A stretch of 64,000 bases of DNA, taken from positions 1-64,000 of the forward strand of contig JAIXTA010000208.1 in NCBI GenBank assembly GCA_027484405.1. The letters are read 5' to 3'. Both the position numbers and the translations under genes were made by a program. Source of the DNA: Burkholderiales bacterium. GTDB taxonomy: Bacteria; Pseudomonadota; Gammaproteobacteria; Burkholderiales; Burkholderiaceae_C. How positions within the stretch are numbered: position 1 is the first letter of the stretch; each line of letters starts with the position of its first letter. Below are positions 1-64,000 of this stretch, in pieces. The notes beneath the pieces are model-generated. The model made no database searches and was not told the origin of the DNA. It worked only from the letters and a program-made list of their open reading frames with translations.

Positions 1-1
1 G

Positions 2-757
2 GCCATCGTGCCCGAGGTGCTGCAGAGCATTCTGGATGCCAGCGACGGCATCATGGTCGCGCGTGGCGACCTGGCGGTGGAGGTGGGCAATGCCGCCGTG
101 CCCGCGCTGCAGAAGCGCATGATCAAGCTGGCGCGCGAGCAGGACAAGCTCGTGATCACTGCCACGCAGATGATGGAGTCCATGATCGTGAACCCGGTGC
201 CGACGCGCGCCGAGGTCAGCGACGTGGCCAACGCCGTGCTCGATGGCACCGATGCCGTCATGCTCAGCGCCGAGACCGCCAGCGGCAAGTACCCGGTGGA
301 AACGGTCGAGATCATGGCGAATGTCTGCCTGCAAAGCGAGCTGGCCGAGGAGATCGAACTCGACGCCGATTTCGTTAACAAGACCTTCAGCCGCATCGAC
401 CAGACCATTGCCATGGGCGCGCTGTTCACGGCGCACCACCTGGGCTGCAAGGCCATCGTGGCGCTCACCGACTCCGGCTCCACGGCGCTGTGGATGAGCC
501 GGCACAAGATCCACGTGCCGGTCTATGCGCTCACCCCGCGCGTGGCGGCGCAGCGCAAGATGAGCCTGTACCGCAACGTGCGCCCGATGATCATGGCCAC
601 CAGTTCGGATCGCGACGAAGCCATGACTCAGGCCGAGCGCCTGCTGATCGAGCGCGGAGTGCTCCAGATCGGCGACACCTACGCCATCACCTGCGGCGAA
701 CCCATGGGTACGCCGGGCGGCACGAACATGCTCAAGATTGCTCGAGTCGGCGGCTGA
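2..757 (+). CDS. pyk: Pyruvate kinase, C-terminal part (gene truncated by window start)
   Basis: [69 protein letters not shown]; open to the left edge. Confidence 0.96.
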
Positions 758-933
758 GCAGGCGCGCAACCAAGGTGCTCCACGCCTGTTCGGCGACGCA
801 TCCAAATGCATCGGGCATGGCGCAGAGCGAGATCCTCACTCATTTTGGCGATGCGCCTATCGCGCCAAAGAGCACGTCGGGTGCGTGCCCTATACAGTCG
901 CGTTCGTCTCGATCTGAATAGCAAGGGGCGCCA

Positions 934-3726
934 GTGGTCACGCTGAAGACTTGTATTGCACGCGCCGGCCTGTGTGCAGCGCTTTGGGGTTTGGTGGCAT
1001 TTGTGCCTGCGCCTGCGGTGGCGCAAGCCGCAGTGCTGCCTACCGGCATCACGGCCGGTCCCACGCTCGAAGGTGTCAGCGAATACCGCTTGCCCAACGG
1101 CATGAAGGTGGTGCTGTACCCGTTCAATGACAAGCCGGACGTCACCCTGACCGTCGTCTACGGCGTTGGTGCGCGCGATGACGTACCCGGGTTTACCGGG
1201 TATGCGCATCTTCTCGAACACATGCTGTTCAAGGGCACACCCTCTACGCCGGATGTGGCGGCCGCCTTTCGTGAACGCGGCATGCGCTGGAACGCAACCA
1301 CCACCTTTGACCGCACGGCCTACTTCGCCACGTTTGCACCAAAGGACCCGGCTGACCTCGACTGGCTGATCGGACTGGAGGCCGAGCGCATGACGCAGGC
1401 GACCTTCGGCCAGAAAGAACTCGACTCCGAGATGACCGTGGTGCGCAATGAGTTCGAGATCGGGATGAGCAATCCCCGCTCATCGCTGCTGGATGCGCTG
1501 CGTGGCACGCTGTTTCACTTCCACCCCTACGGCCGCTCCGTGATTGGCGAGCGCAATGACATTGAGCGCGCGAGCATGACGCGCCTGCGTCAGATGTACA
1601 CCCAGTTCTACCGCCCGGACAACGCCACGCTTCTGATCGCCGGGCGCATGGATGTACCCCGCGTGCTGGCCCGGGTGAGCGCGACCTTCGGGCGCATTCC
1701 GAAGCCGTCTCAGCCGCTGGTTCGAGCCGAATTCCACGAGCCCGCGCAGCTGGGTGAACGAGAAGTGACCGTAGGCCGGGTGGGCGGCACCGAGGTGCTG
1801 ATGCTGGGCTATCGCACACCCGCTGCGCGCCACCCTGACCAGTTCGCGCTGGCGGCGCTGTCCTACATGCTCAACAGCAATCCGCAAGGGGTGTTGTTCA
1901 AACAGTTCGTGGAGCCCAAGCGCGTTGCATTGGCGGGCTCAGGGGCCGACGCCTTTCATCAGCAAGGCGTGTTCGTTGTGCTGGCCCAGCCCAACAAGGG
2001 CCAGTCCATGAGTGCGCTGCGCGACGAGTTGACTGGGGTGCTTGAAAGCAAGCTTGATGAGCGGCTGGAGCAGTCCTTGTTCGATCAGTTCAAGAAGATC
2101 GTCGCGGCGGATCAGCAGCGGGTATTTGAGAACCCTGGGCTGGTGGCGCAGCTTCTTGTGGAAAGCGCAGCGCAAGGCGACTGGCGTCTTTGGTTTGCTG
2201 GACGCGAGCGTCTGGACGCACTCACGCTGGACGACGTCAAGCGCGTGGCGCGTACCTACCTGACGCGCTGGAACCGCACCACCGCCATGTACGTGCCGCA
2301 GGAGTCGCCGCGTGGCGTGGCGATCCCTTCGCCACCCAGCATCGAATCGCTTGTCGCCACCATCAAGCCGCGCAGCACGCTGGCCGAAGGCGAGTTGCTG
2401 GAGCCCGACCCCAAGCTGCTCGAGTCGCGCACCACCCGATTGCAGGTGCGCCCCGGGCTGCAGGTCGCCACCCTGAACAAGCGCACCCGCAACGACAACG
2501 TGAGCCTTGCTGTCGTGATGCGTTTTGGCTCGCCGGGCGAGGGTGCAAAGGATCTGTACGGCAACCGTGTTTGGCAGCTGATCACACAGTCCGGCACGCC
2601 CAAGCGCGATCGCACGGCGCTGGTGCGCGAGCTGACGGAGCTGCGGGCCGACCTCAATATCGTGCCGCTGGCCAATGCCGTGCGCATTGAGTTCAACGGG
2701 CCGAAAGCCTCCGTCGAACCCGCCATGACCATTGCTGCAGACCTGCTGCGCAATCCCATCCTGTCGCCAGAAGCGTTCGACCGCATCAGACAGTCGGCGT
2801 TGTCCACGTTTGATGAAGGTCTCAATGACCCTGGCACGCGGATCGACATGATCTACGCGCAGGTGCTCAATCAGGCGCGCAAGGCCAAGCCGCTCGAACC
2901 GGACTACCGCTACGTGCCGCGCGAACGGCGCCAGCAGCTTGAAGCCATGACGTTGGATAGCCTGCGTGCTAGCTACGCGCGCTGGGGGGCGAGCGACGTG
3001 TATGTGGTGGCTGTCGGTCCGGTTGATGCTGCGGCGTTGGGCAAGGCGGTCAACGATGCATTTGTTGGCTGGCGGCAGGCGGCACCATTCAGTGAGCGCG
3101 AGCCGGCGCACACGCCGATCCCGGGGCAGCGGCACCACGCGCGGGTGAAGGATCGACCAAACGGGCTCGTTGATGCGACGCTTTACCTGCCGATGAACGA
3201 GCGTGATGCGCAAGCGTGGCCGATGCAGCTTGCCGCCGCCATCCTCGGCGGCGGCGCTGTGGACAGCCGCCTCGGAAAGCGACTGCGCGATTCCCTAGGT
3301 GCGAGCTACACCGTACGCAGCGGCTTCAACGCGCCGGAAAAGGGCAACCGTGCGTTCCTGGACCTTCAGGCCACCTTCCCGCCCGCACGAGCCGACGAAG
3401 TGCTTGCGGCAATCGCCCAGGAGATCGAACGAGTGCGCAAAGACGGCTTCACCCAAGCCGAACTTGACCGCTTCCGCACGGAGCTGCTGGCGGCCCTGCG
3501 TGAACGTCGCCAGCAAGACTGGGTCCTCATGGGCGGGCTCACGCAACAGCTCACGCGCCCAGGCTGGAGCTGGGCGCGATGGGCCGAGGATGATGCAGCG
3601 ATACGCGCTGTCACCCTCGATCAGCTCAATGCCGCCATGCGCCAGTACGTCCGGTGGCAAGACTTCGTGGTGGTGACGTCCGGCGAGTGGGGTGAGGACA
3701 GCGGACTGGGTGTGCTGCCCAAGTAG
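934..3726 (+). CDS. M16 family zinc metallopeptidase (two-domain, exported)
   Basis: 930 aa; N-terminal signal-like segment; HLLEHMLFKGT (HxxEH zinc motif); GTG start with AAGGGG upstream. Confidence 0.92.
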   Translation: MVTLKTCIARAGLCAALWGLVAFVPAPAVAQAAVLPTGITAGPTLEGVSEYRLPNGMKVVLYPFNDKPDVTLTVVYGVGARDDVPGFTGYAHLLEHMLFKGTPSTPDVAAAFRERGMRWNATTTFDRTAYFATFAPKDPADLDWLIGLEAERMTQATFGQKELDSEMTVVRNEFEIGMSNPRSSLLDALRGTLFHFHPYGRSVIGERNDIERASMTRLRQMYTQFYRPDNATLLIAGRMDVPRVLARVSATFGRIPKPSQPLVRAEFHEPAQLGEREVTVGRVGGTEVLMLGYRTPAARHPDQFALAALSYMLNSNPQGVLFKQFVEPKRVALAGSGADAFHQQGVFVVLAQPNKGQSMSALRDELTGVLESKLDERLEQSLFDQFKKIVAADQQRVFENPGLVAQLLVESAAQGDWRLWFAGRERLDALTLDDVKRVARTYLTRWNRTTAMYVPQESPRGVAIPSPPSIESLVATIKPRSTLAEGELLEPDPKLLESRTTRLQVRPGLQVATLNKRTRNDNVSLAVVMRFGSPGEGAKDLYGNRVWQLITQSGTPKRDRTALVRELTELRADLNIVPLANAVRIEFNGPKASVEPAMTIAADLLRNPILSPEAFDRIRQSALSTFDEGLNDPGTRIDMIYAQVLNQARKAKPLEPDYRYVPRERRQQLEAMTLDSLRASYARWGASDVYVVAVGPVDAAALGKAVNDAFVGWRQAAPFSEREPAHTPIPGQRHHARVKDRPNGLVDATLYLPMNERDAQAWPMQLAAAILGGGAVDSRLGKRLRDSLGASYTVRSGFNAPEKGNRAFLDLQATFPPARADEVLAAIAQEIERVRKDGFTQAELDRFRTELLAALRERRQQDWVLMGGLTQQLTRPGWSWARWAEDDAAIRAVTLDQLNAAMRQYVRWQDFVVVTSGEWGEDSGLGVLPK

Positions 3727-4090
3727 TGCATTAACTTGGCCGAAATTGCATTGTATTTAAGCTCTGTTTTGGTGCTAATCGCTTGTTGGGTGGGCTTGGC
3801 GGATGCTTCTTGTGTGATCCTGTCCATGTCCGAAAGTGTAAGTCGACGTGCATGACTTCCTGCGCAGCCGCGCGCCGCTGCGGCGTACCGGCTGCACGTT
3901 GCCGTCTGTTCGAGCACCGGGGCTCGTTTGGGCGGATCGCTATCCCAAGGGGGCGTGTCGGCGCGGCGGCTGATTGGGGCTGGCTACAATTTCCGCATCC
4001 AAATCAATGTCTTAGCTGCACTACGCGCCGGCATGTAGTTGCGGTGCCAGGGTGCGCGCCCCGCTTTCCCCATCCTCTCGGAGCCTTTCC

Positions 4091-5155
4091 ATGCCTCTCG
4101 TTTCCATGCGCCAGCTGCTCGACCACGCGGCGGAACACAACTACGGCATTCCCGCCTTCAACGTGAACAACCTGGAGCAGGTCCAGGCCATCATGGAAGC
4201 CGCCAAGGAAGTGAACGCGCCGGTGATCATGCAGGCCAGCGCGGGCGCCCGGAAGTACGCCGGCGAAGCCTTTCTGCGCAACCTGATCAGCGCCGCGGTC
4301 GAGAGCTACCCGAACATCCCGATCGTGATGCATCAGGACCACGGCCAGAGCCCCGATGTCTGCAAGGGCGCCATCGACCTGGGCTTTTCCAGCGTGATGA
4401 TGGACGGCAGCCTGGAAGCCGACGGCAAGACGATTGCCAGCTACGACTACAACATCGACGTCACCCGCAAGGTGGTGGACATGGCCCACGCCATCGGCGT
4501 GACCGTCGAAGGTGAGCTCGGCTGCCTGGGGTCGCTGGAGACCATGAAGGGCGACAAGGAAGACGGTCACGGCACCGACAGCACGATGACCCGCGAGCAG
4601 CTGCTGACCGACCCGGAGCAGGCCGCCGACTTCGTCAAGCGCACCCAACTGGACGCGCTGGCCATTGCCATCGGCACCAGCCACGGCGCCTACAAGTTTA
4701 CGCGCAAGCCCACGGGCGACATCCTGGCGATCGACCGCATCAAGGAAATCCACCGCCGCATTCCGAACACCCACCTCGTCATGCATGGTTCGTCCTCGGT
4801 GCCGCAGGACCTGCTGGCCGAAATCCGCAAGTACGGCGGCGACATGAAGGAGACCTACGGCGTGCCGGTCTCCGAGATCCAGGAAGCCATCAAGCACGGC
4901 GTGCGCAAGATCAACATCGACACCGACATCCGCCTGGCCATGACGGCCGCGGTGCGCCGCTTCCTGTTCGAGAACCCCAGCAAGTTCGACCCGCGCGAGT
5001 ACCTCAAGCCCGCCCGCGAAGCCGCCAAGCAGATCTGCAAGCAGCGCTATATCGAGTTCAACTGCGAAGGCCAGGCGGGCAAGATCAGGCCCCTGACCCT
5101 GCAGCAGGTGGCGCAGCGCTACAAGGCGGGCGAGCTGGCGCAGGTCGTCAACTGA
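4091..5155 (+). CDS. fba: Fructose-bisphosphate aldolase class II
   Basis: [58 protein letters not shown]; start moved to ATG 4091. Confidence 0.96.
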
Positions 5156-5321
5156 ATGGCGCCACTGGACTGAGGCCGATCCGCGCATAAAATCGCGCCT
5201 CAGACGCAAGAAACTGCAAGACACCCGGCGCGGCTGACGATCGATTCGCAGCCGCGCTTTGTGTTTTCGGCGCGTCCCCCATGCCCCCATCTGCAGGTCT
5301 CTGCGTCGCCCTACGCCTACC

Positions 5322-6212
5322 GTGAGTCACGATTCCGCCAGCCCGGCCGCGCACAGCCATGACTGCCGCAACTGCGGCACCTACGCACCGCTGCGCTTCT
5401 GCCCGAACTGCGGCCAGGACACCGCACCGCATCCGCCCAGCGCCTGGGAATTCGTGCATGAGTTCATCACGCACTATGTGGCCCTGGAAGGCAAGCTCTG
5501 GAAGACCATGCTGCTGCTCACCCTGCAGCCTGGGCGCCTGACCACGGAGTACCTGGCCGGCCGCAAGGCGCGCTACATCAATCCGCTGCGCATCTACATC
5601 ACGGCCAGTTTCATCTTCTTTCTGTTGATCAAGGTGGTCGGGTCCGACAGCAACGCCCCCATCCAGTTTTCTGCGCCGGCCGAGCAAGGGGCCAGCGTTC
5701 AGGCCCAGATCGAGGGTGATGAGAAGTTGCGCGAGCTGCGAGCAGAGCTTGCGCAGTGCAAGGCAGAGCCCAATCGGTGCGCCCGCTGGAAGGTGGCCGT
5801 GGCAGAAGCGGAATTGCGCTTCGAGGCTGATCCGAAGGCCGCGGTCGCCCGCGCCGGAGAGCGCATGCGTGCCAACCTGCCCTACGCCATGTTCCTGCTG
5901 CTGCCGGTGTTTGCGTTGCTGCTCAAGGCGGTCTATCTGAACCGGCGCCGATACTACGGCGAGCACCTCGTGTTCAGCCTGCACCTGCATGCCTTCTGGT
6001 TCTTCGCGCTGCTGGTCTTTGCCCTGGTCCCCAGCGCCGTCAGTCCCTGGGTGGCGCTGGCCATGCCGGCCTATGCGGTGTTTGCGTTGGGGCGTGTCTA
6101 TGGCGGGCGCTGGTGGGCGCTGGCGCTGCGCAGCCTGGCGCTGTCACTGTTGTATGCCGTCTGCCTGACCATCGTTCTTTCCCTCTTGATGATCTACGTT
6201 CTGGTCCTATGA
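5322..6212 (+). CDS. DUF3667 family membrane protein
   Basis: [21 protein letters not shown] zinc-ribbon-like start followed by TM segments; GTG start possible. Confidence 0.75.
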
Positions 6213-7117
6213 GCACCCTGTACCAATCCACCATCACTTCGCTGCCCCTGCTGGGCCGCGGCAAGGTTCGCGAGAACTACGGCATCGGCAGCGACAAGAT
6301 GCTCATGGTTGCGAGCGACCGGCTCTCGGCCTTCGACGTGATCATGAACGAGCCGATCCCGGGCAAGGGCCGCGTGCTCACGGGCATGGCGCTGTTCTGG
6401 TTCGACCGGCTCGCGCACATCATCCCCAACCACGGCACCGGCATCGCGCCCGAGACCGTGGTGGCGGCCGATGAAGTGGAGCAGGTGCGCGGCCGTGCGC
6501 AGGTGGTCAAGAAGTTGAAGCCCGTGATGGTCGAGGCCGTGGTGCGCGGCTACCTGGCCGGCAGCGGCTGGAAGGAATACCAGGAGAGCGGCGCGGTGTG
6601 CGGCATCCAGCTGCCCGCGGGCCTGAAGCAGGCCAGCAAGCTGCCCGAGCCGATCTTCACGCCGGCCACCAAGGCCGCGATGGGCGAGCACGACGAGAAC
6701 ATCGCGTTCGACAGGATGTGCGAGATCGTTGGTGCAGACCTCGCCGAGCAGATCCGCACGGTGTCGATCCGCCTGTACCAGGAAGCCGCCGACTACGCCG
6801 CCACGCGCGGCATCATCATTGCCGACACCAAGTTCGAGTTCGGCCTGGACGAGCAGGGCCAACTCACGCTGATGGACGAGGTGCTCACGGCCGACTCGAG
6901 CCGCTTCTGGCCGGCCGACAGCTACCGTGAAGGCATCAGCCCGCCGAGCTACGACAAGCAGTTCGTGCGCGACTGGCTCGAGGCTTACCGCGACGCACAT
7001 GGCCAGCCCTGGCCCAAGACCAAGCCGGCGCCCAGCCTGCCGGCCGACGTGATTGCGGCCACCGCGGCCAAGTACCGCGAGGCCTACGAGAAGCTCACCG
7101 GAAAGGCCTTCGCATGA
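6209..7117 (+). CDS. purC: Phosphoribosylaminoimidazole-succinocarboxamide synthase
   Basis: [47 protein letters not shown] overlap with upstream stop. Confidence 0.96.
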
Positions 7118-7623
7118 GCGGCCCTGCAGACAAGCGCGCTGTCATCGGCATCATCATGGGCAGCAACTCCGACTGGGAGGTGATGAGCCAGGCGGCCAAG
7201 ATGCTCGAGGAATTCGGCGTGGCCTATGAGGCGCAGGTCGTCAGCGCCCACCGCATGCCCGATGACATGTTCCGCTACGCCGAAGCGGCTGCCGGCCGGG
7301 GTCTGAAGGCCATCATCGCCGGCGCCGGCGGTGCGGCGCACCTGCCGGGCATGGTGGCGGCCAAGACCATCGTGCCGGTGCTCGGTGTGCCCGTGCCCTC
7401 CAAGTACCTGCGTGGCGAGGACAGTCTGCACTCCATCGTGCAGATGCCCAAGGGCATTCCGGTGGCCACCTTCGCCATTGGCGAAGCGGGTGCGGCCAAT
7501 GCCGGACTGTTTGCCGTGGCGATGCTGGCGCGCGAGGATGCGGCCCTGGCCGAGAAGCTGCAAGCCTTCCGCGAGCGGCAGACCGAGGTGGCGCGCAACA
7601 TGAAGCTCGAGCCCCTCAAATAG
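7114..7623 (+). CDS. purE: 5-(carboxyamino)imidazole ribonucleotide mutase
   Basis: [44 protein letters not shown] overlap with purC. Confidence 0.96.
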
Positions 7624-7644
7624 CCCGCATCTGAAAATGAAGAA

Positions 7645-7801
7645 TGGCTCTGGATGCGCCTCTTCAGGCCAAAATGCCTGAAAAGCCGCACCAAAACAGC
7701 GATATCGTGGTGCGGGGAGCCCCCGCTTGCAAGCGCGGGCCCATGATGCGGCGCCGAGCGTGCTCGGCGAAACCCCGCATCAAGCACCAGACAAGCGAGA
7801 A
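7645..7801. repeat. Dispersed palindromic repeat, copy 1 (purE-purK spacer)
   Basis: TTCAGGC-caaaat-GCCTGAA; GCGGCGCCGAGCGTGCTCGGCGAAAC; ends GCACCAGACAAGCGAGA. Confidence 0.82.
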
Positions 7802-7840
7802 GCCCTTCAAAACCTCTTCACATCAACAGCAAAGACGCCC

Positions 7841-9010
7841 ATGAAAACGCTTGCTCCCGGTTCCTGGTTGGGTCTGCTCGGCGGCGGCCAGCTCGGCCGC
7901 ATGTTCTGCATGGCGGCGCAGAGCCTGGGCTACAAGGTGGTGGTGCTCGACCCCGCGCATGATGGCCCGGCCATCAGCGTGGCCGACGACCATGTGCTCT
8001 CCGACTACCTCGAGCCGCTCGGCCTGGAGAAGCTTGCTGCACGGGCGGGCGCCGTCACCACGGAGTTCGAGAACGTGCCGGCCCAGTCGCTGGACTGGCT
8101 GGCCGACCGCAGCCAGGTCAGCCCGCGCGGCAACGCCGTGGCCATCGCGCAGGACCGCATTGCCGAGAAGGCCTTTGTCACCTCGCAGGGCATCGAGGTT
8201 GCGCCGCACCAGGTCGTGCGCAGCGCAGACGACCTTGGCGAGAACGTGGCCCATCTGCTGCCCGGCATCCTGAAGGTGGCGCGCCTGGGCTACGACGGCA
8301 AGGGCCAGGCCCGCGTCAGCACCCTGGCCGAGGCCAAGGCGGCCTTCGAGCAGTTCGGCCGCGTGCCCTGCGTGCTCGAGAAGATGCTGGATCTCGCCTA
8401 CGAGGTCTCTGTCATCGTGGCGCGCGCATCGGACGGCAGCATGGTGCATTACCCGGTGGCCGAGAACATCCACCGCGGCGGCATCCTGGCCATCAGCATG
8501 GTGCCCAGCCCGCAGGCCACGCAGGACATCGCCGCCCGCGCCCTCACCGCGGCGCAGCGCATCGCCCACGGCATGAACTACGTCGGCGTGCTGTGCGTCG
8601 AGTTCTTCGTGGTCAAGAACGCCGCCGGCGAGCTGCAGCTGCTGGTCAACGAGATGGCGCCGCGCCCGCACAACAGCGGCCACTACAGCATCGATGCCTG
8701 CGTCACCAGCCAGTTCGAGCAGCAGGCCCGCATCATGGCCGGTCTGCCGCTGGGCTCGCCGCGCCAGCACCACCCGGCGGTCATGATCAACCTGCTGGGC
8801 GATGTCTGGAAAGACGAGCAGGGCGAATTCCGCGAGCCCGACTGGGCCTACGTGCTGCGCGAGCCCAATGCCAAGCTGCACCTGTACGGCAAGGCCGACG
8901 CCCGCGCCGGCCGCAAGATGGGCCACATCACCGTGCTGGGCAACACGGTGGCCGACGCGCTGGCGGCCGCCAACCGGATTGCCGAGCGGCTGGGCATCGA
9001 GCGGTTCTGA
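7841..9010 (+). CDS. purK: 5-(carboxyamino)imidazole ribonucleotide synthase
   Basis: WLGLLGGGQLGRMFCMAAQSLGYKVVVLDP; NEMAPRPHNSGHYSIDAC; start ATG 7841. Confidence 0.95.
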   Translation: MKTLAPGSWLGLLGGGQLGRMFCMAAQSLGYKVVVLDPAHDGPAISVADDHVLSDYLEPLGLEKLAARAGAVTTEFENVPAQSLDWLADRSQVSPRGNAVAIAQDRIAEKAFVTSQGIEVAPHQVVRSADDLGENVAHLLPGILKVARLGYDGKGQARVSTLAEAKAAFEQFGRVPCVLEKMLDLAYEVSVIVARASDGSMVHYPVAENIHRGGILAISMVPSPQATQDIAARALTAAQRIAHGMNYVGVLCVEFFVVKNAAGELQLLVNEMAPRPHNSGHYSIDACVTSQFEQQARIMAGLPLGSPRQHHPAVMINLLGDVWKDEQGEFREPDWAYVLREPNAKLHLYGKADARAGRKMGHITVLGNTVADALAAANRIAERLGIERF

Positions 9011-9029
9011 TCCGGCACCGCACCAGCCC

Positions 9030-10022
9030 ATGAATGACATCGAGCAGGCCGCCCGGCGCATCGCCGCCGGCGAGCTGGTCGCCTTTCCCACCGAGACCGT
9101 CTACGGACTGGGCGCCAATGCGGCCGACCCGGCGGCAGTAGCGCGCATCTACGCGCTCAAGGGTCGGCCGAGCACGCATCCGGTCATCGTGCACATTGCG
9201 GCGCCGCAGTTCGTGAGCCACTGGGCGCGCAGCGTGCCCGACTGGGCGCTCAAGCTGATCGCCGTCTGCTGGCCCGGGCCGCTCACGCTGATCCTGCCGC
9301 GGGCCGAGCATGTGAGTGATGCCGTGACTGGCGGGCAGGACAGCGTGGGCGTGCGCTGCCCCTCGCACCCCGTGGCGCGCGCCCTGCTGCTGGAATGCCA
9401 GGCCCGTGGCGTGGTAGGCGTGGCCGCGCCCTCGGCCAACCGCTACGGGCACGTCAGCCCCACGCTCGCGGCCCATGTGCGCGAGGAGTTCGGCGACGCG
9501 GTTCCCATCCTTGATGGCGGCGCGAGCGAGGTCGGCATCGAGTCCACCATCATCGACTGCACCGGCCGCGAGCCCGTGCTGCTGCGTCCGGGTGCGATCA
9601 CGCGGGAGGATGTGGCGCGCATCACCGGTCTGCCGGTGCATGGCGCGACCCACGCCAGCCCGCGCGCGGCCGGCACCCTGCCTGCGCACTACCAGCCGGC
9701 CACCGAGAGCCTGCTGGTCCCGGCGGCGGCGCTCGACGGGCTGGTGCGCACGGGCGATGCCGGGCGTGACACGGGCCTGTTTGCGCCGCACTGCCCGGCG
9801 GGCTACGCCGGCGAGTTTCGACCGGCCCCCGGGCAGGCCGCGGCCTACGCCCAGATGCTCTACGCCACCCTGCGCGAGCTCGACACGCTCCAGCTCAATC
9901 GGATCTACATCGCCGCGCCACCCGAGGGCGTCGCGTGGGAGGCCATCCGCGATCGTCTGGCCCGAGCCACGGCGCCAGTATCTGCCCCAGGTGGCCGGGC
10001 TTCGGGGCTTGCCGGCCGCTGA
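9030..10022 (+). CDS. L-threonylcarbamoyladenylate synthase (Sua5/YwlC/YrdC type)
   Basis: AAGELVAFPTETVYGLGANAADPAAVARIYALKGRPSTHPVIVHI; C-terminal Sua5-like domain. Confidence 0.93.
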   Translation: MNDIEQAARRIAAGELVAFPTETVYGLGANAADPAAVARIYALKGRPSTHPVIVHIAAPQFVSHWARSVPDWALKLIAVCWPGPLTLILPRAEHVSDAVTGGQDSVGVRCPSHPVARALLLECQARGVVGVAAPSANRYGHVSPTLAAHVREEFGDAVPILDGGASEVGIESTIIDCTGREPVLLRPGAITREDVARITGLPVHGATHASPRAAGTLPAHYQPATESLLVPAAALDGLVRTGDAGRDTGLFAPHCPAGYAGEFRPAPGQAAAYAQMLYATLRELDTLQLNRIYIAAPPEGVAWEAIRDRLARATAPVSAPGGRASGLAGR

Positions 10023-10301
10023 CGCAGACCGCGGCGGCGTTCCAGGCGCGGCAGCGGCGCCACACCGACTCCCGCATTCGGGGTGCAGCCGTTCGTGATT
10101 GCCGCGGCGCAGCATGCAAAGTGCTTGCCGCCACTCTGGGCAGCCTTTACGTTTAGCAACGGAAAAGCGAACGCTCGTTCGCTAGACGGACGCGCACCCA
10201 AAAGTGTCGCCGTCGCCAGGCTTCCAAACCCTTTCCATACCCCAATGGCAGACCGCGCGGGGATCGAGCGGCTGCCGACCATCGAGGAGACAACAGTGTC
10301 G

Positions 10302-11525
10302 ATGAAGACTTTGCGCTTGAGCGCGGTGGCGCTCTCTTTTGCTGCATTCCTCGCTGCCTGCGGCGGCGGCGGTGGCAGCACCGCACCGAGCGTGACCGCA
10401 CCGGCTGCGCCGCTGTTCGCGCCAGGCGCCGGCGTACCCAGCACGGTCGGTAGTTTCAGCCGCCTGGTGGTCTTCGGCGACAGTCTGTCTGACGGCGGCG
10501 CCTACTTCCCCCTGACCAGCGGCGGCGCAGCCAGCAACGGCATTGGCGGCAAGTTCACGACCAACTCCGGCGCCGGCCCGAACGGCACTGTGGCCAACCC
10601 GCTGGCCAACGGCTCGATGGTCTGGCCTGAAATGCTTGCCGCCAACCTGCGCATCGCAACGACGCCCGCTGTCGTAGGCGCTGCACTCGGCCCGGCCGGC
10701 AGTGCTGAAAACGTGGTCGCGTGCCCGGCTGCTGCAGCCGGTGCCGCAGCAGCAAACACCTGCACCAACTACGCCCAGGGTGGCGCACGCGTGACTAACC
10801 CGCAAGGTATCGGCCGCCCCACCGCAGCGGGCGCTGGTGCGCTGACCTACTCCATGGACCGTCAGATCACCAACCACCTGGCGCGCTTCACGAACTTCAC
10901 GGCGAACGATCTCGTGTTCCTGTTCGGCGGCAACAACGACATCTTCGTGCAGTTCAGCACCTTCGCAGCCAACGGTCAGACCCTTGCCCAGGCGCAGGCC
11001 AATGTCCGCACCGCCGCCACGCAACTGGTCGGCCTGACCGACCGGGTGCTGGCCAACGGCGGCCGCTACGTGGCCGTGATGACGCTGCCGGATTCCTCGC
11101 GCACCCCGTTTGGCCGCTCATTGCCCAGTGATGACGCGCGCTTCGTGCTCTCCGGCCTAGTGCAGCTCTTCAACCAGACCCTGCTGGCTGGCCTGAACGG
11201 CAAGAACGTCCAGGTGATCGATGCCTACACGCTGAACAACCGCGTGATCGACAACCCGGGCACCTTTGGCATCACCAACAACACCGAAGCTGCCTGCGAT
11301 CCGCAGAAAATCAGCGCCGCGACCAGCGGTTCGATCACCGACGGCTCCTCGCTGTTCTGCAGCACCACGCTGAACCTCGGTCCTGCCGGCACCGGCACGC
11401 TGCGTACCGGCGCAAGCGCGACGACCTATCAGTTCGCCGACGGCGTGCACCCGACCACCAAGGGTCACCAGGTGCTGACCGACGCGATTGCGGCCGAGAT
11501 CAAGCGCTTCGGCTGGACCAACTGA
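10302..11525 (+). CDS. GDSL/SGNH family lipase/esterase, predicted lipoprotein
   Basis: Lipobox LAAC-GGGGG; VVFGDSLSDGG; DGVHPTTKGH catalytic D/H block; RBS GAGGAG before ATG 10302. Confidence 0.87.
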   Translation: MKTLRLSAVALSFAAFLAACGGGGGSTAPSVTAPAAPLFAPGAGVPSTVGSFSRLVVFGDSLSDGGAYFPLTSGGAASNGIGGKFTTNSGAGPNGTVANPLANGSMVWPEMLAANLRIATTPAVVGAALGPAGSAENVVACPAAAAGAAAANTCTNYAQGGARVTNPQGIGRPTAAGAGALTYSMDRQITNHLARFTNFTANDLVFLFGGNNDIFVQFSTFAANGQTLAQAQANVRTAATQLVGLTDRVLANGGRYVAVMTLPDSSRTPFGRSLPSDDARFVLSGLVQLFNQTLLAGLNGKNVQVIDAYTLNNRVIDNPGTFGITNNTEAACDPQKISAATSGSITDGSSLFCSTTLNLGPAGTGTLRTGASATTYQFADGVHPTTKGHQVLTDAIAAEIKRFGWTN

Positions 11526-11549
11526 TCGCTGGTTGCTCCGCAAAGCAAC

Positions 11550-11583
11550 ACGGCCGGGAGTCATCCCGGCCGTTTTCTTTTGG
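11550..11583 (+). terminator. Rho-independent terminator after GDSL gene
   Basis: ACGGCCGGGA-gtca-TCCCGGCCGT followed by TTTCTTTT. Confidence 0.9.
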
Positions 11584-11594
11584 GTTGACGCCCT

Positions 11595-11849
11595 TCAGCC
11601 CAGGCGTAGCTTCATGATCAGGATGAACAGGGCCAGTGCGAGCGTGATGGCATTGGCGATGATGATCGGCCAGGCTTGCAGAGCCACGCCATAGCCCAGC
11701 CAGAGGGCCACGCCTGCGGTGAAGGTGGCATACATCGGCAGGGACAGCGAGCGCGTGTCTCGCGTGCGGATCACCTGCCAGGCCTGCGGGATGAAAGACG
11801 CCGTGGTGAGCGTTGCGGCGGCGTAGCCGATCCATTCGTAGGGGTTCAT
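11595..11849 (-). CDS. SemiSWEET / PQ-loop small transporter
   Basis: 84 aa: MNPYEWIGYAAATLTTASFIPQAWQVIRTRDTRSLSLPMYATFTAGVALWLGYG. Confidence 0.85.
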   Translation of the reverse strand: MNPYEWIGYAAATLTTASFIPQAWQVIRTRDTRSLSLPMYATFTAGVALWLGYGVALQAWPIIIANAITLALALFILIMKLRLG

Positions 11850-11961
11850 GCGGGGCAGTGTATGGGGCAAGCCCACGGGGCCGATTGGTATCCTTTCGCG
11901 CCTTGAACATGACAGCGCCACGCCCGATGCGGCCGCAGCGCTTCTGCAGAAAGCCCCGCCC

Positions 11962-13125
11962 ATGATCCGCACCTTCGCCCTGGCTGCCGCCTGCAGCCTG
12001 ACTCTCTCTGTGAGCCCTGCCTTCGCGCAGCAGGCCCCCAAGCTCAAGGTCGGCCTCATGCTGCCCTACACCGGCACCTTTGCGCAGCTGGGCAATGCCA
12101 TCGAGAACGGCTTTCGTCTGCAGCTGGCCGAGCAGGGCGGCAAGCTGGCCGGGCGAGAAATCGAGATTGTCCGGCTGGACGACGAGAGCGACCCCGCCAA
12201 GGCCACCGACAACATCAACAAGCTGATCAACCGCGACAAAGTGGACGTGGTGGTCGGCAGTGTGCACAGCGGCGTCGCCATGGCCATGGCCCGCGTGGCG
12301 CGAGAAGCCGGCATCCCGATGATCGTGCCCAATGCCGGTGCAGCAGCCATCACGGGCAATCTGTGTGCGCCCAACATCTTCCGCTCCAGCTTCACCAACT
12401 GGCAGCCGGCTTATGCGATGGGCCAGGTCATGCGCGAGAAGGGCTACAAGCGCGTCGTGACCATCACCTGGAAGTACGCCGCCGGCGACGAGACCGTGGC
12501 CGGCTTCAAGGAAGGCCTGGAGGCGGGCGGTCAGAGCAAGGTCATTCGCGAGCTGAACCTGCCCTTTCCGAACAGCGAGTTCCAGGCCCTGCTGACCGAG
12601 ATCGCCGCCATCAAGCCGGATGCCGTCTACACCTTCTTCTCCGGCGGCGGGGCTGTGAAGTTCCTGCAGGACTACGCCGCCGCCGGCCTGAGAAAGAGCA
12701 TTCCGCTGTACGGCGTGTTCATCACCGATGGCACGCTGGAGGCTGCTGCACCCGTGGCCCAGGGCATCGAGACCACGCTGCACTACAGCGACGACCTCAA
12801 CACCCCGCGCAACAAGGCCTTCCGCCTGGCCTACGCCAAGACCTACAAGCTGCAGCCCGATGTGTTTGCCGTGCAGGGCTATGACGCGGCGCAGATGCTC
12901 GCCGCCGGCGTGATTGCCGTGAAGGGCGACCTCAGCAAGAAGGACGCCTTCACCGCTGCGTTGCGCAGCGCACGCATCGACAGCCCGCGCGGCGCCTTCA
13001 CGCTCTCCAAGAGCCACAACCCGGTGCAGGACTTCTACCTGCGCAAGGTGGAGGGCAAGGAGAACAAGACCGTGCGCGTGGCCGTGAAGGGCCTGGCTGA
13101 CCCCGGCCGCGGCTGCCGGATGTAA
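11962..13125 (+). CDS. Branched-chain amino acid-type ABC transporter substrate-binding protein
   Basis: Signal peptide ending AFAQQ; LKVGLMLPYTGTFAQLGNAIENGFRLQL. Confidence 0.92.
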   Translation: MIRTFALAAACSLTLSVSPAFAQQAPKLKVGLMLPYTGTFAQLGNAIENGFRLQLAEQGGKLAGREIEIVRLDDESDPAKATDNINKLINRDKVDVVVGSVHSGVAMAMARVAREAGIPMIVPNAGAAAITGNLCAPNIFRSSFTNWQPAYAMGQVMREKGYKRVVTITWKYAAGDETVAGFKEGLEAGGQSKVIRELNLPFPNSEFQALLTEIAAIKPDAVYTFFSGGGAVKFLQDYAAAGLRKSIPLYGVFITDGTLEAAAPVAQGIETTLHYSDDLNTPRNKAFRLAYAKTYKLQPDVFAVQGYDAAQMLAAGVIAVKGDLSKKDAFTAALRSARIDSPRGAFTLSKSHNPVQDFYLRKVEGKENKTVRVAVKGLADPGRGCRM

Positions 13126-13132
13126 GCGCTTG

Positions 13133-14365
13133 ATGCAGCCGGCACTCGATCTGAACGCCATCCGCGCCGAGTTTCCGGCGCTGGCGCAGGACTTCGTCTT
13201 TCTGGACAACGCCGGCGGCTCGCAGGTGCTGGGCCGGGTGGCCGACCGCATCCGTGACTATCTCCTGAGTACTTCCGTGCAGCTCGGTGCGAGCTATGCG
13301 GTCTCGCAGGCAGCTTCCGAGCGGGTGCTTGAGGCGCGCCGCAGCGTGGCGCAGCTGATCAACGCCGCGCATGACGAGGAAGTGGTCATGGCCGGGGCCA
13401 CCACCCTGCTGATGCACCTGCTCACCACGGCCATTGCACCGAGCATCCGGCCGGGCGACGAGATCATCGTCACCGAGACCGATCACGAGTCGAATGTGGG
13501 CGGATGGATGCGCCTGCAGGCCCGGGGCGCGGTGCTCAAGATCTGGCCGGTGAACCGCGAGACGCTCGAGCTCGATCTGGCCACGCTGGATACCCTGCTC
13601 TCGCCCCGCACCCGCTGGGTGGCCATAACGCATGCGTCCAACGTGCTGGGCACTGTGAACCCGGTGGCCGAGGTGGCGCGCCGCGTGCACGCCGTGGGCG
13701 GCAAGTTGGCCGTGGATGGCGTGGCCTATGCGCCGCACCGCCTGGTGGATGTGCAGGCCAGCGGCGCGGATGTGTATGTCTTCAGCTTCTACAAGGTCTT
13801 CGGTCCGCACTATGCGGTGCTCTGGGGCCGGCGCGAGCTGCTGCTGGACTTGCCGAGCCTGAACCATTTCTTCATCGGCCCCGAGGTGCTGCCCTACAAG
13901 CTGCAGCCGGGCAATGTGAACTTCGAGCTGTCGTACGGCTGCATCGGCATTTCCGACTACTTGCAGCATGTGGGTGCAAGCCTCGGTGCGCAGGGCGGCG
14001 CGCGTCAGCAGATGCAGGTCGCCTTTGATGCCTTTGCTGCGCACGAAGACGCACTCGCGGAGCAGCTGCTGGGCTGGCTGCGTGCTCGCAAGGGCGTGCG
14101 CATCATCGGACGGCCGCGCGTGCAGCATGCGGACCGCATGCCCACCGTGAGCTTCGTCGTGGCCAGCCAGCGCGCTGAGGACATCGTGCGTGCGGTGGAT
14201 GCCCACCGCATCGGCATCCGCTTCGGTGATTTCTATGCGCGGCGCCTGGCCGATGCGCTGGATCTGCATGCGCACGGCGGTGTGGTGCGCGTCTCGATGG
14301 CGCACTACAACACCGCGCAGGAGATCGACCGGCTGATCCACGCGCTGGATCAAGCGATCCGCTAA
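13133..14365 (+). CDS. Cysteine desulfurase-like class V aminotransferase
   Basis: FLDNAGGSQVLGRVADRI; ETDHESNVGGWMRL; ITHASNVLGTVNPV; SFYKVFGPHYAVLWG (PLP Lys region). Confidence 0.85.
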   Translation: MQPALDLNAIRAEFPALAQDFVFLDNAGGSQVLGRVADRIRDYLLSTSVQLGASYAVSQAASERVLEARRSVAQLINAAHDEEVVMAGATTLLMHLLTTAIAPSIRPGDEIIVTETDHESNVGGWMRLQARGAVLKIWPVNRETLELDLATLDTLLSPRTRWVAITHASNVLGTVNPVAEVARRVHAVGGKLAVDGVAYAPHRLVDVQASGADVYVFSFYKVFGPHYAVLWGRRELLLDLPSLNHFFIGPEVLPYKLQPGNVNFELSYGCIGISDYLQHVGASLGAQGGARQQMQVAFDAFAAHEDALAEQLLGWLRARKGVRIIGRPRVQHADRMPTVSFVVASQRAEDIVRAVDAHRIGIRFGDFYARRLADALDLHAHGGVVRVSMAHYNTAQEIDRLIHALDQAIR

Positions 14366-14374
14366 GCGCAGAGC

Positions 14375-15274
14375 ATGGACCTCGCGTCCTTCCTGATCCA
14401 GTGCCTCAATGCCGTGCAGTACGGCCTGCTGCTGTTTCTCGTTGCGGCCGGTCTCACGCTGATCTTCGGCATCATGGGCGTGATCAACCTCGCCCACGGC
14501 AGCTTCTACATGATGGGCGCTTACTTGGCCTACGGGCTCGCGCCCTGGGTGAACGCCCAGCTGGGGGGCGGCTTCTTCACAGTGCTGGCCATCGGCCTGG
14601 TGATCGCCGTGCTCATCGGCCTGCTGCTGGAGTGGGCCTTCTTCAGCTTCCTGTATGAGCGCGAGCACCTGCAGCAGGTGCTGATGACCTACGGCCTGAT
14701 CCTCGTGTTCGAGGAACTGCGCTCGCTCTTGATCGGTGATGACGTCTACAGCGTACCGGCGCCGGCGTTCCTTGCCGGCAGCATCGCACTCACCGAGGTG
14801 CTGAGCTACCCGGTGTATCGCCTGTTCATCAGCGGGGTGTGTCTGGCTGCGGTGCTCGGGCTCGCCTGGGTCTTCACGCGCACGCGCCTGGGCATGCAGA
14901 TCCGCGCCGGCAGCGTGAACCGCGAGATGGTGGCCGCACTCGGCGTGGATATTCGCCTGCTCTATCGCCTGGTGTTTGCGGCCGGCGTGGCGCTGGCGGC
15001 GCTGGCCGGCATGGTCGCCGCGCCCGTGACCACCGCTTTCCCCGGCATGGGCCAGCAGATCCTGATCATCAGCTTTGTGGTGGTGGTGATCGGCGGGATC
15101 GGCTCGGTGAAAGGGGCGCTGGTGGCGGCACTGTTGATCGGCTTTGTGGACACCTTCGGCAAGGTGCTGCTGCCGCAGGCGGCCGGCGTGCTGGTGTATG
15201 TGCTCATGGCGGCGGTGCTCCTGATCAAGCCGCAGGGGTTGTTTGGAAGCAGCATGGGCGGGGCAGGGAAGTGA
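14375..15274 (+). CDS. livH: Branched-chain amino acid ABC transporter permease (LivH type)
   Basis: GLTLIFGIMGVINLAHGSFYMMGAYLAYGL; GGIGSVKGALVAALLIGFVDTFG. Confidence 0.93.
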   Translation: MDLASFLIQCLNAVQYGLLLFLVAAGLTLIFGIMGVINLAHGSFYMMGAYLAYGLAPWVNAQLGGGFFTVLAIGLVIAVLIGLLLEWAFFSFLYEREHLQQVLMTYGLILVFEELRSLLIGDDVYSVPAPAFLAGSIALTEVLSYPVYRLFISGVCLAAVLGLAWVFTRTRLGMQIRAGSVNREMVAALGVDIRLLYRLVFAAGVALAALAGMVAAPVTTAFPGMGQQILIISFVVVVIGGIGSVKGALVAALLIGFVDTFGKVLLPQAAGVLVYVLMAAVLLIKPQGLFGSSMGGAGK

Positions 15275-17184
15275 AGCGCGCCATTGCTCTGCCCGAGGTG
15301 CTTCGCGCTGCGCCCCTGATCCTTGCACTCGTACTGCTCGCCGTCGTGCCCTTTGTGTTCGGCCGCTACGGCACGGACCTCGCGGTGAAGGTCATGATCT
15401 ACGCCATCTTCGTGGCCGGGCTGGATCTGCTGGTGGGCCGCACCGGCCTGGTGAGCCTGGGCCACGCGGCCTTCTTCGGCATGGCGGCCTATGTGGCCGT
15501 GCTGGCCTCGCCTGCCGATGCGCCGGCTTCGCTCCATGTGCTGCTGCCGCTGGCCGTGCTGGCCGCCGCGGGCTTTGCACTCGTCACCGGCGCGCTGGCC
15601 CTGCGCACCCAGGGCGTGTACTTCATCATGGTCACACTGGCCTTTGCGCAGATGGCCTATTACCTGTTCCACGACACCCCCTTGGGCGGCGGCACCGACG
15701 GCATCTACATGAACCTCAAGCCGGCCACGGGCGTGCTGGATCTGGATCGCGCGCCGGTGTTCTATGGCTTCTGCCTTGTAGTGCTGGTCGCCACGCTTGC
15801 GGGGCTGGCGCTGTTGAATCGCAGCCGTTTCGGCCGCGTGCTGGCCGGTATCAAGGCGAGCGAGCAGCGCATGCGGGCGCTGGGCTTCAACACCTTTGCC
15901 TACAAGCTGGCTGCCTATGTGCTGTCGGCCGCAGTGGCCGGGCTGGCCGGATTTCTCTGGGCGGTGAAGGACGCCTACGTGAACCCGGAGATGCTCGGCT
16001 GGCATACCAGCGGCACGGTGCTGGTGATGCTGATCCTCGGCGGCCTGGGCAGCCTGCGCGGCGCCGTACTGGGCGCGGCGGCCTATCTGCTGCTCAAGGA
16101 CGCGTTTCAGTCCCAGGCGCTGATTGGCGAGGCCAGCAAGCACTGGCAGCTCTGGATGGGCGCCACGGTGATTGCCTGCGTGGTGCTGATGCCGCGCGGG
16201 CTGGCGGGTCTGCTGGACCGGCTTGCGCCCGCTCCAAGCCCGGATAATGACACGCAGATCGAGCATTCAAGCGCTTCTTCAGGGCAAAGTGGCTGGAAAC
16301 CCGCGCCAGACAAGCGAGATTCAGGCGCAGGGGGCTCGCGCCTGCATGCGCTCGCTCTTGAGGCGGCGCCGAGCATGCTCGGCGAAACACCGCTTGAAGC
16401 TCCAGACAAGCGGGAAGCTCCTCCGGACGACGCCCCGCTGCTGCGCGCTCACGCCATCACCCGCCGTTTCGGCGGCCTGGTGGCGGTGAGCGAGGTCTCG
16501 CTAGCGCTCAAGCGCGGCGAGGTGCATGCCGTCATCGGCACCAACGGTGCGGGCAAGTCCACGCTGGTGAACGTGCTCGCGGGTGAGCTGTTGCCCAGTA
16601 GTGGCAGGGTGGAACTGCTTGGCGCGGACGTCACGCACACCGCGCAGCCGCAGCGTGCCCGTGCCGGGCTGGGCCGCAGCTACCAGCGCAGTACTGTGTT
16701 TGCCGACTTCACGGTGCTGGAAAACGTGCGCCTGGCTGCGCAGGCGGCAGACCCCGCCCCCTGGCGCATCGGACCGGCCGCCATGCAGGACGCCGCACTG
16801 CTCGCCCGCGCGCGCACCTGCAGTGCGCAGGTGGGCTTGAGCGACGTGGCGCAGCGCACAGCCAGCAGCATCTCGCACGGCCAGCGCCGCCAGCTGGAAA
16901 TTGCCATGTGCCTGGCCACCGCGCCGCAGGTGCTGCTGCTCGACGAGCCCCTGGCCGGCATGGGCGCTGAGGAAACGGAGCGCATGCTCGCGCTGCTGCA
17001 GACGCTGAAGGCAGACCACGCCATCCTGCTGATCGAGCACGACATGGACGCCGTGTTCCGCATTGCCGATCGCATCACCGTCATGGTCGAGGGCCGTGTG
17101 ATCGCCAGTGACGCCCCCGCCGCCATCCGCGCGCACCCCGATGTGCAGCGCGCCTATTTGGGCGAGGACTTCCATGACGCTTGA
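15271..17184 (+). CDS. livMG: Fused LivM permease / LivG ATP-binding protein
   Basis: GTG start overlaps livH stop. LivM part: FVAGLDLLVGRTGLVSLGHAAFFGMAAYVAVL. Linker at ~16250-16425. LivG part: AVIGTNGAGKSTLVNVLAGE, ISHGQRRQLEIAMCLATAPQVLLLDEPLAGM. Confidence 0.93.
   Translation: MKRAIALPEVLRAAPLILALVLLAVVPFVFGRYGTDLAVKVMIYAIFVAGLDLLVGRTGLVSLGHAAFFGMAAYVAVLASPADAPASLHVLLPLAVLAAAGFALVTGALALRTQGVYFIMVTLAFAQMAYYLFHDTPLGGGTDGIYMNLKPATGVLDLDRAPVFYGFCLVVLVATLAGLALLNRSRFGRVLAGIKASEQRMRALGFNTFAYKLAAYVLSAAVAGLAGFLWAVKDAYVNPEMLGWHTSGTVLVMLILGGLGSLRGAVLGAAAYLLLKDAFQSQALIGEASKHWQLWMGATVIACVVLMPRGLAGLLDRLAPAPSPDNDTQIEHSSASSGQSGWKPAPDKRDSGAGGSRLHALALEAAPSMLGETPLEAPDKREAPPDDAPLLRAHAITRRFGGLVAVSEVSLALKRGEVHAVIGTNGAGKSTLVNVLAGELLPSSGRVELLGADVTHTAQPQRARAGLGRSYQRSTVFADFTVLENVRLAAQAADPAPWRIGPAAMQDAALLARARTCSAQVGLSDVAQRTASSISHGQRRQLEIAMCLATAPQVLLLDEPLAGMGAEETERMLALLQTLKADHAILLIEHDMDAVFRIADRITVMVEGRVIASDAPAAIRAHPDVQRAYLGEDFHDA
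16259..16420. repeat. Dispersed palindromic repeat, copy 2 (inside livMG)
   Basis: GCGGCGCCGAGCATGCTCGGCGAAAC at 16363-16388 is 25/26 identical to 7748-7773; CCAGACAAGCGAGA (16306-16319) and CCAGACAAGCGGGA (16402-16415). Confidence 0.82.
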
Positions 17185-17914
17185 GCACGCCGCCCAAAGC
17201 GCCAAACTCGCGCTGCTCGAAGTGCAGGACCTGCATGCCGGCTACGGCAGCGGCGATGTGCTGCAGGGTGTGAGCCTGCAGCTGGCCGCCGGCGAAAGCG
17301 TGGGTCTCCTGGGCCGCAACGGCATGGGCAAGACCACGCTGATGAAGGCGCTCATGGGGCTGCTGCGCCAGCGCCGCGGCGTGATGCGCCTGGCCGGGCA
17401 GGACATCAGCGCGGCGCGCCCCGAGCGCATCGCGCGCCTGGGGCTGGGCTATGTGCCCGAAGGGCGCGGCATCTTCGCCAACCTGTCGGTGCGCGAAAAC
17501 CTGCTCATGGCCGCGCGGGCGCCTGCGCAGGGCAACGCGGTCTGGACACTGGACAGGACGCTCGCCACTTTCCCGCGGCTTGCGCAGCGCATCGGCCACG
17601 CCGGTGGGCAGCTGTCGGGCGGCGAGCAGCAGATGCTCGCCATCGGCCGCGCCCTCATGACCCATCCGCGCGTCCTGCTGCTTGATGAAGCCACCGAGGG
17701 CCTTGCACCGCTGGTGGTGCGTGAGATCTGGCAGATCGTCAGCCTGATCCGCGCAAGCGGCCTGGCCATCCTGATCGTGGATCGCAACGCCCGCGCCGTG
17801 CTGGCGCACACCGATCGTGCGCTGGTGCTGGAAAAGGGGAGGGTGGCGCTTGATGGGCGCTCGGCTGAATTGGCGCAGGATGCCAATGCGCTTGAGCGCC
17901 TGCTGGGGGTTTAG
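17174..17914 (+). CDS. livF: Branched-chain amino acid ABC transporter ATP-binding protein (LivF type)
   Basis: GRNGMGKTTLMKALMGLL; LSGGEQQMLAIGRALMTHPRVLLLDEATEGLAP. Confidence 0.94.
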   Translation: MTLEHAAQSAKLALLEVQDLHAGYGSGDVLQGVSLQLAAGESVGLLGRNGMGKTTLMKALMGLLRQRRGVMRLAGQDISAARPERIARLGLGYVPEGRGIFANLSVRENLLMAARAPAQGNAVWTLDRTLATFPRLAQRIGHAGGQLSGGEQQMLAIGRALMTHPRVLLLDEATEGLAPLVVREIWQIVSLIRASGLAILIVDRNARAVLAHTDRALVLEKGRVALDGRSAELAQDANALERLLGV

Positions 17915-17954
17915 GCGATCGGTTCTTGCACGTAGGCTGGATCGCCGACAGGCG

Positions 17955-18386
17955 CTAAGGCTCCTGAAAAAACGCATTCCCTGCGTAGGTCCGCGAGGGC
18001 TTGGTGAAGTAGCGCTCGACAAATGATTCGAGGCTGTTGGCGATCGGCACCGGAGCTGCATCGTCGAAGTGGTCGATGTACACGCCGCTCACACTGTCGG
18101 AGAGCGGCTTGAGCCGGTACGCCCACGTGAAAATCATGTGATCGGCAAAGACCACGCCATGAATCGAGTGCGGTTGGTGCCTGATCTCCGCAAGCGTCCA
18201 GACGTGCAGGATTTGGCCGTCCGACGACTTCATCCCACCAAACGCTGAGTAAAACTCGATGATGTCCGGTGTGGCGTTGTGCCCGGCCGAGCGAAACGCT
18301 GCATGGATCGCTTCTGCGGATTCCGGTGGGAGTAGCTCGGCACCTTCATCTCGCCATCTCTGAATCAATGCATCAAGTGCGTGCAT
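17955..18386 (-). CDS. SMI1/KNR4-like (SUKH-fold) hypothetical protein
   Basis: TPDIIEFYSAFGGMKSSDGQILHVWTLAEI...GVVFADH...IANSLESFVERY resembles the SUKH pattern. Confidence 0.5.
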   Translation of the reverse strand: MHALDALIQRWRDEGAELLPPESAEAIHAAFRSAGHNATPDIIEFYSAFGGMKSSDGQILHVWTLAEIRHQPHSIHGVVFADHMIFTWAYRLKPLSDSVSGVYIDHFDDAAPVPIANSLESFVERYFTKPSRTYAGNAFFQEP

Positions 18387-18455
18387 GCGGTCCTACGCGT
18401 GGATCGAGAACTCCGTGGCGGCAAGCGCGCCGGTAGCGAGCCGATACGCCCCAAG

Positions 18456-18674
18456 CTACTTCCTGGCGTACACGATCTTCTTCTTGCCGCCTTCGCAGCT
18501 CCCCACGACCTTCTTGTCGCCCACCTGTTCGCTGGGCACAACTTCCAGCGTGTAGTTCTTCACACCCTTGGCGTCGAGCTTGGCGGCGATTTCGGTCTTG
18601 AGTTCCTCGCAGGGCTTGGCCAGCACCTGGGGGGCGAGGGTCAGTGCAGCGATGAGCAGGGCGATGTGCTTCAT
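18456..18674 (-). CDS. DUF1161 family small secreted protein
   Basis: 72 aa: signal peptide then KPCEELKTEIAAKLDAKGVKNYTLEVVPSEQVGDKKVVGSCEGGKKKIVYARK. Confidence 0.75.
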   Translation of the reverse strand: MKHIALLIAALTLAPQVLAKPCEELKTEIAAKLDAKGVKNYTLEVVPSEQVGDKKVVGSCEGGKKKIVYARK

Positions 18675-18853
18675 GGTGTCCTCCGTGGCGGGTGGAGGTC
18701 GAGTGTATGCAGCGACTTGCGCCACGGGGCGGGGCTTCGCGCTGGCTTGGCTCACGCAAACGCGGGACGCGTTCCGGCGCGCTGGACCCGGCCCGGGCCC
18801 GGCAGTCGCCCGGTGCGGGCAAGGTGCCAAGGCGAGTTGGCCTACAAAGCAAG

Positions 18854-18941
18854 ATGTAGTTTTAGTTCGTGTTTTCGGGATCGATCACGACCCAAAATCG
18901 TCCGATTTCCCGTTGACCATGTAGTTTTACTTCACTAGTAT
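18854..18941 (+). promoter_or_regulatory. Candidate promoter with directly repeated 15-mer upstream of pullulanase
   Basis: ATGTAGTTTTAGTTC (18854-18868) and ATGTAGTTTTACTTC (18919-18933); TTGACC (18913-18918), 17 bp spacer, TAGTAT (18936-18941). Confidence 0.55.
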
Positions 18942-19037
18942 CCGCCGCAATGTCGCACGGTCAACAGGCCGTGAAGACGCAGAAAAGTCGCACCCGGCGG
19001 GCCGCAGCGCCCGCAGCGAGGTGCCGGAGGAGACAGC

Positions 19038-22000
19038 ATGGACAGGCTAGAAGGCGGCCCGGCAGCATCTGTTGCGCCGGCGCCGGAGGGATTGCGTTCG
19101 TCCTGGCATCTGGCCGGCAGCGCGGCGCGTGCCGCGGTCGTGGCCGGTTTGCTGGTCGTGGGTCTTGGCGGTCTGACGGCCTGTGGTGGGGGCGGTGGCG
19201 GCGGTTCATCCGCGCCCGCACCCACGCCCTCGCCCCCTCCGCCGCCGCCACCACCTCCCCCACCGCCGCCGGCCAACATCGGGCCGAACCTGATGCGCGT
19301 GCACTACCAGCGCACTGACAACACCTACACCGGCTGGGGTGTGTATTCCTGGAACGGGCCGACGACGCCCTCGGCCGGCTGGCCGGGCAGCCCGCGCTGG
19401 GAGTTCGACCAGACCGACAGCTACGGCAGGTATGTGGACATCACCATCGACCCCACCAAGGGCAAGATGGACTTCGTCCTCAACAAGCCCACCAGCGCGA
19501 CCACGGCCGACAAGGACCCGGACTGCGACCGCGCCATCACCTTCAGCGCCAACATCGCCACGATCGGCCAGGAGATCTGGCTGAAGCAGGGCGACTGCCG
19601 CGTGTTCACGAGTCTGGACGCGACCACCTCGCTGGCCATGGCCCACGCGCGCGCCGTGTGGTTGGCGGCGGGCACTATGGTCTGGCCCAACCAGACGGCG
19701 AGCGGCAACAGCTACAAGCTGTACTACGCGGCCAACGGCGGCATTGAAGTGCGCGCCAGCGGCGTGGTGGGGGCAGATCTCGCCTTCGACCTCACGCCCG
19801 GCACCCTGCCGGCCGACCTGCAGACGAAGTTCCGCGCCAAGGCGCTGGGCCTGCCACTGACCGTGCCGCAGGCGGCACGCGACCAGATCAAGACGCTCAT
19901 GAAGGGGCAACTCGTGGCCGTGCGCTTTGCCGGCACCACGCCGGCCGAGGCCACGCACCTGCAGATCCAAGCTGTGCTCGATGAAGCCTATGCCGCGGCG
20001 GCCAACCAGACGCTGGGCGTGAGCTTTGCCGGTGACGGCACGCCGACCTTCCGCCTCTGGGCGCCCACCGCGCAGAGCGTGGAGCTCAAGATTGCCGGCG
20101 GCGCGACCACGGCCATGACGCTCGATGCCGCCACCGGCGTGTGGAGCCTCACCGGCGACAAGACCCTGACCAACAGCGCCTACTACACCTACAACGTGCG
20201 GGCCTGGGACTGGCGCAGCAAGGCCGTGGTCACCAACGAGGTGGTGGACCCCTATGCGCTCACGCTGAATGCAAATTCGCGCGCCGCGATGGTGGCAGAC
20301 CTTTCTGCCGCGGCCTTCAAGCCCACCGGCTGGGACGCGCATGCGATCCCGCCGCTGGGCAGCAATGCCGACACCGTGCTGTACGAACTGCACGCACGCG
20401 ACTTCTCTGCCAATGACGGCACCGTGAGTGCAGCCAACCGCGGCAAGTACCTGGCCTTCACCGAAAGTGGCAGCAACGGCATGCAGCACCTGCGCCGCCT
20501 GGCTCAGGCGGGGCTGTCGCATGTGCACCTGCTGCCGCTCAATGACATTGCCAGCGTGAACGAGAGCGGCTGCACCACCCCGACCATTCCCGCCGCCACC
20601 TCGCCCACGGACACCGGCCCGCAGGCCGCCGTGGCGGCGGCCAAGGATGCCGACTGCTTCAACTGGGGCTACGACCCGCGCAGCTATGCCGCGCCGGAAG
20701 GCAGCTACGCCAGCAACGCGGCCGACGGCGCCGTGCGTGTGCGCGAGTTCCGCGCCATGGTGCAGGGCCTGCATGCCGCCGGCCTGCGCGTGGTGATGGA
20801 CGTGGTCTACAACCACACCGCCGGCAGCTTCCTGGACCGCATCGTCCCCGGCTACTACTACCGGTTGAACGGCGACGGCTACATCGAGAACTCCACCTGC
20901 TGCGAGAACACCGCACCGGAGTTCATGATGATGGAAAAGCTGATGATCGACACCGCGGTCGTCTGGGCGCGCGACTACAAGATCGACGGCTTCCGCTTCG
21001 ACATCATGGGCCATCATCCGAAGAGCGGCATTGTCCGCCTGCAGCAGGTGGTCAACGCCGCGGCCGGTCGCAATCTGTACTACTACGGCGAGGCCTGGAA
21101 CTTCGGCGAGGTGGCCAATGACCGACTGTTCGATCAGGCGCGTCAAGCCAATCTGGCTGGCACCGGCGTGGGCAGCTTCAGCGACCGCATCCGCGACGCC
21201 ATCCGCGGCGGCGGGCCTTTTGATACCGGCACGGCCATGGTGCGCAACCAGGGATTCGTCAGCGGCCAGTGCTATGACGTGAATGCCAGTGCCACCTGCG
21301 ACGCCGCCAATGCCGCCTACTGGCAGGACATCATCCGCCTGGGCCTGGCCGGCAGCGTGCGCGACTTCACGCTCAACGGCAAGCTGGCGCGTGACTATGA
21401 CTACGGCGGCCAGCAGGCCGGCTTCACGCAGGACCCGGTCGAAGTCATCAACTACGCGGGCGTGCATGATGGCGAGACGCTCTGGGACATGTCGCAGTTC
21501 AAGCACCCCACCGCCACCACCGCTGCAGAGCGCGCGCGGGCGCAGGTGGTTGCGCTGGGTACGGTGCTGATGGGCCAGGGGATTCCGTTCATCCATGCCG
21601 GAGACGAGCTGCTGCGCAGCAAGAGCATGGACCGCGACAGCTACAACGCCGGCGACTGGTTCAACCGCATCGACTGGACCGCCAGCACCAACTTCTGGGG
21701 CGAGATGGGTCTGCCCAGTGCCGAGAAGAACCAGGACAACTGGACCCTGATCGGCACCTATCTGGCCAATACCGCCATCAAGCCGAGCGGCGCAGAGATC
21801 GCCGCCGCACGTGATGCGGTCATCGACCTGCTCAAGGTCCGCAAGGACACCTCCATGTTCCGCCTGGGAACCGGTGCGGACGTGAAGGCCTGCGTCAGCT
21901 TCCCGGACCAGGGCAGCGCCTCGCAGACTGGGCTCATCGTCATGCGCATTGCCGGTGCCAAGGCCGGCGGCGGCAACTGCGGGGACGCCAAGTACCAGGC

Positions 22001-22190
22001 CATCTATGTGCTCATCAACGCCAACAAGAACGCCAGCAGCTTTACCCATGCCGCTGCGGCCGGCCGAGCGCTGAGCCTGCATCCGGTGCAGGCGGCGGGT
22101 ACGGACGCTCGCGTCAAGACGGCCACCTTCAGCTCCGGCACCGGCACCTTCAATGTGCCCGGCCGGACGGTGGCGGTGTTCGTGCAGTAG
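19038..22190 (+). CDS. Pullulanase-type alpha-1,6-glucosidase, predicted lipoprotein
   Basis: [13 protein letters not shown] tether, polyproline, [20 protein letters not shown] (pullulanase-associated domain), [21 protein letters not shown] (GH13). Confidence 0.92.
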
Positions 22191-22414
22191 CGCGGCGCGT
22201 ACCACTCAGACAGGACAACGAGGGAGGAAGAGAGCCGGTCCGGCAGGCTGTGCAAGCGAGGCGCCAGTACAGGCGCCCGAGCGCGGCAGGCCACAGAGAC
22301 TGAAGCATCCACAAAGATCAACGGGGAAACGAGGGTCTTTCCAGGTTCGGTGTCACCAACGATCCCCTTGGGGGTGACAAGGGGCTACCCGCCCGCACAA
22401 CCGGTCCTGGCTTC

Positions 22415-22450
22415 ACGCCACCGCGCACGCGCGGTGGCGTTTTCTTTTGT
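22415..22450 (+). terminator. Terminator downstream of pullulanase
   Basis: ACGCCACCGCGC-ac-GCGCGGTGGCGT followed by TTTTCTTTTG. Confidence 0.8.
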
Positions 22451-22520
22451 GCCGCCGCGCCTTCGATCTGCAGCGGTGGCGTTTGTGCCGCCGCGCCGTC
22501 GATCTGCCACGGTGGTGTTT
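22449..22520 (+). repeat. Two tandem 36-bp hairpin-plus-T units after the terminator
   Basis: gtgccgccgcgccttcgatctgcagcggtggcgttt / gtgccgccgcgccgtcgatctgccacggtggtgttt (32/36 identical). Confidence 0.8.
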
Positions 22521-22726
22521 GCGTCACCGATCCCGTGACCTGCGGCTGTGCCGCTCTCCCTCACCTCGCCATGCCCGCTGTCGTGTCTCTGCGGGAAACC
22601 GATAGCGCGGGCGTCATGGGCACGTGGTCGGGGCGTCATGGGTCCGTCATGCGCCAGCCAAAGACTGGCAGGCTTGCCGCAAGTCCTGACCGCCCGGTCG
22701 GCGCGGCCCTGCTGAAAGGACTCATC

Positions 22727-23410
22727 ATGAATCGCCATGCCCTGCGCAGCCTGCTTGTCGCCGGCGTCGTTGCCTTCTCTGCCCTCTGGTCCGCTGCGGC
22801 CCATGCCCAGCTCACGGTGTACGTGGTGCGCCACGGCCAGACCGACTGGAACCGCGAAGGCCGCATCCAGGGCGGCACCGACAACCCGCTCAATGCCACC
22901 GGGCGCGAGCAGGCCGCCAACCTCGGCCGCCTGCTGGCCGACGTGAAGATCGACACGGTCTACACCAGCTCGCACCAGCGTGCGGCGCAGACCGCCGCCG
23001 TGTTCGAGGGCAAGACCCGGATCGTGGCCATGGATGAACTGCGCGAGCGCTTCTTCGGCAAGTTCGAGGGCGCCAACGACAAGGACCCGGCGATCGTGGC
23101 CGACTGGAACAAGCGTCGGTTCAGCTGGACCGACGACATGGAAGGCGGCGAGACGCTGGAGAGCCAGTCGCGTCGTGCCGAGACTGCCCTGAAGACCATC
23201 CGCGAGCGCACGCCGCGCGGCACAGTGGTCATCGTCGGTCATGGCGGCATCAACCCGCTGATCGTGTCGCACCTGATCGGCGTGCCGCCGCAGACTGGCG
23301 CCTCGGCCATCAACCAGGGCAATGACGAGATCTACCGCATCGACATCAGCGCCTCGGGCAGCACCTCCATCTGGAAGATGATCCCCACCACCAAGCTCAA
23401 CGAGCTGTAA
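22727..23410 (+). CDS. Histidine phosphatase family protein (exported)
   Basis: Signal peptide ending AAAHAQ; LTVYVVRHGQTDWNREGRIQGGTDNPLNATGREQA. Confidence 0.92.
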   Translation: MNRHALRSLLVAGVVAFSALWSAAAHAQLTVYVVRHGQTDWNREGRIQGGTDNPLNATGREQAANLGRLLADVKIDTVYTSSHQRAAQTAAVFEGKTRIVAMDELRERFFGKFEGANDKDPAIVADWNKRRFSWTDDMEGGETLESQSRRAETALKTIRERTPRGTVVIVGHGGINPLIVSHLIGVPPQTGASAINQGNDEIYRIDISASGSTSIWKMIPTTKLNEL

Positions 23411-23456
23411 GCCACAGCACGCGCACCCTCGACGCCCGTACAGCAAGGAGCTTGCA

Positions 23457-24854
23457 ATGACCGTTCTGTCTTTCACCCGCGCCGTTTCGGCCTGCGCCGG
23501 TCTGATGATGGCCAGCCTGGCCACGGCGCAGACACCCGCTCCGGTGGTGTTCCCCGCGACGCTTGAAGGCCATGCCGTGCTGCCCGCGGCCACCTTCATT
23601 GCGCCGCCCAAGGACGCCCCGGCCAACCTGAGCCTGTCCGGGCGCTTCATGCACAGTGACATGCGCCGGCGCGACGAACCCGGCAGCATCCGCGGCGTGG
23701 CCTTCCTGTCGGACCCCAAGGTGCCCCGGCCCACGGGCATGGATGCGCCGTTCAAGGGTCAGCCCGTGCAGGGCTTCTCGGGCATCAAGGCGGCCAAGGA
23801 CGGCACGCTGTGGGTGCCCTCGGACAACGGCTTTGGCAGCCGCAGCAATTCGCCTGACGCGATGCTGATGTTCCACCAGATGCGGCCCGACTGGAAAACC
23901 GGCGAGTTCAAGCGCCTGCGCACCGTCTTCCTGCACGACCCCGATGGCCGCGTGCCCTTCAACATCGTGAATTCCGCCACGCCCAGGCGCTACCTGACGG
24001 GTGCCGATTTCGACATCGAGTCGATCCAGGTCATCGGCGACGCCATCTGGCTGGGCGACGAGTTCGGCCCCTACCTGATCCGCGCCGACCGCAACGGCAA
24101 GGTCACCGGCGTGTTCGAGACGCGCGTGGACGGCGTGCTGCTGCGCTCGCCCGATCACTTCGCGAGCATCGCACCCGCCACGCCGGGCAACTTTGCCACG
24201 CCCGTGCGCCGTTCGCGCGGCTTCGAGGGCATGGCCGCGAGCCCGGACGGCCGCTTCCTGTACCCGATGCTCGAGGGCCCGCTGTGGAATGCCGAGGCGC
24301 GTGCGTGGGAAACCGCCGAGGGCAAGGAAGCCGTGCGCATCCTCGAGTTCGACACCGAGAAGCTGGTCTACACCGGCCGCGTGATGCGCTATGCGCTGGA
24401 GAATGCCGGCAACAACATCGGCGACTTCAACTTCATCGACGCGACCACGGCGCTGGTGATCGAACGCGACAACGGCGAGGGCGACCCGGCGCAGGCCTGC
24501 AACGGCCCGGCGCGCGAGGACTGCTTCAACTGGCCGGCGCGCTTCAAGCGCATCTACAAGATCGACACCGCCAATCTGGACGCGGGCGGCTTCGTGCGCA
24601 AGATCGGCTACATCGACCTGCTCGACATCAACGACCCCAAGGGCGTGGCCCGCATCGGTGGCACGAAGACGGCTGCCGGCGGCAAGTTCACCTTCCCGCA
24701 CTGGTGCATCGAGGGGCTGGACATCATCGACGGCGAGCACATTGCCGTGCTCAACGACAACAACCTGGGCGTGGCGCAGGCCCGCGAGTTCGGCAGGAAC
24801 GAAGCCAATGAAGTGATCCTGTTGCGCGTGCCGGAGCTGCTGCGCGCCCGCTGA
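23457..24854 (+). CDS. Esterase-like activity of phytase family protein
   Basis: Secreted; GFSGIKAAKDGTLWVPSDNGFGSRSNSPDA; GFEGMAASPDGRFLYPMLEG. Confidence 0.8.
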   Translation: MTVLSFTRAVSACAGLMMASLATAQTPAPVVFPATLEGHAVLPAATFIAPPKDAPANLSLSGRFMHSDMRRRDEPGSIRGVAFLSDPKVPRPTGMDAPFKGQPVQGFSGIKAAKDGTLWVPSDNGFGSRSNSPDAMLMFHQMRPDWKTGEFKRLRTVFLHDPDGRVPFNIVNSATPRRYLTGADFDIESIQVIGDAIWLGDEFGPYLIRADRNGKVTGVFETRVDGVLLRSPDHFASIAPATPGNFATPVRRSRGFEGMAASPDGRFLYPMLEGPLWNAEARAWETAEGKEAVRILEFDTEKLVYTGRVMRYALENAGNNIGDFNFIDATTALVIERDNGEGDPAQACNGPAREDCFNWPARFKRIYKIDTANLDAGGFVRKIGYIDLLDINDPKGVARIGGTKTAAGGKFTFPHWCIEGLDIIDGEHIAVLNDNNLGVAQAREFGRNEANEVILLRVPELLRAR

Positions 24855-25059
24855 GCCCGCCGGTGGCCCGCGTCGGCGAGCCACCGTTTCGGCCCAGCCT
24901 GTCAGCTGCCCTTTCGCCCCCCCCTTCCGGCCACCCCCTTCGGCCATGACAATGCGTTGAAAAAGGACGCATTTTTGTGCCGAGAAGGGTGTCCCGGTTG
25001 CCGCCTGTGCTGCGCGGCTCTCCGGGTGATCGGCAGCGGAAAATCGCTGAAAACAAACA

Positions 25060-25096
25060 AAAACGGCCGAGAGACTGCATGTCTTTCGGCCGTTTT
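25060..25096. terminator. Bidirectional terminator between convergent genes
   Basis: AAAACGGCCGA-g-AGAC-tgcat-GTCT-t-TCGGCCGTTTT. Confidence 0.88.
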
Positions 25097-25136
25097 GCGT
25101 TCCGCCACCGGCATGCAGCGGCCACTCATCGATCCA

Positions 25137-26492
25137 TCAGATCGGCTTCATGAAGCCCAGGTCCGGTGCGGCAAAGCGGCCGAGGTTGGGGAAGACCGTG
25201 CCCATGTTGCCTGCGGACATGCCGAACCACTTGGCAATCGTCGCGCTCATCTGGTCCACGCTGGTGGTCGGGATCCAGCGGCCGGTGTCGGTGTCGTCCG
25301 GGCCGTTGATCGTGAGGTCCGCGAACTTGCCGTACATCTGGCCGCCATTGACTGCGCCGCCCACCACGAAGTGATTGGCGCCCCAGGCGTGGTCGGTGCC
25401 GTTGTCGCCGTTGGGGCGGTAGGTGCGGCAGAAGTCACTCGCCGTGAACAGGGTCACGTTCTCGGAGAGGTTCAGCTCGGTCATGGCGTTGGTGAAGGCG
25501 GTGATGGCCGCGCTGACCTGCCCCATGCTGTTGCCGTGGCTGTTGTAGTGGTCGCTGCCGTGCGTATCGAAACCGCCGATCGACACGAAGAAGGCCTGGC
25601 GCTTCAGGCCGAGCTGCGTGCGCGCGGCAATCAGCTTGGCCACCATGGACAGCTGCGTGGCCAGCCCGGTGTTGGGGAAGGGCGTGGTGATGGTGCTGCT
25701 CTTCAGCGCCGAGGTCAGGATGCGCTGGTTGTCGATCGAGCGCGTCACCGTGCGGGTCCATTGCTGCTCGAACAGGTGCTTGCTCTGGCGCGTCAGCGTG
25801 GCCGTGATGGCCTTGGACAGCGGGTCGTTGCCGTTGGGGTTGTAGAAGTCGAAGCCGAAGTTGCCGCTGGCCGAGACCTTGTAGGGCGTGAAGCGGTCGC
25901 CGGTCAGGAAGGGCGTGTTGCCTGCCAGGGACAGGGCCGTGTAGCCCGCATTGGCGCCGTTGTTGGCGGCGATCATGTCGGCAATGCGGCCCGCCCAGCC
26001 GCTGCGCGTGGCCATCATGCTGGAGCTGGTCTGCCACTGCAGCTGCTGGTCACTGTGCGAGAACAGGTTCTCCGGGCGGCGGCCCTGGCCGGCCTGCCAC
26101 TGCGCGCGCGTGATCGGCTCGAACAGCGGCCCCACATTGGCCACGATGGCGGCCTTGCCGGTGTTGAACAGGTTCTGCATGCCCGTCATGTTCGGGTGCA
26201 GGGCGTAGTCGGTGGCGCCATTGATCGTCAGTGGCAGGGCCTGCGCCTTGGGGATGGCAATCGCGCGCCGGTCGGTGGCGTACTTCGCGTAGCGCGCATC
26301 GTCGTAGGGAATGACCATGTTGTTCGAGTCGTTGCCGCCGAACATGAACAGGCACACGATGGCCTTGTAGTCCTCGCCTGTGGCGGCGTGCGCCTGCGAG
26401 ACGAGGTCCGACCAGGCGCCCAGCCCCGCGGCGCCGATGCCGACCTGCGCACCACCAAGCGCCATGCCCTTCAAGAAGTCTCTGCGTTCCAT
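25137..26492 (-). CDS. DUF1501 family Tat-exported protein (copy 1)
   Basis: MERRDFLKGMALGGAQVGIGAAGLG (Tat motif); CLFMFGGNDSNNMVIPYDD; TDHAWGANHFVVGGAV. Confidence 0.88.
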   Translation of the reverse strand: MERRDFLKGMALGGAQVGIGAAGLGAWSDLVSQAHAATGEDYKAIVCLFMFGGNDSNNMVIPYDDARYAKYATDRRAIAIPKAQALPLTINGATDYALHPNMTGMQNLFNTGKAAIVANVGPLFEPITRAQWQAGQGRRPENLFSHSDQQLQWQTSSSMMATRSGWAGRIADMIAANNGANAGYTALSLAGNTPFLTGDRFTPYKVSASGNFGFDFYNPNGNDPLSKAITATLTRQSKHLFEQQWTRTVTRSIDNQRILTSALKSSTITTPFPNTGLATQLSMVAKLIAARTQLGLKRQAFFVSIGGFDTHGSDHYNSHGNSMGQVSAAITAFTNAMTELNLSENVTLFTASDFCRTYRPNGDNGTDHAWGANHFVVGGAVNGGQMYGKFADLTINGPDDTDTGRWIPTTSVDQMSATIAKWFGMSAGNMGTVFPNLGRFAAPDLGFMKPI

Positions 26493-26503
26493 GATGGGCC
26501 CCC

Positions 26504-28246
26504 TCATTTCTGGATCACGAAGTCCGGCGCAATCGCCGTCAGGATCAGCGCGGCCTTGACGCGCGCGTCCCGGTTGTTGGCATCGATGCCGTTGATCGCC
26601 GTGGTGAGCGTGGTGCGCGTCTCCGGCGTCATGGCCCCCAGGTAGAACAGCTTGTTGAGGTGCTCGGCCAGGGCATTGGCGTCGCCGGCCAGATTGCGCA
26701 GGCCCGTGTAGTCCATCACCAGGCGGTGGTCGCCGCTGCCGTAGCCGCCGCTGTTGAACAGGCTGGCAAAGAAGTTCAGGCTGCCCACCACCGAGGTCTC
26801 GGTGGTGATCTGGAACTCCGGCGAGGTCAGACCGCGGTCGGCAATCGGGCCGGGTGCCGCATAGCTCGGGCTGAAGAAGTTGAACACCGTGGGCGAGAGC
26901 AGGGGGCTCTGGCCCAGGCCGTTGTCCGAGCTGTCCAGGTAGTGGATCTGGTTGATGCCGCTCTTGCTCTTGGCGCCGGTGGCGCGCAGGAAGTTGGCAA
27001 AGCGGATCACCGGTTCGCGCTGCTTGCCGAAGGTCTCGGAGGCACTCACGCTCGGGTCGCGCGCTTCGGCATCCACCAGGATGGCGCGCACCACGGCCTT
27101 GAGGTCGCCGCGCACGCCGCTGCCGTTGTCGTTGAACACGCCCGCCACGCGGCTGATGTATCCAGGGCTCGGGTTGCTCGTCACCAGGCGCTGGATCAGC
27201 TGGCGGCTGATGAAGGGGCCCACATTCGGATGCGCAAAGATCTGGTCCAGCGCGGTCTTCATGCTCGCCTCCGGCGAGGTGCTGCCCTTGAGCACGAAGC
27301 CGTCGAGCAGCTGCTTGTCGCCCGCCTCATGCTTGCTCGGGAAGGCCTTCATCGGCTGGGTCCAGTCGCCCTCGTTCTCGCCCATGTAGAAGTTGGTGCC
27401 GGCATTGCCGAAGCTCCAGCCGGTGAAGGCGCGGGCAAAGCCCTTGACCACGGCCTCGTTGTACGTGGGCTCCGGCAGGCCGTTGGCATCGAGCTTCATC
27501 GAGCCGTCCTGGTTGAGCTTGACCAGGCCGATGGAGAACAGCTGCAGGATCTCGCGGGCGTAGTTCTCGTTGGGATAGGTGCCCTTGGCGGTGTTTTCCT
27601 TCTCGCTCTGGATCATGTTGAGGTAGTAGCCCATCGCCGGATGCAGGGTGACGTCCTCGAGGAGCTGGCGGAAGTTGCCGAAGGCGTTCTTGTTCATCAT
27701 GTCCATGTAGCTGGACATCGATTCGGCGCGCAGTTCGGGCGAGACATTGCTGATCACGAGGATCTGCAGCAGTGCAAAGGCCACGCGGGCGCGCAGCTGG
27801 TCGTCGCCGTTGAGCCACTGCTGCCACATGGCCTCGTAGCTCATCTCCTCGGTGTAGCGGCCCAGCGGGAAGTCGCGGCTGCGTTCACGCGCGCGCTGGC
27901 TGTTGATGTAGGCCATGTGCGAGGCGGCCGGAGCGCGGAACTGGTCCCAGAGCCAGGCTTCGTAGCCGTTGTTGCGCACGTATTCGATGTCGTCGAGCGA
28001 GCGGGCGCCGAAGGTGGCCTGCGCCACGAAGCGCGCGGCATCCTCGAAGCTGGGCTTGCTGGCTGCATCGGGCGCCGCCGGGCGGGTGGCCGCCAGGGCG
28101 TTGGCCCCGGGCGGGGGCGGGCTGCTGCCGCCGCTGCCGCCGCTGCCGCAGGCGGCGATGCCGATGATCGCCAGCGCAAGCAAGGCGGCCTGCACCCAGC
28201 GCTGCGCGCGCAGGCCCGCAGTCGGGTGAATGGAATCCTGATTCAT
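26504..28246 (-). CDS. DUF1800 family protein, predicted lipoprotein (copy 1)
   Basis: IIGIAAC-GSGGSGG lipobox; ARFVAQATFGARSLDDIEYVRNNGYEAWLWDQF; NENYAREILQLFSIG. Confidence 0.88.
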   Translation of the reverse strand: MNQDSIHPTAGLRAQRWVQAALLALAIIGIAACGSGGSGGSSPPPPGANALAATRPAAPDAASKPSFEDAARFVAQATFGARSLDDIEYVRNNGYEAWLWDQFRAPAASHMAYINSQRARERSRDFPLGRYTEEMSYEAMWQQWLNGDDQLRARVAFALLQILVISNVSPELRAESMSSYMDMMNKNAFGNFRQLLEDVTLHPAMGYYLNMIQSEKENTAKGTYPNENYAREILQLFSIGLVKLNQDGSMKLDANGLPEPTYNEAVVKGFARAFTGWSFGNAGTNFYMGENEGDWTQPMKAFPSKHEAGDKQLLDGFVLKGSTSPEASMKTALDQIFAHPNVGPFISRQLIQRLVTSNPSPGYISRVAGVFNDNGSGVRGDLKAVVRAILVDAEARDPSVSASETFGKQREPVIRFANFLRATGAKSKSGINQIHYLDSSDNGLGQSPLLSPTVFNFFSPSYAAPGPIADRGLTSPEFQITTETSVVGSLNFFASLFNSGGYGSGDHRLVMDYTGLRNLAGDANALAEHLNKLFYLGAMTPETRTTLTTAINGIDANNRDARVKAALILTAIAPDFVIQK

Positions 28247-28557
28247 TGTTGTTGCCTCCCTGCTAGGCAGGTGTCCGGATGCATGCACGCGGGTGCCTCA
28301 AGTGGGCCTCCTTCGTGCATGAGCGAACGCTAAGTGCATGGAAAGCACATCGCCAGTCGCCACGGGTTACGGCATGTAATTCCTCTACGCAAACGCTTGG
28401 ATGCGCAACATTGGTGCAATGCACCAATCTGTTTTCTCTGCTTTTCCCCTCTTTGGCGTGGAGGGGTGACTCAGTTCGTGTTGCAAAGCAGCATTCGCTA
28501 CATACACTCCATGAAGACGGTTGCGCCATCCGCACGCCGTGTTTCTGGAGGCTCACC

Positions 28558-29274
28558 ATGCCGAACGAGAACGACCCCCTCTCACCGCGCGTGCCGGCGC
28601 TGCATGTGCTGGGCGTGCAGCATCTGCCCGCCATCCGCGCCCACTATCTGGCGCTGCCGGACTCCGATCGGCTGTACCGCTTCGGCCACTTCGCCAGCGA
28701 CGCAGCCGTGCTTGCGCACTGCGAGCAGCTGGCGCGCCGCCCGGTGACCTTGTTCGGCGCGTTTGACGAGCAGGGCCAGCTCATCGCCCTGGCCGAGGCC
28801 GCGCCCTACATGAGCGCCATGGAGCTGGGCTTGAGCGTGCTGCCCGCAGCGCGCCGCCGGGGCCTGGGGCAGGCCTTGCTGGCTGCGGCGGCCGCCCATG
28901 CGCGCGAAGCCGGCTACCGCCGTCTCTATGTGAGCTGCCTGGCCGAGAACACGCCCATGCGCGGCCTGGCACGCGCCGCCGGCATGCAGGTGCAGTGCGA
29001 AGGCGCGGATGCCCACGGCTATCTGATGATCGAGGACGCGCCCGCCGTCGTGCATCCCGTCCCGCAGGCGCCGGTGCAGCATTCATCCACCGCCGCGTTC
29101 TATGAATGGATGCAGCCCTGGCAGGTCGCCCAGCAGCTGACCGACACCTTCACCCGCAGCTGGCTGCAGGCCCTGCGCATCACCAGCCAGGCGGCCTGGC
29201 CAGGTTGGCAGCTGGCAGGTGGAGCCGTCGACAAGCGAAAGGGCGCGACCGAGTTCATGCATGGCATGAGCTGA
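28558..29274 (+). CDS. GNAT family N-acetyltransferase
   Basis: ELGLSVLPAARRRGLGQALLAAAAAHAREAGYRRLYVSCLAENTPMRGLARAAGM; GGAG RBS before ATG 28558. Confidence 0.85.
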   Translation: MPNENDPLSPRVPALHVLGVQHLPAIRAHYLALPDSDRLYRFGHFASDAAVLAHCEQLARRPVTLFGAFDEQGQLIALAEAAPYMSAMELGLSVLPAARRRGLGQALLAAAAAHAREAGYRRLYVSCLAENTPMRGLARAAGMQVQCEGADAHGYLMIEDAPAVVHPVPQAPVQHSSTAAFYEWMQPWQVAQQLTDTFTRSWLQALRITSQAAWPGWQLAGGAVDKRKGATEFMHGMS

Positions 29275-29295
29275 AAACCGCTGCATCAAATAACA

Positions 29296-29317
29296 AGGGG
29301 CCGCAATTGCGGCCCCT
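29296..29317. terminator. Perfect palindrome between convergent GNAT and gcdH
   Basis: AGGGGCCGCAATTGCGGCCCCT; no strong T tract. Confidence 0.6.
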
Positions 29318-29338
29318 CGTCATTCAAGGACCCGTGCT

Positions 29339-30562
29339 TCAGAAGAACGCCTGAATCCCCGTTTGCGCCCGGCCCAGGATCAGGGCATGGATGTCGTGCG
29401 TGCCCTCGTAGGTGTTGACCACCTCGAGGTTCACGAGGTGGCGGGCCACGCCGTATTCGTCGGAAATCCCGTTGCCGCCCATCATGTCGCGCGCCAGGCG
29501 GGCGATTTCCAGGCTCTTGCCGCAGGAGTTGCGCTTCATGATGCTGGTGATCTCCACCGCGCCCTTGCCTTCCTCCTTCAGGCGGCCCAGGCGCAGACAG
29601 CCTTGCAGGCCGAGTGTGATCTCGGTCTGCATGTCGGCCAGCTTCTTCTGGATCAGCTGGTTGGCGGCCAGGGGCCGGCCGAACTGCTTGCGATCCAATA
29701 CATATTGGCGGGCGCGGAACCAGCAGTCCTCGGCCGCACCCAGGGTGCCCCAGGCAATGCCGTAGCGCGCGCTGTTCAGGCAGGTGAACGGGCCCTTCAG
29801 GCCGCGCACGTCCGGGAAGGCGTTCTCTTCCGGGCAGAACACCTCGTCCATCACGATCTCGCCGGTGATGCTGGCGCGCAGGCCCACCTTGCCGTGAATG
29901 GCGGGTGCGCTCAGGCCCTTCCAGCCCTTTTCCAGCACGAAGCCGCGGATGGCGCCCTCATCGTCCTTGGCCCAGACCACAAAGACATCCGCGATCGGGC
30001 TGTTGCTGATCCACATCTTGCTGCCCGTGAGGCTGTAGCCGCCGTCCACCTTGCGGGCTCGGGTGATCATGCTCGCGGGGTCGCTGCCGTGGTTGGGTTC
30101 GGTCAAGCCGAAGCAGCCGATCCATTCGCCCGTGGCGAGCTTGGGCAGGTACTTCTGGCGCTGTTCTTCCGTGCCGAATTCGTAGATGGGCAGCATTACC
30201 AGCGAGCTCTGCACGCTCATCATGCTGCGGTAGCCGGAGTCCACGCGCTCGACCTCGCGGGCGATCAGGCCGTAGGCCACGTAGCCCAGGCCGGGGCCGC
30301 CGTACTCATTGGGAATGGTCGGGCCGAGCAGGCCGAGCTCACCCATCTCGCGGAAGATCGCCGGGTCCGTCTGCTCGTTGCGGAAGGCCAGCGTCACGCG
30401 CGGCAGCAGCTTGTCCTGGCAGTAGGCGCGCGCCGCGTCGCGGATCATCCGCTCGTCGTCGGTGAGTTGTTCTTCGAGCAACAGCGGGTCATCCCACTGG
30501 AAGGGGCGGCTGCTGTGCGCGGACGAATGAATCTTGGCGATCGAGTGATCTGGGGCGTTCAT
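29339..30562 (-). CDS. gcdH: Glutaryl-CoA dehydrogenase (acyl-CoA dehydrogenase family)
   Basis: [70 protein letters not shown]. Confidence 0.92.
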
Positions 30563-30782
30563 GGCGGATGGGGTCTGAGGGGTCCGAATGCCGGCAGTGT
30601 AGGCCGGGCCCTCCGTCGGCCGCGAACAGGGCGGGGGTTCCCGTGCATTTCACGGCACCGGCCCCGCAGCTGACCACCTAATGTTCAAGACAGTCAAACC
30701 GAAACCTGAATGGCGGCCGCCAAGAACGCGAAAACGACGTGCCGCTTCGTTCGCACTGCTGTCGACAGGGAGACACGCCGTC

Positions 30783-32330
30783 ATGAATGCCTTGTTCAAA
30801 CTCAGAATCGGCCCGCGGCTGGCTGCCGGCTTTGCGGTCGTGCTCCTGATCTCGGTGGCCGTGGCTGCGGTCGGTATGTGGCAGTTGGTCGCCCAGAAGC
30901 GCATGACCGAGCAGATCATCGAATCCGACATGCGCAAGGTCACCATGGCGGCGGACTGGGTGGGTGCCGTGGAGATCAACTGGACCCGAACGAAGGCCAT
31001 TTTGCGGTCTGCCGACCCCATGTTCGGTGATGAGCTCAAGGCCGAGATTGACGGCACGTCCAAGCGGATCACGGAAGTCCAGAAGTCGATCGAATCTCTG
31101 GTGCACAGCGAGGAGGGCAAGGCCGCACTGGCGCAGATTGCCAAGACGCGCGATGCCTATCGGGCCAAGCGCCAGGACTTTCTCAAGAAATACGACGCCG
31201 GTCAGGATCTGGGGCCGCGCGTGAATTCTGATCTTGGCCCGTTTGCCAAGAACTATCTGGACGCCATCCGAGCGTTCCAGAAGCTGGAGGTGGATCGATT
31301 GCAGGCCGCAGAAGCGCAGGCACAGCAAGACTTCCAGCGTGGCGCTGTGGTCCTGATCGGCGGCTGCGTGATGGCCATCCTTCTCGGGGCGGGCTTTGCA
31401 TGGCTCCTCGCGCGCTCCATCGTTGTACCGCTGCGCAGCGCCGCGGCCAGCGCCGAACGCATGGCCACCGGCGACCTCACCGAGCAGATCGACGCGCACG
31501 GCCGTGATGAAGCCGCCGACATGCTGCGCGCCCTGGCCCGCATGCAGGGCAACTTCCGCGATGTGGTGGGCCGCGTGCGCACCGGGGTGGACAGCGTGGC
31601 CACGGCGGCCGCGCAGATCGCCAGCGGCAACCAGGATCTGTCGAGCCGCACCGAGCAGCAGGCCAGCAATCTGCAGCAGACCGCGGCCTCCATGGACCAG
31701 ATGACCAGCACCGTGGGCCAGGCGGCCGAGAATGCGCGCCAGGCCAATCAGCTCGCCCTGTCAGCCACCGACTCGGCCAACCGCGGCGGCGAAGCCGTGG
31801 GGCAGGTCGTGGCGCAGATGAACGAGATCTCGGCCTCCAGCAAGAAGATCAGCGAGATCATCAGCGTGATCGACGGCATTGCCTTCCAGACGAACATCCT
31901 CGCGCTGAACGCTGCGGTGGAGGCGGCGCGCGCCGGTGAGCAGGGCCGCGGCTTTGCCGTGGTGGCCACGGAGGTGCGCACGCTCGCACAGCGCAGCGCC
32001 GAGGCCGCCAAGGAAATCAAGACCCTGATTGCCACCAGCGTCGAGAAGGTGGAAGTGGGCGCTCAGATGGTGGACGCCGCCGGCAAGACCATGGAAGACC
32101 TGGTGGCGCAGGTGCGGCGCGTGGGCGACCTGATCGGCGAGATCACCGCCGCCAGCCAGGAGCAGACCTCGGGCATCAACCAGATCAACCAGGCCGTGGG
32201 TCAGCTCGACCAGATGACCCAACAGAACGCCGCGCTCGTGGAGGAGAACGCCGCCGCCGCCGACTCCATGCGCCAGCAGGCCGACGGGCTGCAGGACGCC
32301 GTGGGCGTGTTCAGGCTGGCCAGCGCCTGA
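30783..32330 (+). CDS. Methyl-accepting chemotaxis protein
   Basis: Two TM segments, [58 protein letters not shown]. Confidence 0.96.
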
Positions 32331-32350
32331 GCGGGTTGCAGCGGGGGCGG

Positions 32351-32450
32351 TCCGAAAAAAGATTGTTTTCGGACGTTTATCCAGAGGTACAAAGAAGCCA
32401 CTTCTCGCGCATCTGATGAGCGAGAAGTGGCTTTTTCATTTCCTGGATAA
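32351..32450. terminator. Cluster of nested inverted repeats after the MCP gene
   Basis: TCCGAAAA-N7-TTTTCGGA (32351-32373); AAGCCACTTCTCGC-N11-GCGAGAAGTGGCTT (32395-32433) followed by TTTCATTTC; outer TTATCCAG (32377-32384)/CTGGATAA (32443-32450). Confidence 0.8.
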
Positions 32451-32520
32451 GTCGTTTTCGGCCATAAAGAATTGGGTCGATGTCGCTTTCAGCTCGCCGC
32501 GTCTGCGAGCTTGCGCCGGT

Positions 32521-32701
32521 GCCGGGTGATCGCCGCGAAGCGCCATCATCAACGGCCGCAGGCCGAGGTCATTGCGTCACCCGACATACCCACAGGGTGC
32601 CTCACCCCTGAGCCCGCCGAGGCATCCGTCGCCAGCGCGCTGCCACACCGCCGGGTCATCGCCGCGAAGCGGCATCATCAACGGCCGCAGGCCGAAGTCA
32701 T
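32521..32701. repeat. REP-like direct doublet of a 52-bp unit
   Basis: gccgggtgatcgccgcgaagcgccatcatcaacggccgcaggccgaggtcat (32521-32572) and gccgggtcatcgccgcgaagcggcatcatcaacggccgcaggccgaagtcat (32650-32701). Confidence 0.85.
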
Positions 32702-32734
32702 GTCGTCATCGGGCAGGCCGCGGGTGCTGCGTCT

Positions 32735-33568
32735 TCAAAGGACCGTGCGTACCTGCCACAGCTCGGCAAACAGCACGGTGTCCAGCTGCCGGCGCAGATA
32801 GGGCACGCCGGCCGTGCCGCCGGTGCCCGTCTTGAAGCCGATGATGCGCTCCACCGTCGTCACATGGCGGTGGCGCCACTGGCGAAAGGCATCTTCCAGA
32901 TCCATCAGCTCCTCGGCCAGCTGATACAGATCCCACTGCGCCTGGGGCGCGCGATAGACCGCCAGCCAGGCCGCTTCCACCTGCGCGTCATACTCGCGCT
33001 TGGTGGTCCAGTCGCGCTCCACGGCGTCGATGGCGTAGCCCTTGCGCGCCAGCAGGCGGATGGCCTCGTCGTACAGCGAGGGCGAATCAAAGGCACGCTG
33101 CACTTGCGCGAGCAGGTCCGCCCGGTGGGCGTGGGCTTTCAGCATGGCGGCGTTCTTGTTGCCCAGTAGGTACTCGATCTCGCGGTACTGGTAGCTCTGG
33201 AAGCCCGAGCTGTGGCCCAGATACGGCCGGATCGCGCTGTATTCGGAGGGCGTCATGGTGGCCAGCACGTCCCAGGCATGCACCAGCTGCTCCATGATGC
33301 GCGAGACCCGCGCCAGCATCTTGAAGGCGGGCGGCAGGTCGTCCGCCGCCACGCAGGCAATCGCCGCGCGCAGCTCGTGCAGCATCAGCTTCATCCAGAG
33401 CTCGCTGGTCTGGTGCTGCACGATGAAGAGCATCTCGTTGTGGTCCGGGCTCCTCGGATGCTGGGCGGTGAGGATCGCGTCCAGGCCAAGGTAGTCCCCA
33501 TAGGACATGTCCCTGGAGAAGTCCTTCTTGGCGTCGGTGGCGGCGTCGGGATGGTGGTGCGTGGACAT
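32735..33568 (-). CDS. kynA: Tryptophan 2,3-dioxygenase
   Basis: [65 protein letters not shown]. Confidence 0.96.
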
Positions 33569-33587
33569 GATGAGAGAGAAGTTCGTT

Positions 33588-33729
33588 AGCCACAGATGGC
33601 CACAGATGAACACAGACAAAAAACCGGAATGTCGGTCCCGAGGAGAGCGGCCGACGCCTTCATCTCAAAGGTGGCAGAGCGCATACTGCGCGGCGCACGA
33701 ATCGGGTTCATCTGGGTTCATCTGTGGCT
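33588..33729. repeat. Inverted CCACAGATG-type repeat in the kynA-kynU spacer
   Basis: AGCCACAGATGGCCACAGATGAAC (33588-33611) vs GTTCATCTGGGTTCATCTGTGGCT (33706-33729): 21/24 inverted identity. Confidence 0.85.
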
Positions 33730-33745
33730 CAAGGGTTTGGGGTAT

Positions 33746-35005
33746 TCAGGTCACGGCATTGCGCTGGGCAAAGCGCGCATCCTGCCATTCACCCCTGCTC
33801 AGCACGGCATGCAGATGCTCCACCGCATCGAAGACGTCCACATGCCGGGTGTACAGCGGCGTGAAGCCGAAGCGCAGGATGTCCGGCGCGCGGAAGTCGC
33901 CGATCACGCCGCGCGCGATCAGGGCCTGCATCACCTCGTAGGCGTTCGCGTGCGCAAAGCAGACCTGGCTGCCGCGCGCTGCAGCCTCGCGCGGGCTGGC
34001 AAGCGTCAGGCCCATGCCGGCACAGCGGGCTTCCACCTGTTTCACAAACGCATCCGTCAGTGCCATGGATTTGGCGCGCAGCGCGGCCATGCCGCCCAGC
34101 GGCTCGGCAGCCAGCACCGTGTCCACGCCGCACTCGAGGGCCGCCATCGACAGCACGGGCGGCGTACCGCACACATAGCGCGCAATGCCTGAGGCCGGCT
34201 GGTAGTTCGGCGTGAAGGCAAAGGGTGCGGCATGGCCCAGCCAGCCGGACAGGGGCTGCCAGAAGCGCTCCACATGCCGGGCGTTTGCCCAGACAAAGGC
34301 CGGCGCGCCGGGGCCGCCGTTCAGATACTTGTAGCCGCAGCCCACGGCGAAGTCGGCGCCCGCACCGCGCAGATCCACCGGCACCGCGCCGGCCGAATGC
34401 GCCAAGTCCCAGAGCATGAGCACGCCGGCTGCGTGCGCGGCTGCCGTCACGGCGGGCAGGTCCCACATGGCGCCGGTCTTGTAGTTCACGTGCGTGAGCA
34501 TGAGCACGGCGGTGCGCGGCGACAGGGTCTTGAGCACGTCCTCGCGCTCGACCATCTTCAGCGTGACCGCGCCGCCGGTCAGATCGGCCAGGCCCTGGGC
34601 GATGTAGAGGTCGGTCGGGAAGTTGCCGAGCTCGCTGATGATCTCGGTACGTTCGCCGTCATTCTCCCGGGCAATCCGCAAGGCGGCAGCGAGCACCTTG
34701 AACAGGTTCACGCTGGTGGAGTCCGCAGCGACCACCTCACCCGGCCCGGCGCCGATCAGGCGGGCGATCTTGTCACCGATGCGCGCGGCCAGATCAATCC
34801 AGCCGGCGCTGTTCCAGGAGCGGATCAGGCCCTCGCCCCATTCGTGGCTCACCACCCCGGCAATCCGCGCCGCGGTGCGGGTGGGCAGCACGCCCAGGGA
34901 GTTGCCGTCGAGATAGATCACGCCCGGCGGCAGGCTGAATTGCTGGCGCAGGCCAGCCAGCGGGTCGGCGGCGTCTTGGGCTTCGAAGTGTTGGCGTGGG
35001 CTCAT
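33746..35005 (-). CDS. kynU: Kynureninase
   Basis: VIYLDGNSLGVLPTRTAARI; LMLTHVNYKTGAMWDLPAVTAAAHAAGVLMLWDLAHSAGAVPVDL; GCGYKYLNGGPGAPAF. Confidence 0.96.
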   Translation of the reverse strand: MSPRQHFEAQDAADPLAGLRQQFSLPPGVIYLDGNSLGVLPTRTAARIAGVVSHEWGEGLIRSWNSAGWIDLAARIGDKIARLIGAGPGEVVAADSTSVNLFKVLAAALRIARENDGERTEIISELGNFPTDLYIAQGLADLTGGAVTLKMVEREDVLKTLSPRTAVLMLTHVNYKTGAMWDLPAVTAAAHAAGVLMLWDLAHSAGAVPVDLRGAGADFAVGCGYKYLNGGPGAPAFVWANARHVERFWQPLSGWLGHAAPFAFTPNYQPASGIARYVCGTPPVLSMAALECGVDTVLAAEPLGGMAALRAKSMALTDAFVKQVEARCAGMGLTLASPREAAARGSQVCFAHANAYEVMQALIARGVIGDFRAPDILRFGFTPLYTRHVDVFDAVEHLHAVLSRGEWQDARFAQRNAVT

Positions 35006-35029
35006 GGGGATTCAGGAGGAAAACAGGGG

Positions 35030-35156
35030 GCCACAGATGGCCACAGACGGACACAGATGAAGACAAACGATGCATGAAAGAGGACCTTGGCCTTTTGCGG
35101 GCGCATTCGATACGCATCGGCTCAAACATCTGTGTTCATCTGTGGCCCTCTGTGGC
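35030..35156. repeat. Inverted CCACAGATG-type repeat in the kynU-kynB spacer
   Basis: GCCACAGATGGCCACAGACGGACACAGATG (35030-35059) vs CATCTGTGTTCATCTGTGGCCCTCTGTGGC (35127-35156): 27/30 inverted identity. Confidence 0.85.
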
Positions 35157-35199
35157 AAAGCGCCTTTTGCTTAGTGCGACGTCAACGCCTGCAATCTCG

Positions 35200-35832
35200 T
35201 CAAAGCGCCCGCAGGACTGCACGAACGGGGCTGGCGTCCAGGTTCGCAAGCTTCAGCGGCAGGGCGATCAGTTCGTAGTCGCCTTCGGCCACCTCATCGA
35301 GCACGACGCCCTCGAGGATGGCCATGCCATGGCGGCGGATGACGTGGTGCGCGTCCATGGTCTTGCTGGTCTGCGGGTCGAGGCTGGGCGTGTCGATGCC
35401 CACGAGTTTCACGCCCAGGCCGGCCAGATGCTCGATGAGCTCGGCCGAGACGCTGGCAAATCCCTCGTCCCACTGCGTCTGCGGCGCGCTGGCATAGGTG
35501 CGGAACAGCACGCGCGGCGGTACATCGGCCAGCTTGCCGCGCACGCCATCAAGCGTGACCTGCGCGGCGCCCACGCAGTGGATCACCCGGCAGGGGCCGA
35601 GGTAGGCGTCCAGCGGCACCGCGCCGATCGGCAGGCCAGCCGGGTCGTAGTGCAGCGGAGCGTCGGTGTGGGCACCGGTATGGGTGGACAGCGTGAAGCG
35701 CGAGACATTGACCGGGCAATCGCCCTCCAGGGCCCAGGTGCGTGATTCTTCGTAGGCGGTGTCGCCCGGCCAGACCGGGAGACCCGGGGCCAGCGGCGGG
35801 GAGATATCCCAGAGACGAGGTGTGGGCGGCAT
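35200..35832 (-). CDS. kynB: Kynurenine formamidase (arylformamidase)
   Basis: [61 protein letters not shown]. Confidence 0.95.
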
Positions 35833-36048
35833 GAAGTTGAAGTGTGTGAAGTCCTGCAGGGCCGACACGACGCGGTGCGCCTGCGTGCAGCGCCGGGACC
35901 ACAGCGCTGCAGGACAGCGGCGGCGCAAGCTGCTAAACACGCGGCAGTTTAGGGGCCCGGCCGACGGGAATGGAGCGGTGCTTTACCCTTGATGGCCCGA
36001 TGGTCAGACCGTCCGCCCTGTCAAGATCAGACCTCATTGCTTCAAGAC

Positions 36049-36705
36049 ATGATGAATCAGGACAGCCTTCACTTCTACGGTCAGCGCGTGCTGGTGCCCA
36101 GCTCGGGCGAGGTGCTCTACACCGAGTTGCTGGCCCGCAGCGCGCAGGTGCCGGACATCACCCGCTTCGTGCGTGAGGCCGAGGCCATGGGCGCGATCGC
36201 GGCGGTGGACGTGCACTGCCTGAAGCTGGCGCTGCGCCTGCTGCGCAGCGACCCGCACATCCGCGTGGGCGTGAACATGTCGCCGCACACGCCGATGCTC
36301 GAGCCCGAGACCCTGCGTGTGGTGATCGGCGCCTTCGAACCCTATCCAGACCGGCTGTTCGTGGAGATCGGCAGCGCGGCCGTGGCCGGTGCCGAAGACC
36401 GCGTGATCGACTGCGTGAATGCCTTCCGCTACGTCAAGGCGCGCATCGTGCTCGACGGATTTCTGGACGGCAGCAACACCCTGGGGCGTGCCCAGCGTCT
36501 GCGGCCGGAGTACCTCAAGGTGTCCTATGTGGAGCAGCGCAGCCGCGAGTATCTGGAGCAGGCCATCAAGTTCGCCGGCCGCGCCAGCGCAGAGCTGATC
36601 GCTGTGGGTGTGGAAACCCCGGCCACCAGCGGCTGGCTGTCCGGCCTGGGCGTGAACCTGCAGCAGGGCTGGCTGCACCATCGGCCGGAGCTGATTGCGG
36701 GCTGA
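36049..36705 (+). CDS. Degenerate EAL-domain protein
   Basis: YTELLAR, VGVNMSPHTP, LFVEIGS, IVLDGFLDGSNTLGRAQRLRPEYLKVS, ELIAVGVET, LQQGWLHHRP. Confidence 0.75.
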   Translation: MMNQDSLHFYGQRVLVPSSGEVLYTELLARSAQVPDITRFVREAEAMGAIAAVDVHCLKLALRLLRSDPHIRVGVNMSPHTPMLEPETLRVVIGAFEPYPDRLFVEIGSAAVAGAEDRVIDCVNAFRYVKARIVLDGFLDGSNTLGRAQRLRPEYLKVSYVEQRSREYLEQAIKFAGRASAELIAVGVETPATSGWLSGLGVNLQQGWLHHRPELIAG

Positions 36706-36784
36706 GCAGCGCGCCGGGTGGCCGCCTGCAGCCGGCGGCAAGCCTTCGGATCGGAACAGCAAAACGCTATCGACCACTGGTTGC

Positions 36785-36806
36785 CCATAGCCTTTTGGCT
36801 ATTTTG
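36785..36806 (+). terminator. Terminator after EAL gene
   Basis: ATAGCC-tttt-GGCTAT followed by TTTG. Confidence 0.65.
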
Positions 36807-36887
36807 CGGTGCACAAAAAACGGGAGCACAATTTCGCTCCCTTCAACTCAAGCGCCGGCTCGCCAACAAGGAGCAGACGCGCTTTTA

Positions 36888-38765
36888 ATGGGTTCACACC
36901 AAAAGTCGTCGACCGCGGCGCTCACACTGGCCGCCATCGGCGTGGTCTACGGGGATATCGGTACCAGCCCGCTCTATGCCCTCAAGGAAGTCTTCTCCCC
37001 CTCGCATGGCGTGACGCTGAATCAGGCGAACCTGATCGGCGTGGTCTCCATGATCCTCTGGACGCTCACGATCGTCGTGAGCTTCAAGTACGTCACCCTG
37101 ATCCTGCGCGCGGACAACAAGGGCGAAGGCGGCATCATGGCCTTGCTGGCCCTGGCGCTGCAGTCCGTGGGCCGCAAGCATCGCGCCTATCCCTTTTTGC
37201 TGTTGGCCGGTCTGGCGGGCGCGGCCCTGTTCTACGGCGACGGCGTCATCACCCCGGCCATCTCGGTGCTCTCCGCCGTGGAGGGTCTGGTGGAGGCCAC
37301 GCCCGCGGCCAAGCCCTTCGTCGTGCCGATCGTGATCGGCATCCTCACCGGCCTGTACTGGATGCAGAAGCGCGGCACGGGCTCGATCGGCGTGCTCTTC
37401 GGGCCGATCACGACCGTCTGGTTCGTGGTGATTGCGGTGCTGGGCGTCTGGAACATCATGATCGGCGACGCCGGCATCCTTGCAGCGATCAACCCGGTGC
37501 ATGCGGTGCGCTTTGCGCTGGCCAACGGCTGGATCTTCTTCATCGCGCTGGGTGCGATCGTGCTGGCCGTGACCGGCGCCGAAGCCCTGTATGCGGACAT
37601 GGGCCACTTCGGTCGCCGGCCGATCCGCCTGGCCTGGTTCTGGCTTGTGTTCCCGTCGCTTGCCCTGAACTATCTGGGGCAGGGTGCGCTGCTGCTGGCG
37701 CGGCCGGCGGACATCAGCAACCCCTTCTTCAGCATGGTGCCGCACTGGGGCGTGATCCCGCTGGTGATTCTGGCCACCGCGGCCACGGTGATCGCCTCGC
37801 AGGCCACCATCTCAGGCACCTTCTCGCTGACCAAGCAGGCCGTGCAGCTGGGCTATCTGCCGCGCATGACCATCACGCACACCTCCAGCAAGGAAGTGGG
37901 GCAGATCTACATCCCCTTCGTGAACTGGGCGCAGTACGCCCTGGTGGTGCTCGCGGTGATCGGCTTCGGCTCCTCATCAGCGCTGGCGGCGGCCTACGGC
38001 ATTGCCGTCACCGGCACCATGCTGGCCACCACCTTCATGACCTTCTTCGTGATCCGCTACGGCTGGAAGCTCAGCCTGCCGCTGTGCGTCGCCGCCACCG
38101 GCGCCTTTGCGGTGATCGACATCGCCTTCTTCTCGGCCAACCTGATCAAGGTGCGCGACGGCGGCTGGTTCCCGCTGCTGCTGGGTGCCGCGGTGCTGGG
38201 TCTGATGCTGACCTGGAACCGGGGCCGCAACCTGATCCGCAAGGCCACGGACGAGGAGGCCATCGAGCTCAAGGGCTTCCTGAAGAGCCTGTTCCTGTCT
38301 CCACCGCACCGCGTGGAGGGCACGGCCGTGTATCTCAACGCCCGGGGTGGCGTGGTGCCGCGCGCCTTCATGCACAACTTGCTGCACAACAAGGTGCTGC
38401 ATGCGCGCAACCTGTTCCTGTCGGTGCGCTACGAGCCGGTGCCCTGGGTGCCGTTCTCCGAGCGGGTGAAGGTGGAGTCGCTGGGCAACGACTGCTGGGC
38501 GGTGGAGGTGCGCTACGGCTTCAAGAATGCCGTGGAGATTCCCAAGGCCATCGAGCTGCTTGCGGCCGAGGGCATCGAGTGCGAACCCATGAGCACGAGT
38601 TACTTCCTGTCACGGCATGTACTGGTGAGTGACACCTGCAAGGGCATGCCCCTATGGCAGGAGAAGATCTTCGCCGCCATGCTGCGCAACGCGGGTGACC
38701 CGGCCGAATACCTCGGCCTGCCGATCAACCGCACGATTGAACTCGGTGCGCAGGTGCGCATCTGA
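36888..38765 (+). CDS. kup: Low-affinity potassium transporter Kup
   Basis: ALTLAAIGVVYGDIGTSPLYALKEVF; LRADNKGEGGIMALLALAL; ALYADMGHFGRRPI. Confidence 0.96.
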   Translation: MGSHQKSSTAALTLAAIGVVYGDIGTSPLYALKEVFSPSHGVTLNQANLIGVVSMILWTLTIVVSFKYVTLILRADNKGEGGIMALLALALQSVGRKHRAYPFLLLAGLAGAALFYGDGVITPAISVLSAVEGLVEATPAAKPFVVPIVIGILTGLYWMQKRGTGSIGVLFGPITTVWFVVIAVLGVWNIMIGDAGILAAINPVHAVRFALANGWIFFIALGAIVLAVTGAEALYADMGHFGRRPIRLAWFWLVFPSLALNYLGQGALLLARPADISNPFFSMVPHWGVIPLVILATAATVIASQATISGTFSLTKQAVQLGYLPRMTITHTSSKEVGQIYIPFVNWAQYALVVLAVIGFGSSSALAAAYGIAVTGTMLATTFMTFFVIRYGWKLSLPLCVAATGAFAVIDIAFFSANLIKVRDGGWFPLLLGAAVLGLMLTWNRGRNLIRKATDEEAIELKGFLKSLFLSPPHRVEGTAVYLNARGGVVPRAFMHNLLHNKVLHARNLFLSVRYEPVPWVPFSERVKVESLGNDCWAVEVRYGFKNAVEIPKAIELLAAEGIECEPMSTSYFLSRHVLVSDTCKGMPLWQEKIFAAMLRNAGDPAEYLGLPINRTIELGAQVRI

Positions 38766-38810
38766 ACGCGCCCGATCGACGCCACGCGCCCGATGGCGCA
38801 CACTCCCTGC

Positions 38811-39578
38811 ATGTCTGCACTGAATGAACCTCCGCGCGACGGCGACTTTGCCGCGCTGGTCGAGCGCGCCGCGACTGAGAACGCGCGTGGCGCCTCGGGC
38901 CTGCCACCCGTGGCGCCCGCAGCGGCGGAGCCCGTGCTGACTCAGGCCCAGTGGGAGGAGCGCTGGCGGCCGGTATTCGACTACGTGACCGCCTCGCGCT
39001 TTCGGCTGGTCGGTCTGCTTGCGATGCTGACCGTGGCGCTGTTCGCGAGCATGACGGCGCTGGTGGCCGGCGCGCTGCAGACGCGGCTGACTGCCGTGTA
39101 TTTCGTTGTCGACACCTACGTGCCGCCCGTGATCAGCCAGATCCTGCGCGCCGAGGTGCATGCCCGCGACGGCGTGCATCGCATCGAAGCGGCCGAGACT
39201 TTTGCCGCAACGGGCAAGGCGCCACCGGGCTATGCCGTGCAGCAGCGCGGTACGGTGCACGACGTGGATGACAGCGAGGCGCGCGCTGCGCGCGGTTCAC
39301 TCTGGCCGGCGTTCTTCGTCTCGCTCGCGCTTGCGCTGCTGTTCTGGTGGGGCTTTCTGGCGCAGGCGCGCAGGCTGTTGCGTCTGGTGCCCGGCGCTGT
39401 GCCCCGGCGAGCATTCTGGGTGCTTGCGGGCGCGCTGCTGGCGCTGGAACTGGTGGTGTACATGCACGCCGGATTCACGGGCCTGGGTCTGCTTCTGTTC
39501 GTGCTGGGTGGCAGTACGCAGGCGCTTTGGTTGCTTGTGCGGCAGGTTCGCCGCCGGGTGGTGGTTCAAGCTCAATGA
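38811..39578 (+). CDS. Hypothetical membrane protein
   Basis: Open ORF with several hydrophobic segments; precedes the next gene closely; no family recognised. Confidence 0.6.
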   Translation: MSALNEPPRDGDFAALVERAATENARGASGLPPVAPAAAEPVLTQAQWEERWRPVFDYVTASRFRLVGLLAMLTVALFASMTALVAGALQTRLTAVYFVVDTYVPPVISQILRAEVHARDGVHRIEAAETFAATGKAPPGYAVQQRGTVHDVDDSEARAARGSLWPAFFVSLALALLFWWGFLAQARRLLRLVPGAVPRRAFWVLAGALLALELVVYMHAGFTGLGLLLFVLGGSTQALWLLVRQVRRRVVVQAQ

Positions 39579-39588
39579 GGAGAAGGTG

Positions 39589-40176
39589 ATGGCTTTCGGA
39601 AAGATGCTGTTCGGTGCGGGGGTGGGCGTGCAGACGGGCCGCGCGTTTGCCGGTCCGCGGCGGCTGGTCGGCCTGCTGGCCCTGTGTGCGATGCTGCCGG
39701 TGCTCAGCGCCTGCAGCCGCAGCGCCGAGCCTGCAGCGACGTCTGCCCCGGCAGCCCAGTCCGCCCCGGCGCCCGCGCCTGCAGCCTCGCCGCTGTCCGT
39801 CACCAGTGTCGAGCCGCTGACGCTCACGGCAGAGGGTGGCCGGCTCACGATGAAGGGCACGGTCGCCACCGAGATCGTCAAGAGCCAGCTCGCGCAGGAG
39901 GCCGCGGCCATCTACGGCGCAGACAAGGTCGTGAACCAGCTCAACGTGGACCCGGCCGCCGTGGCACCGGCCTGGCTGCCCCAGGCCAACACGCTCATGG
40001 TCTGGCTCAAGCCCGGTGCGCCACTGAGCGTCAGCGGCGACGCGAGCTACATCACGCTGTCCGGCACGGTGCCCAGCACGGCCGAGCAGATCGAGCGCGT
40101 GCGCTGGGCCAGCGAGTTCTTCGGCAGCAGCGTCAGCGTGAACAATGATCTGAAGGTCGGCGCCGCTGGCAAGTAA
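39589..40176 (+). CDS. BON-like-domain lipoprotein
   Basis: MLPVLSAC lipobox; TLTAEGGRLTMKGTVATEIVKSQLAQEAAAIYGADKVVNQLNVDP. Confidence 0.6.
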   Translation: MAFGKMLFGAGVGVQTGRAFAGPRRLVGLLALCAMLPVLSACSRSAEPAATSAPAAQSAPAPAPAASPLSVTSVEPLTLTAEGGRLTMKGTVATEIVKSQLAQEAAAIYGADKVVNQLNVDPAAVAPAWLPQANTLMVWLKPGAPLSVSGDASYITLSGTVPSTAEQIERVRWASEFFGSSVSVNNDLKVGAAGK

Positions 40177-40189
40177 GAGTCAGAATCGG

Positions 40190-40240
40190 CCAAGAAAAGT
40201 GCCTAATTGAAAAAAGGCATTTCTCGCTTGGCTGTGGCCA
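40190..40240 (+). terminator. Imperfect long hairpin after BON-like gene
   Basis: GGCCAAGAAAAGTGCC...GGCATTTCTCGCTTGGC with outer AGAAT/ATTCT pairing. Confidence 0.6.
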
Positions 40241-40307
40241 TTCTTGAGCTGATTTGAGGCTGATTTCGGTCTCAATACATATCAATATCGGCCAAATCCA
40301 GGTGCTT

Positions 40308-40347
40308 GACCTGCCCGTGGCGCCGGTGCGGATGCCACGGGCAGGTC
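40308..40347. terminator. Strong hairpin abutting the DUF1501 copy 2 stop codon
   Basis: GACCTGCCCGTGGC-N12-GCCACGGGCAGGTC, perfect 14-bp stem; no T tract. Confidence 0.65.
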
Positions 40348-41835
40348 TCAGGCGCTGCGCCGCATCAGGCCGTCGAGCTGCCGGTCCCAGCGCAGTGCGG
40401 GGAAGACCTCGGCCAGGCGGCTGTCGCTCAGGCCGAAGCTGGCGCGCAGACCCTGTGCGATCACGCTGCGGAAGTCATGCAGCACGGGCAGGTCGCGGTT
40501 CTCGTTCAGGTTGCCGCGCGCCAGGCCATTCCACTGGCCGTGGATGCGGCCGCCGTTCACCCGGTCGCCGATCAGCCACAGGGCATTGCCGTGTCCGTGG
40601 TCGGTGCCGCCGGTGCCGTTCTCGGCAGCGGTGCGGCCGAACTCGCTCATCACCATGATCAGGTCGCCCGGCTGGTTGAACTGCTCGCGCAGCACGGCCA
40701 GCGCGTTGGCGAGGTTGCCCAGGTTGTTGGCCAGCTGGCCGGTCACGCCGCCCTGGTTGGCGTGGGTGTCCCAGCCGCCGGCCGACAGAAAGCCCAGGCG
40801 CAGGCTCGGGTCGTTCTTCATCAGGGTGGCCAGATGCCGTGCATCCAGGGCCAGGCCCTGCACGCTGGGCGCGCCGTTGTTGGCGGCAGCAAGAACAGCG
40901 TTGTAGCTGCGGCCGTCGGCAAGCTTCACGTCCGGCATGTCGGCCATGCCGCTCTGGGCTTGGGCATCCATGGCGGCGTCGCTGCCGGCGGCATAGGCCA
41001 CCTGCCGACGCTGTCGGTCCGGCACGTTGTTGCGCAGCCGGCCATCGGGCCGCACGCTGCCGGCCATGTTGCGCTGCGCGGCGGCCACGGCCTCGCGCTG
41101 CGACATCTGCGTGTTCATCGCGGCCGCATCGGCCGGCGCCAGCTCGCGCGCGCTGGCCATGCGGCTCTGGCTGCCTTCACGAAAACCGCGGGCAATGGCG
41201 TCGTCGCCCTTGTAGAGGTCCATGAGCGCGTTGCGGGTGCGCTCGTTGGCCAGCACCCCGGTGTTGGTGGCGGCCTGGCCGCGCGGGATCAGCCGCGCCT
41301 TGGACGGCCCGGCCAGGATGGCGGGGTTGGCCTCGCCCACCCCCAGGATCAGGTCGTCGCGCACCGCCGCGGCATCCAGCCCCGCCAGGCGGTTCATCCA
41401 GCCCGGCATGCTGGCCACGCGGCCGGTCTGGCCGATCTCCCACATGTATTGCGCCTCGAAGTGCGAGCGCGTCGGGTCCGGCGAGCCCGCGGCCGGAATC
41501 ACCGCCAGCTGCTGGCTGTTCCACAGCGGCAAGAGCGGCGAGAGCGCCGGATGCATGCCGAACCGGCCGTCGAGATCCAGCGCGGTCTGCGCGGTGCCGT
41601 CGGGTGCGGCAATGCGCGTTGCACGGCGCAGCTGGGCGTACTCGGGATCGGCGTAGGGCACGAAGGCCGAGAGGCCGTCGTAGGCGCCACGCAGGAACAC
41701 CACCACCAGGCGCCCGCCCTGAAGGCTGCTTGCGCTGCTGCGGCTCTGCGCCCAGAGCGGCGCCACGGCAAGGCTTGAGGACAGGCCCAGCGCCGTGGCG
41801 CCGGCCAGAAACTGTCTGCGGTTGAGGGAGGACAT
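40348..41835 (-). CDS. DUF1501 family Tat-exported protein (copy 2)
   Basis: MSSLNRRQFLAGATALGLSSSLAVAPLWAQ; GGRLVVVFLRGAYDGLSAFVPYADPEY; GTDHGHGNALWLIGDRVNGGRIHGQW. Confidence 0.92.
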   Translation of the reverse strand: MSSLNRRQFLAGATALGLSSSLAVAPLWAQSRSSASSLQGGRLVVVFLRGAYDGLSAFVPYADPEYAQLRRATRIAAPDGTAQTALDLDGRFGMHPALSPLLPLWNSQQLAVIPAAGSPDPTRSHFEAQYMWEIGQTGRVASMPGWMNRLAGLDAAAVRDDLILGVGEANPAILAGPSKARLIPRGQAATNTGVLANERTRNALMDLYKGDDAIARGFREGSQSRMASARELAPADAAAMNTQMSQREAVAAAQRNMAGSVRPDGRLRNNVPDRQRRQVAYAAGSDAAMDAQAQSGMADMPDVKLADGRSYNAVLAAANNGAPSVQGLALDARHLATLMKNDPSLRLGFLSAGGWDTHANQGGVTGQLANNLGNLANALAVLREQFNQPGDLIMVMSEFGRTAAENGTGGTDHGHGNALWLIGDRVNGGRIHGQWNGLARGNLNENRDLPVLHDFRSVIAQGLRASFGLSDSRLAEVFPALRWDRQLDGLMRRSA

Positions 41836-41891
41836 GGTCGTCTCCTGCAAATGAGGGTGGCAAGGCACCGATGCGCTGGCGCAGCGGCGGC

Positions 41892-43544
41892 CTACTTCTT
41901 CATGAATTCGGGGCTGGCGAGCATCAGCGCCAGGCGGCTGGGTTCGGGCTCCTGCTGGATGCGGGCCAGCGTGGCGGGTGCCAGGAAGCGGCTCGGGTCG
42001 GTGCCGGGTTGGGCGTCGCGCGCCAGGGCAAAGGCCAGATCGGCGCGGCGCGTGAGCGCTTCGGGGGCCACCCAGGTCGCGGCATCCACCTTGTAGCCAT
42101 CGGGCGTCTGCCAGCCGTGCATGGGCTGGCCGGCCTGAGCGAGGAAGCCCAGGGCCGTGCGCACGCGCCGCTCACCCACCCCCGGCTGGGTCGTGGGGTT
42201 CACGCCGCCCGTGAGTGCCAGCGTGCTGCAGGCATAGTCCATGGGCGTCTTGACCAGCTGCGCACGCTCGTCCCAGAACTCCGGGCTCTGCACGAGCGTG
42301 CGCATGACGGTGCGCAGGTTGCCGCGGCTGGCCGAGAAGCTCGCGGCCAGCCGGTCCGTCAGCGCCTTGGGCGGGTTGTCCGCCACAAACCACTGCGCCA
42401 GGCGCAGGGCGATGCGCTGCGCGGTGGCGGGGTGGTTGGCGAGCATCTCGATGGCGCGCACGCCCTCGGCCTCGCCCTCATTGCCAAAGCGCTGGCCGAG
42501 CACGATCTTCTCGCCGGTGTCGTGGGCCCGTGCGGCAAAGCGGAAGCCGTTCGGTGCATTCGGGTCCAAGGTCCAGCCGGTGAGCACGCGGGCCAGTTCG
42601 CGCACATCGTTCTGGGTGTAACCGCCGTGCACGCCGAGCGTGTGCAGCTCCATGAGCTCGCGGGCGTAGTTCTCGTTCAGGCCGCGGCGCTGGCGGTTGT
42701 TGGCGGGCCCGACCATCATGCCCTCGGCCACGCTCTGCGACTGGTCGAGGTAATTGAGCATGGCGGGGTGGCGCGCCGTGGCGAGCACGAGCTGATCAAA
42801 CGGCCCGAGCACATTGGGCCGGATGGCGTTGGTGACGTAGTGGCCCAGGAATGGCCGCACCTGGCCCTTGCCGGCAAAGACATTGAAGTGGTTGAACCAG
42901 AACTCCGTCATCCGGGCGGTGAGCGGGTCTTCGAGGCGCGGGTCACTGCAGGCCTGCAGGCGCCAGGCGGCGGCGGTCTGGGTGGCGTCGCGGCTGATGT
43001 TGGGCAGGTCGGCCAGCGCAGCGGGCCGGGGCGTGGCTTGCTGGCCGGGCTGCATCTGACCCGCTTGCATGGGCTGGCCCTGCGCAGCCATCTCCACCCG
43101 CACTTCGCGCCGTGCCTCGCGTTCCTTGCGGTACTCGTCAAACAGGGTGGGCAGGGGTTGGTTGAAGGTGGCCAGCGGCTGCGGAATCTGTGGTGCCTGC
43201 GTGCTGGCCGCCGCGGCAGCGTCAATGGCCGCCAGCGCCCAGCCCTGTGCGCCGCCTGGCGCGCGGCGGATCGCCTCGACCAGCTCGGGCGTGGGCGCAT
43301 AGCCCAGGCGCGAGGCCGCGCGCCAGATCATCGCGTCCGTCACCGGCTGCTGCGTACCCGCGCTTTGCGGCAGCCCATCGGCGCCGGCCGGGTTGGGCGG
43401 CCGCTCGGCCTGCGCCCGCACGATCGACACCATGGCCAGCGCCGCCAGCAGCGTGGCTCCCAGGTAGAGCGCCAGACCCGACAGCCCGTTGCGCGTTGGC
43501 GCATCCCGGTCAGGCACCTGATTCGTCTTCATGCGAAACACCAT
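41892..43544 (-). CDS. DUF1800 family protein (copy 2)
   Basis: WRAASRLGYAPTPELVEAIRRAPGGAQGWALAAID; TEFWFNHFNVFAGKGQVRPFLGHYV; NENYARELMELHTLGV. Confidence 0.92.
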   Translation of the reverse strand: MVFRMKTNQVPDRDAPTRNGLSGLALYLGATLLAALAMVSIVRAQAERPPNPAGADGLPQSAGTQQPVTDAMIWRAASRLGYAPTPELVEAIRRAPGGAQGWALAAIDAAAAASTQAPQIPQPLATFNQPLPTLFDEYRKEREARREVRVEMAAQGQPMQAGQMQPGQQATPRPAALADLPNISRDATQTAAAWRLQACSDPRLEDPLTARMTEFWFNHFNVFAGKGQVRPFLGHYVTNAIRPNVLGPFDQLVLATARHPAMLNYLDQSQSVAEGMMVGPANNRQRRGLNENYARELMELHTLGVHGGYTQNDVRELARVLTGWTLDPNAPNGFRFAARAHDTGEKIVLGQRFGNEGEAEGVRAIEMLANHPATAQRIALRLAQWFVADNPPKALTDRLAASFSASRGNLRTVMRTLVQSPEFWDERAQLVKTPMDYACSTLALTGGVNPTTQPGVGERRVRTALGFLAQAGQPMHGWQTPDGYKVDAATWVAPEALTRRADLAFALARDAQPGTDPSRFLAPATLARIQQEPEPSRLALMLASPEFMKK

Positions 43545-43718
43545 GATCAGCCTCCCGCGTTGCACGCGCACTGTCCATTCACGCTTGGTATTGCCCTTGC
43601 GCTGACGCAGCGGTCCGACAGGATTGCAAGCAGGTGCTACGGCGGCGTCAAGCAAGAAGCGCGCAGCGTGCGCGCGTCGGTATTGCGCAGAACCCGCTGA
43701 ATAGTTCCGCCGGCGCGG

Positions 43719-44336
43719 TCAGTGTGGCGATTCAGCGTCGCTCGGCGGCTGCACGACCGAGCGTTCACGCGCGATCTCCGCCGCGATCTTCTCGATGTGA
43801 TGCTTCGCAAGCGCGGCGTCACCCCGGGATAGCCACTTGATGCAGTCCAGCAGGTCCCAGATCAGCCCGTCATCGCCGAACTCATAGGCCACAAAGTCCT
43901 TGTGCTCGATCGGTGCGCCGTCGACCGTGTACGCGGCAAGCTGGCCGCGCGGGTCCCAGACGGGCAGATAGGGATGCTTCAGGCGAAAGCCGGTCGGGGT
44001 CTCGAACACGTGGAGCTCGACGCTCGAAAAATCGAGGTAGACGCCCTTCCAGAAGTGCTGCCCGCAGAACGCATTCATGACCGGCTCGGCCTGCAGCAGG
44101 GCCTGCGCTGAATCCAGCACGCGCCGGGCTGCTCCCGGCTCGACGAAGACGACGAGGTCAAGGTCGGACAGCCGATCCCCGCAGCCCTTGGCGAAGGAGC
44201 CCACCAGCGCAATCGCCACGACCGCAGACTCCTGCGCGGCGAGCGCCGTCAGGCCATCAATTCGTGCAAGGTGCGAACTGGCCGCCCCCTGCGCGAGCAG
44301 GCGGGCCTTGAGGTCCTCAGCGAAGTGGGTGCTCAA
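43719..44336 (-). CDS. Nucleotidyltransferase-domain protein
   Basis: ALVGSFAKGCGDRLSDLDLVVFVEPG (GSxxxG..SDxD). Confidence 0.75.
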   Translation of the reverse strand: MSTHFAEDLKARLLAQGAASSHLARIDGLTALAAQESAVVAIALVGSFAKGCGDRLSDLDLVVFVEPGAARRVLDSAQALLQAEPVMNAFCGQHFWKGVYLDFSSVELHVFETPTGFRLKHPYLPVWDPRGQLAAYTVDGAPIEHKDFVAYEFGDDGLIWDLLDCIKWLSRGDAALAKHHIEKIAAEIARERSVVQPPSDAESPH

Positions 44337-44351
44337 TGCGGACCTCCAGTC

Positions 44352-44864
44352 TCACTCCAACGGCAACTCCGTGAAGTACCGCCCGCCGTGATAAATCAGC
44401 GGCGTCTTGGCGGCGAGGCCGGAGGAGGCATCGCGCGCCAGGCCGCAGCGCTCCACCTGGCCGACGAAGAGGATGTGGTCGCCTTCGTCATATTGGCGCC
44501 GGTTGGCACATTCGAACCAAGCGGCGCAGCCGGCCAGGATCGGCACGCCGCCCTCGCCCTCCAGAAACGCCACGCCGGCAAAGCGGTCGGGCACGTCCTT
44601 GCTGGCAAAGCGGCGCGCCAGTTCGATCTGGTCTGCCGCCAGCACATTGATGGCGTAGTGGCTGCCGGCGGCAAAGGCGGGCGCGCTGCCCGCCTTCTTG
44701 GACAGGCTCCACAGCACCAGCGGCGGGTCCAGGGACACGGAGTTGAAGGAATTGGCGGTCAGGCCGACGCGCGTGCCATCGGCCGCGCGGCTGGTGACGA
44801 TGGTGACGCCGGTGGCAAATTGGCCGAGGCAGTCACGGAAGTCGCGGGCGGAAAACTCCCGCAT
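44352..44864 (-). CDS. Flavin reductase family protein
   Basis: CLGQFATGVTIVTSRAADGTRVGLTANSFNSVSLDPPLVLWSLSKKA; GDHILFVGQVE. Confidence 0.92.
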   Translation of the reverse strand: MREFSARDFRDCLGQFATGVTIVTSRAADGTRVGLTANSFNSVSLDPPLVLWSLSKKAGSAPAFAAGSHYAINVLAADQIELARRFASKDVPDRFAGVAFLEGEGGVPILAGCAAWFECANRRQYDEGDHILFVGQVERCGLARDASSGLAAKTPLIYHGGRYFTELPLE

Positions 44865-44966
44865 GAGGGTCGGGTTCACGGAGGATGCGTCTTTTCTTGG
44901 AATGGCTGCCCCGCATTGTCGGGCAGGTTTGGGTGAAAGGCATCGCAGGGATACCATGCTCGCGAC

Positions 44967-45851
44967 ATGCGTATTCCAGCCTTTCGCGCCCTCGGGGCCG
45001 GCCCCACGATCGTCATGCTGCACGGCATCAGCGGGGGCAGCGCGGCCTTTGCGCCGCAGATTGAACATTTTTCGTCCCAGGGCTTCCGCGCGGTGTCCTG
45101 GGACATGCCGGGCTACGGCAACTCCGCACCGATTGAGCCCTACACCTTCAAGGGCCTGGCCGAGAGCCTGGCCACCCTCATCGACGCACTCGACCCCAGC
45201 GGCGACCGCGCCCCGGTGATCCTGCTGGGCCACAGCATGGGCGGCATGGTGGCGCAGGAGCTGATTGCGCGGCGCCCCGGCCTGGTGCGGGCGCTGATCC
45301 TGGCCAACACGGTGCCGGCCTTCGGCCACGCGGATGGCGCAGCCCAGCAGCGCTACATCACCGAGCGCAGTGCGCCGATCCAGGCGGGCCTGTCGATGGC
45401 GCAGTTTGCGCAGCAGCTGATTCCCACGCTGGTCGGCCCGCAGGCTTCGGCGGAGGGGGTGCGCCTGGCCACGCAGGTCATGGGCGGCGTGCCCTCGGCG
45501 GTGTATCGCGCGGCGCTGGATGCCATCACACGCTTTGATCGGCACAAGATGCTGAGTCACATCCGCGTGCCCACGCTCTTCATCGCCGGCACCGAGGACA
45601 AGACCGCGCCGCCCGCGCTCATGCAGGCCATGGCGCGGCAGGTGGCCGGCAGCGAATACGTCGAGCTGGGCGGGGTGGGGCATCTGTCGCCACTGGAGGC
45701 GCCAGACCTGTTTGGCGACACGGTGCTGAGCTTTCTGGCGCGCAGGAAGTCCCTGCATGCGGTGCCGGTGCGGGCGGTGGATGAGCCGGTGGACGAGGTG
45801 GCGCCGCTGCACTCGTCGGCCGAACCGGGCACGCCGCCCACCATCCACTGA
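44967..45851 (+). CDS. Alpha/beta hydrolase
   Basis: IVMLHGISGGSAAFAPQ; ILLGHSMGGMVAQELIARRPG (GHSMGG). Confidence 0.92.
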   Translation: MRIPAFRALGAGPTIVMLHGISGGSAAFAPQIEHFSSQGFRAVSWDMPGYGNSAPIEPYTFKGLAESLATLIDALDPSGDRAPVILLGHSMGGMVAQELIARRPGLVRALILANTVPAFGHADGAAQQRYITERSAPIQAGLSMAQFAQQLIPTLVGPQASAEGVRLATQVMGGVPSAVYRAALDAITRFDRHKMLSHIRVPTLFIAGTEDKTAPPALMQAMARQVAGSEYVELGGVGHLSPLEAPDLFGDTVLSFLARRKSLHAVPVRAVDEPVDEVAPLHSSAEPGTPPTIH

Positions 45852-45935
45852 GCTTTGTCACACGCCCGTCTTGATGGCGCCCGACTGACCCCTATATTGC
45901 CCGCAGGGTTTTGCAGATCACTCAAGGAGGACGGG

Positions 45936-46544
45936 ATGAATACTTCAATGATCCGCCGCGGCATGGCCGTCTTGCTGGTGCTGGGCGCGAGCCTGCTGAG
46001 CGGCTGTGGCTACAACACCATCGTCACTCAGGAGCAGGGCGTGAAGGCGGCCTGGGCCGAGGTGCTCAACCAGTACCAGCGCCGTGCCGACCTGATTCCC
46101 AACATCGTCAATACCGTCAAGGGCGAGGCCGGCTTCGAGCAGGAGACGCTCACCAAGGTGGTCGAGGCGCGCGCCAAGGCCACCAGCATCCAGGCCACGC
46201 CGGAGTTGGTGAACGACCCCGAGGCCTTCAAGAAATTCACCGCGGCCCAGGGCGAGCTCACCGGCGCGCTCTCGCGCCTGCTGGTGGTGGCCGAGAACTA
46301 TCCCAACCTGAAGGCCAATGCCGGCTTCCAGGACCTGCGTACCCAGCTTGAAGGTACGGAAAACCGCATCGCGATCGCGCGCAACAAGTACATCAAGGAA
46401 GTCCAGCAATACAACACCACCATCGCCTTGCTGCAGAACATGCTCGGCAAGGTGCTGACCGGCGCCAAGGAGAAGCCGCAGTTTGCGGTGGAAAACGAGG
46501 CGGCCATCAGCAAGCCGCCGGCCGTGGACTTCAACAAGAAGTAA
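45936..46544 (+). CDS. LemA family protein
   Basis: Lipobox LLSGC; GVKAAWAEVLNQYQRRADLIPNIVNTVKGEAGFEQETL. Confidence 0.95.
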   Translation: MNTSMIRRGMAVLLVLGASLLSGCGYNTIVTQEQGVKAAWAEVLNQYQRRADLIPNIVNTVKGEAGFEQETLTKVVEARAKATSIQATPELVNDPEAFKKFTAAQGELTGALSRLLVVAENYPNLKANAGFQDLRTQLEGTENRIAIARNKYIKEVQQYNTTIALLQNMLGKVLTGAKEKPQFAVENEAAISKPPAVDFNKK

Positions 46545-46567
46545 GCCGCCTTGCACCGCGCCACGCC

Positions 46568-46650
46568 CGGGACAAGCATGCCAGATCCAGCATTCATGCG
46601 CTTCTCCAGCCCGAAATGGCTGGAGAAGTCCACGGGACAAGCGACAAGCC
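46568..46650. repeat. Dispersed palindromic repeat, copy 3 (5' end of TPM gene)
   Basis: AGCATTCATGCGCTTCTCCAG...TGGCTGGA parallels copy 2; perfect 11-bp stem CTTCTCCAGCC-cgaaat-GGCTGGAGAAG (46601-46628); CGGGACAAGC twice. Confidence 0.7.
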
Positions 46651-47567
46651 CCGCGTGGTTTGCCGCGATCCTCAGGCTGCTCATACTGGCTGCACTCGTC
46701 ATGACGCTGCCCGCGCAGGCGCAGCAGCCCCTCCCGGTACCGCCGCTCGCACAACTCACCGACACGGCAGGCGCACTGAACCCCGCGGATCGTGAGCGCA
46801 TCGCCGCGCAACTCAAGGACATCGAGCAGCGGCGCGGCAGCCAGATTGCCGTGCTGGTGATTCCCGGCACGCAGGGTGAGCCGATCGAGGACTTTGCGCA
46901 GCGCGTGGGCTCAAGCTGGAAGATCGGCCGCGCCGGCGTGGGCGATGGGCTGGTGCTGATCGTGGCCGTGCAGGACCGGCGCGCCCGCATCGATGTGGCG
47001 CGCACGCTCGAAGGCGCGATTCCGGACGTCGTGGCCGGCCGCATCATCCGCGAGGTCATGGCGCCGGCCTTCAAGGCGGGCGACTACGCCGGCGGCATCG
47101 TCAAGGCACTCGCGCGCATCGACCAGCTGCTGGACAAGGAGGCGGCGGCCGGTGCGCTGCCTGCGCCCAGCGCGGCCTTGCCCCGCCCTGGCGATGGGCG
47201 CGGCGAAGAGGGCTTCTTCGTCATCCTGATCGTGGCGGCGGCGATCGGCGCCGTGATGCGGCGCATGATCGGCGGCCTGGGGCCGCTGGCGGCCGCAGGC
47301 GGTGCGGCAGGCTATGCCGTGTGGGCAGGTCACAGCCTGTTGTGGGCGCTGCCCTTGGCGTTCTTTGTACTGCTTGCCAGCTTCGTCTTCAGCCTGCGCG
47401 GCAGCGGCCGCGCCGTGTCTCGCTCCGGCGGTGGGCCGGTCTACATCCCCGGTGGGTGGAGCAGCGGCGGTGGTGGTGGCTGGTCATCCGGCAGCAGCGA
47501 CAGCGGCGGCTGGTCCTCCGGTGGCGGGGGCGACTTCGGCGGCGGCGGCGCGAGCGGAGACTGGTGA
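46578..47567 (+). CDS. TPM domain protein (YgcG type)
   Basis: LTDTAGALNPADRERIAAQLKDIEQRRGSQIAVLVIPGTQGEPIEDFAQRVGSSWKIGR; Gly/Ser-rich C-terminus; 5' end overlaps a repeat copy so the start is uncertain. Confidence 0.9.
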   Translation: MPDPAFMRFSSPKWLEKSTGQATSPAWFAAILRLLILAALVMTLPAQAQQPLPVPPLAQLTDTAGALNPADRERIAAQLKDIEQRRGSQIAVLVIPGTQGEPIEDFAQRVGSSWKIGRAGVGDGLVLIVAVQDRRARIDVARTLEGAIPDVVAGRIIREVMAPAFKAGDYAGGIVKALARIDQLLDKEAAAGALPAPSAALPRPGDGRGEEGFFVILIVAAAIGAVMRRMIGGLGPLAAAGGAAGYAVWAGHSLLWALPLAFFVLLASFVFSLRGSGRAVSRSGGGPVYIPGGWSSGGGGGWSSGSSDSGGWSSGGGGDFGGGGASGDW

Positions 47568-48073
47568 TGAGCAAGCTGCAACGCATCCTCAAGCACGTCT
47601 TCGCCTGGCCGGCCGGCTTCTCGCGCGCCTGGCCGGCGGCCAGCGTGCGCGCCATCGAGCAGTCCATCACGGCTGGCGAGCGCCGTCACCGCGCGGAGCT
47701 GCGCTTCTGCGTCGAGGAAAGTCTGCCCTGGTCCTATCTGTGGCGGCATGCCCCGCCGCGCGAGCGGGCGGTGAACCTGTTCGGCAAGCTGCGCGTCTGG
47801 GACACGGCAGAGAACACCGGCGTGCTGATTTATGTGCTGCACGCTGACCGCCGCGTGGAGATCGTGGCCGATCGCGGCGCCGCGCGCGCGATCACGCAGG
47901 TGCAGTGGGACGCCTGGGTCGGTCAGCTGCAGGCCGCCTACCGGTCCGGGCGCTTCGAAGCGGGCACGATCGAGGTGCTGGCCGCCATCAACGAGGCGCT
48001 GGCGCAGCATTTCCCCGCGCGCGAAAGCAACCCGAACGAACTGGCCGACGCGCCGGTGATCATCCGGCGCTAG
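47567..48073 (+). CDS. TPM domain protein, second
   Basis: RAIEQSITAGERRHRAELRFCVEESLPWSYLW...AVNLFGKLRVWDTAENTGVLIYVLHADRRVEIVADRGA. Confidence 0.85.
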   Translation: MSKLQRILKHVFAWPAGFSRAWPAASVRAIEQSITAGERRHRAELRFCVEESLPWSYLWRHAPPRERAVNLFGKLRVWDTAENTGVLIYVLHADRRVEIVADRGAARAITQVQWDAWVGQLQAAYRSGRFEAGTIEVLAAINEALAQHFPARESNPNELADAPVIIRR

Positions 48074-48199
48074 CGTTGCTGCAAAGCGCAGGCTCGTGGC
48101 GCGGCGGCGCTGCCTGTGCGCCGGCCGATCGAGCCGTCGTAAGGTTGAGGCATCCTGCCGCGACAGACGGCTCCTTCTCCCTTGAACGGACAACCCATC

Positions 48200-48748
48200 A
48201 TGACTCAAGCACAGATTGAGACTGCAACCCTCGGCGGCGGCTGTTTCTGGTGCCTGGAGGCCGTGTATCAGCGCGTGCGCGGCGTGCAGCATGTGCAAAG
48301 CGGCTATGCCGCCGGCCACACCAGTAACCCCAGCTACGAAGCGGTGTGCAGCGAGACCACGGGCCATGCCGAGGTGGTGCGCCTGCAGTTCGACCCCGCG
48401 GTGATCAGCTACCGGCAGATTCTGGAGATCTTCTTCTCCATCCATGACCCCACCACGCTGAACCGCCAGGGCAATGACGTGGGCGAGAGCTACCGCTCGA
48501 TCATCATTCCGCACAGCGATGCGCAGCTCGCCACCGCACGCGAGGTGATGGCCGAGGCGCAGCGCGCGCACCGCGACCCCGTCGTCACCCAGCTCACGGG
48601 CACCGATCAGGCGGCCAACTACTGGCCGGCCGAGGACTACCACCAGGACTACTTCAACCAGCACCCCAACCAGGGCTATTGCGCCTTCGTGGTCGCGCCC
48701 AAGGTGCAGAAGTTCATGCAGACCTTCAAGCAGTATCTGGCTGCATGA
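48200..48748 (+). CDS. msrA: Peptide-methionine (S)-S-oxide reductase
   Basis: ETATLGGGCFWCLEAVYQRVRGVQHVQSGYAAGHTSNPSYEAVCSETTGHAEVV. Confidence 0.96.
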   Translation: MTQAQIETATLGGGCFWCLEAVYQRVRGVQHVQSGYAAGHTSNPSYEAVCSETTGHAEVVRLQFDPAVISYRQILEIFFSIHDPTTLNRQGNDVGESYRSIIIPHSDAQLATAREVMAEAQRAHRDPVVTQLTGTDQAANYWPAEDYHQDYFNQHPNQGYCAFVVAPKVQKFMQTFKQYLAA

Positions 48749-49212
48749 TGGAGGCGCTCTTTCCGCTGGGATGGGCCCACTATCTGGCTGGCGGCCTGCT
48801 GATCGGGCTCGGCGTGAGCTGGCTGTTTGCCAGCACGGGGCTGATCGGCGGCATGAGCAGCGTGTATTCGGCCCTGTGGTCCTGGGTGGATCGCAGTGCC
48901 TTCTTCCAGCAGCCGCGCTTTACCGGCAGCCGGGTCTGGCGTGGCGTGTATGCCGCCGGGCTGGTGCTGGGCGCGCTGCTCTGGTGGCTGGCCGCGGGCC
49001 GGCCCGCGCCGCCGGCTGCCCTGCCGCTCTGGCAGCTGATCGCCGGGGGTTTCATTGCCGGCTTTGGTGCGCGCCTGTCGAATGGCTGCACCTCCGGGCA
49101 CGGTATCTGCGGCATGGCGTCATTGCAGCTGCCCTCGGTGACTGCCGTGATCATCTTCCTGACCACCGGCATGCTGACGGCACAGGTCGTCAAGGCGCTG
49201 GGCGGAGCCTGA
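48745..49212 (+). CDS. YeeE/YedE family protein (first half-transporter)
   Basis: FIAGFGARLSNGCTSGHGICGMASLQLPSVTAVIIFLTTGM; ATGA overlap with msrA. Confidence 0.88.
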   Translation: MMEALFPLGWAHYLAGGLLIGLGVSWLFASTGLIGGMSSVYSALWSWVDRSAFFQQPRFTGSRVWRGVYAAGLVLGALLWWLAAGRPAPPAALPLWQLIAGGFIAGFGARLSNGCTSGHGICGMASLQLPSVTAVIIFLTTGMLTAQVVKALGGA

Positions 49213-49213
49213 C

Positions 49214-49630
49214 ATGAGCACCAAGCAACTCGTTTCCGTCCTGCTGGCCGGTGTGCTGTTCGGCTTCGGTCTGGCGTTGTCCACGATGGTGAACCCGGCA
49301 GTCGTGCTGGCCTTCCTGCGCTGGCAGGACTTTGGCTTGCTGCTGGTGCTGGGCGGGGCGACCACGCTGACCTTCGTGGCCTATCAAAGTCTGCCGCGGC
49401 TGATGCGCCGGCCCCTGTTCGGCGCGCAGTTCGACCGCCATCCGGCCGCCATGGACGCCCGCACCCTGGGCGGTGCAGCGCTCTTTGGCATCGGCTGGGG
49501 CATCAGCGGCGTGTGCCCCGGACCCGCCATTGCCGGGCTGGGCACCGGCAACTTCAGTCTGCTCTGGGTGGTGGTGGCCATGGCCCTGGGGGCCTGGGTG
49601 CAGGGGCGCTTTTTCGCGCCACGCAGCTAG
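49214..49630 (+). CDS. YeeE/YedE-like protein (DUF6691 type, second half)
   Basis: LLAGVLFGFGLALSTMVNPAVVLAFL; GAALFGIGWGISGVCPGPAIAGLGTG. Confidence 0.88.
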   Translation: MSTKQLVSVLLAGVLFGFGLALSTMVNPAVVLAFLRWQDFGLLLVLGGATTLTFVAYQSLPRLMRRPLFGAQFDRHPAAMDARTLGGAALFGIGWGISGVCPGPAIAGLGTGNFSLLWVVVAMALGAWVQGRFFAPRS

Positions 49631-49633
49631 CGC

Positions 49634-50707
49634 TCAGTCGAAACGGGCGCCGGCCGGGCCACGTGTGGGCACATCGCCCAGCCGGTCAAGGATGGCCTCG
49701 GCGAGTGCCAGCACCGACAGGGGCGCGCTGCCCTCCGCCTTGTTGTTGATGATGACCTGAACCGGCTGGCCCATGCGCACATGGGCTGCGGCGAGATCAG
49801 CCAGGCCGTGGCGGGTATCGAGGTCCGGATCCACCAGTCGGTTGAAGGGCGCATATCGGTCTTTCGCGCCTTCGTACTTCATGCCGGCATGCAGGCTCCA
49901 GCGCACCACCAGCGGACCGGGCGGCAACAGCTCGAGCGCGCGCGCCTGCCGCGCCAGTTCCGGCATGCGGGCATGGATGCCGATGCACAGGCGTACGCCA
50001 TGCTCGCCCAGCGCGCGCACCAGCCGCGGGGTGAGCAGTTCGGGGTCGCGCAGCTCAAGCGCCAAGGTGGCCGCACGGGCCTCCGCAGCGCGGAGGGCTC
50101 CGAAGAACTCGCTGATGCGAGCGGCAAACCCGGCCGGATCGGCCAGCAACGCGCGGTGCACGGGTGAGAGCTGGAACACCAGTGCACCTGCCTTGGCTTC
50201 CAGGCCGTCGAGGCAGGGTTTGACGAACTGCTCCAGCGCGAGCTGCGCGTTCAGGAAGTCCGGGTTTGGTTGCAGGGCCACACCGCTGCTGCCCCGGATC
50301 GTGGCATCGCACACGGTGCTGGGCGCCTTGATCAGGAAGCGGAAGTGCGCCGGCACCTGCTGCGCGTAGTCGCGGTACTGCGTTTCGGAGAGCGGCGCGT
50401 AGAAGCCGCGGTCGATGCCCACCGCGCCGAGCACCGGGTGCCGCGCATACTGCTTCAGCCCCTTGCGCGAAAGGGTGCTCTCCGTGGCGGCCTCGGGGTA
50501 GACGATGCCGGCCCAGCCGGGAAAGGACCAGGACGAGGTGCCCAGGGATACGCCGGGCGGCAGAGGGCGCGGCAGTTGCAGCGCATCGGGCAGCGGGCCG
50601 GAGGGCTCCACCTCACGGGCTTTGCGGCCGGGAGGGCGTGCCGCGCTGCGCTCAGTGCCCGCCGAGTCGTCTCCAAACAGGCCGAACTGGTCCGGGGGCG
50701 TAGGCAT
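49634..50707 (-). CDS. DUF72 domain-containing protein
   Basis: VSLGTSSWSFPGWAGIVYPE; FYAPLSETQYRDYAQQVPAHFRFLIKAP. Confidence 0.85.
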   Translation of the reverse strand: MPTPPDQFGLFGDDSAGTERSAARPPGRKAREVEPSGPLPDALQLPRPLPPGVSLGTSSWSFPGWAGIVYPEAATESTLSRKGLKQYARHPVLGAVGIDRGFYAPLSETQYRDYAQQVPAHFRFLIKAPSTVCDATIRGSSGVALQPNPDFLNAQLALEQFVKPCLDGLEAKAGALVFQLSPVHRALLADPAGFAARISEFFGALRAAEARAATLALELRDPELLTPRLVRALGEHGVRLCIGIHARMPELARQARALELLPPGPLVVRWSLHAGMKYEGAKDRYAPFNRLVDPDLDTRHGLADLAAAHVRMGQPVQVIINNKAEGSAPLSVLALAEAILDRLGDVPTRGPAGARFD

Positions 50708-50734
50708 GGCTCCGAGACGGCGCGGGCTGGCGCG

Positions 50735-52840
50735 TCAGGCGGCCTCGGCATCGCGCGGGGTGCGTGCGGGCGACAGGGTCGGCGTGGTGAGCGGGTCGGC
50801 CGTGCCCACATCGCCCGGCCGCACCACTAGTGGCGGCACGGCAAATGCGCCGGTGGCCTCCATCGCGGCAACTGCAGCTGCGGCCGCATTGGCCTGGTTG
50901 CTGGCCGTGGTGCTGTCCAGCGGGACGGTCAGCAGCACGCGTGTACCGCGCACGCCGGACTCGAGCAGCAGGTCGGCGCCGATGCGGTTGGCGCGCTTCT
51001 GCAGATTGGGAAGGCCCCGGCCTCGGCCGGGCGCAGCCTGGACCTCGAAGCCCACGCCGTTGTCGGCAATTTCGACCAGGAGTGCGGGCGGGTGGGTCTG
51101 GAGGCGCAGCTGCACGGTGGCTTCAGTGGCCTGCGAGTGCTTCAGGATGTTGGTCAGGCTCTCCTGCATCACGCGCAGGATCGGCAAGGTGGCCGTGGCA
51201 GGCAGCGCCGAGGTGTCCGGCACATTGAGCATGCTCCAGTTGAGCTTGACGCCGGCGGCCTTGAAGCGCGCCTGCATGCGGAAGCGCAGGTTGCCCACGG
51301 CAGGCAGCAGCTCGGCGCCGTCCGGCGCAAAGGCATCAATGGCCAGGCGCAGGTCGTCCAGCGCGTCGCGCAGGATATTGACCATCTCCTGCTTGCTGAC
51401 GTTGCTGCGCTCGACCATCACCAGCGAAGACAGCAGCTGGCTGCCGAGGCCGTCGTGCATGTCCTGCATGATGCGGGCGCGCTCTTCCACGGTGATGCGG
51501 CGCTGCTCGATCTCGTACTGCTCGTCATACTTGCGCATGAGCTCGATCTCGCGCGCGGACACGCGATCGGCCAGCATAAAGTTCACGGTCTCGAGGCGGT
51601 CCATCGCCAGCGCATAGCGCGACACCAGCACCGCGCCCATCACGATCATGACCACCGGACCGGAGAGGTGCGCAAAGATCGGCCCGGCAATCGGCAGCAG
51701 GCCCAGGGTCCCGGCAAAGTCGATCAGGTTGAGCACCACCATCAAGGTCAGCGACAGCAGCAGCCCGGTCACTTCCAGCGTGGGTCGCTGCAGCGCGGCG
51801 CGCACCAGCAGGAACACGGCATAGAACGAGGCCAGCGCGATGCTGACGCTCCAGATCCGGCCGAACACGCCCTCCGGGTTCACGCCAAAGAACAGGGCAC
51901 CCAGGATGCCGGCCATGCCGATGCCGATCACGATGGCATCGACCCACCGATGCACGGCACCGACCAGGCGGGTGATGCCCATCATCAGGCAGGCGGTCAC
52001 GCCGCCGTAGCCCACGTAGTACAGAAGCCGCCAGGCAATGCGCGCCTCCAGGGGCATGAACTCGATCCAGAAGTACACCGCCCGGATGCCCCAGAAGATG
52101 CCCGCCAGGCCGAGCAGACCGTAGCTGACCTGCTCGCGGCGCAGCCACCAGAACCAGATGAAGGCCAGCCCGAAGGTGAAGCTCACGAGTGCCGTGATCC
52201 GCGGCGTGGTGTGCGCCATGAAAAAGGCGGTCTCGTACTGTTCGCGCAGCATGTTGGTCGGCCCGATCTCCATGGGAGGCATGGAGTTCGGGCCGCTGCG
52301 GAAGGTGGTCTTGATCAGGATCTCGTTGGTGCCCGGCCAGAGCAGGGCATTGGGCAGCTCGATCAGCAGGGGCTTGCGCCAGCGCACGAAGGTGCGCTCG
52401 TCGCCCGGCTGAATGCCACCCACGCGCATTCCGTTCACATAGACCCAGCCGCCGTTGTAGACCCGGCTGACCAGCAGTGCGATGGGCTCTGCCGGGCGCG
52501 CATTCAGATCGAATCGGAGGCGGATCCATTGGGCATGGAGCTGATCGGCCCGCTCGCTGCCCGGGGCGGTCCAGTTGTAGGGCAGGGTGGTGCGAACGAA
52601 GGCCTCATTCTGCGTCGGCGGGACCTCTGCGTTGCTGGCGCCCTGGGCACTGGTGCGGATCTCGACCGTGTTGATCTGCACGACCGCTCGACCGGCGTCG
52701 GCATGGGCCTGCGGCAGTGCAATCAGCCCGGTGGCGAGCGCGAGGGCGCTGCCTGTGCGGCGCAGACCGTTCAGCAGGGCGCCGATCAGGCCGATCCCGA
52801 CAGCGCGCGCACCGCCGGTTTGCAGGGCACGCGCATCCAT
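50735..52840 (-). CDS. Sensor histidine kinase (NarL-type HisKA_3, multi-TM sensor)
   Basis: EERARIMQDMHDGLGSQLLSSLVMVERS; LLVEIADNGVGFEVQAAPGRGRGLPNLQKRANRIGADL. Confidence 0.92.
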   Translation of the reverse strand: MDARALQTGGARAVGIGLIGALLNGLRRTGSALALATGLIALPQAHADAGRAVVQINTVEIRTSAQGASNAEVPPTQNEAFVRTTLPYNWTAPGSERADQLHAQWIRLRFDLNARPAEPIALLVSRVYNGGWVYVNGMRVGGIQPGDERTFVRWRKPLLIELPNALLWPGTNEILIKTTFRSGPNSMPPMEIGPTNMLREQYETAFFMAHTTPRITALVSFTFGLAFIWFWWLRREQVSYGLLGLAGIFWGIRAVYFWIEFMPLEARIAWRLLYYVGYGGVTACLMMGITRLVGAVHRWVDAIVIGIGMAGILGALFFGVNPEGVFGRIWSVSIALASFYAVFLLVRAALQRPTLEVTGLLLSLTLMVVLNLIDFAGTLGLLPIAGPIFAHLSGPVVMIVMGAVLVSRYALAMDRLETVNFMLADRVSAREIELMRKYDEQYEIEQRRITVEERARIMQDMHDGLGSQLLSSLVMVERSNVSKQEMVNILRDALDDLRLAIDAFAPDGAELLPAVGNLRFRMQARFKAAGVKLNWSMLNVPDTSALPATATLPILRVMQESLTNILKHSQATEATVQLRLQTHPPALLVEIADNGVGFEVQAAPGRGRGLPNLQKRANRIGADLLLESGVRGTRVLLTVPLDSTTASNQANAAAAAVAAMEATGAFAVPPLVVRPGDVGTADPLTTPTLSPARTPRDAEAA

Positions 52841-52845
52841 GGCGG

Positions 52846-53529
52846 TCAGATGGCGCCGAGCAGACCCATCTGCGTGGCCTCGTACACGGCCTGGCCGCGC
52901 GAGTTCACCGCCAGCTTGCGGTAGATCTTCTTGATGTGAGTCGCCACGGTGTAGGGCGAGATGTCGAGCAGTTCGCCGATCTCGTTGAAGGAGAAGCCCT
53001 TGGCGAGCAGCTGCAGGATCTGCGTCTCGCGCGCGGACAGCGGCACTTCTGGGCCTTCCACCGGCGTGGCCGGCTTCACCGGCACGGCTGCACGCGGCTT
53101 GCTGGCGCGAAAGCGCTCGAGCACATGGCGCGCCACCACCGGGCTGACCGGCGAGCCGCCGGCATGCAGGGTCTTGATGGCATCGACGAATTCTTCCTGC
53201 GGCGTGTCCTTCAGCAGGTAGCCGGTCGCGCCGGCCTCGATGCTGTCGACCACGTGCATTTCGTCATCGAACACCGTGATGACCATGATGTCGGTGTCCG
53301 GATACTTCTCGGCGCAGTGCTTGATGATCTCGATGCCGCTGGCATCGGGCATGCCGAGATCCACCAGCATCACATCGGGCTGCTCCTCGTCGATCATGGT
53401 CTTGGCATTTGCGATGGTCGAGGCCACACCGAGCAGCTCGAAGGCATCCTCGCGCGTGACCGCGTCCGTGAAGCGGCGCTGGAATTCGGGCTCGTCTTCC
53501 ACCACCATGATGCTGAGCTTGTTGGTCAT
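52846..53529 (-). CDS. LuxR-family DNA-binding response regulator
   Basis: VVEDEPEFQRRFTDAV; VMLVDLGMPDASGIEII; LSARETQILQLLAKGFSFNEIGELLDISPYTVATHIKKIYRKL. Confidence 0.96.
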   Translation of the reverse strand: MTNKLSIMVVEDEPEFQRRFTDAVTREDAFELLGVASTIANAKTMIDEEQPDVMLVDLGMPDASGIEIIKHCAEKYPDTDIMVITVFDDEMHVVDSIEAGATGYLLKDTPQEEFVDAIKTLHAGGSPVSPVVARHVLERFRASKPRAAVPVKPATPVEGPEVPLSARETQILQLLAKGFSFNEIGELLDISPYTVATHIKKIYRKLAVNSRGQAVYEATQMGLLGAI

Positions 53530-53565
53530 GCTGCACCTGCAAGAATTGGATTGCGGTTGACTAGC

Positions 53566-54204
53566 TTAGGGCGCAAGGCGCGTGAGCTTCCAGTCTGTTG
53601 ACCCATTCAAGGTATAGAGAATGCGGTCATGCAGGCGCGAGGGGCGGCCCTGCCAGAACTCCACGCGGTCCGGCACAAGCCGGAATCCGCCCCAGTGCGG
53701 CGGTCGAGGCGGGTTGAGCAGAAACTTCGCGCCGTACTCCGCGGCCCGGGCGACCAGCACGGCGCGCGAGGCGATTTCCTGGCTCTGCGGGCTCGCCCAG
53801 GCACCGATGCGGCTGTCCAGCGGGCGGCTGGCGAAATAGGCATCGGACTCCGCATCGCTGACCTTGTCCACGCGACCTTCAATGCGCACCACGCGCTCCA
53901 GCTCCACCCAATGGAACTGCAGTGCGGCAAATGGATGCTCGGCGAGCTCCTTGCCCTTGCGGCTGTCGTAGTTCGTGTACCAGACGAAGCCGCGCGCATC
54001 GACACCCTTGATCAGGACCACGCGCGTGCTGGGTCGCTCGCCTGCCCCCACCGTGGCCAGGGTCATGGCGTTGGGTTCGGGGATCTCGGCCTTCAGCGCT
54101 TCGTCGAACCAGCGCTGGAATTGGCTGATGGGATCGGCGGCGCAGGCATCTTCATCCAGCGCGCCACGGCTGTAGGTCTTGCGGAGGTCGGCAATGGAGC
54201 TCAT
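53566..54204 (-). CDS. pdxH: Pyridoxamine 5'-phosphate oxidase
   Basis: [57 protein letters not shown]. Confidence 0.96.
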
Positions 54205-54293
54205 GCCCGAAGTCTAGAACCCGCCACGCTGTGGCGAAGGACGGCGGGCCGCCAATCGGCCGCTCAACCGGGTGTCGAGGCCTGGGAGCGCGC

Positions 54294-54881
54294 TCAAGCC
54301 GTGGCGTGCAGCAGGCGCACCAGCTGCTTCAGCCGAGTATCTCGAAAGCCGTGGGCTTCGAGCGAGGCCACGGTGTTCTCGAGGTATTCGCGCGCTGTGC
54401 CGCGGCTGCCCACCCCGCTGTGCAAGGCGGCCAGCAGCTCCTGCATGGGCAGCTTGCCGCAGTAGCCGTCGGCCCCGCGGCGCACGACGAAGGTCAGGGC
54501 GGTGATCGGCTCGGTGTCCGTGCTCACGCGCAGCCAGGTCGGGTCGTAGGAGTGGTTGGTCATCTCCCGGTCCCAGAGCTCCGTCAGTGCCGTTTTCACG
54601 TCGGCCGCAGCAATCCGCAGTGCCAGCCCCGTGCAGGCGCCGCCACGGTCGAGACCCAGCACCAACCCGGGGTTCTGCGGGGTGCCGCGGAAGTGCTTGC
54701 TCCAGAGATACAGGCCGCGATGAAAGCCGGCCAGGCGTGCACGGCGCTTTTCAATGATGGGGATGCCGGGGTTCCAGATCAGCGAGCCGTAGGCAAAGAC
54801 CCAGACATCGTGCCCGGGGACGATGCTCGAAAGCAGACAGTCCAGACTGCGGCAGATGCGGTGGGCGCCGGGGGGTTGCAT
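54294..54881 (-). CDS. Gamma-glutamylcyclotransferase (ChaC-like)
   Basis: VWVFAYGSLIWNPGIPIIEKRRARLAGFHRGLYLWSKHFRGTPQNPGLVLGLDRGGACTGLALRI. Confidence 0.9.
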   Translation of the reverse strand: MQPPGAHRICRSLDCLLSSIVPGHDVWVFAYGSLIWNPGIPIIEKRRARLAGFHRGLYLWSKHFRGTPQNPGLVLGLDRGGACTGLALRIAAADVKTALTELWDREMTNHSYDPTWLRVSTDTEPITALTFVVRRGADGYCGKLPMQELLAALHSGVGSRGTAREYLENTVASLEAHGFRDTRLKQLVRLLHATA

Positions 54882-54921
54882 GAGTCTGAAGCTTAGCGAT
54901 TCGTGTGCCAGGCCTTCGGGG

Positions 54922-56169
54922 CTACTCCGCCGCGCGGGCGGCAATGCGCCGATGCACCGCCACGCTGCCCGCGGTGAGCATCAATGCCACCACCACGAAC
55001 AGCCCGGCGATCCCGAGGACCCCGCTGGCCGCGCCGAAGAAGGTCGGCAGGGCAAAACTGGACGCATTGCCGAAGGTGGCGCGCAGGCCCACGGCTTCGG
55101 CCTCGCGACCGCGCGGCGCCGCCTCGTGCACCAGCGCAAGAAAGTGCGGCTGGCTCGCGCCCAGGGCCAGGCCCAGCGCAAAGGCGGCCACAAACAGCAA
55201 GGGCACCGAGTGAATGAAGGGCAGGGCCGCATACACCAGCATCGAGATCACGAACACCGCGCGCAGCACCTGCCAGGGCTCGAAGCGGCCGGCCAGCCAG
55301 CCCAGCATCAGCCGCACGGCAAACAGCGCTGCCGCAAAGGCGCCCATCAGCAGGCCGATCGTCGAAGCCGACAGGCCGATGCTCTTGCCGTGAATGGGCA
55401 TCACGAACTGGAAGGTGTCCCAGGCCACGGCCACTGCCGTGGTGAGCAAGAGCAGCGGGCGCAACTGCGGGTCGCGCAGCAGATCCATGAGGCTGTGGCC
55501 CTCGCGGCCCGGGTGCGGCTGCGGCTTGGGAAACAGCTGCGGCTGGCGGCGGCCGAGCTGCCATTGGCCGATGAGCGCGGCCAGCACGCAGGCGCTCATG
55601 GCGCCAAAGGCCGCGCGGTAGCCCAGGTGGTCGATCAGGAAGCCGCAGACCACCGGGCCGGCCAGGCTGGCGATCGAGGCGCCAATCGCGATGCGCGCGA
55701 AGGTGGCCGGCCGCGTCTCGGCCGTGGAGAGCAGGCCGGCAATGGTCTGCATCGTCACCTGGTTCATCGACAGACCCGTGCCGATCAGCGCCGAAGCCAC
55801 CAGCAGGCCCCAGGGGTGCGGGCCGAAGGTGGCAATCAGCACGCCAGCGAGTTCGATGGCCAGCCCCAGGCGCATCGGCAGCTTGGGTCCGACCCGGTCG
55901 GCCCAGCGGCCCACAGGAATGGCGATCAGGAAGGGCAGCAGGCCGAACAGGCCGATGGCCAGACCCACAAAGGCTGCGGAGGCGCCGCTGCCCAGCGCGG
56001 CCAGCGAGATGGTGACCCGTGCACCAGTCAGGGCCGTGTGGGCCAGCACCGTGCAGGTGATCAGCGCGAGGAAGGCTCTTGTTTGTGTGGCGTCCACCGC
56101 GCCGGGTGGAGCACCGTCTGGAGCCGCGGGGAGGGCCACGATCCGGGAGGAGAAACTCGATGACGCCAT
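54922..56169 (-). CDS. MFS transporter
   Basis: 12-TM-like hydrophobic pattern; GLFGLLPFLIAIPVGRWADRVGPKLPMRLGL. Confidence 0.9.
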   Translation of the reverse strand: MASSSFSSRIVALPAAPDGAPPGAVDATQTRAFLALITCTVLAHTALTGARVTISLAALGSGASAAFVGLAIGLFGLLPFLIAIPVGRWADRVGPKLPMRLGLAIELAGVLIATFGPHPWGLLVASALIGTGLSMNQVTMQTIAGLLSTAETRPATFARIAIGASIASLAGPVVCGFLIDHLGYRAAFGAMSACVLAALIGQWQLGRRQPQLFPKPQPHPGREGHSLMDLLRDPQLRPLLLLTTAVAVAWDTFQFVMPIHGKSIGLSASTIGLLMGAFAAALFAVRLMLGWLAGRFEPWQVLRAVFVISMLVYAALPFIHSVPLLFVAAFALGLALGASQPHFLALVHEAAPRGREAEAVGLRATFGNASSFALPTFFGAASGVLGIAGLFVVVALMLTAGSVAVHRRIAARAAE

Positions 56170-56291
56170 TGTGACAACGACGTGATTTCGTCGCAATGCG
56201 AAAAGACCCGCTTGCGCAGGCCTTTTCGTGAATTGCCGGCTGGACTGCTGCTGCTGACCGACCAGCGAACTGTCGGTCAGTGCCCGAAACA

Positions 56292-57965
56292 TCAGAAGTT
56301 GATGTTGTTGCTCAGTCGCCGCAGGCTGTTGGCTGCGGCGGGGTTGAAGTAGAACGCGTCCTCAGCGACCGTTCCCGTTGCACTATTCGTCTTGCGTGCC
56401 CGAAGCACTCTATTGCCTGCCCGTGGACCCAGCGTGCCAGTGATGTCCGCGTCGCGTACGGTGGCGGGCAGGGTGCCGAGAATTAGGGTGGTGCCAGCGG
56501 CCGGTGTCCAGACGTGGACAGCAGATCCTCCAGCGTTGCGTCCGCCGGGGTTGACGGTCAAGAGGAGCCGATCGGCGCTCGATGCGGCAGCGTAGTTGAT
56601 CGTGGGGTTGGGAATGCTGCTCATTGAGGTTACGTCGTCGATCTGCTGAAGCACCCTGCCGGTCGTGTCCACGGCAAGTGCCACGCCGGCCTGGCGTGCA
56701 TTGTTCAGCGTACGAATGAGCACACGCCCACGCTGCGGCAAGACCGCCGAGATCACGTCGCCAGAGCCCGCGGCCACGGAAAACACAGGCAGAGCCTGAG
56801 CCGTGGTCCGATCCACCAGATACACCGTCTGCGCGCCGCTCGGCGCCTGTCCGACGACATAGACCCCCTCGTCTGCAGGAATCACCAGGAGCACGGTCCC
56901 CATGGCAGCGGTGTCGATGCGCACCGCCGTATTGCTGCTGTCATCGATGCGGTACCAGGGTCCACCGGCTCGGGCCAGCAGGCCGCCCATATCAGCCTGC
57001 ACGCTGTCGACGAAGCCGGGAATCGTCAGTTCGGTGCTCGCGCCAGCCGCCCCAGCGACTGCAGCTTCCGGATCCACGCGCCAGATGCGAGTCGATGAGC
57101 CGTCCGAGGCGCGCAGCGCAACATAGCTGGGTCCTCTCACGCCAAGGCTTCGTGTGGCCAGCAGTGCACCGGAGATCTGTGGGGGCGGGATGGAAGCCAA
57201 TTGGGCCGCAGGTGCTGACAGATCGGGGCGCCAGACGCGCAGCGCGCCGGTCTGCTCGAAGATGGCCCAGGCGGCGAGGTTCTGTCGTGCGGCCTGCCCG
57301 CCGAGCGGGACCAAGCTGTTTACACCCGCCATGGGTGGTGCGGCTGTTGCCGGCTCATCGGCCCGCTGGCTTGCCCGCACGAGCAGAAGCTGATCGTCGA
57401 GCGTGTTGCAGGACAGATCCGGCCCCGCACGGCGCAGCACAATGAAGCCGCCATCCGCAGCCGAGACGTCGATGGTGCCGACGGCAAAGATGAAGCAGAA
57501 GTCAGTGACCGCCGAGTTCATGCTTGTGTTGGTCACGCGCCGGGGGGACTGATTGCGCTGCGTCACGTCCGTCACCTGGACCTGCCCGTTGTCGACGGTC
57601 CAGACGCGAGCGAACCGGTCGTCGGAATAGACGCCGGTTGCTGGGTTCATGTTTCCTGTCGAGGTCACGTTCCAGTCCCAGGCCTGAGCCACATTGAAGC
57701 TGGCCAGCAAAGCGCCATTGGTCCCGTCGGGGTCGTATAGGTTGAGGCGGGCAAATCCGGCTGCGCTGGAACCTGTACCGGTGATCGCACGCTCCACGCC
57801 GATCAGCAGTGCGGGTGCCGAGGCTGACGGCGGCGGTGGCGGCGAAGCGGGAGGCGCAGACGGTGCCGCACTGGAGGAGCCTCCGCCGCCGCACCCCGCC
57901 AACAGGTGGGCGCAGGCCATCGCAATGACCAAAGTCCGGGCTGCGCGCTGTGTGGATCTTGACAT
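56292..57965 (-). CDS. Hypothetical lipoprotein with Gly/Ser/Pro-rich tether
   Basis: HLLAGC-GGGGSSSAAPSAPPASPPPPPSAS; long ORF, no family recognised. Confidence 0.75.
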   Translation of the reverse strand: MSRSTQRAARTLVIAMACAHLLAGCGGGGSSSAAPSAPPASPPPPPSASAPALLIGVERAITGTGSSAAGFARLNLYDPDGTNGALLASFNVAQAWDWNVTSTGNMNPATGVYSDDRFARVWTVDNGQVQVTDVTQRNQSPRRVTNTSMNSAVTDFCFIFAVGTIDVSAADGGFIVLRRAGPDLSCNTLDDQLLLVRASQRADEPATAAPPMAGVNSLVPLGGQAARQNLAAWAIFEQTGALRVWRPDLSAPAAQLASIPPPQISGALLATRSLGVRGPSYVALRASDGSSTRIWRVDPEAAVAGAAGASTELTIPGFVDSVQADMGGLLARAGGPWYRIDDSSNTAVRIDTAAMGTVLLVIPADEGVYVVGQAPSGAQTVYLVDRTTAQALPVFSVAAGSGDVISAVLPQRGRVLIRTLNNARQAGVALAVDTTGRVLQQIDDVTSMSSIPNPTINYAAASSADRLLLTVNPGGRNAGGSAVHVWTPAAGTTLILGTLPATVRDADITGTLGPRAGNRVLRARKTNSATGTVAEDAFYFNPAAANSLRRLSNNINF

Positions 57966-58156
57966 TCCTGCTCCGTGAGAACGTTTAGCTTTTCGTGAAG
58001 GGCCGGGCGCCCTGCCGCGGCCAGCATGGCCGCAAGTGTGCAGCGCTGGCGTCCGCTCCCAGCGTCGCACACGCCTGCTGCACGGACAGATGCGCGCGTG
58101 CAGCGACGAATTGTGTGTTTCTCACAACGTCGTCGCAGTGCTCTGCGGCCGACTGC

Positions 58157-59149
58157 TCAGGTTCTTGCGCCATGAGATTGCGCGCTGATTTTGCGTTGCC
58201 CGGCGTCTGCCCGTCGCGCCAACCACGCCAGCAGCCCCGGCTGGATCTTCGTCAGGCTGCGATACGCCAGCACCTGCTCGCTCATGCTGGCCACGGCGGC
58301 GTGGGTGGCAGCCGCAGCTTCGGGCGTGGCGATGGCAGTCTCGATCGGCTCGATCATCAGGCGGATGCAGAACACGGCCTGGGCAGGCGACGCGTCGGGT
58401 ACGGGAATGAAGCTCTGGTGCTCCACGCGAGCCCAGAGCCTTTGGCCGAGTGTGGCGGGGTCGGCATCCAGTGGCCACACACGCGGGGCGGCGCGCCTGG
58501 GGTGGCCGTCGAAGTGAGGGCCGGGCTGGAAGGTCCAGACGTTGCGCTGCCAGCGCTCGGCGCCGGTGACGAGCCGGGCGAGTGATTCGCTGGCCTTGAT
58601 GAGCAGTGGGTTGTCGGCTACCGGGAGGTGGGCCGCAGCGAAGGGCAGGCCGATCTTGTCCTCCGGCGCCCAGTGCGAGGGCACGCAGACCGCAAGCACC
58701 TGCAGCTGCGTGGTGCTGCCATCCAGCACGGCAAGGTCCTCACGCACGGCCAGCGCAAACAGCGCCCAGCGGCGGCGCAGCGGTTCGGCGGCAAGGCGCG
58801 CCAGCGCCTCTGCCACGCCAGCCGGCGCCTGCGGGCCGAGGCGCAGCGCACCGCTGGCAAGCTCCAGCTCTGCATCCAGCAGCGACAGGTGCAGCCGGCC
58901 CCCCTCCAGCCGGGCGTGCTGCGGTGCATCCTGAACCAGACGCTCGGCCAAGGCGCGTGCCGCGGCGGTGGCGTCGAAGCCCGGGGCGAGCAGCACGGTC
59001 TGCGCCGGGTGGGCGAGGGCGGCGAGCTTCTCGGCAAACAGGCGGTCGGCCGGGTCGAGCGCGGTGAGGTTGGGCGCGCCGTCTGCCATGCGCGACAGAC
59101 CGGGCTGCATGCGAAAGGGGGCGGCGAGGGCGGCGAAGTCGAAGTCCAT
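58157..59149 (-). CDS. DUF3445 family (heme-dependent oxidative N-demethylase-like) protein
   Basis: VCVPSHWAPEDKIGLPFAAAHLPVAD; RVEHQSFIPVPDASPAQAVFCIRLMIEPIE; LTKIQPGLLAWL. Confidence 0.8.
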   Translation of the reverse strand: MDFDFAALAAPFRMQPGLSRMADGAPNLTALDPADRLFAEKLAALAHPAQTVLLAPGFDATAAARALAERLVQDAPQHARLEGGRLHLSLLDAELELASGALRLGPQAPAGVAEALARLAAEPLRRRWALFALAVREDLAVLDGSTTQLQVLAVCVPSHWAPEDKIGLPFAAAHLPVADNPLLIKASESLARLVTGAERWQRNVWTFQPGPHFDGHPRRAAPRVWPLDADPATLGQRLWARVEHQSFIPVPDASPAQAVFCIRLMIEPIETAIATPEAAAATHAAVASMSEQVLAYRSLTKIQPGLLAWLARRADAGQRKISAQSHGART

Positions 59150-59223
59150 GGCGCCGCATTGTCGCTGCGCGCAGCCCCGCGGGGAGCATGCACGGCGCTG
59201 TGCGTTGCACTGACTCGCCTTTG

Positions 59224-59364
59224 CGCTTGCTGGGTGCGGCTTTCCAGTCTGTCTGGCTCAGGGGCCGCATCCCGCAACGATCTTCAGGCAGGGGGTCTGA
59301 AGAGGCTTTCTGGGTGCGGATCTTCGAGCGTTTAGCCCGAAGATCCGCACCAGACAAGCGAGAT
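59224..59364. repeat. Dispersed palindromic repeat, copy 4 (between TPR and DUF3445 genes)
   Basis: CGCTTGCTGGGTGCGG...CCGCACCAGACAAGCGAGA; 13-bp stem GTGCGGATCTTCG/CGAAGATCCGCAC (59314-59350). Confidence 0.82.
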
Positions 59365-59390
59365 GGCGGGGGTGGAGTGCTTGCGCGGGC

Positions 59391-60398
59391 TCAGAGCGTC
59401 TTGAGCAGGGCCTCGGCCTCTTCGCGCTGCTTCTTGGACAGGCCCGGCTGGATGGCCAGGGCGCGCGTCACCTGGGCGTTGGCCTTGGCCTTGTCGCCCA
59501 GTGTGTTGAAGCACTGACCGAGCCGGAAATGCGCCTGCGCGCGGGCCTTCACGGCAAGCGAGCGCTCGTAGACAGGCACGGCTTCGTTGCACTTGCCCTG
59601 CTCGTGGAAGGTGCGGGCGAGCCCGTAGTGGCCCCATTCGCTGTCCGGAAAGCGCTTGATGACCTCGCCGTACAGCCGCGCCGCGTCGGCCCAGCGCTTG
59701 TTGCTGGCGTATTGGCTGGCCGCGCCGAACAGCAGGTCGCGTTGCTGGTCCTGCAGATCAGGATCGTCGCCGACGGCGGTGCGCAGCGCCAAGGCCTCAG
59801 CCTCGGCGGTCTTGTCATCTTCCAGCAGCAGGCCTGCTCGCATCAATGCACCCGCTGCGGGCAGCACCTTGGCCGTCTCTTCAGCCAGGTCGCGCGCCTT
59901 GCCCTTGCCGCCGCCGACGATGCCCGGTGCCTGCAGGTAGTACTGCATCAGGTTGAAGCGGGCGTCGGTGTACTTCGGGTCCAGTTCGACGGCGGTCTTG
60001 AAGGCGTCGCGGATCTTGGTGGCGTAGCCCATGGCGGACATGATGCCCGCAGCGATCGCCTTGGTGCCTAGCGCGCCGCCCAGGCTGTTGTGGCAGAGGG
60101 CGACCTTGGGATTGGCTTCCACGCAGCGCTCGGCGAGCTTGACCGCTTCGTCCACGCGCTTCACGGCGTTCGGCCCGGCCAGCATGGCGCTGACCTTGCC
60201 CGCCAGGGCGACCGGATCGGTCGCTGACTTGGCCAGGGCAGCATCGGCCAGGCGTTCGGCCTCGGCCACCTTGTCGGCGCGCAGCAGGGCGTCGTAGTCG
60301 CGGGTGGTCTGCGCGGCGGCCAGGGGGCTCAGGGCGACGAGCACGGCGGCCATCGCCGCAGCGGAAGACGGGCTGTTCAGAAGGGCATGATTGGGCAT
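59391..60398 (-). CDS. Tetratricopeptide-repeat protein (exported)
   Basis: Signal peptide; AARLYGEVIKRFPDSEWGHYGLARTFHEQGKCNEAVPVYERSLAVKARAQAHFRLGQCFNTLGD. Confidence 0.85.
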   Translation of the reverse strand: MPNHALLNSPSSAAAMAAVLVALSPLAAAQTTRDYDALLRADKVAEAERLADAALAKSATDPVALAGKVSAMLAGPNAVKRVDEAVKLAERCVEANPKVALCHNSLGGALGTKAIAAGIMSAMGYATKIRDAFKTAVELDPKYTDARFNLMQYYLQAPGIVGGGKGKARDLAEETAKVLPAAGALMRAGLLLEDDKTAEAEALALRTAVGDDPDLQDQQRDLLFGAASQYASNKRWADAARLYGEVIKRFPDSEWGHYGLARTFHEQGKCNEAVPVYERSLAVKARAQAHFRLGQCFNTLGDKAKANAQVTRALAIQPGLSKKQREEAEALLKTL

Positions 60399-60558
60399 CG
60401 GACGCTCCAGGGGCTAGGGCAGGCGCGAATGTATTTGAAGCGCGGCGCCCGGGCACCCGGTGCCGGCGCCGGGTGCGACAGGCTGCCGATTCGGCGGCAT
60501 GAGCTGCGGGTGAGGCTATCGTGTCCGGCGGGGCTGGGCGCCCTTGCGGGAGGGACGC

Positions 60559-60990
60559 ATGGATCTTCATGGCTGCTGTCATTGCGGAAATATCCGGTTT
60601 TCGCTTGCGGGCTTTGCGCCAGATGCATCCATTCCGGCGCGCGCGTGCACCTGCAGCTTCTGCCTGAAGCACGGCGGCGTCTGGACCAGCGATCCGCAGG
60701 GGCGGCTGCGCATCCGCATCACCGAGCCGGCCGATCATGGGGTCTACCGGTTCGGTACCGGGACGGCGGACTTTCATGTCTGCCGCCGCTGCGGTGCGGT
60801 GCCCGCGGTGACCGCCGAGATCGAAGGCCGGCTGTACGGTGTGGCGAGTGTGCGGGCGCTTGAGGGCGTGGCGCCCGAGCGGCTGGCGCATGCGCAGGTG
60901 AGCTTCGAGGGCGAGGCCGCGGGCGACCGGCTGGCGCGGCGCGCGCGTGGCTGGATCGGCGATGTGGAGATCCGGCTGGGGCCGGACTGA
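60559..60990 (+). CDS. GFA family protein
   Basis: GCCHCGNIRFSL; ACTCSFCLKHGGVWTS; FHVCRRCGAVP (Zn-binding Cys pattern). Confidence 0.88.
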   Translation: MDLHGCCHCGNIRFSLAGFAPDASIPARACTCSFCLKHGGVWTSDPQGRLRIRITEPADHGVYRFGTGTADFHVCRRCGAVPAVTAEIEGRLYGVASVRALEGVAPERLAHAQVSFEGEAAGDRLARRARGWIGDVEIRLGPD

Positions 60991-61010
60991 TCCGCGCCCG
61001 GGATCTATAT

Positions 61011-61030
61011 TTGACTGATCGGTCAATATT
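61011..61030. promoter_or_regulatory. Operator-like near-palindrome upstream of tetR
   Basis: TTGACTGATCGGTCAA core (one mismatch to perfect palindrome) within an AT-rich promoter-like stretch. Confidence 0.7.
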
Positions 61031-61046
61031 GATCTAGGCTGCCTGC

Positions 61047-61631
61047 ATGGCCCGAGAACGCAGCTTTTCCGAACCCGAGGTGCTTGAGCGCGCCGCGGAT
61101 GTCTTCAGCACCCATGGCTATGGCGCAACGTCTGTGGCGATGCTGTGCGAGGCCACGGGTCTGGGCAAGCAGAGCCTCTACAACGCTTTTGGCGACAAGC
61201 AGGCGCTGTATCTGAAGTCGCTGGACTGCGCGGCCGGGCGCTTTGGCGCCGCAGTGGCCGGGATGCAGGCTGCGCCCAGCGGCCGCGCAGCGCTGCAGCA
61301 CTTCTTCGACGGTCTGGTGGCCGTGTGTGCGAGCGTTGAACCGGCGCTCAGAAGCTGCATCGTCACCACCGGGCTGCTCGAGTCCGTTGACGACCCGAGC
61401 CTGCGCATGAGCCTGCAGGCCAAGTGGCAGGCCACCCATGAGCTGCTGCGGGCCGCGGTGGAGCGTGGGCAGAAGGACGGCTCGGTGCGCAATCCGGCGC
61501 CCTCGGCCGAACTGGCCGACCTGCTGATGAGCTTCATGAGCGGACTGCGCGTCACGGCGCGGGTGGATGCCACCCCCGCGCGCCTGCAGCGCACGGCAGA
61601 CCTTGCAATGGCATTGCTCGACCACAGCTAG
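61047..61631 (+). CDS. TetR/AcrR family transcriptional regulator
   Basis: VLERAADVFSTHGYGATSVAMLCEATGLGKQSLYNAFGDKQALYLKSL. Confidence 0.93.
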   Translation: MARERSFSEPEVLERAADVFSTHGYGATSVAMLCEATGLGKQSLYNAFGDKQALYLKSLDCAAGRFGAAVAGMQAAPSGRAALQHFFDGLVAVCASVEPALRSCIVTTGLLESVDDPSLRMSLQAKWQATHELLRAAVERGQKDGSVRNPAPSAELADLLMSFMSGLRVTARVDATPARLQRTADLAMALLDHS

Positions 61632-61686
61632 CGTGCATGGCGCGGCATCAGCAGCCCGCGCCAGCTTCTTTCACCCCAGGCGCCGC

Positions 61687-61735
61687 ACCGATCGGTCAGG
61701 CGCCTTTTCTTGGGCCTGATATTGACCGATCGTTC
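61687..61735. promoter_or_regulatory. Two operator-like motifs between tetR and SDR
   Basis: ACCGATCGGTCAG (61687-61699) and TTGACCGATCGTTC (61722-61735), similar to the tetR upstream site. Confidence 0.65.
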
Positions 61736-61753
61736 CAGAAAATGAGAGTTCCA

Positions 61754-62494
61754 ATGAACACGCCTCTCCTCCACAAGACCGCGCTGGTGACCGGCGCCTC
61801 CCGCGGCATCGGCGCCGCCATTGCCCGGCGCCTGGCCGCCGACGGCGCGCAGGTGATCCTGCACTACGGCAGCGGTGCCGCCGAGGTGCAGCAGGTCGCA
61901 GCAGAGATTGCCGCGGCCGGCGGCAAGGCCACGGTCGTGCAGGCCGATCTGGCCGCCACCGACGGCCCGGCGCGGCTTGCAGCCGTCGTCACGACGCCGA
62001 CGATCGACATCCTGGTCAACAACGCGGGCATTGCCCTGTTTGCCGGCATCGACGCCATGAGCGAGGCGGAGTTTGATCGCCAGGCCAACGTCAACATGCG
62101 CAGCCTGTTCTTCATCACGCAGAAGCTCCTGCCGCGCATTCCGGCGGGCGGCCGGATCATCAATGTGGCCTCGGCGGTCACGCGCATTGCCTTTCCGGGC
62201 ATTCCGGCCTATGCCGCCACCAAGGGCTTTGTCGATGTGCTCACGCTGCAGCTGGCGGCCGAGCTGGGCAAGCGCAACATCACGGTCAATGCAGTGGCGC
62301 CCGGCGCGATCGACACACAGATGAGCGGCTGGATCCACGGCCCCGGCGGCGCCGAGACCCTGGCACAGATTCAGGCGCTGCCGGGCATTGGCCAGCCGGC
62401 GCATGTGGCGGGCGTGGTGAGCTTTCTGGCCGGGCCGGACGGCGCCTGGACCACGGGCCAGATCGTGGATGTGAGCGGCGGCACCAAGCTCTGA
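61754..62494 (+). CDS. SDR family oxidoreductase
   Basis: ALVTGASRGIGAAIARRLAADGAQVILHYG; YAATKGFVDVLTLQLAAELGKRNITVNAVAPG. Confidence 0.95.
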   Translation: MNTPLLHKTALVTGASRGIGAAIARRLAADGAQVILHYGSGAAEVQQVAAEIAAAGGKATVVQADLAATDGPARLAAVVTTPTIDILVNNAGIALFAGIDAMSEAEFDRQANVNMRSLFFITQKLLPRIPAGGRIINVASAVTRIAFPGIPAYAATKGFVDVLTLQLAAELGKRNITVNAVAPGAIDTQMSGWIHGPGGAETLAQIQALPGIGQPAHVAGVVSFLAGPDGAWTTGQIVDVSGGTKL

Positions 62495-62537
62495 GCGCTG
62501 CGTCCCGCCGCAGCCTCTGAACAGGGCGGTGCCTGTG

Positions 62538-62732
62538 CTCGCTTGTCTGGTGCTGGAGGCGGGTTTTGACGGGCGAGCCCGTCGCCGCCGGAAGAGCGAG
62601 CGCCTACCCGCGCGAGCCCCGTTGCGCCACTGATCGCTTGCTTGGCGCGGATCTTCAAGGCATTGCTCTGAAGAATGGCTTGCAGCGCGGCTCTTCAGCC
62701 TGTCTGCCTGAAGAGCCGCATCCAGCAAGCGA
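62538..62732. repeat. Dispersed palindromic repeat, copy 5 (between SDR and dinB)
   Basis: CTCGCTTGTCTGGTGC...TCGCTTGCTTGG...CCGCATCCAGCAAGCGA; 12-bp stem GCGGCTCTTCAG/CTGAAGAGCCGC (62687-62719); GACGGGC-ga-GCCCGTC (62568-62583). Confidence 0.82.
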
Positions 62733-62784
62733 AATGCCGTGGGTGCAGCGCGGGGGCGGGCCCGCGCGGCAGGGCACCAGCGCT

Positions 62785-63894
62785 TCAGCCCGCTTCGAAG
62801 TTGCTCACCCGAATTCCCAGCAGGCGCAGCTTGCGGTGCTGGGGCACACGGGCAAAGCATTCAAACGCCGCCTTGCGGATCACGGACTCGCGGTCGGTGA
62901 ACTCGGGCAGGGAGAGGTCGCGCGTGGTGATCGCAAACTGGTCATTGCGCACCTTCACGCCGATGGTACGGCCGCGCAGCCGGTGCTTGGCCAGGTCTGC
63001 GGCCACCTCGCGGGCCAGCTCGGCCAGCAGCCGGGCCAGGGCCTGCCAGTCGCGCACCGGGTGCAGGTCCGTGGCAAAGGTGGTCTCGCGCGACAGGCTC
63101 TTGCGTTCGCTCTCGGTTTCCACCGGCCGGGCATCAATGCCATTGGCCGCGCGGTGCAGCCAGGCGCCGTAGCTCTTGCCGAAGTGGCTCACCAGCCAGC
63201 CGGGCTCGCAGGCGGCCAGTTCGCCAATCGTGTTCACGCCCAGTGCGGTGAGCTTCTCGCTCGCCTTGGGGCCGATGCCGTTGACCTTGCGCGCCGGCAG
63301 CGGCCAGATGCGCGTGGCGAGGTCCTGCGTGCGGATGATGGTCAGGCCGTTGGGTTTTTCCAGGTCGCTGGCGATCTTGGCCAGCAGCTTGTTGGGCGCG
63401 ATGCCGATCGAGCAGGACAGCCCGGTCGCTTCCTTGACCGCCGCCTTGAGCGCCAGCCCGAGCACGCGCGTCGGTTCCTCGTGCTCGGTCAGGTCGAGAT
63501 AGACCTCATCAATGCCACGGTCTTCCATGACCGGCGCGATCTCGACAATGGCCGCCTTGAACAGGCGCGACACGCGGCGGTATTCGGCAAAGTCCACCGG
63601 CAGGAACACAGCCTGCGGGCACAGGCGCACGGCCTTGGCCATGGGCATGGCGGAATGCACGCCGAACTTGCGCGCCTCGTAGTTGGCGGTGGTGACCACG
63701 CCGCGCGACTCCGGGTCGCCGCGCCCGCCGACGATGATCGGCTGCCCGGCCAGCTCCGGGCGGCGGGCCAGCTCCACCGAGGCATAGAACGCGTCCATGT
63801 CCAGGTGCGCGATGCGGCGTGCGAATTCGCTGCCCGCAGCGGACGGGTCGGCCGGGGCTGCGGTATCGGGTGGTGCGGGCAGGGCGGGGTTCAC
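62785..63894 (-). CDS. dinB: DNA polymerase IV
   Basis: IAHLDMDAFYASVELARRPELAGQPIIVGG; SIGIAPNKLLAKIASDLEKPNGLTII. Confidence 0.96.
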   Translation of the reverse strand: MNPALPAPPDTAAPADPSAAGSEFARRIAHLDMDAFYASVELARRPELAGQPIIVGGRGDPESRGVVTTANYEARKFGVHSAMPMAKAVRLCPQAVFLPVDFAEYRRVSRLFKAAIVEIAPVMEDRGIDEVYLDLTEHEEPTRVLGLALKAAVKEATGLSCSIGIAPNKLLAKIASDLEKPNGLTIIRTQDLATRIWPLPARKVNGIGPKASEKLTALGVNTIGELAACEPGWLVSHFGKSYGAWLHRAANGIDARPVETESERKSLSRETTFATDLHPVRDWQALARLLAELAREVAADLAKHRLRGRTIGVKVRNDQFAITTRDLSLPEFTDRESVIRKAAFECFARVPQHRKLRLLGIRVSNFEAG

Positions 63895-64000
63895 GGCAGG
63901 CGGTGTTCTGGCCTACAGCTTGTCACAAATCAGCGGCGAAACGCACCGGCACGCCGAACCCCTGCGGCGTGTGCCATCCGTTGAACTACAGTCACCCACA

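Follow-up and report, generated by a model that had tools for sequence, protein, structure and literature searches.

The described repeat families closest to those analyzed here are the REP and BIME elements, which are recognized by a tag joined to a hairpin, by inverted pairs, and by abundance (PMC2817692, PMC3733652). RAYT-associated REP, BIME, and REPIN elements begin with a GTAG or GTGG head and accompany a repeat-flanked Y1 transposase gene, while CGTC-tagged REPs, including the RPE of Rickettsia, carry CGTC at the palindrome end and lack a dedicated transposase (PMC3733652). The entry of repeats into genes has already been described for both RPE and REPs (PMC3733652). A further relative by description is the betaproteobacterial repeat element (BRE), which PMC3110155 presents as 75–91 bp long, with a mean GC content of ~69% and tandem copies that are variable between genomes, mostly intergenic with some copies in genes, and found in several betaproteobacterial families, including several Comamonadaceae.

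The window (the whole stretch of 64,000 nucleotides that was analyzed) contains five loci that are mosaics of two different modules: a ~60-bp dyad with a tag, here called module A or, between inverted tags, form B; and a double hairpin, module C. The preliminary description saw in these loci a REP/BIME-like dispersed family, and this view is well founded, as the repeats are present in many copies, mostly intergenic, in inverted pairs, and with recurrent spacings of 57, 97, and 137 bp. They resemble RAYT-associated REP/BIME/REPIN elements in their tagged palindrome, hundreds of copies, inverted pairs, mainly extragenic placement, and bias toward intergenic sites and gene 3′ ends. However, an 11-bp tag, CGCTTGTCTGG, stands in place of the GTAG or GTGG head, no repeat-flanked Y1 gene was detected in this genus, the arms do not covary, and the unrelated module C is added. 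With CGTC-tagged REPs, the family shares the lack of a dedicated transposase and the in-frame copies within genes, but the base of its consensus hairpin lacks CGTC, and its composites are longer and include another structured module. Module C agrees with the published description of BRE in size, high GC content, and tandem variability, and likewise in being mostly intergenic with some copies in genes and in spanning several betaproteobacterial groups. BRE is reported there from several Comamonadaceae, whereas covariance model R2 found module C in just 7 of 251 family genomes, belonging to six genera, in a search that scored up to 18 candidates per genome and thus reads as presence rather than copy number; this rarity speaks against simple identity with BRE as so described. 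A literature search for the tag 11-mer returned, by title, unrelated primers only. We consider it somewhat better than an even chance that the five loci are a genus-level mosaic of two non-autonomous modules working like REP/BIME or MITE elements, now mostly fixed and with no identified mobilizer.

Loci and genomes compared

The host genome (G000; 3.70 Mb in 220 contigs, assembly 94% complete) was compared with a second genome of the genus (G001, hereafter the sister genome; 99% complete). The latter is probably that of “Beta proteobacterium AAP99”; PurK from AAP99 and PurK from the window share 98% identity, and the contig coordinates of module C match between G001 and the AAP99 genome reached via the PurK locus.

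Related palindromes occur at each of the five loci, at the coordinates assigned to them in the preliminary description. Outer boundaries formed by two inverted tags, which it had attributed to all five, are present in copies 4 and 5 only: in copies 1 and 2 tags are confined to the right-hand side (copy 2 has two, in direct orientation), and the tag of copy 3 is degenerate. Copy 4, described as having two or three hairpins between its boundaries, has three. The features are as follows.

7642..7704, + strand: copy 1, module A hairpin (profile match E 4.4e-12), between purE (7114-7623; Pfam AIRC) and purK (7841-9010; Pfam PurK)
7711..7793, + strand as modeled, folding strand probably the complement: copy 1, module C double hairpin (R2, 82.2 bits)
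7787..7797, + strand: copy 1, tag CCAGACAAGCG
15271..17184, + strand: fused LivM-LivG ORF with its inter-domain linker from copy 2 (Pfam BPD_transp_2 36-297, ABC_tran 407-562)
16256..16321, + strand: copy 2, module A and its tag, in frame within the LivM-LivG ORF (profile E 1e-17)
16326..16408, + strand: copy 2, module C (R2, 88.8 bits)
16402..16412, + strand: copy 2, second tag CCAGACAAGCG
46578-47567: TPM-domain protein, start region from copy 3 (Pfam TPM_phosphatase)
46583..46650, + strand: copy 3, module A with degenerate tag (profile E 4.8e-11)
59224..59360, no strand: copy 4, form B of 137 bp, three hairpins between inverted tags (fold z −7.2)
62544..62625, − strand as modeled: copy 5, module C (R2, 75.1 bits), absent from the sister genome
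62635..62731, no strand: copy 5, form B of 97 bp, two hairpins between inverted tags

Copy number and anatomy of modules A and B

Further copies, for which the preliminary description had proposed a genome-wide search, number in the hundreds. Exact matches to the tag CCAGACAAGCG number 140 in the host genome and 142 in the sister genome; the reversed word, used as a control, gave three in the former and six in the latter. Over ~1.05 Mb, the module A profile (A2; 49 gapless copies, 71 columns) gave 117 matches at E ≤ 0.01, compared with zero when the sequence was reversed, and modules A and B together reach a density of ~100 copies per Mb. The dispersed repeat family is thus real and far above chance.

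The elements read as the tag CGCTTGTCTGG followed by the dyad, and occur singly, in inverted pairs, and in chains. With the tag on the right, module A has the form AGATCGAGCATTCATGCGG-TTCTTCAGGCCAAAATGGCTGAAGAA-CCGCACCAGACAAGCG, with a left tail of alternative types (AGCATTCA, GTCCATTT, or ATGGCTCTGG), which may differ between sister-genome orthologues (locus L077). A tail-to-tail junction of two A units, in the fashion of a BIME, makes up the elements of 130–141 bp. Form B has inverted tags at both ends around one, two, or three hairpins, giving lengths of 57, 97, and 137 bp that differ by a unit of ~40 bp; the 97-bp form is represented by ten copies. By eye, many copies of form B share the outer inverted repeat GGCTTTCCGCTTGTCTGG, and neither an autonomous IS nor a clear target duplication was noticed in an unsystematic inspection. 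Orthologous copies diverge by 13%–17% in columns 1–61 and by 51% over the ten columns beyond the tag, in a comparison biased toward conserved copies in that those of the sister genome had to match the profile; because divergence leaps just past the tag, the tag is the edge of the element. The consensus hairpin has no trailing T-run and is therefore unlike an intrinsic terminator.

Covariation of the stems

The preliminary description held that the stems differ between copies while remaining paired. Three tests did not bear this out, as none exceeded shuffled or expected values. For the 12-pair stem of module A, 82.5% of cells were paired across 49 copies, compared with 82.9% when the 3′ letters were dealt out among copies; for form B, 20 hairpins from ten 97-bp elements gave 71.4% against 72.0% shuffled. 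Nineteen orthologous pairs had 33 changes in one arm and 36 in the other, and contained six double changes where 5.2 were expected (permutation p 0.89). RNAalifold, applied to the 49 A copies of the A2 alignment, likewise returned no consensus pairs. Each arm of the A/B dyad keeps to its own consensus and the arms do not covary; the well-paired stems quoted earlier are the better-paired members of the family. A dyad with independently conserved halves is what a site for a sequence-specific protein would give.

Selection on structure, which the preliminary description had proposed for these hairpins, is strongly supported instead for module C, which it had not separated from them. Module C is a double hairpin of 84–96 nt found in copies 1, 2, and 5. 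An alignment of 29 copies (A3) contains three helices with 26 pairs, of which 22 changed on both sides; 84.4% of cells are paired, compared with 67.5% after shuffling, and the covariation score is 0.418 against 0.126. Across five measures, shuffles reached the observed value only for the count of further pair types (24 of 500). A set of 43 distinct copies gave a score of 0.454 against 0.120, and 35 copies from other genera (A5) gave 87.5% paired cells against 62.7% and a score of 0.627 against 0.165, though both of these alignments were fitted to the covariance model and lean toward it. Module C covaries very strongly, and its internal loops and 5-nt bulge are conserved.

Mismatches within the helices are one-sided, with 119 C.T and two G.A in the 43 sequences from the AAP99 genus, and 90 and one, respectively, in the 35 from other genera. 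G.A mismatches are stable non-canonical pairs. The complementary strand is likely to be the one that folds, since the mismatches would be G.A there; its two hairpins would have internal loops of tandem G.A and a conserved bulge, GGUUUC. The GC content of module C is mostly 0.62–0.78, and tandem copies are spaced at ~95 bp (locus L204). No Rfam family matched the window at gathering score, and no weak match to module C was credible.

Genomic context

Gene context was assessed over ~1.05 Mb using a home-made gene predictor, which placed 89 of 99 copies outside predicted genes. Among spacers of at least 80 bp, there were 29 copies for 59 convergent spacers, 12 for 108 divergent spacers, and 48 for 280 tandem spacers; copies in tandem spacers showed no strand bias (24/24), and the upstream stop codon lay at a median distance of 35 bp. 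Most copies thus sit at the 3′ end of a gene or in a convergent spacer.

Not every copy is extragenic, as some lie in frame within coding sequences. The ORF that joins LivM (BPD_transp_2) to LivG (ABC_tran, BCA_ABC_TP_C) through copy 2 is open in both genomes; its 96-bp module C, set between two direct tags, is missing from the sister genome, and the extra length leaves the frame intact. Copy 3 supplies the N-terminus of the TPM-domain protein in both genomes. Further instances, with protein identities assigned by eye, include an endonuclease III-like protein with two in-frame copies in its C-terminal tail (L072:539-1573; sister-genome counterpart G001 C1:202448-203485), where the repeats are translated as ..STGAASQTKMAG..TSEKP..; a small urease-beta-like protein whose C-terminus is made by a repeat copy (G001 C27:235659-236117); and a strong profile match at the inter-domain region of PutA (G001 C2:16206-18992).

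Mobilization and alternative explanations

A RAYT, which the preliminary description suggested as an associated gene, was not detected in either genome of the genus: Y1_Tnp (PF01797) had no match in G000 or G001, compared with 43 of the 61 genomes searched that have one. A search of the translated genomes with the RAYT-like protein of a relative, run without a positive control, gave no match, and inspection by eye of the ORFs lying between widely spaced tags revealed no transposase. Loss of the Y1 gene is likely, rather than an assembly gap, because the two assemblies are 94% (host) and 99% (sister) complete. Several related genera (L041, L043–L046, L049, L050) have single-copy Y1_Tnp genes directly upstream of a gltB-like gene, with GGGGTCAGA-like, GGGG-type flanks (both by eye); these resemble the TIR-flanked “TIRYT” genes of PMC3733652, and none of this gltB-adjacent type was found in this genus. 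Exact tags near the relatives' Y1_Tnp genes examined occur only close to the IS200-type copies of G017; the single-copy genes have no tag beside them, save inside coding sequence.

These observations make it distinctly unlikely that the repeats are a classical REP/BIME family moved by a RAYT of this genus. Their tag plus hairpin, inverted pairs, and abundance do match the REPs of PMC2817692 and PMC3733652, but such a history sits poorly with the absence of PF01797 from both genomes, with the flanks and gltB-like neighbor of the relatives' genes, and with a tag that differs from GTAG, GTGG, and CGTC. We give the least credence to a role as DNA-uptake or chromosome-organizing signal words: a short, conserved tag that is dense, intergenic, and free of orientation would suit one, yet this tag is only part of a ~60-bp element whose ends are defined, and many copies are composite.

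On the reading favored above, in which the loci are mosaics of non-autonomous modules, the copies may have originated from a folded single strand that was transposed by a trans-acting enzyme, perhaps since lost. The A/B dyad would owe its conservation to a sequence-specific protein site and not to an RNA stem; insertions would last where they do no harm, at the 3′ ends of genes and in convergent spacers, and a few may have been absorbed into proteins as in-frame linkers or termini. Module C is a separate double hairpin, inserted or deleted at the tag as a 95–96-bp unit, and probably folds on one strand.

For module C itself, the boldest reading, which we consider less likely than not, would make it a hitherto undescribed element, mobile or regulatory, that is shared by several betaproteobacterial genera, is recognized as folded single-stranded DNA, is mobilized by an enzyme other than Y1, and travels in host repeats that differ between genera: CGCTTGTCTGG in this one, and arms of CCCCTCTCCC type in Noviherbaspirillum. 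That module C is instead kept as RNA, acting in cis or as a small RNA (e.g., an sRNA or a means of mRNA 3′ protection), seems rather unlikely, even with covariation this strong, purine-purine internal loops, and, in PMC3110155, a Bordetella repeat of similar size that overlaps an 80-nt transcript. The folding strand is of mixed orientation relative to flanking genes, which argues against a plain RNA motif and fits folded DNA better; one copy is in frame within a coding sequence, others form tandem arrays, and Rfam offered no credible match. Covariation might also arise from mutation alone, without structural selection, through template switching that repairs imperfect palindromes at replication. 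Template switching is a known mutational process at quasi-palindromes, but nothing of the kind is seen in the A and B hairpins of these genomes, and the internal loops and 5-nt bulge of module C are conserved rather than erased, so we regard this explanation as highly unlikely.

A dyad conserved in sequence and a module conserved in shape, usually lumped together among REP-like repeats, thus stand side by side in one genome, making the causes of each mode of conservation directly comparable. A dense family with no detectable RAYT offers a way to test how such repeats can last or spread when they lack one, and the in-frame copies (the LivM-LivG linker, the TPM-protein N-terminus, and the endonuclease III tail) are repeat DNA turned into protein sequence in two related genomes.

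Distribution and inheritance

Among 28 genomes reached via PurK loci, R2 matches numbered 46 each in AAP99 and Noviherbaspirillum malthae, nine in Lacisediminimonas profundi, eight in N. galbum, three in N. massiliense, and one each in N. autotrophicum and Zeimonas arvi. By eye, module C of Noviherbaspirillum is framed by other inverted repeats, of CCCCTCTCCC type. Profile A2 clearly matched only this genus, with matches in 4 of 150 genomes (two of them with one to three weak matches); up to 33 candidates were scored per genome, so these figures likewise indicate presence and not copy number. Searches of plasmids and phages found no match to module A, and a search of plasmids found no relatives of module C.

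The pattern ATAGCTGCnnnCGCTTGnnTGG was found in 27 of 301 genomes, representing 13 genera, with up to 78 copies per genome and no control matches; it is missing from this genus in the same search. Like module A, these palindromes of related genera combine the tag CGCTTGnCTGG with an inner GGCCAAaTTTGGC-like dyad; they differ in their outer arm, ATAGCTGC, in place of which module A has GGCTTTC. Since tag and dyad are shared, module A is likely part of a wider repeat family. Palindromes beginning with ATAGCTGCnnnCGCTTGnCTGG, often preceded by TTTTTG, share the family tag in 13 related genera (L282–L300).

Elements at orthologous loci are more similar (0.76) than paralogues (0.57), so most copies are inherited rather than recent, and the continued spread suggested in the preliminary description is not demonstrated. 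The three-hairpin element of copy 4 and the two-hairpin element of copy 5 are both present at the orthologous sites of the sister genome, and the two-genome comparison found no clean empty site for a whole module A element. Module C varies between the genomes: it is present in the window and missing from the sister genome at purE-purK (7.7 kb; orthologous AAP99 locus, alignment with L101), LivM-LivG (16.3 kb), and copy 5 (62.6 kb), and locus L011 is the reverse case, with module C in the sister genome only. What is gained or lost is a 95–96-bp unit bounded by tag repeats; insertion at a tag and deletion between tags both fit.

Similarity between the genomes stops inside one module A copy (L005:1080-1300 vs. 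G001 C27:250380-250620), as though the copy had served in a rearrangement. The window also holds a short repeat distinct from this family, GCCACAGATGGCCACAGATGAACACAGA, at 33589-33616 and 35020-35067, and similar CACAGATG words lie near other loci (e.g., L016).
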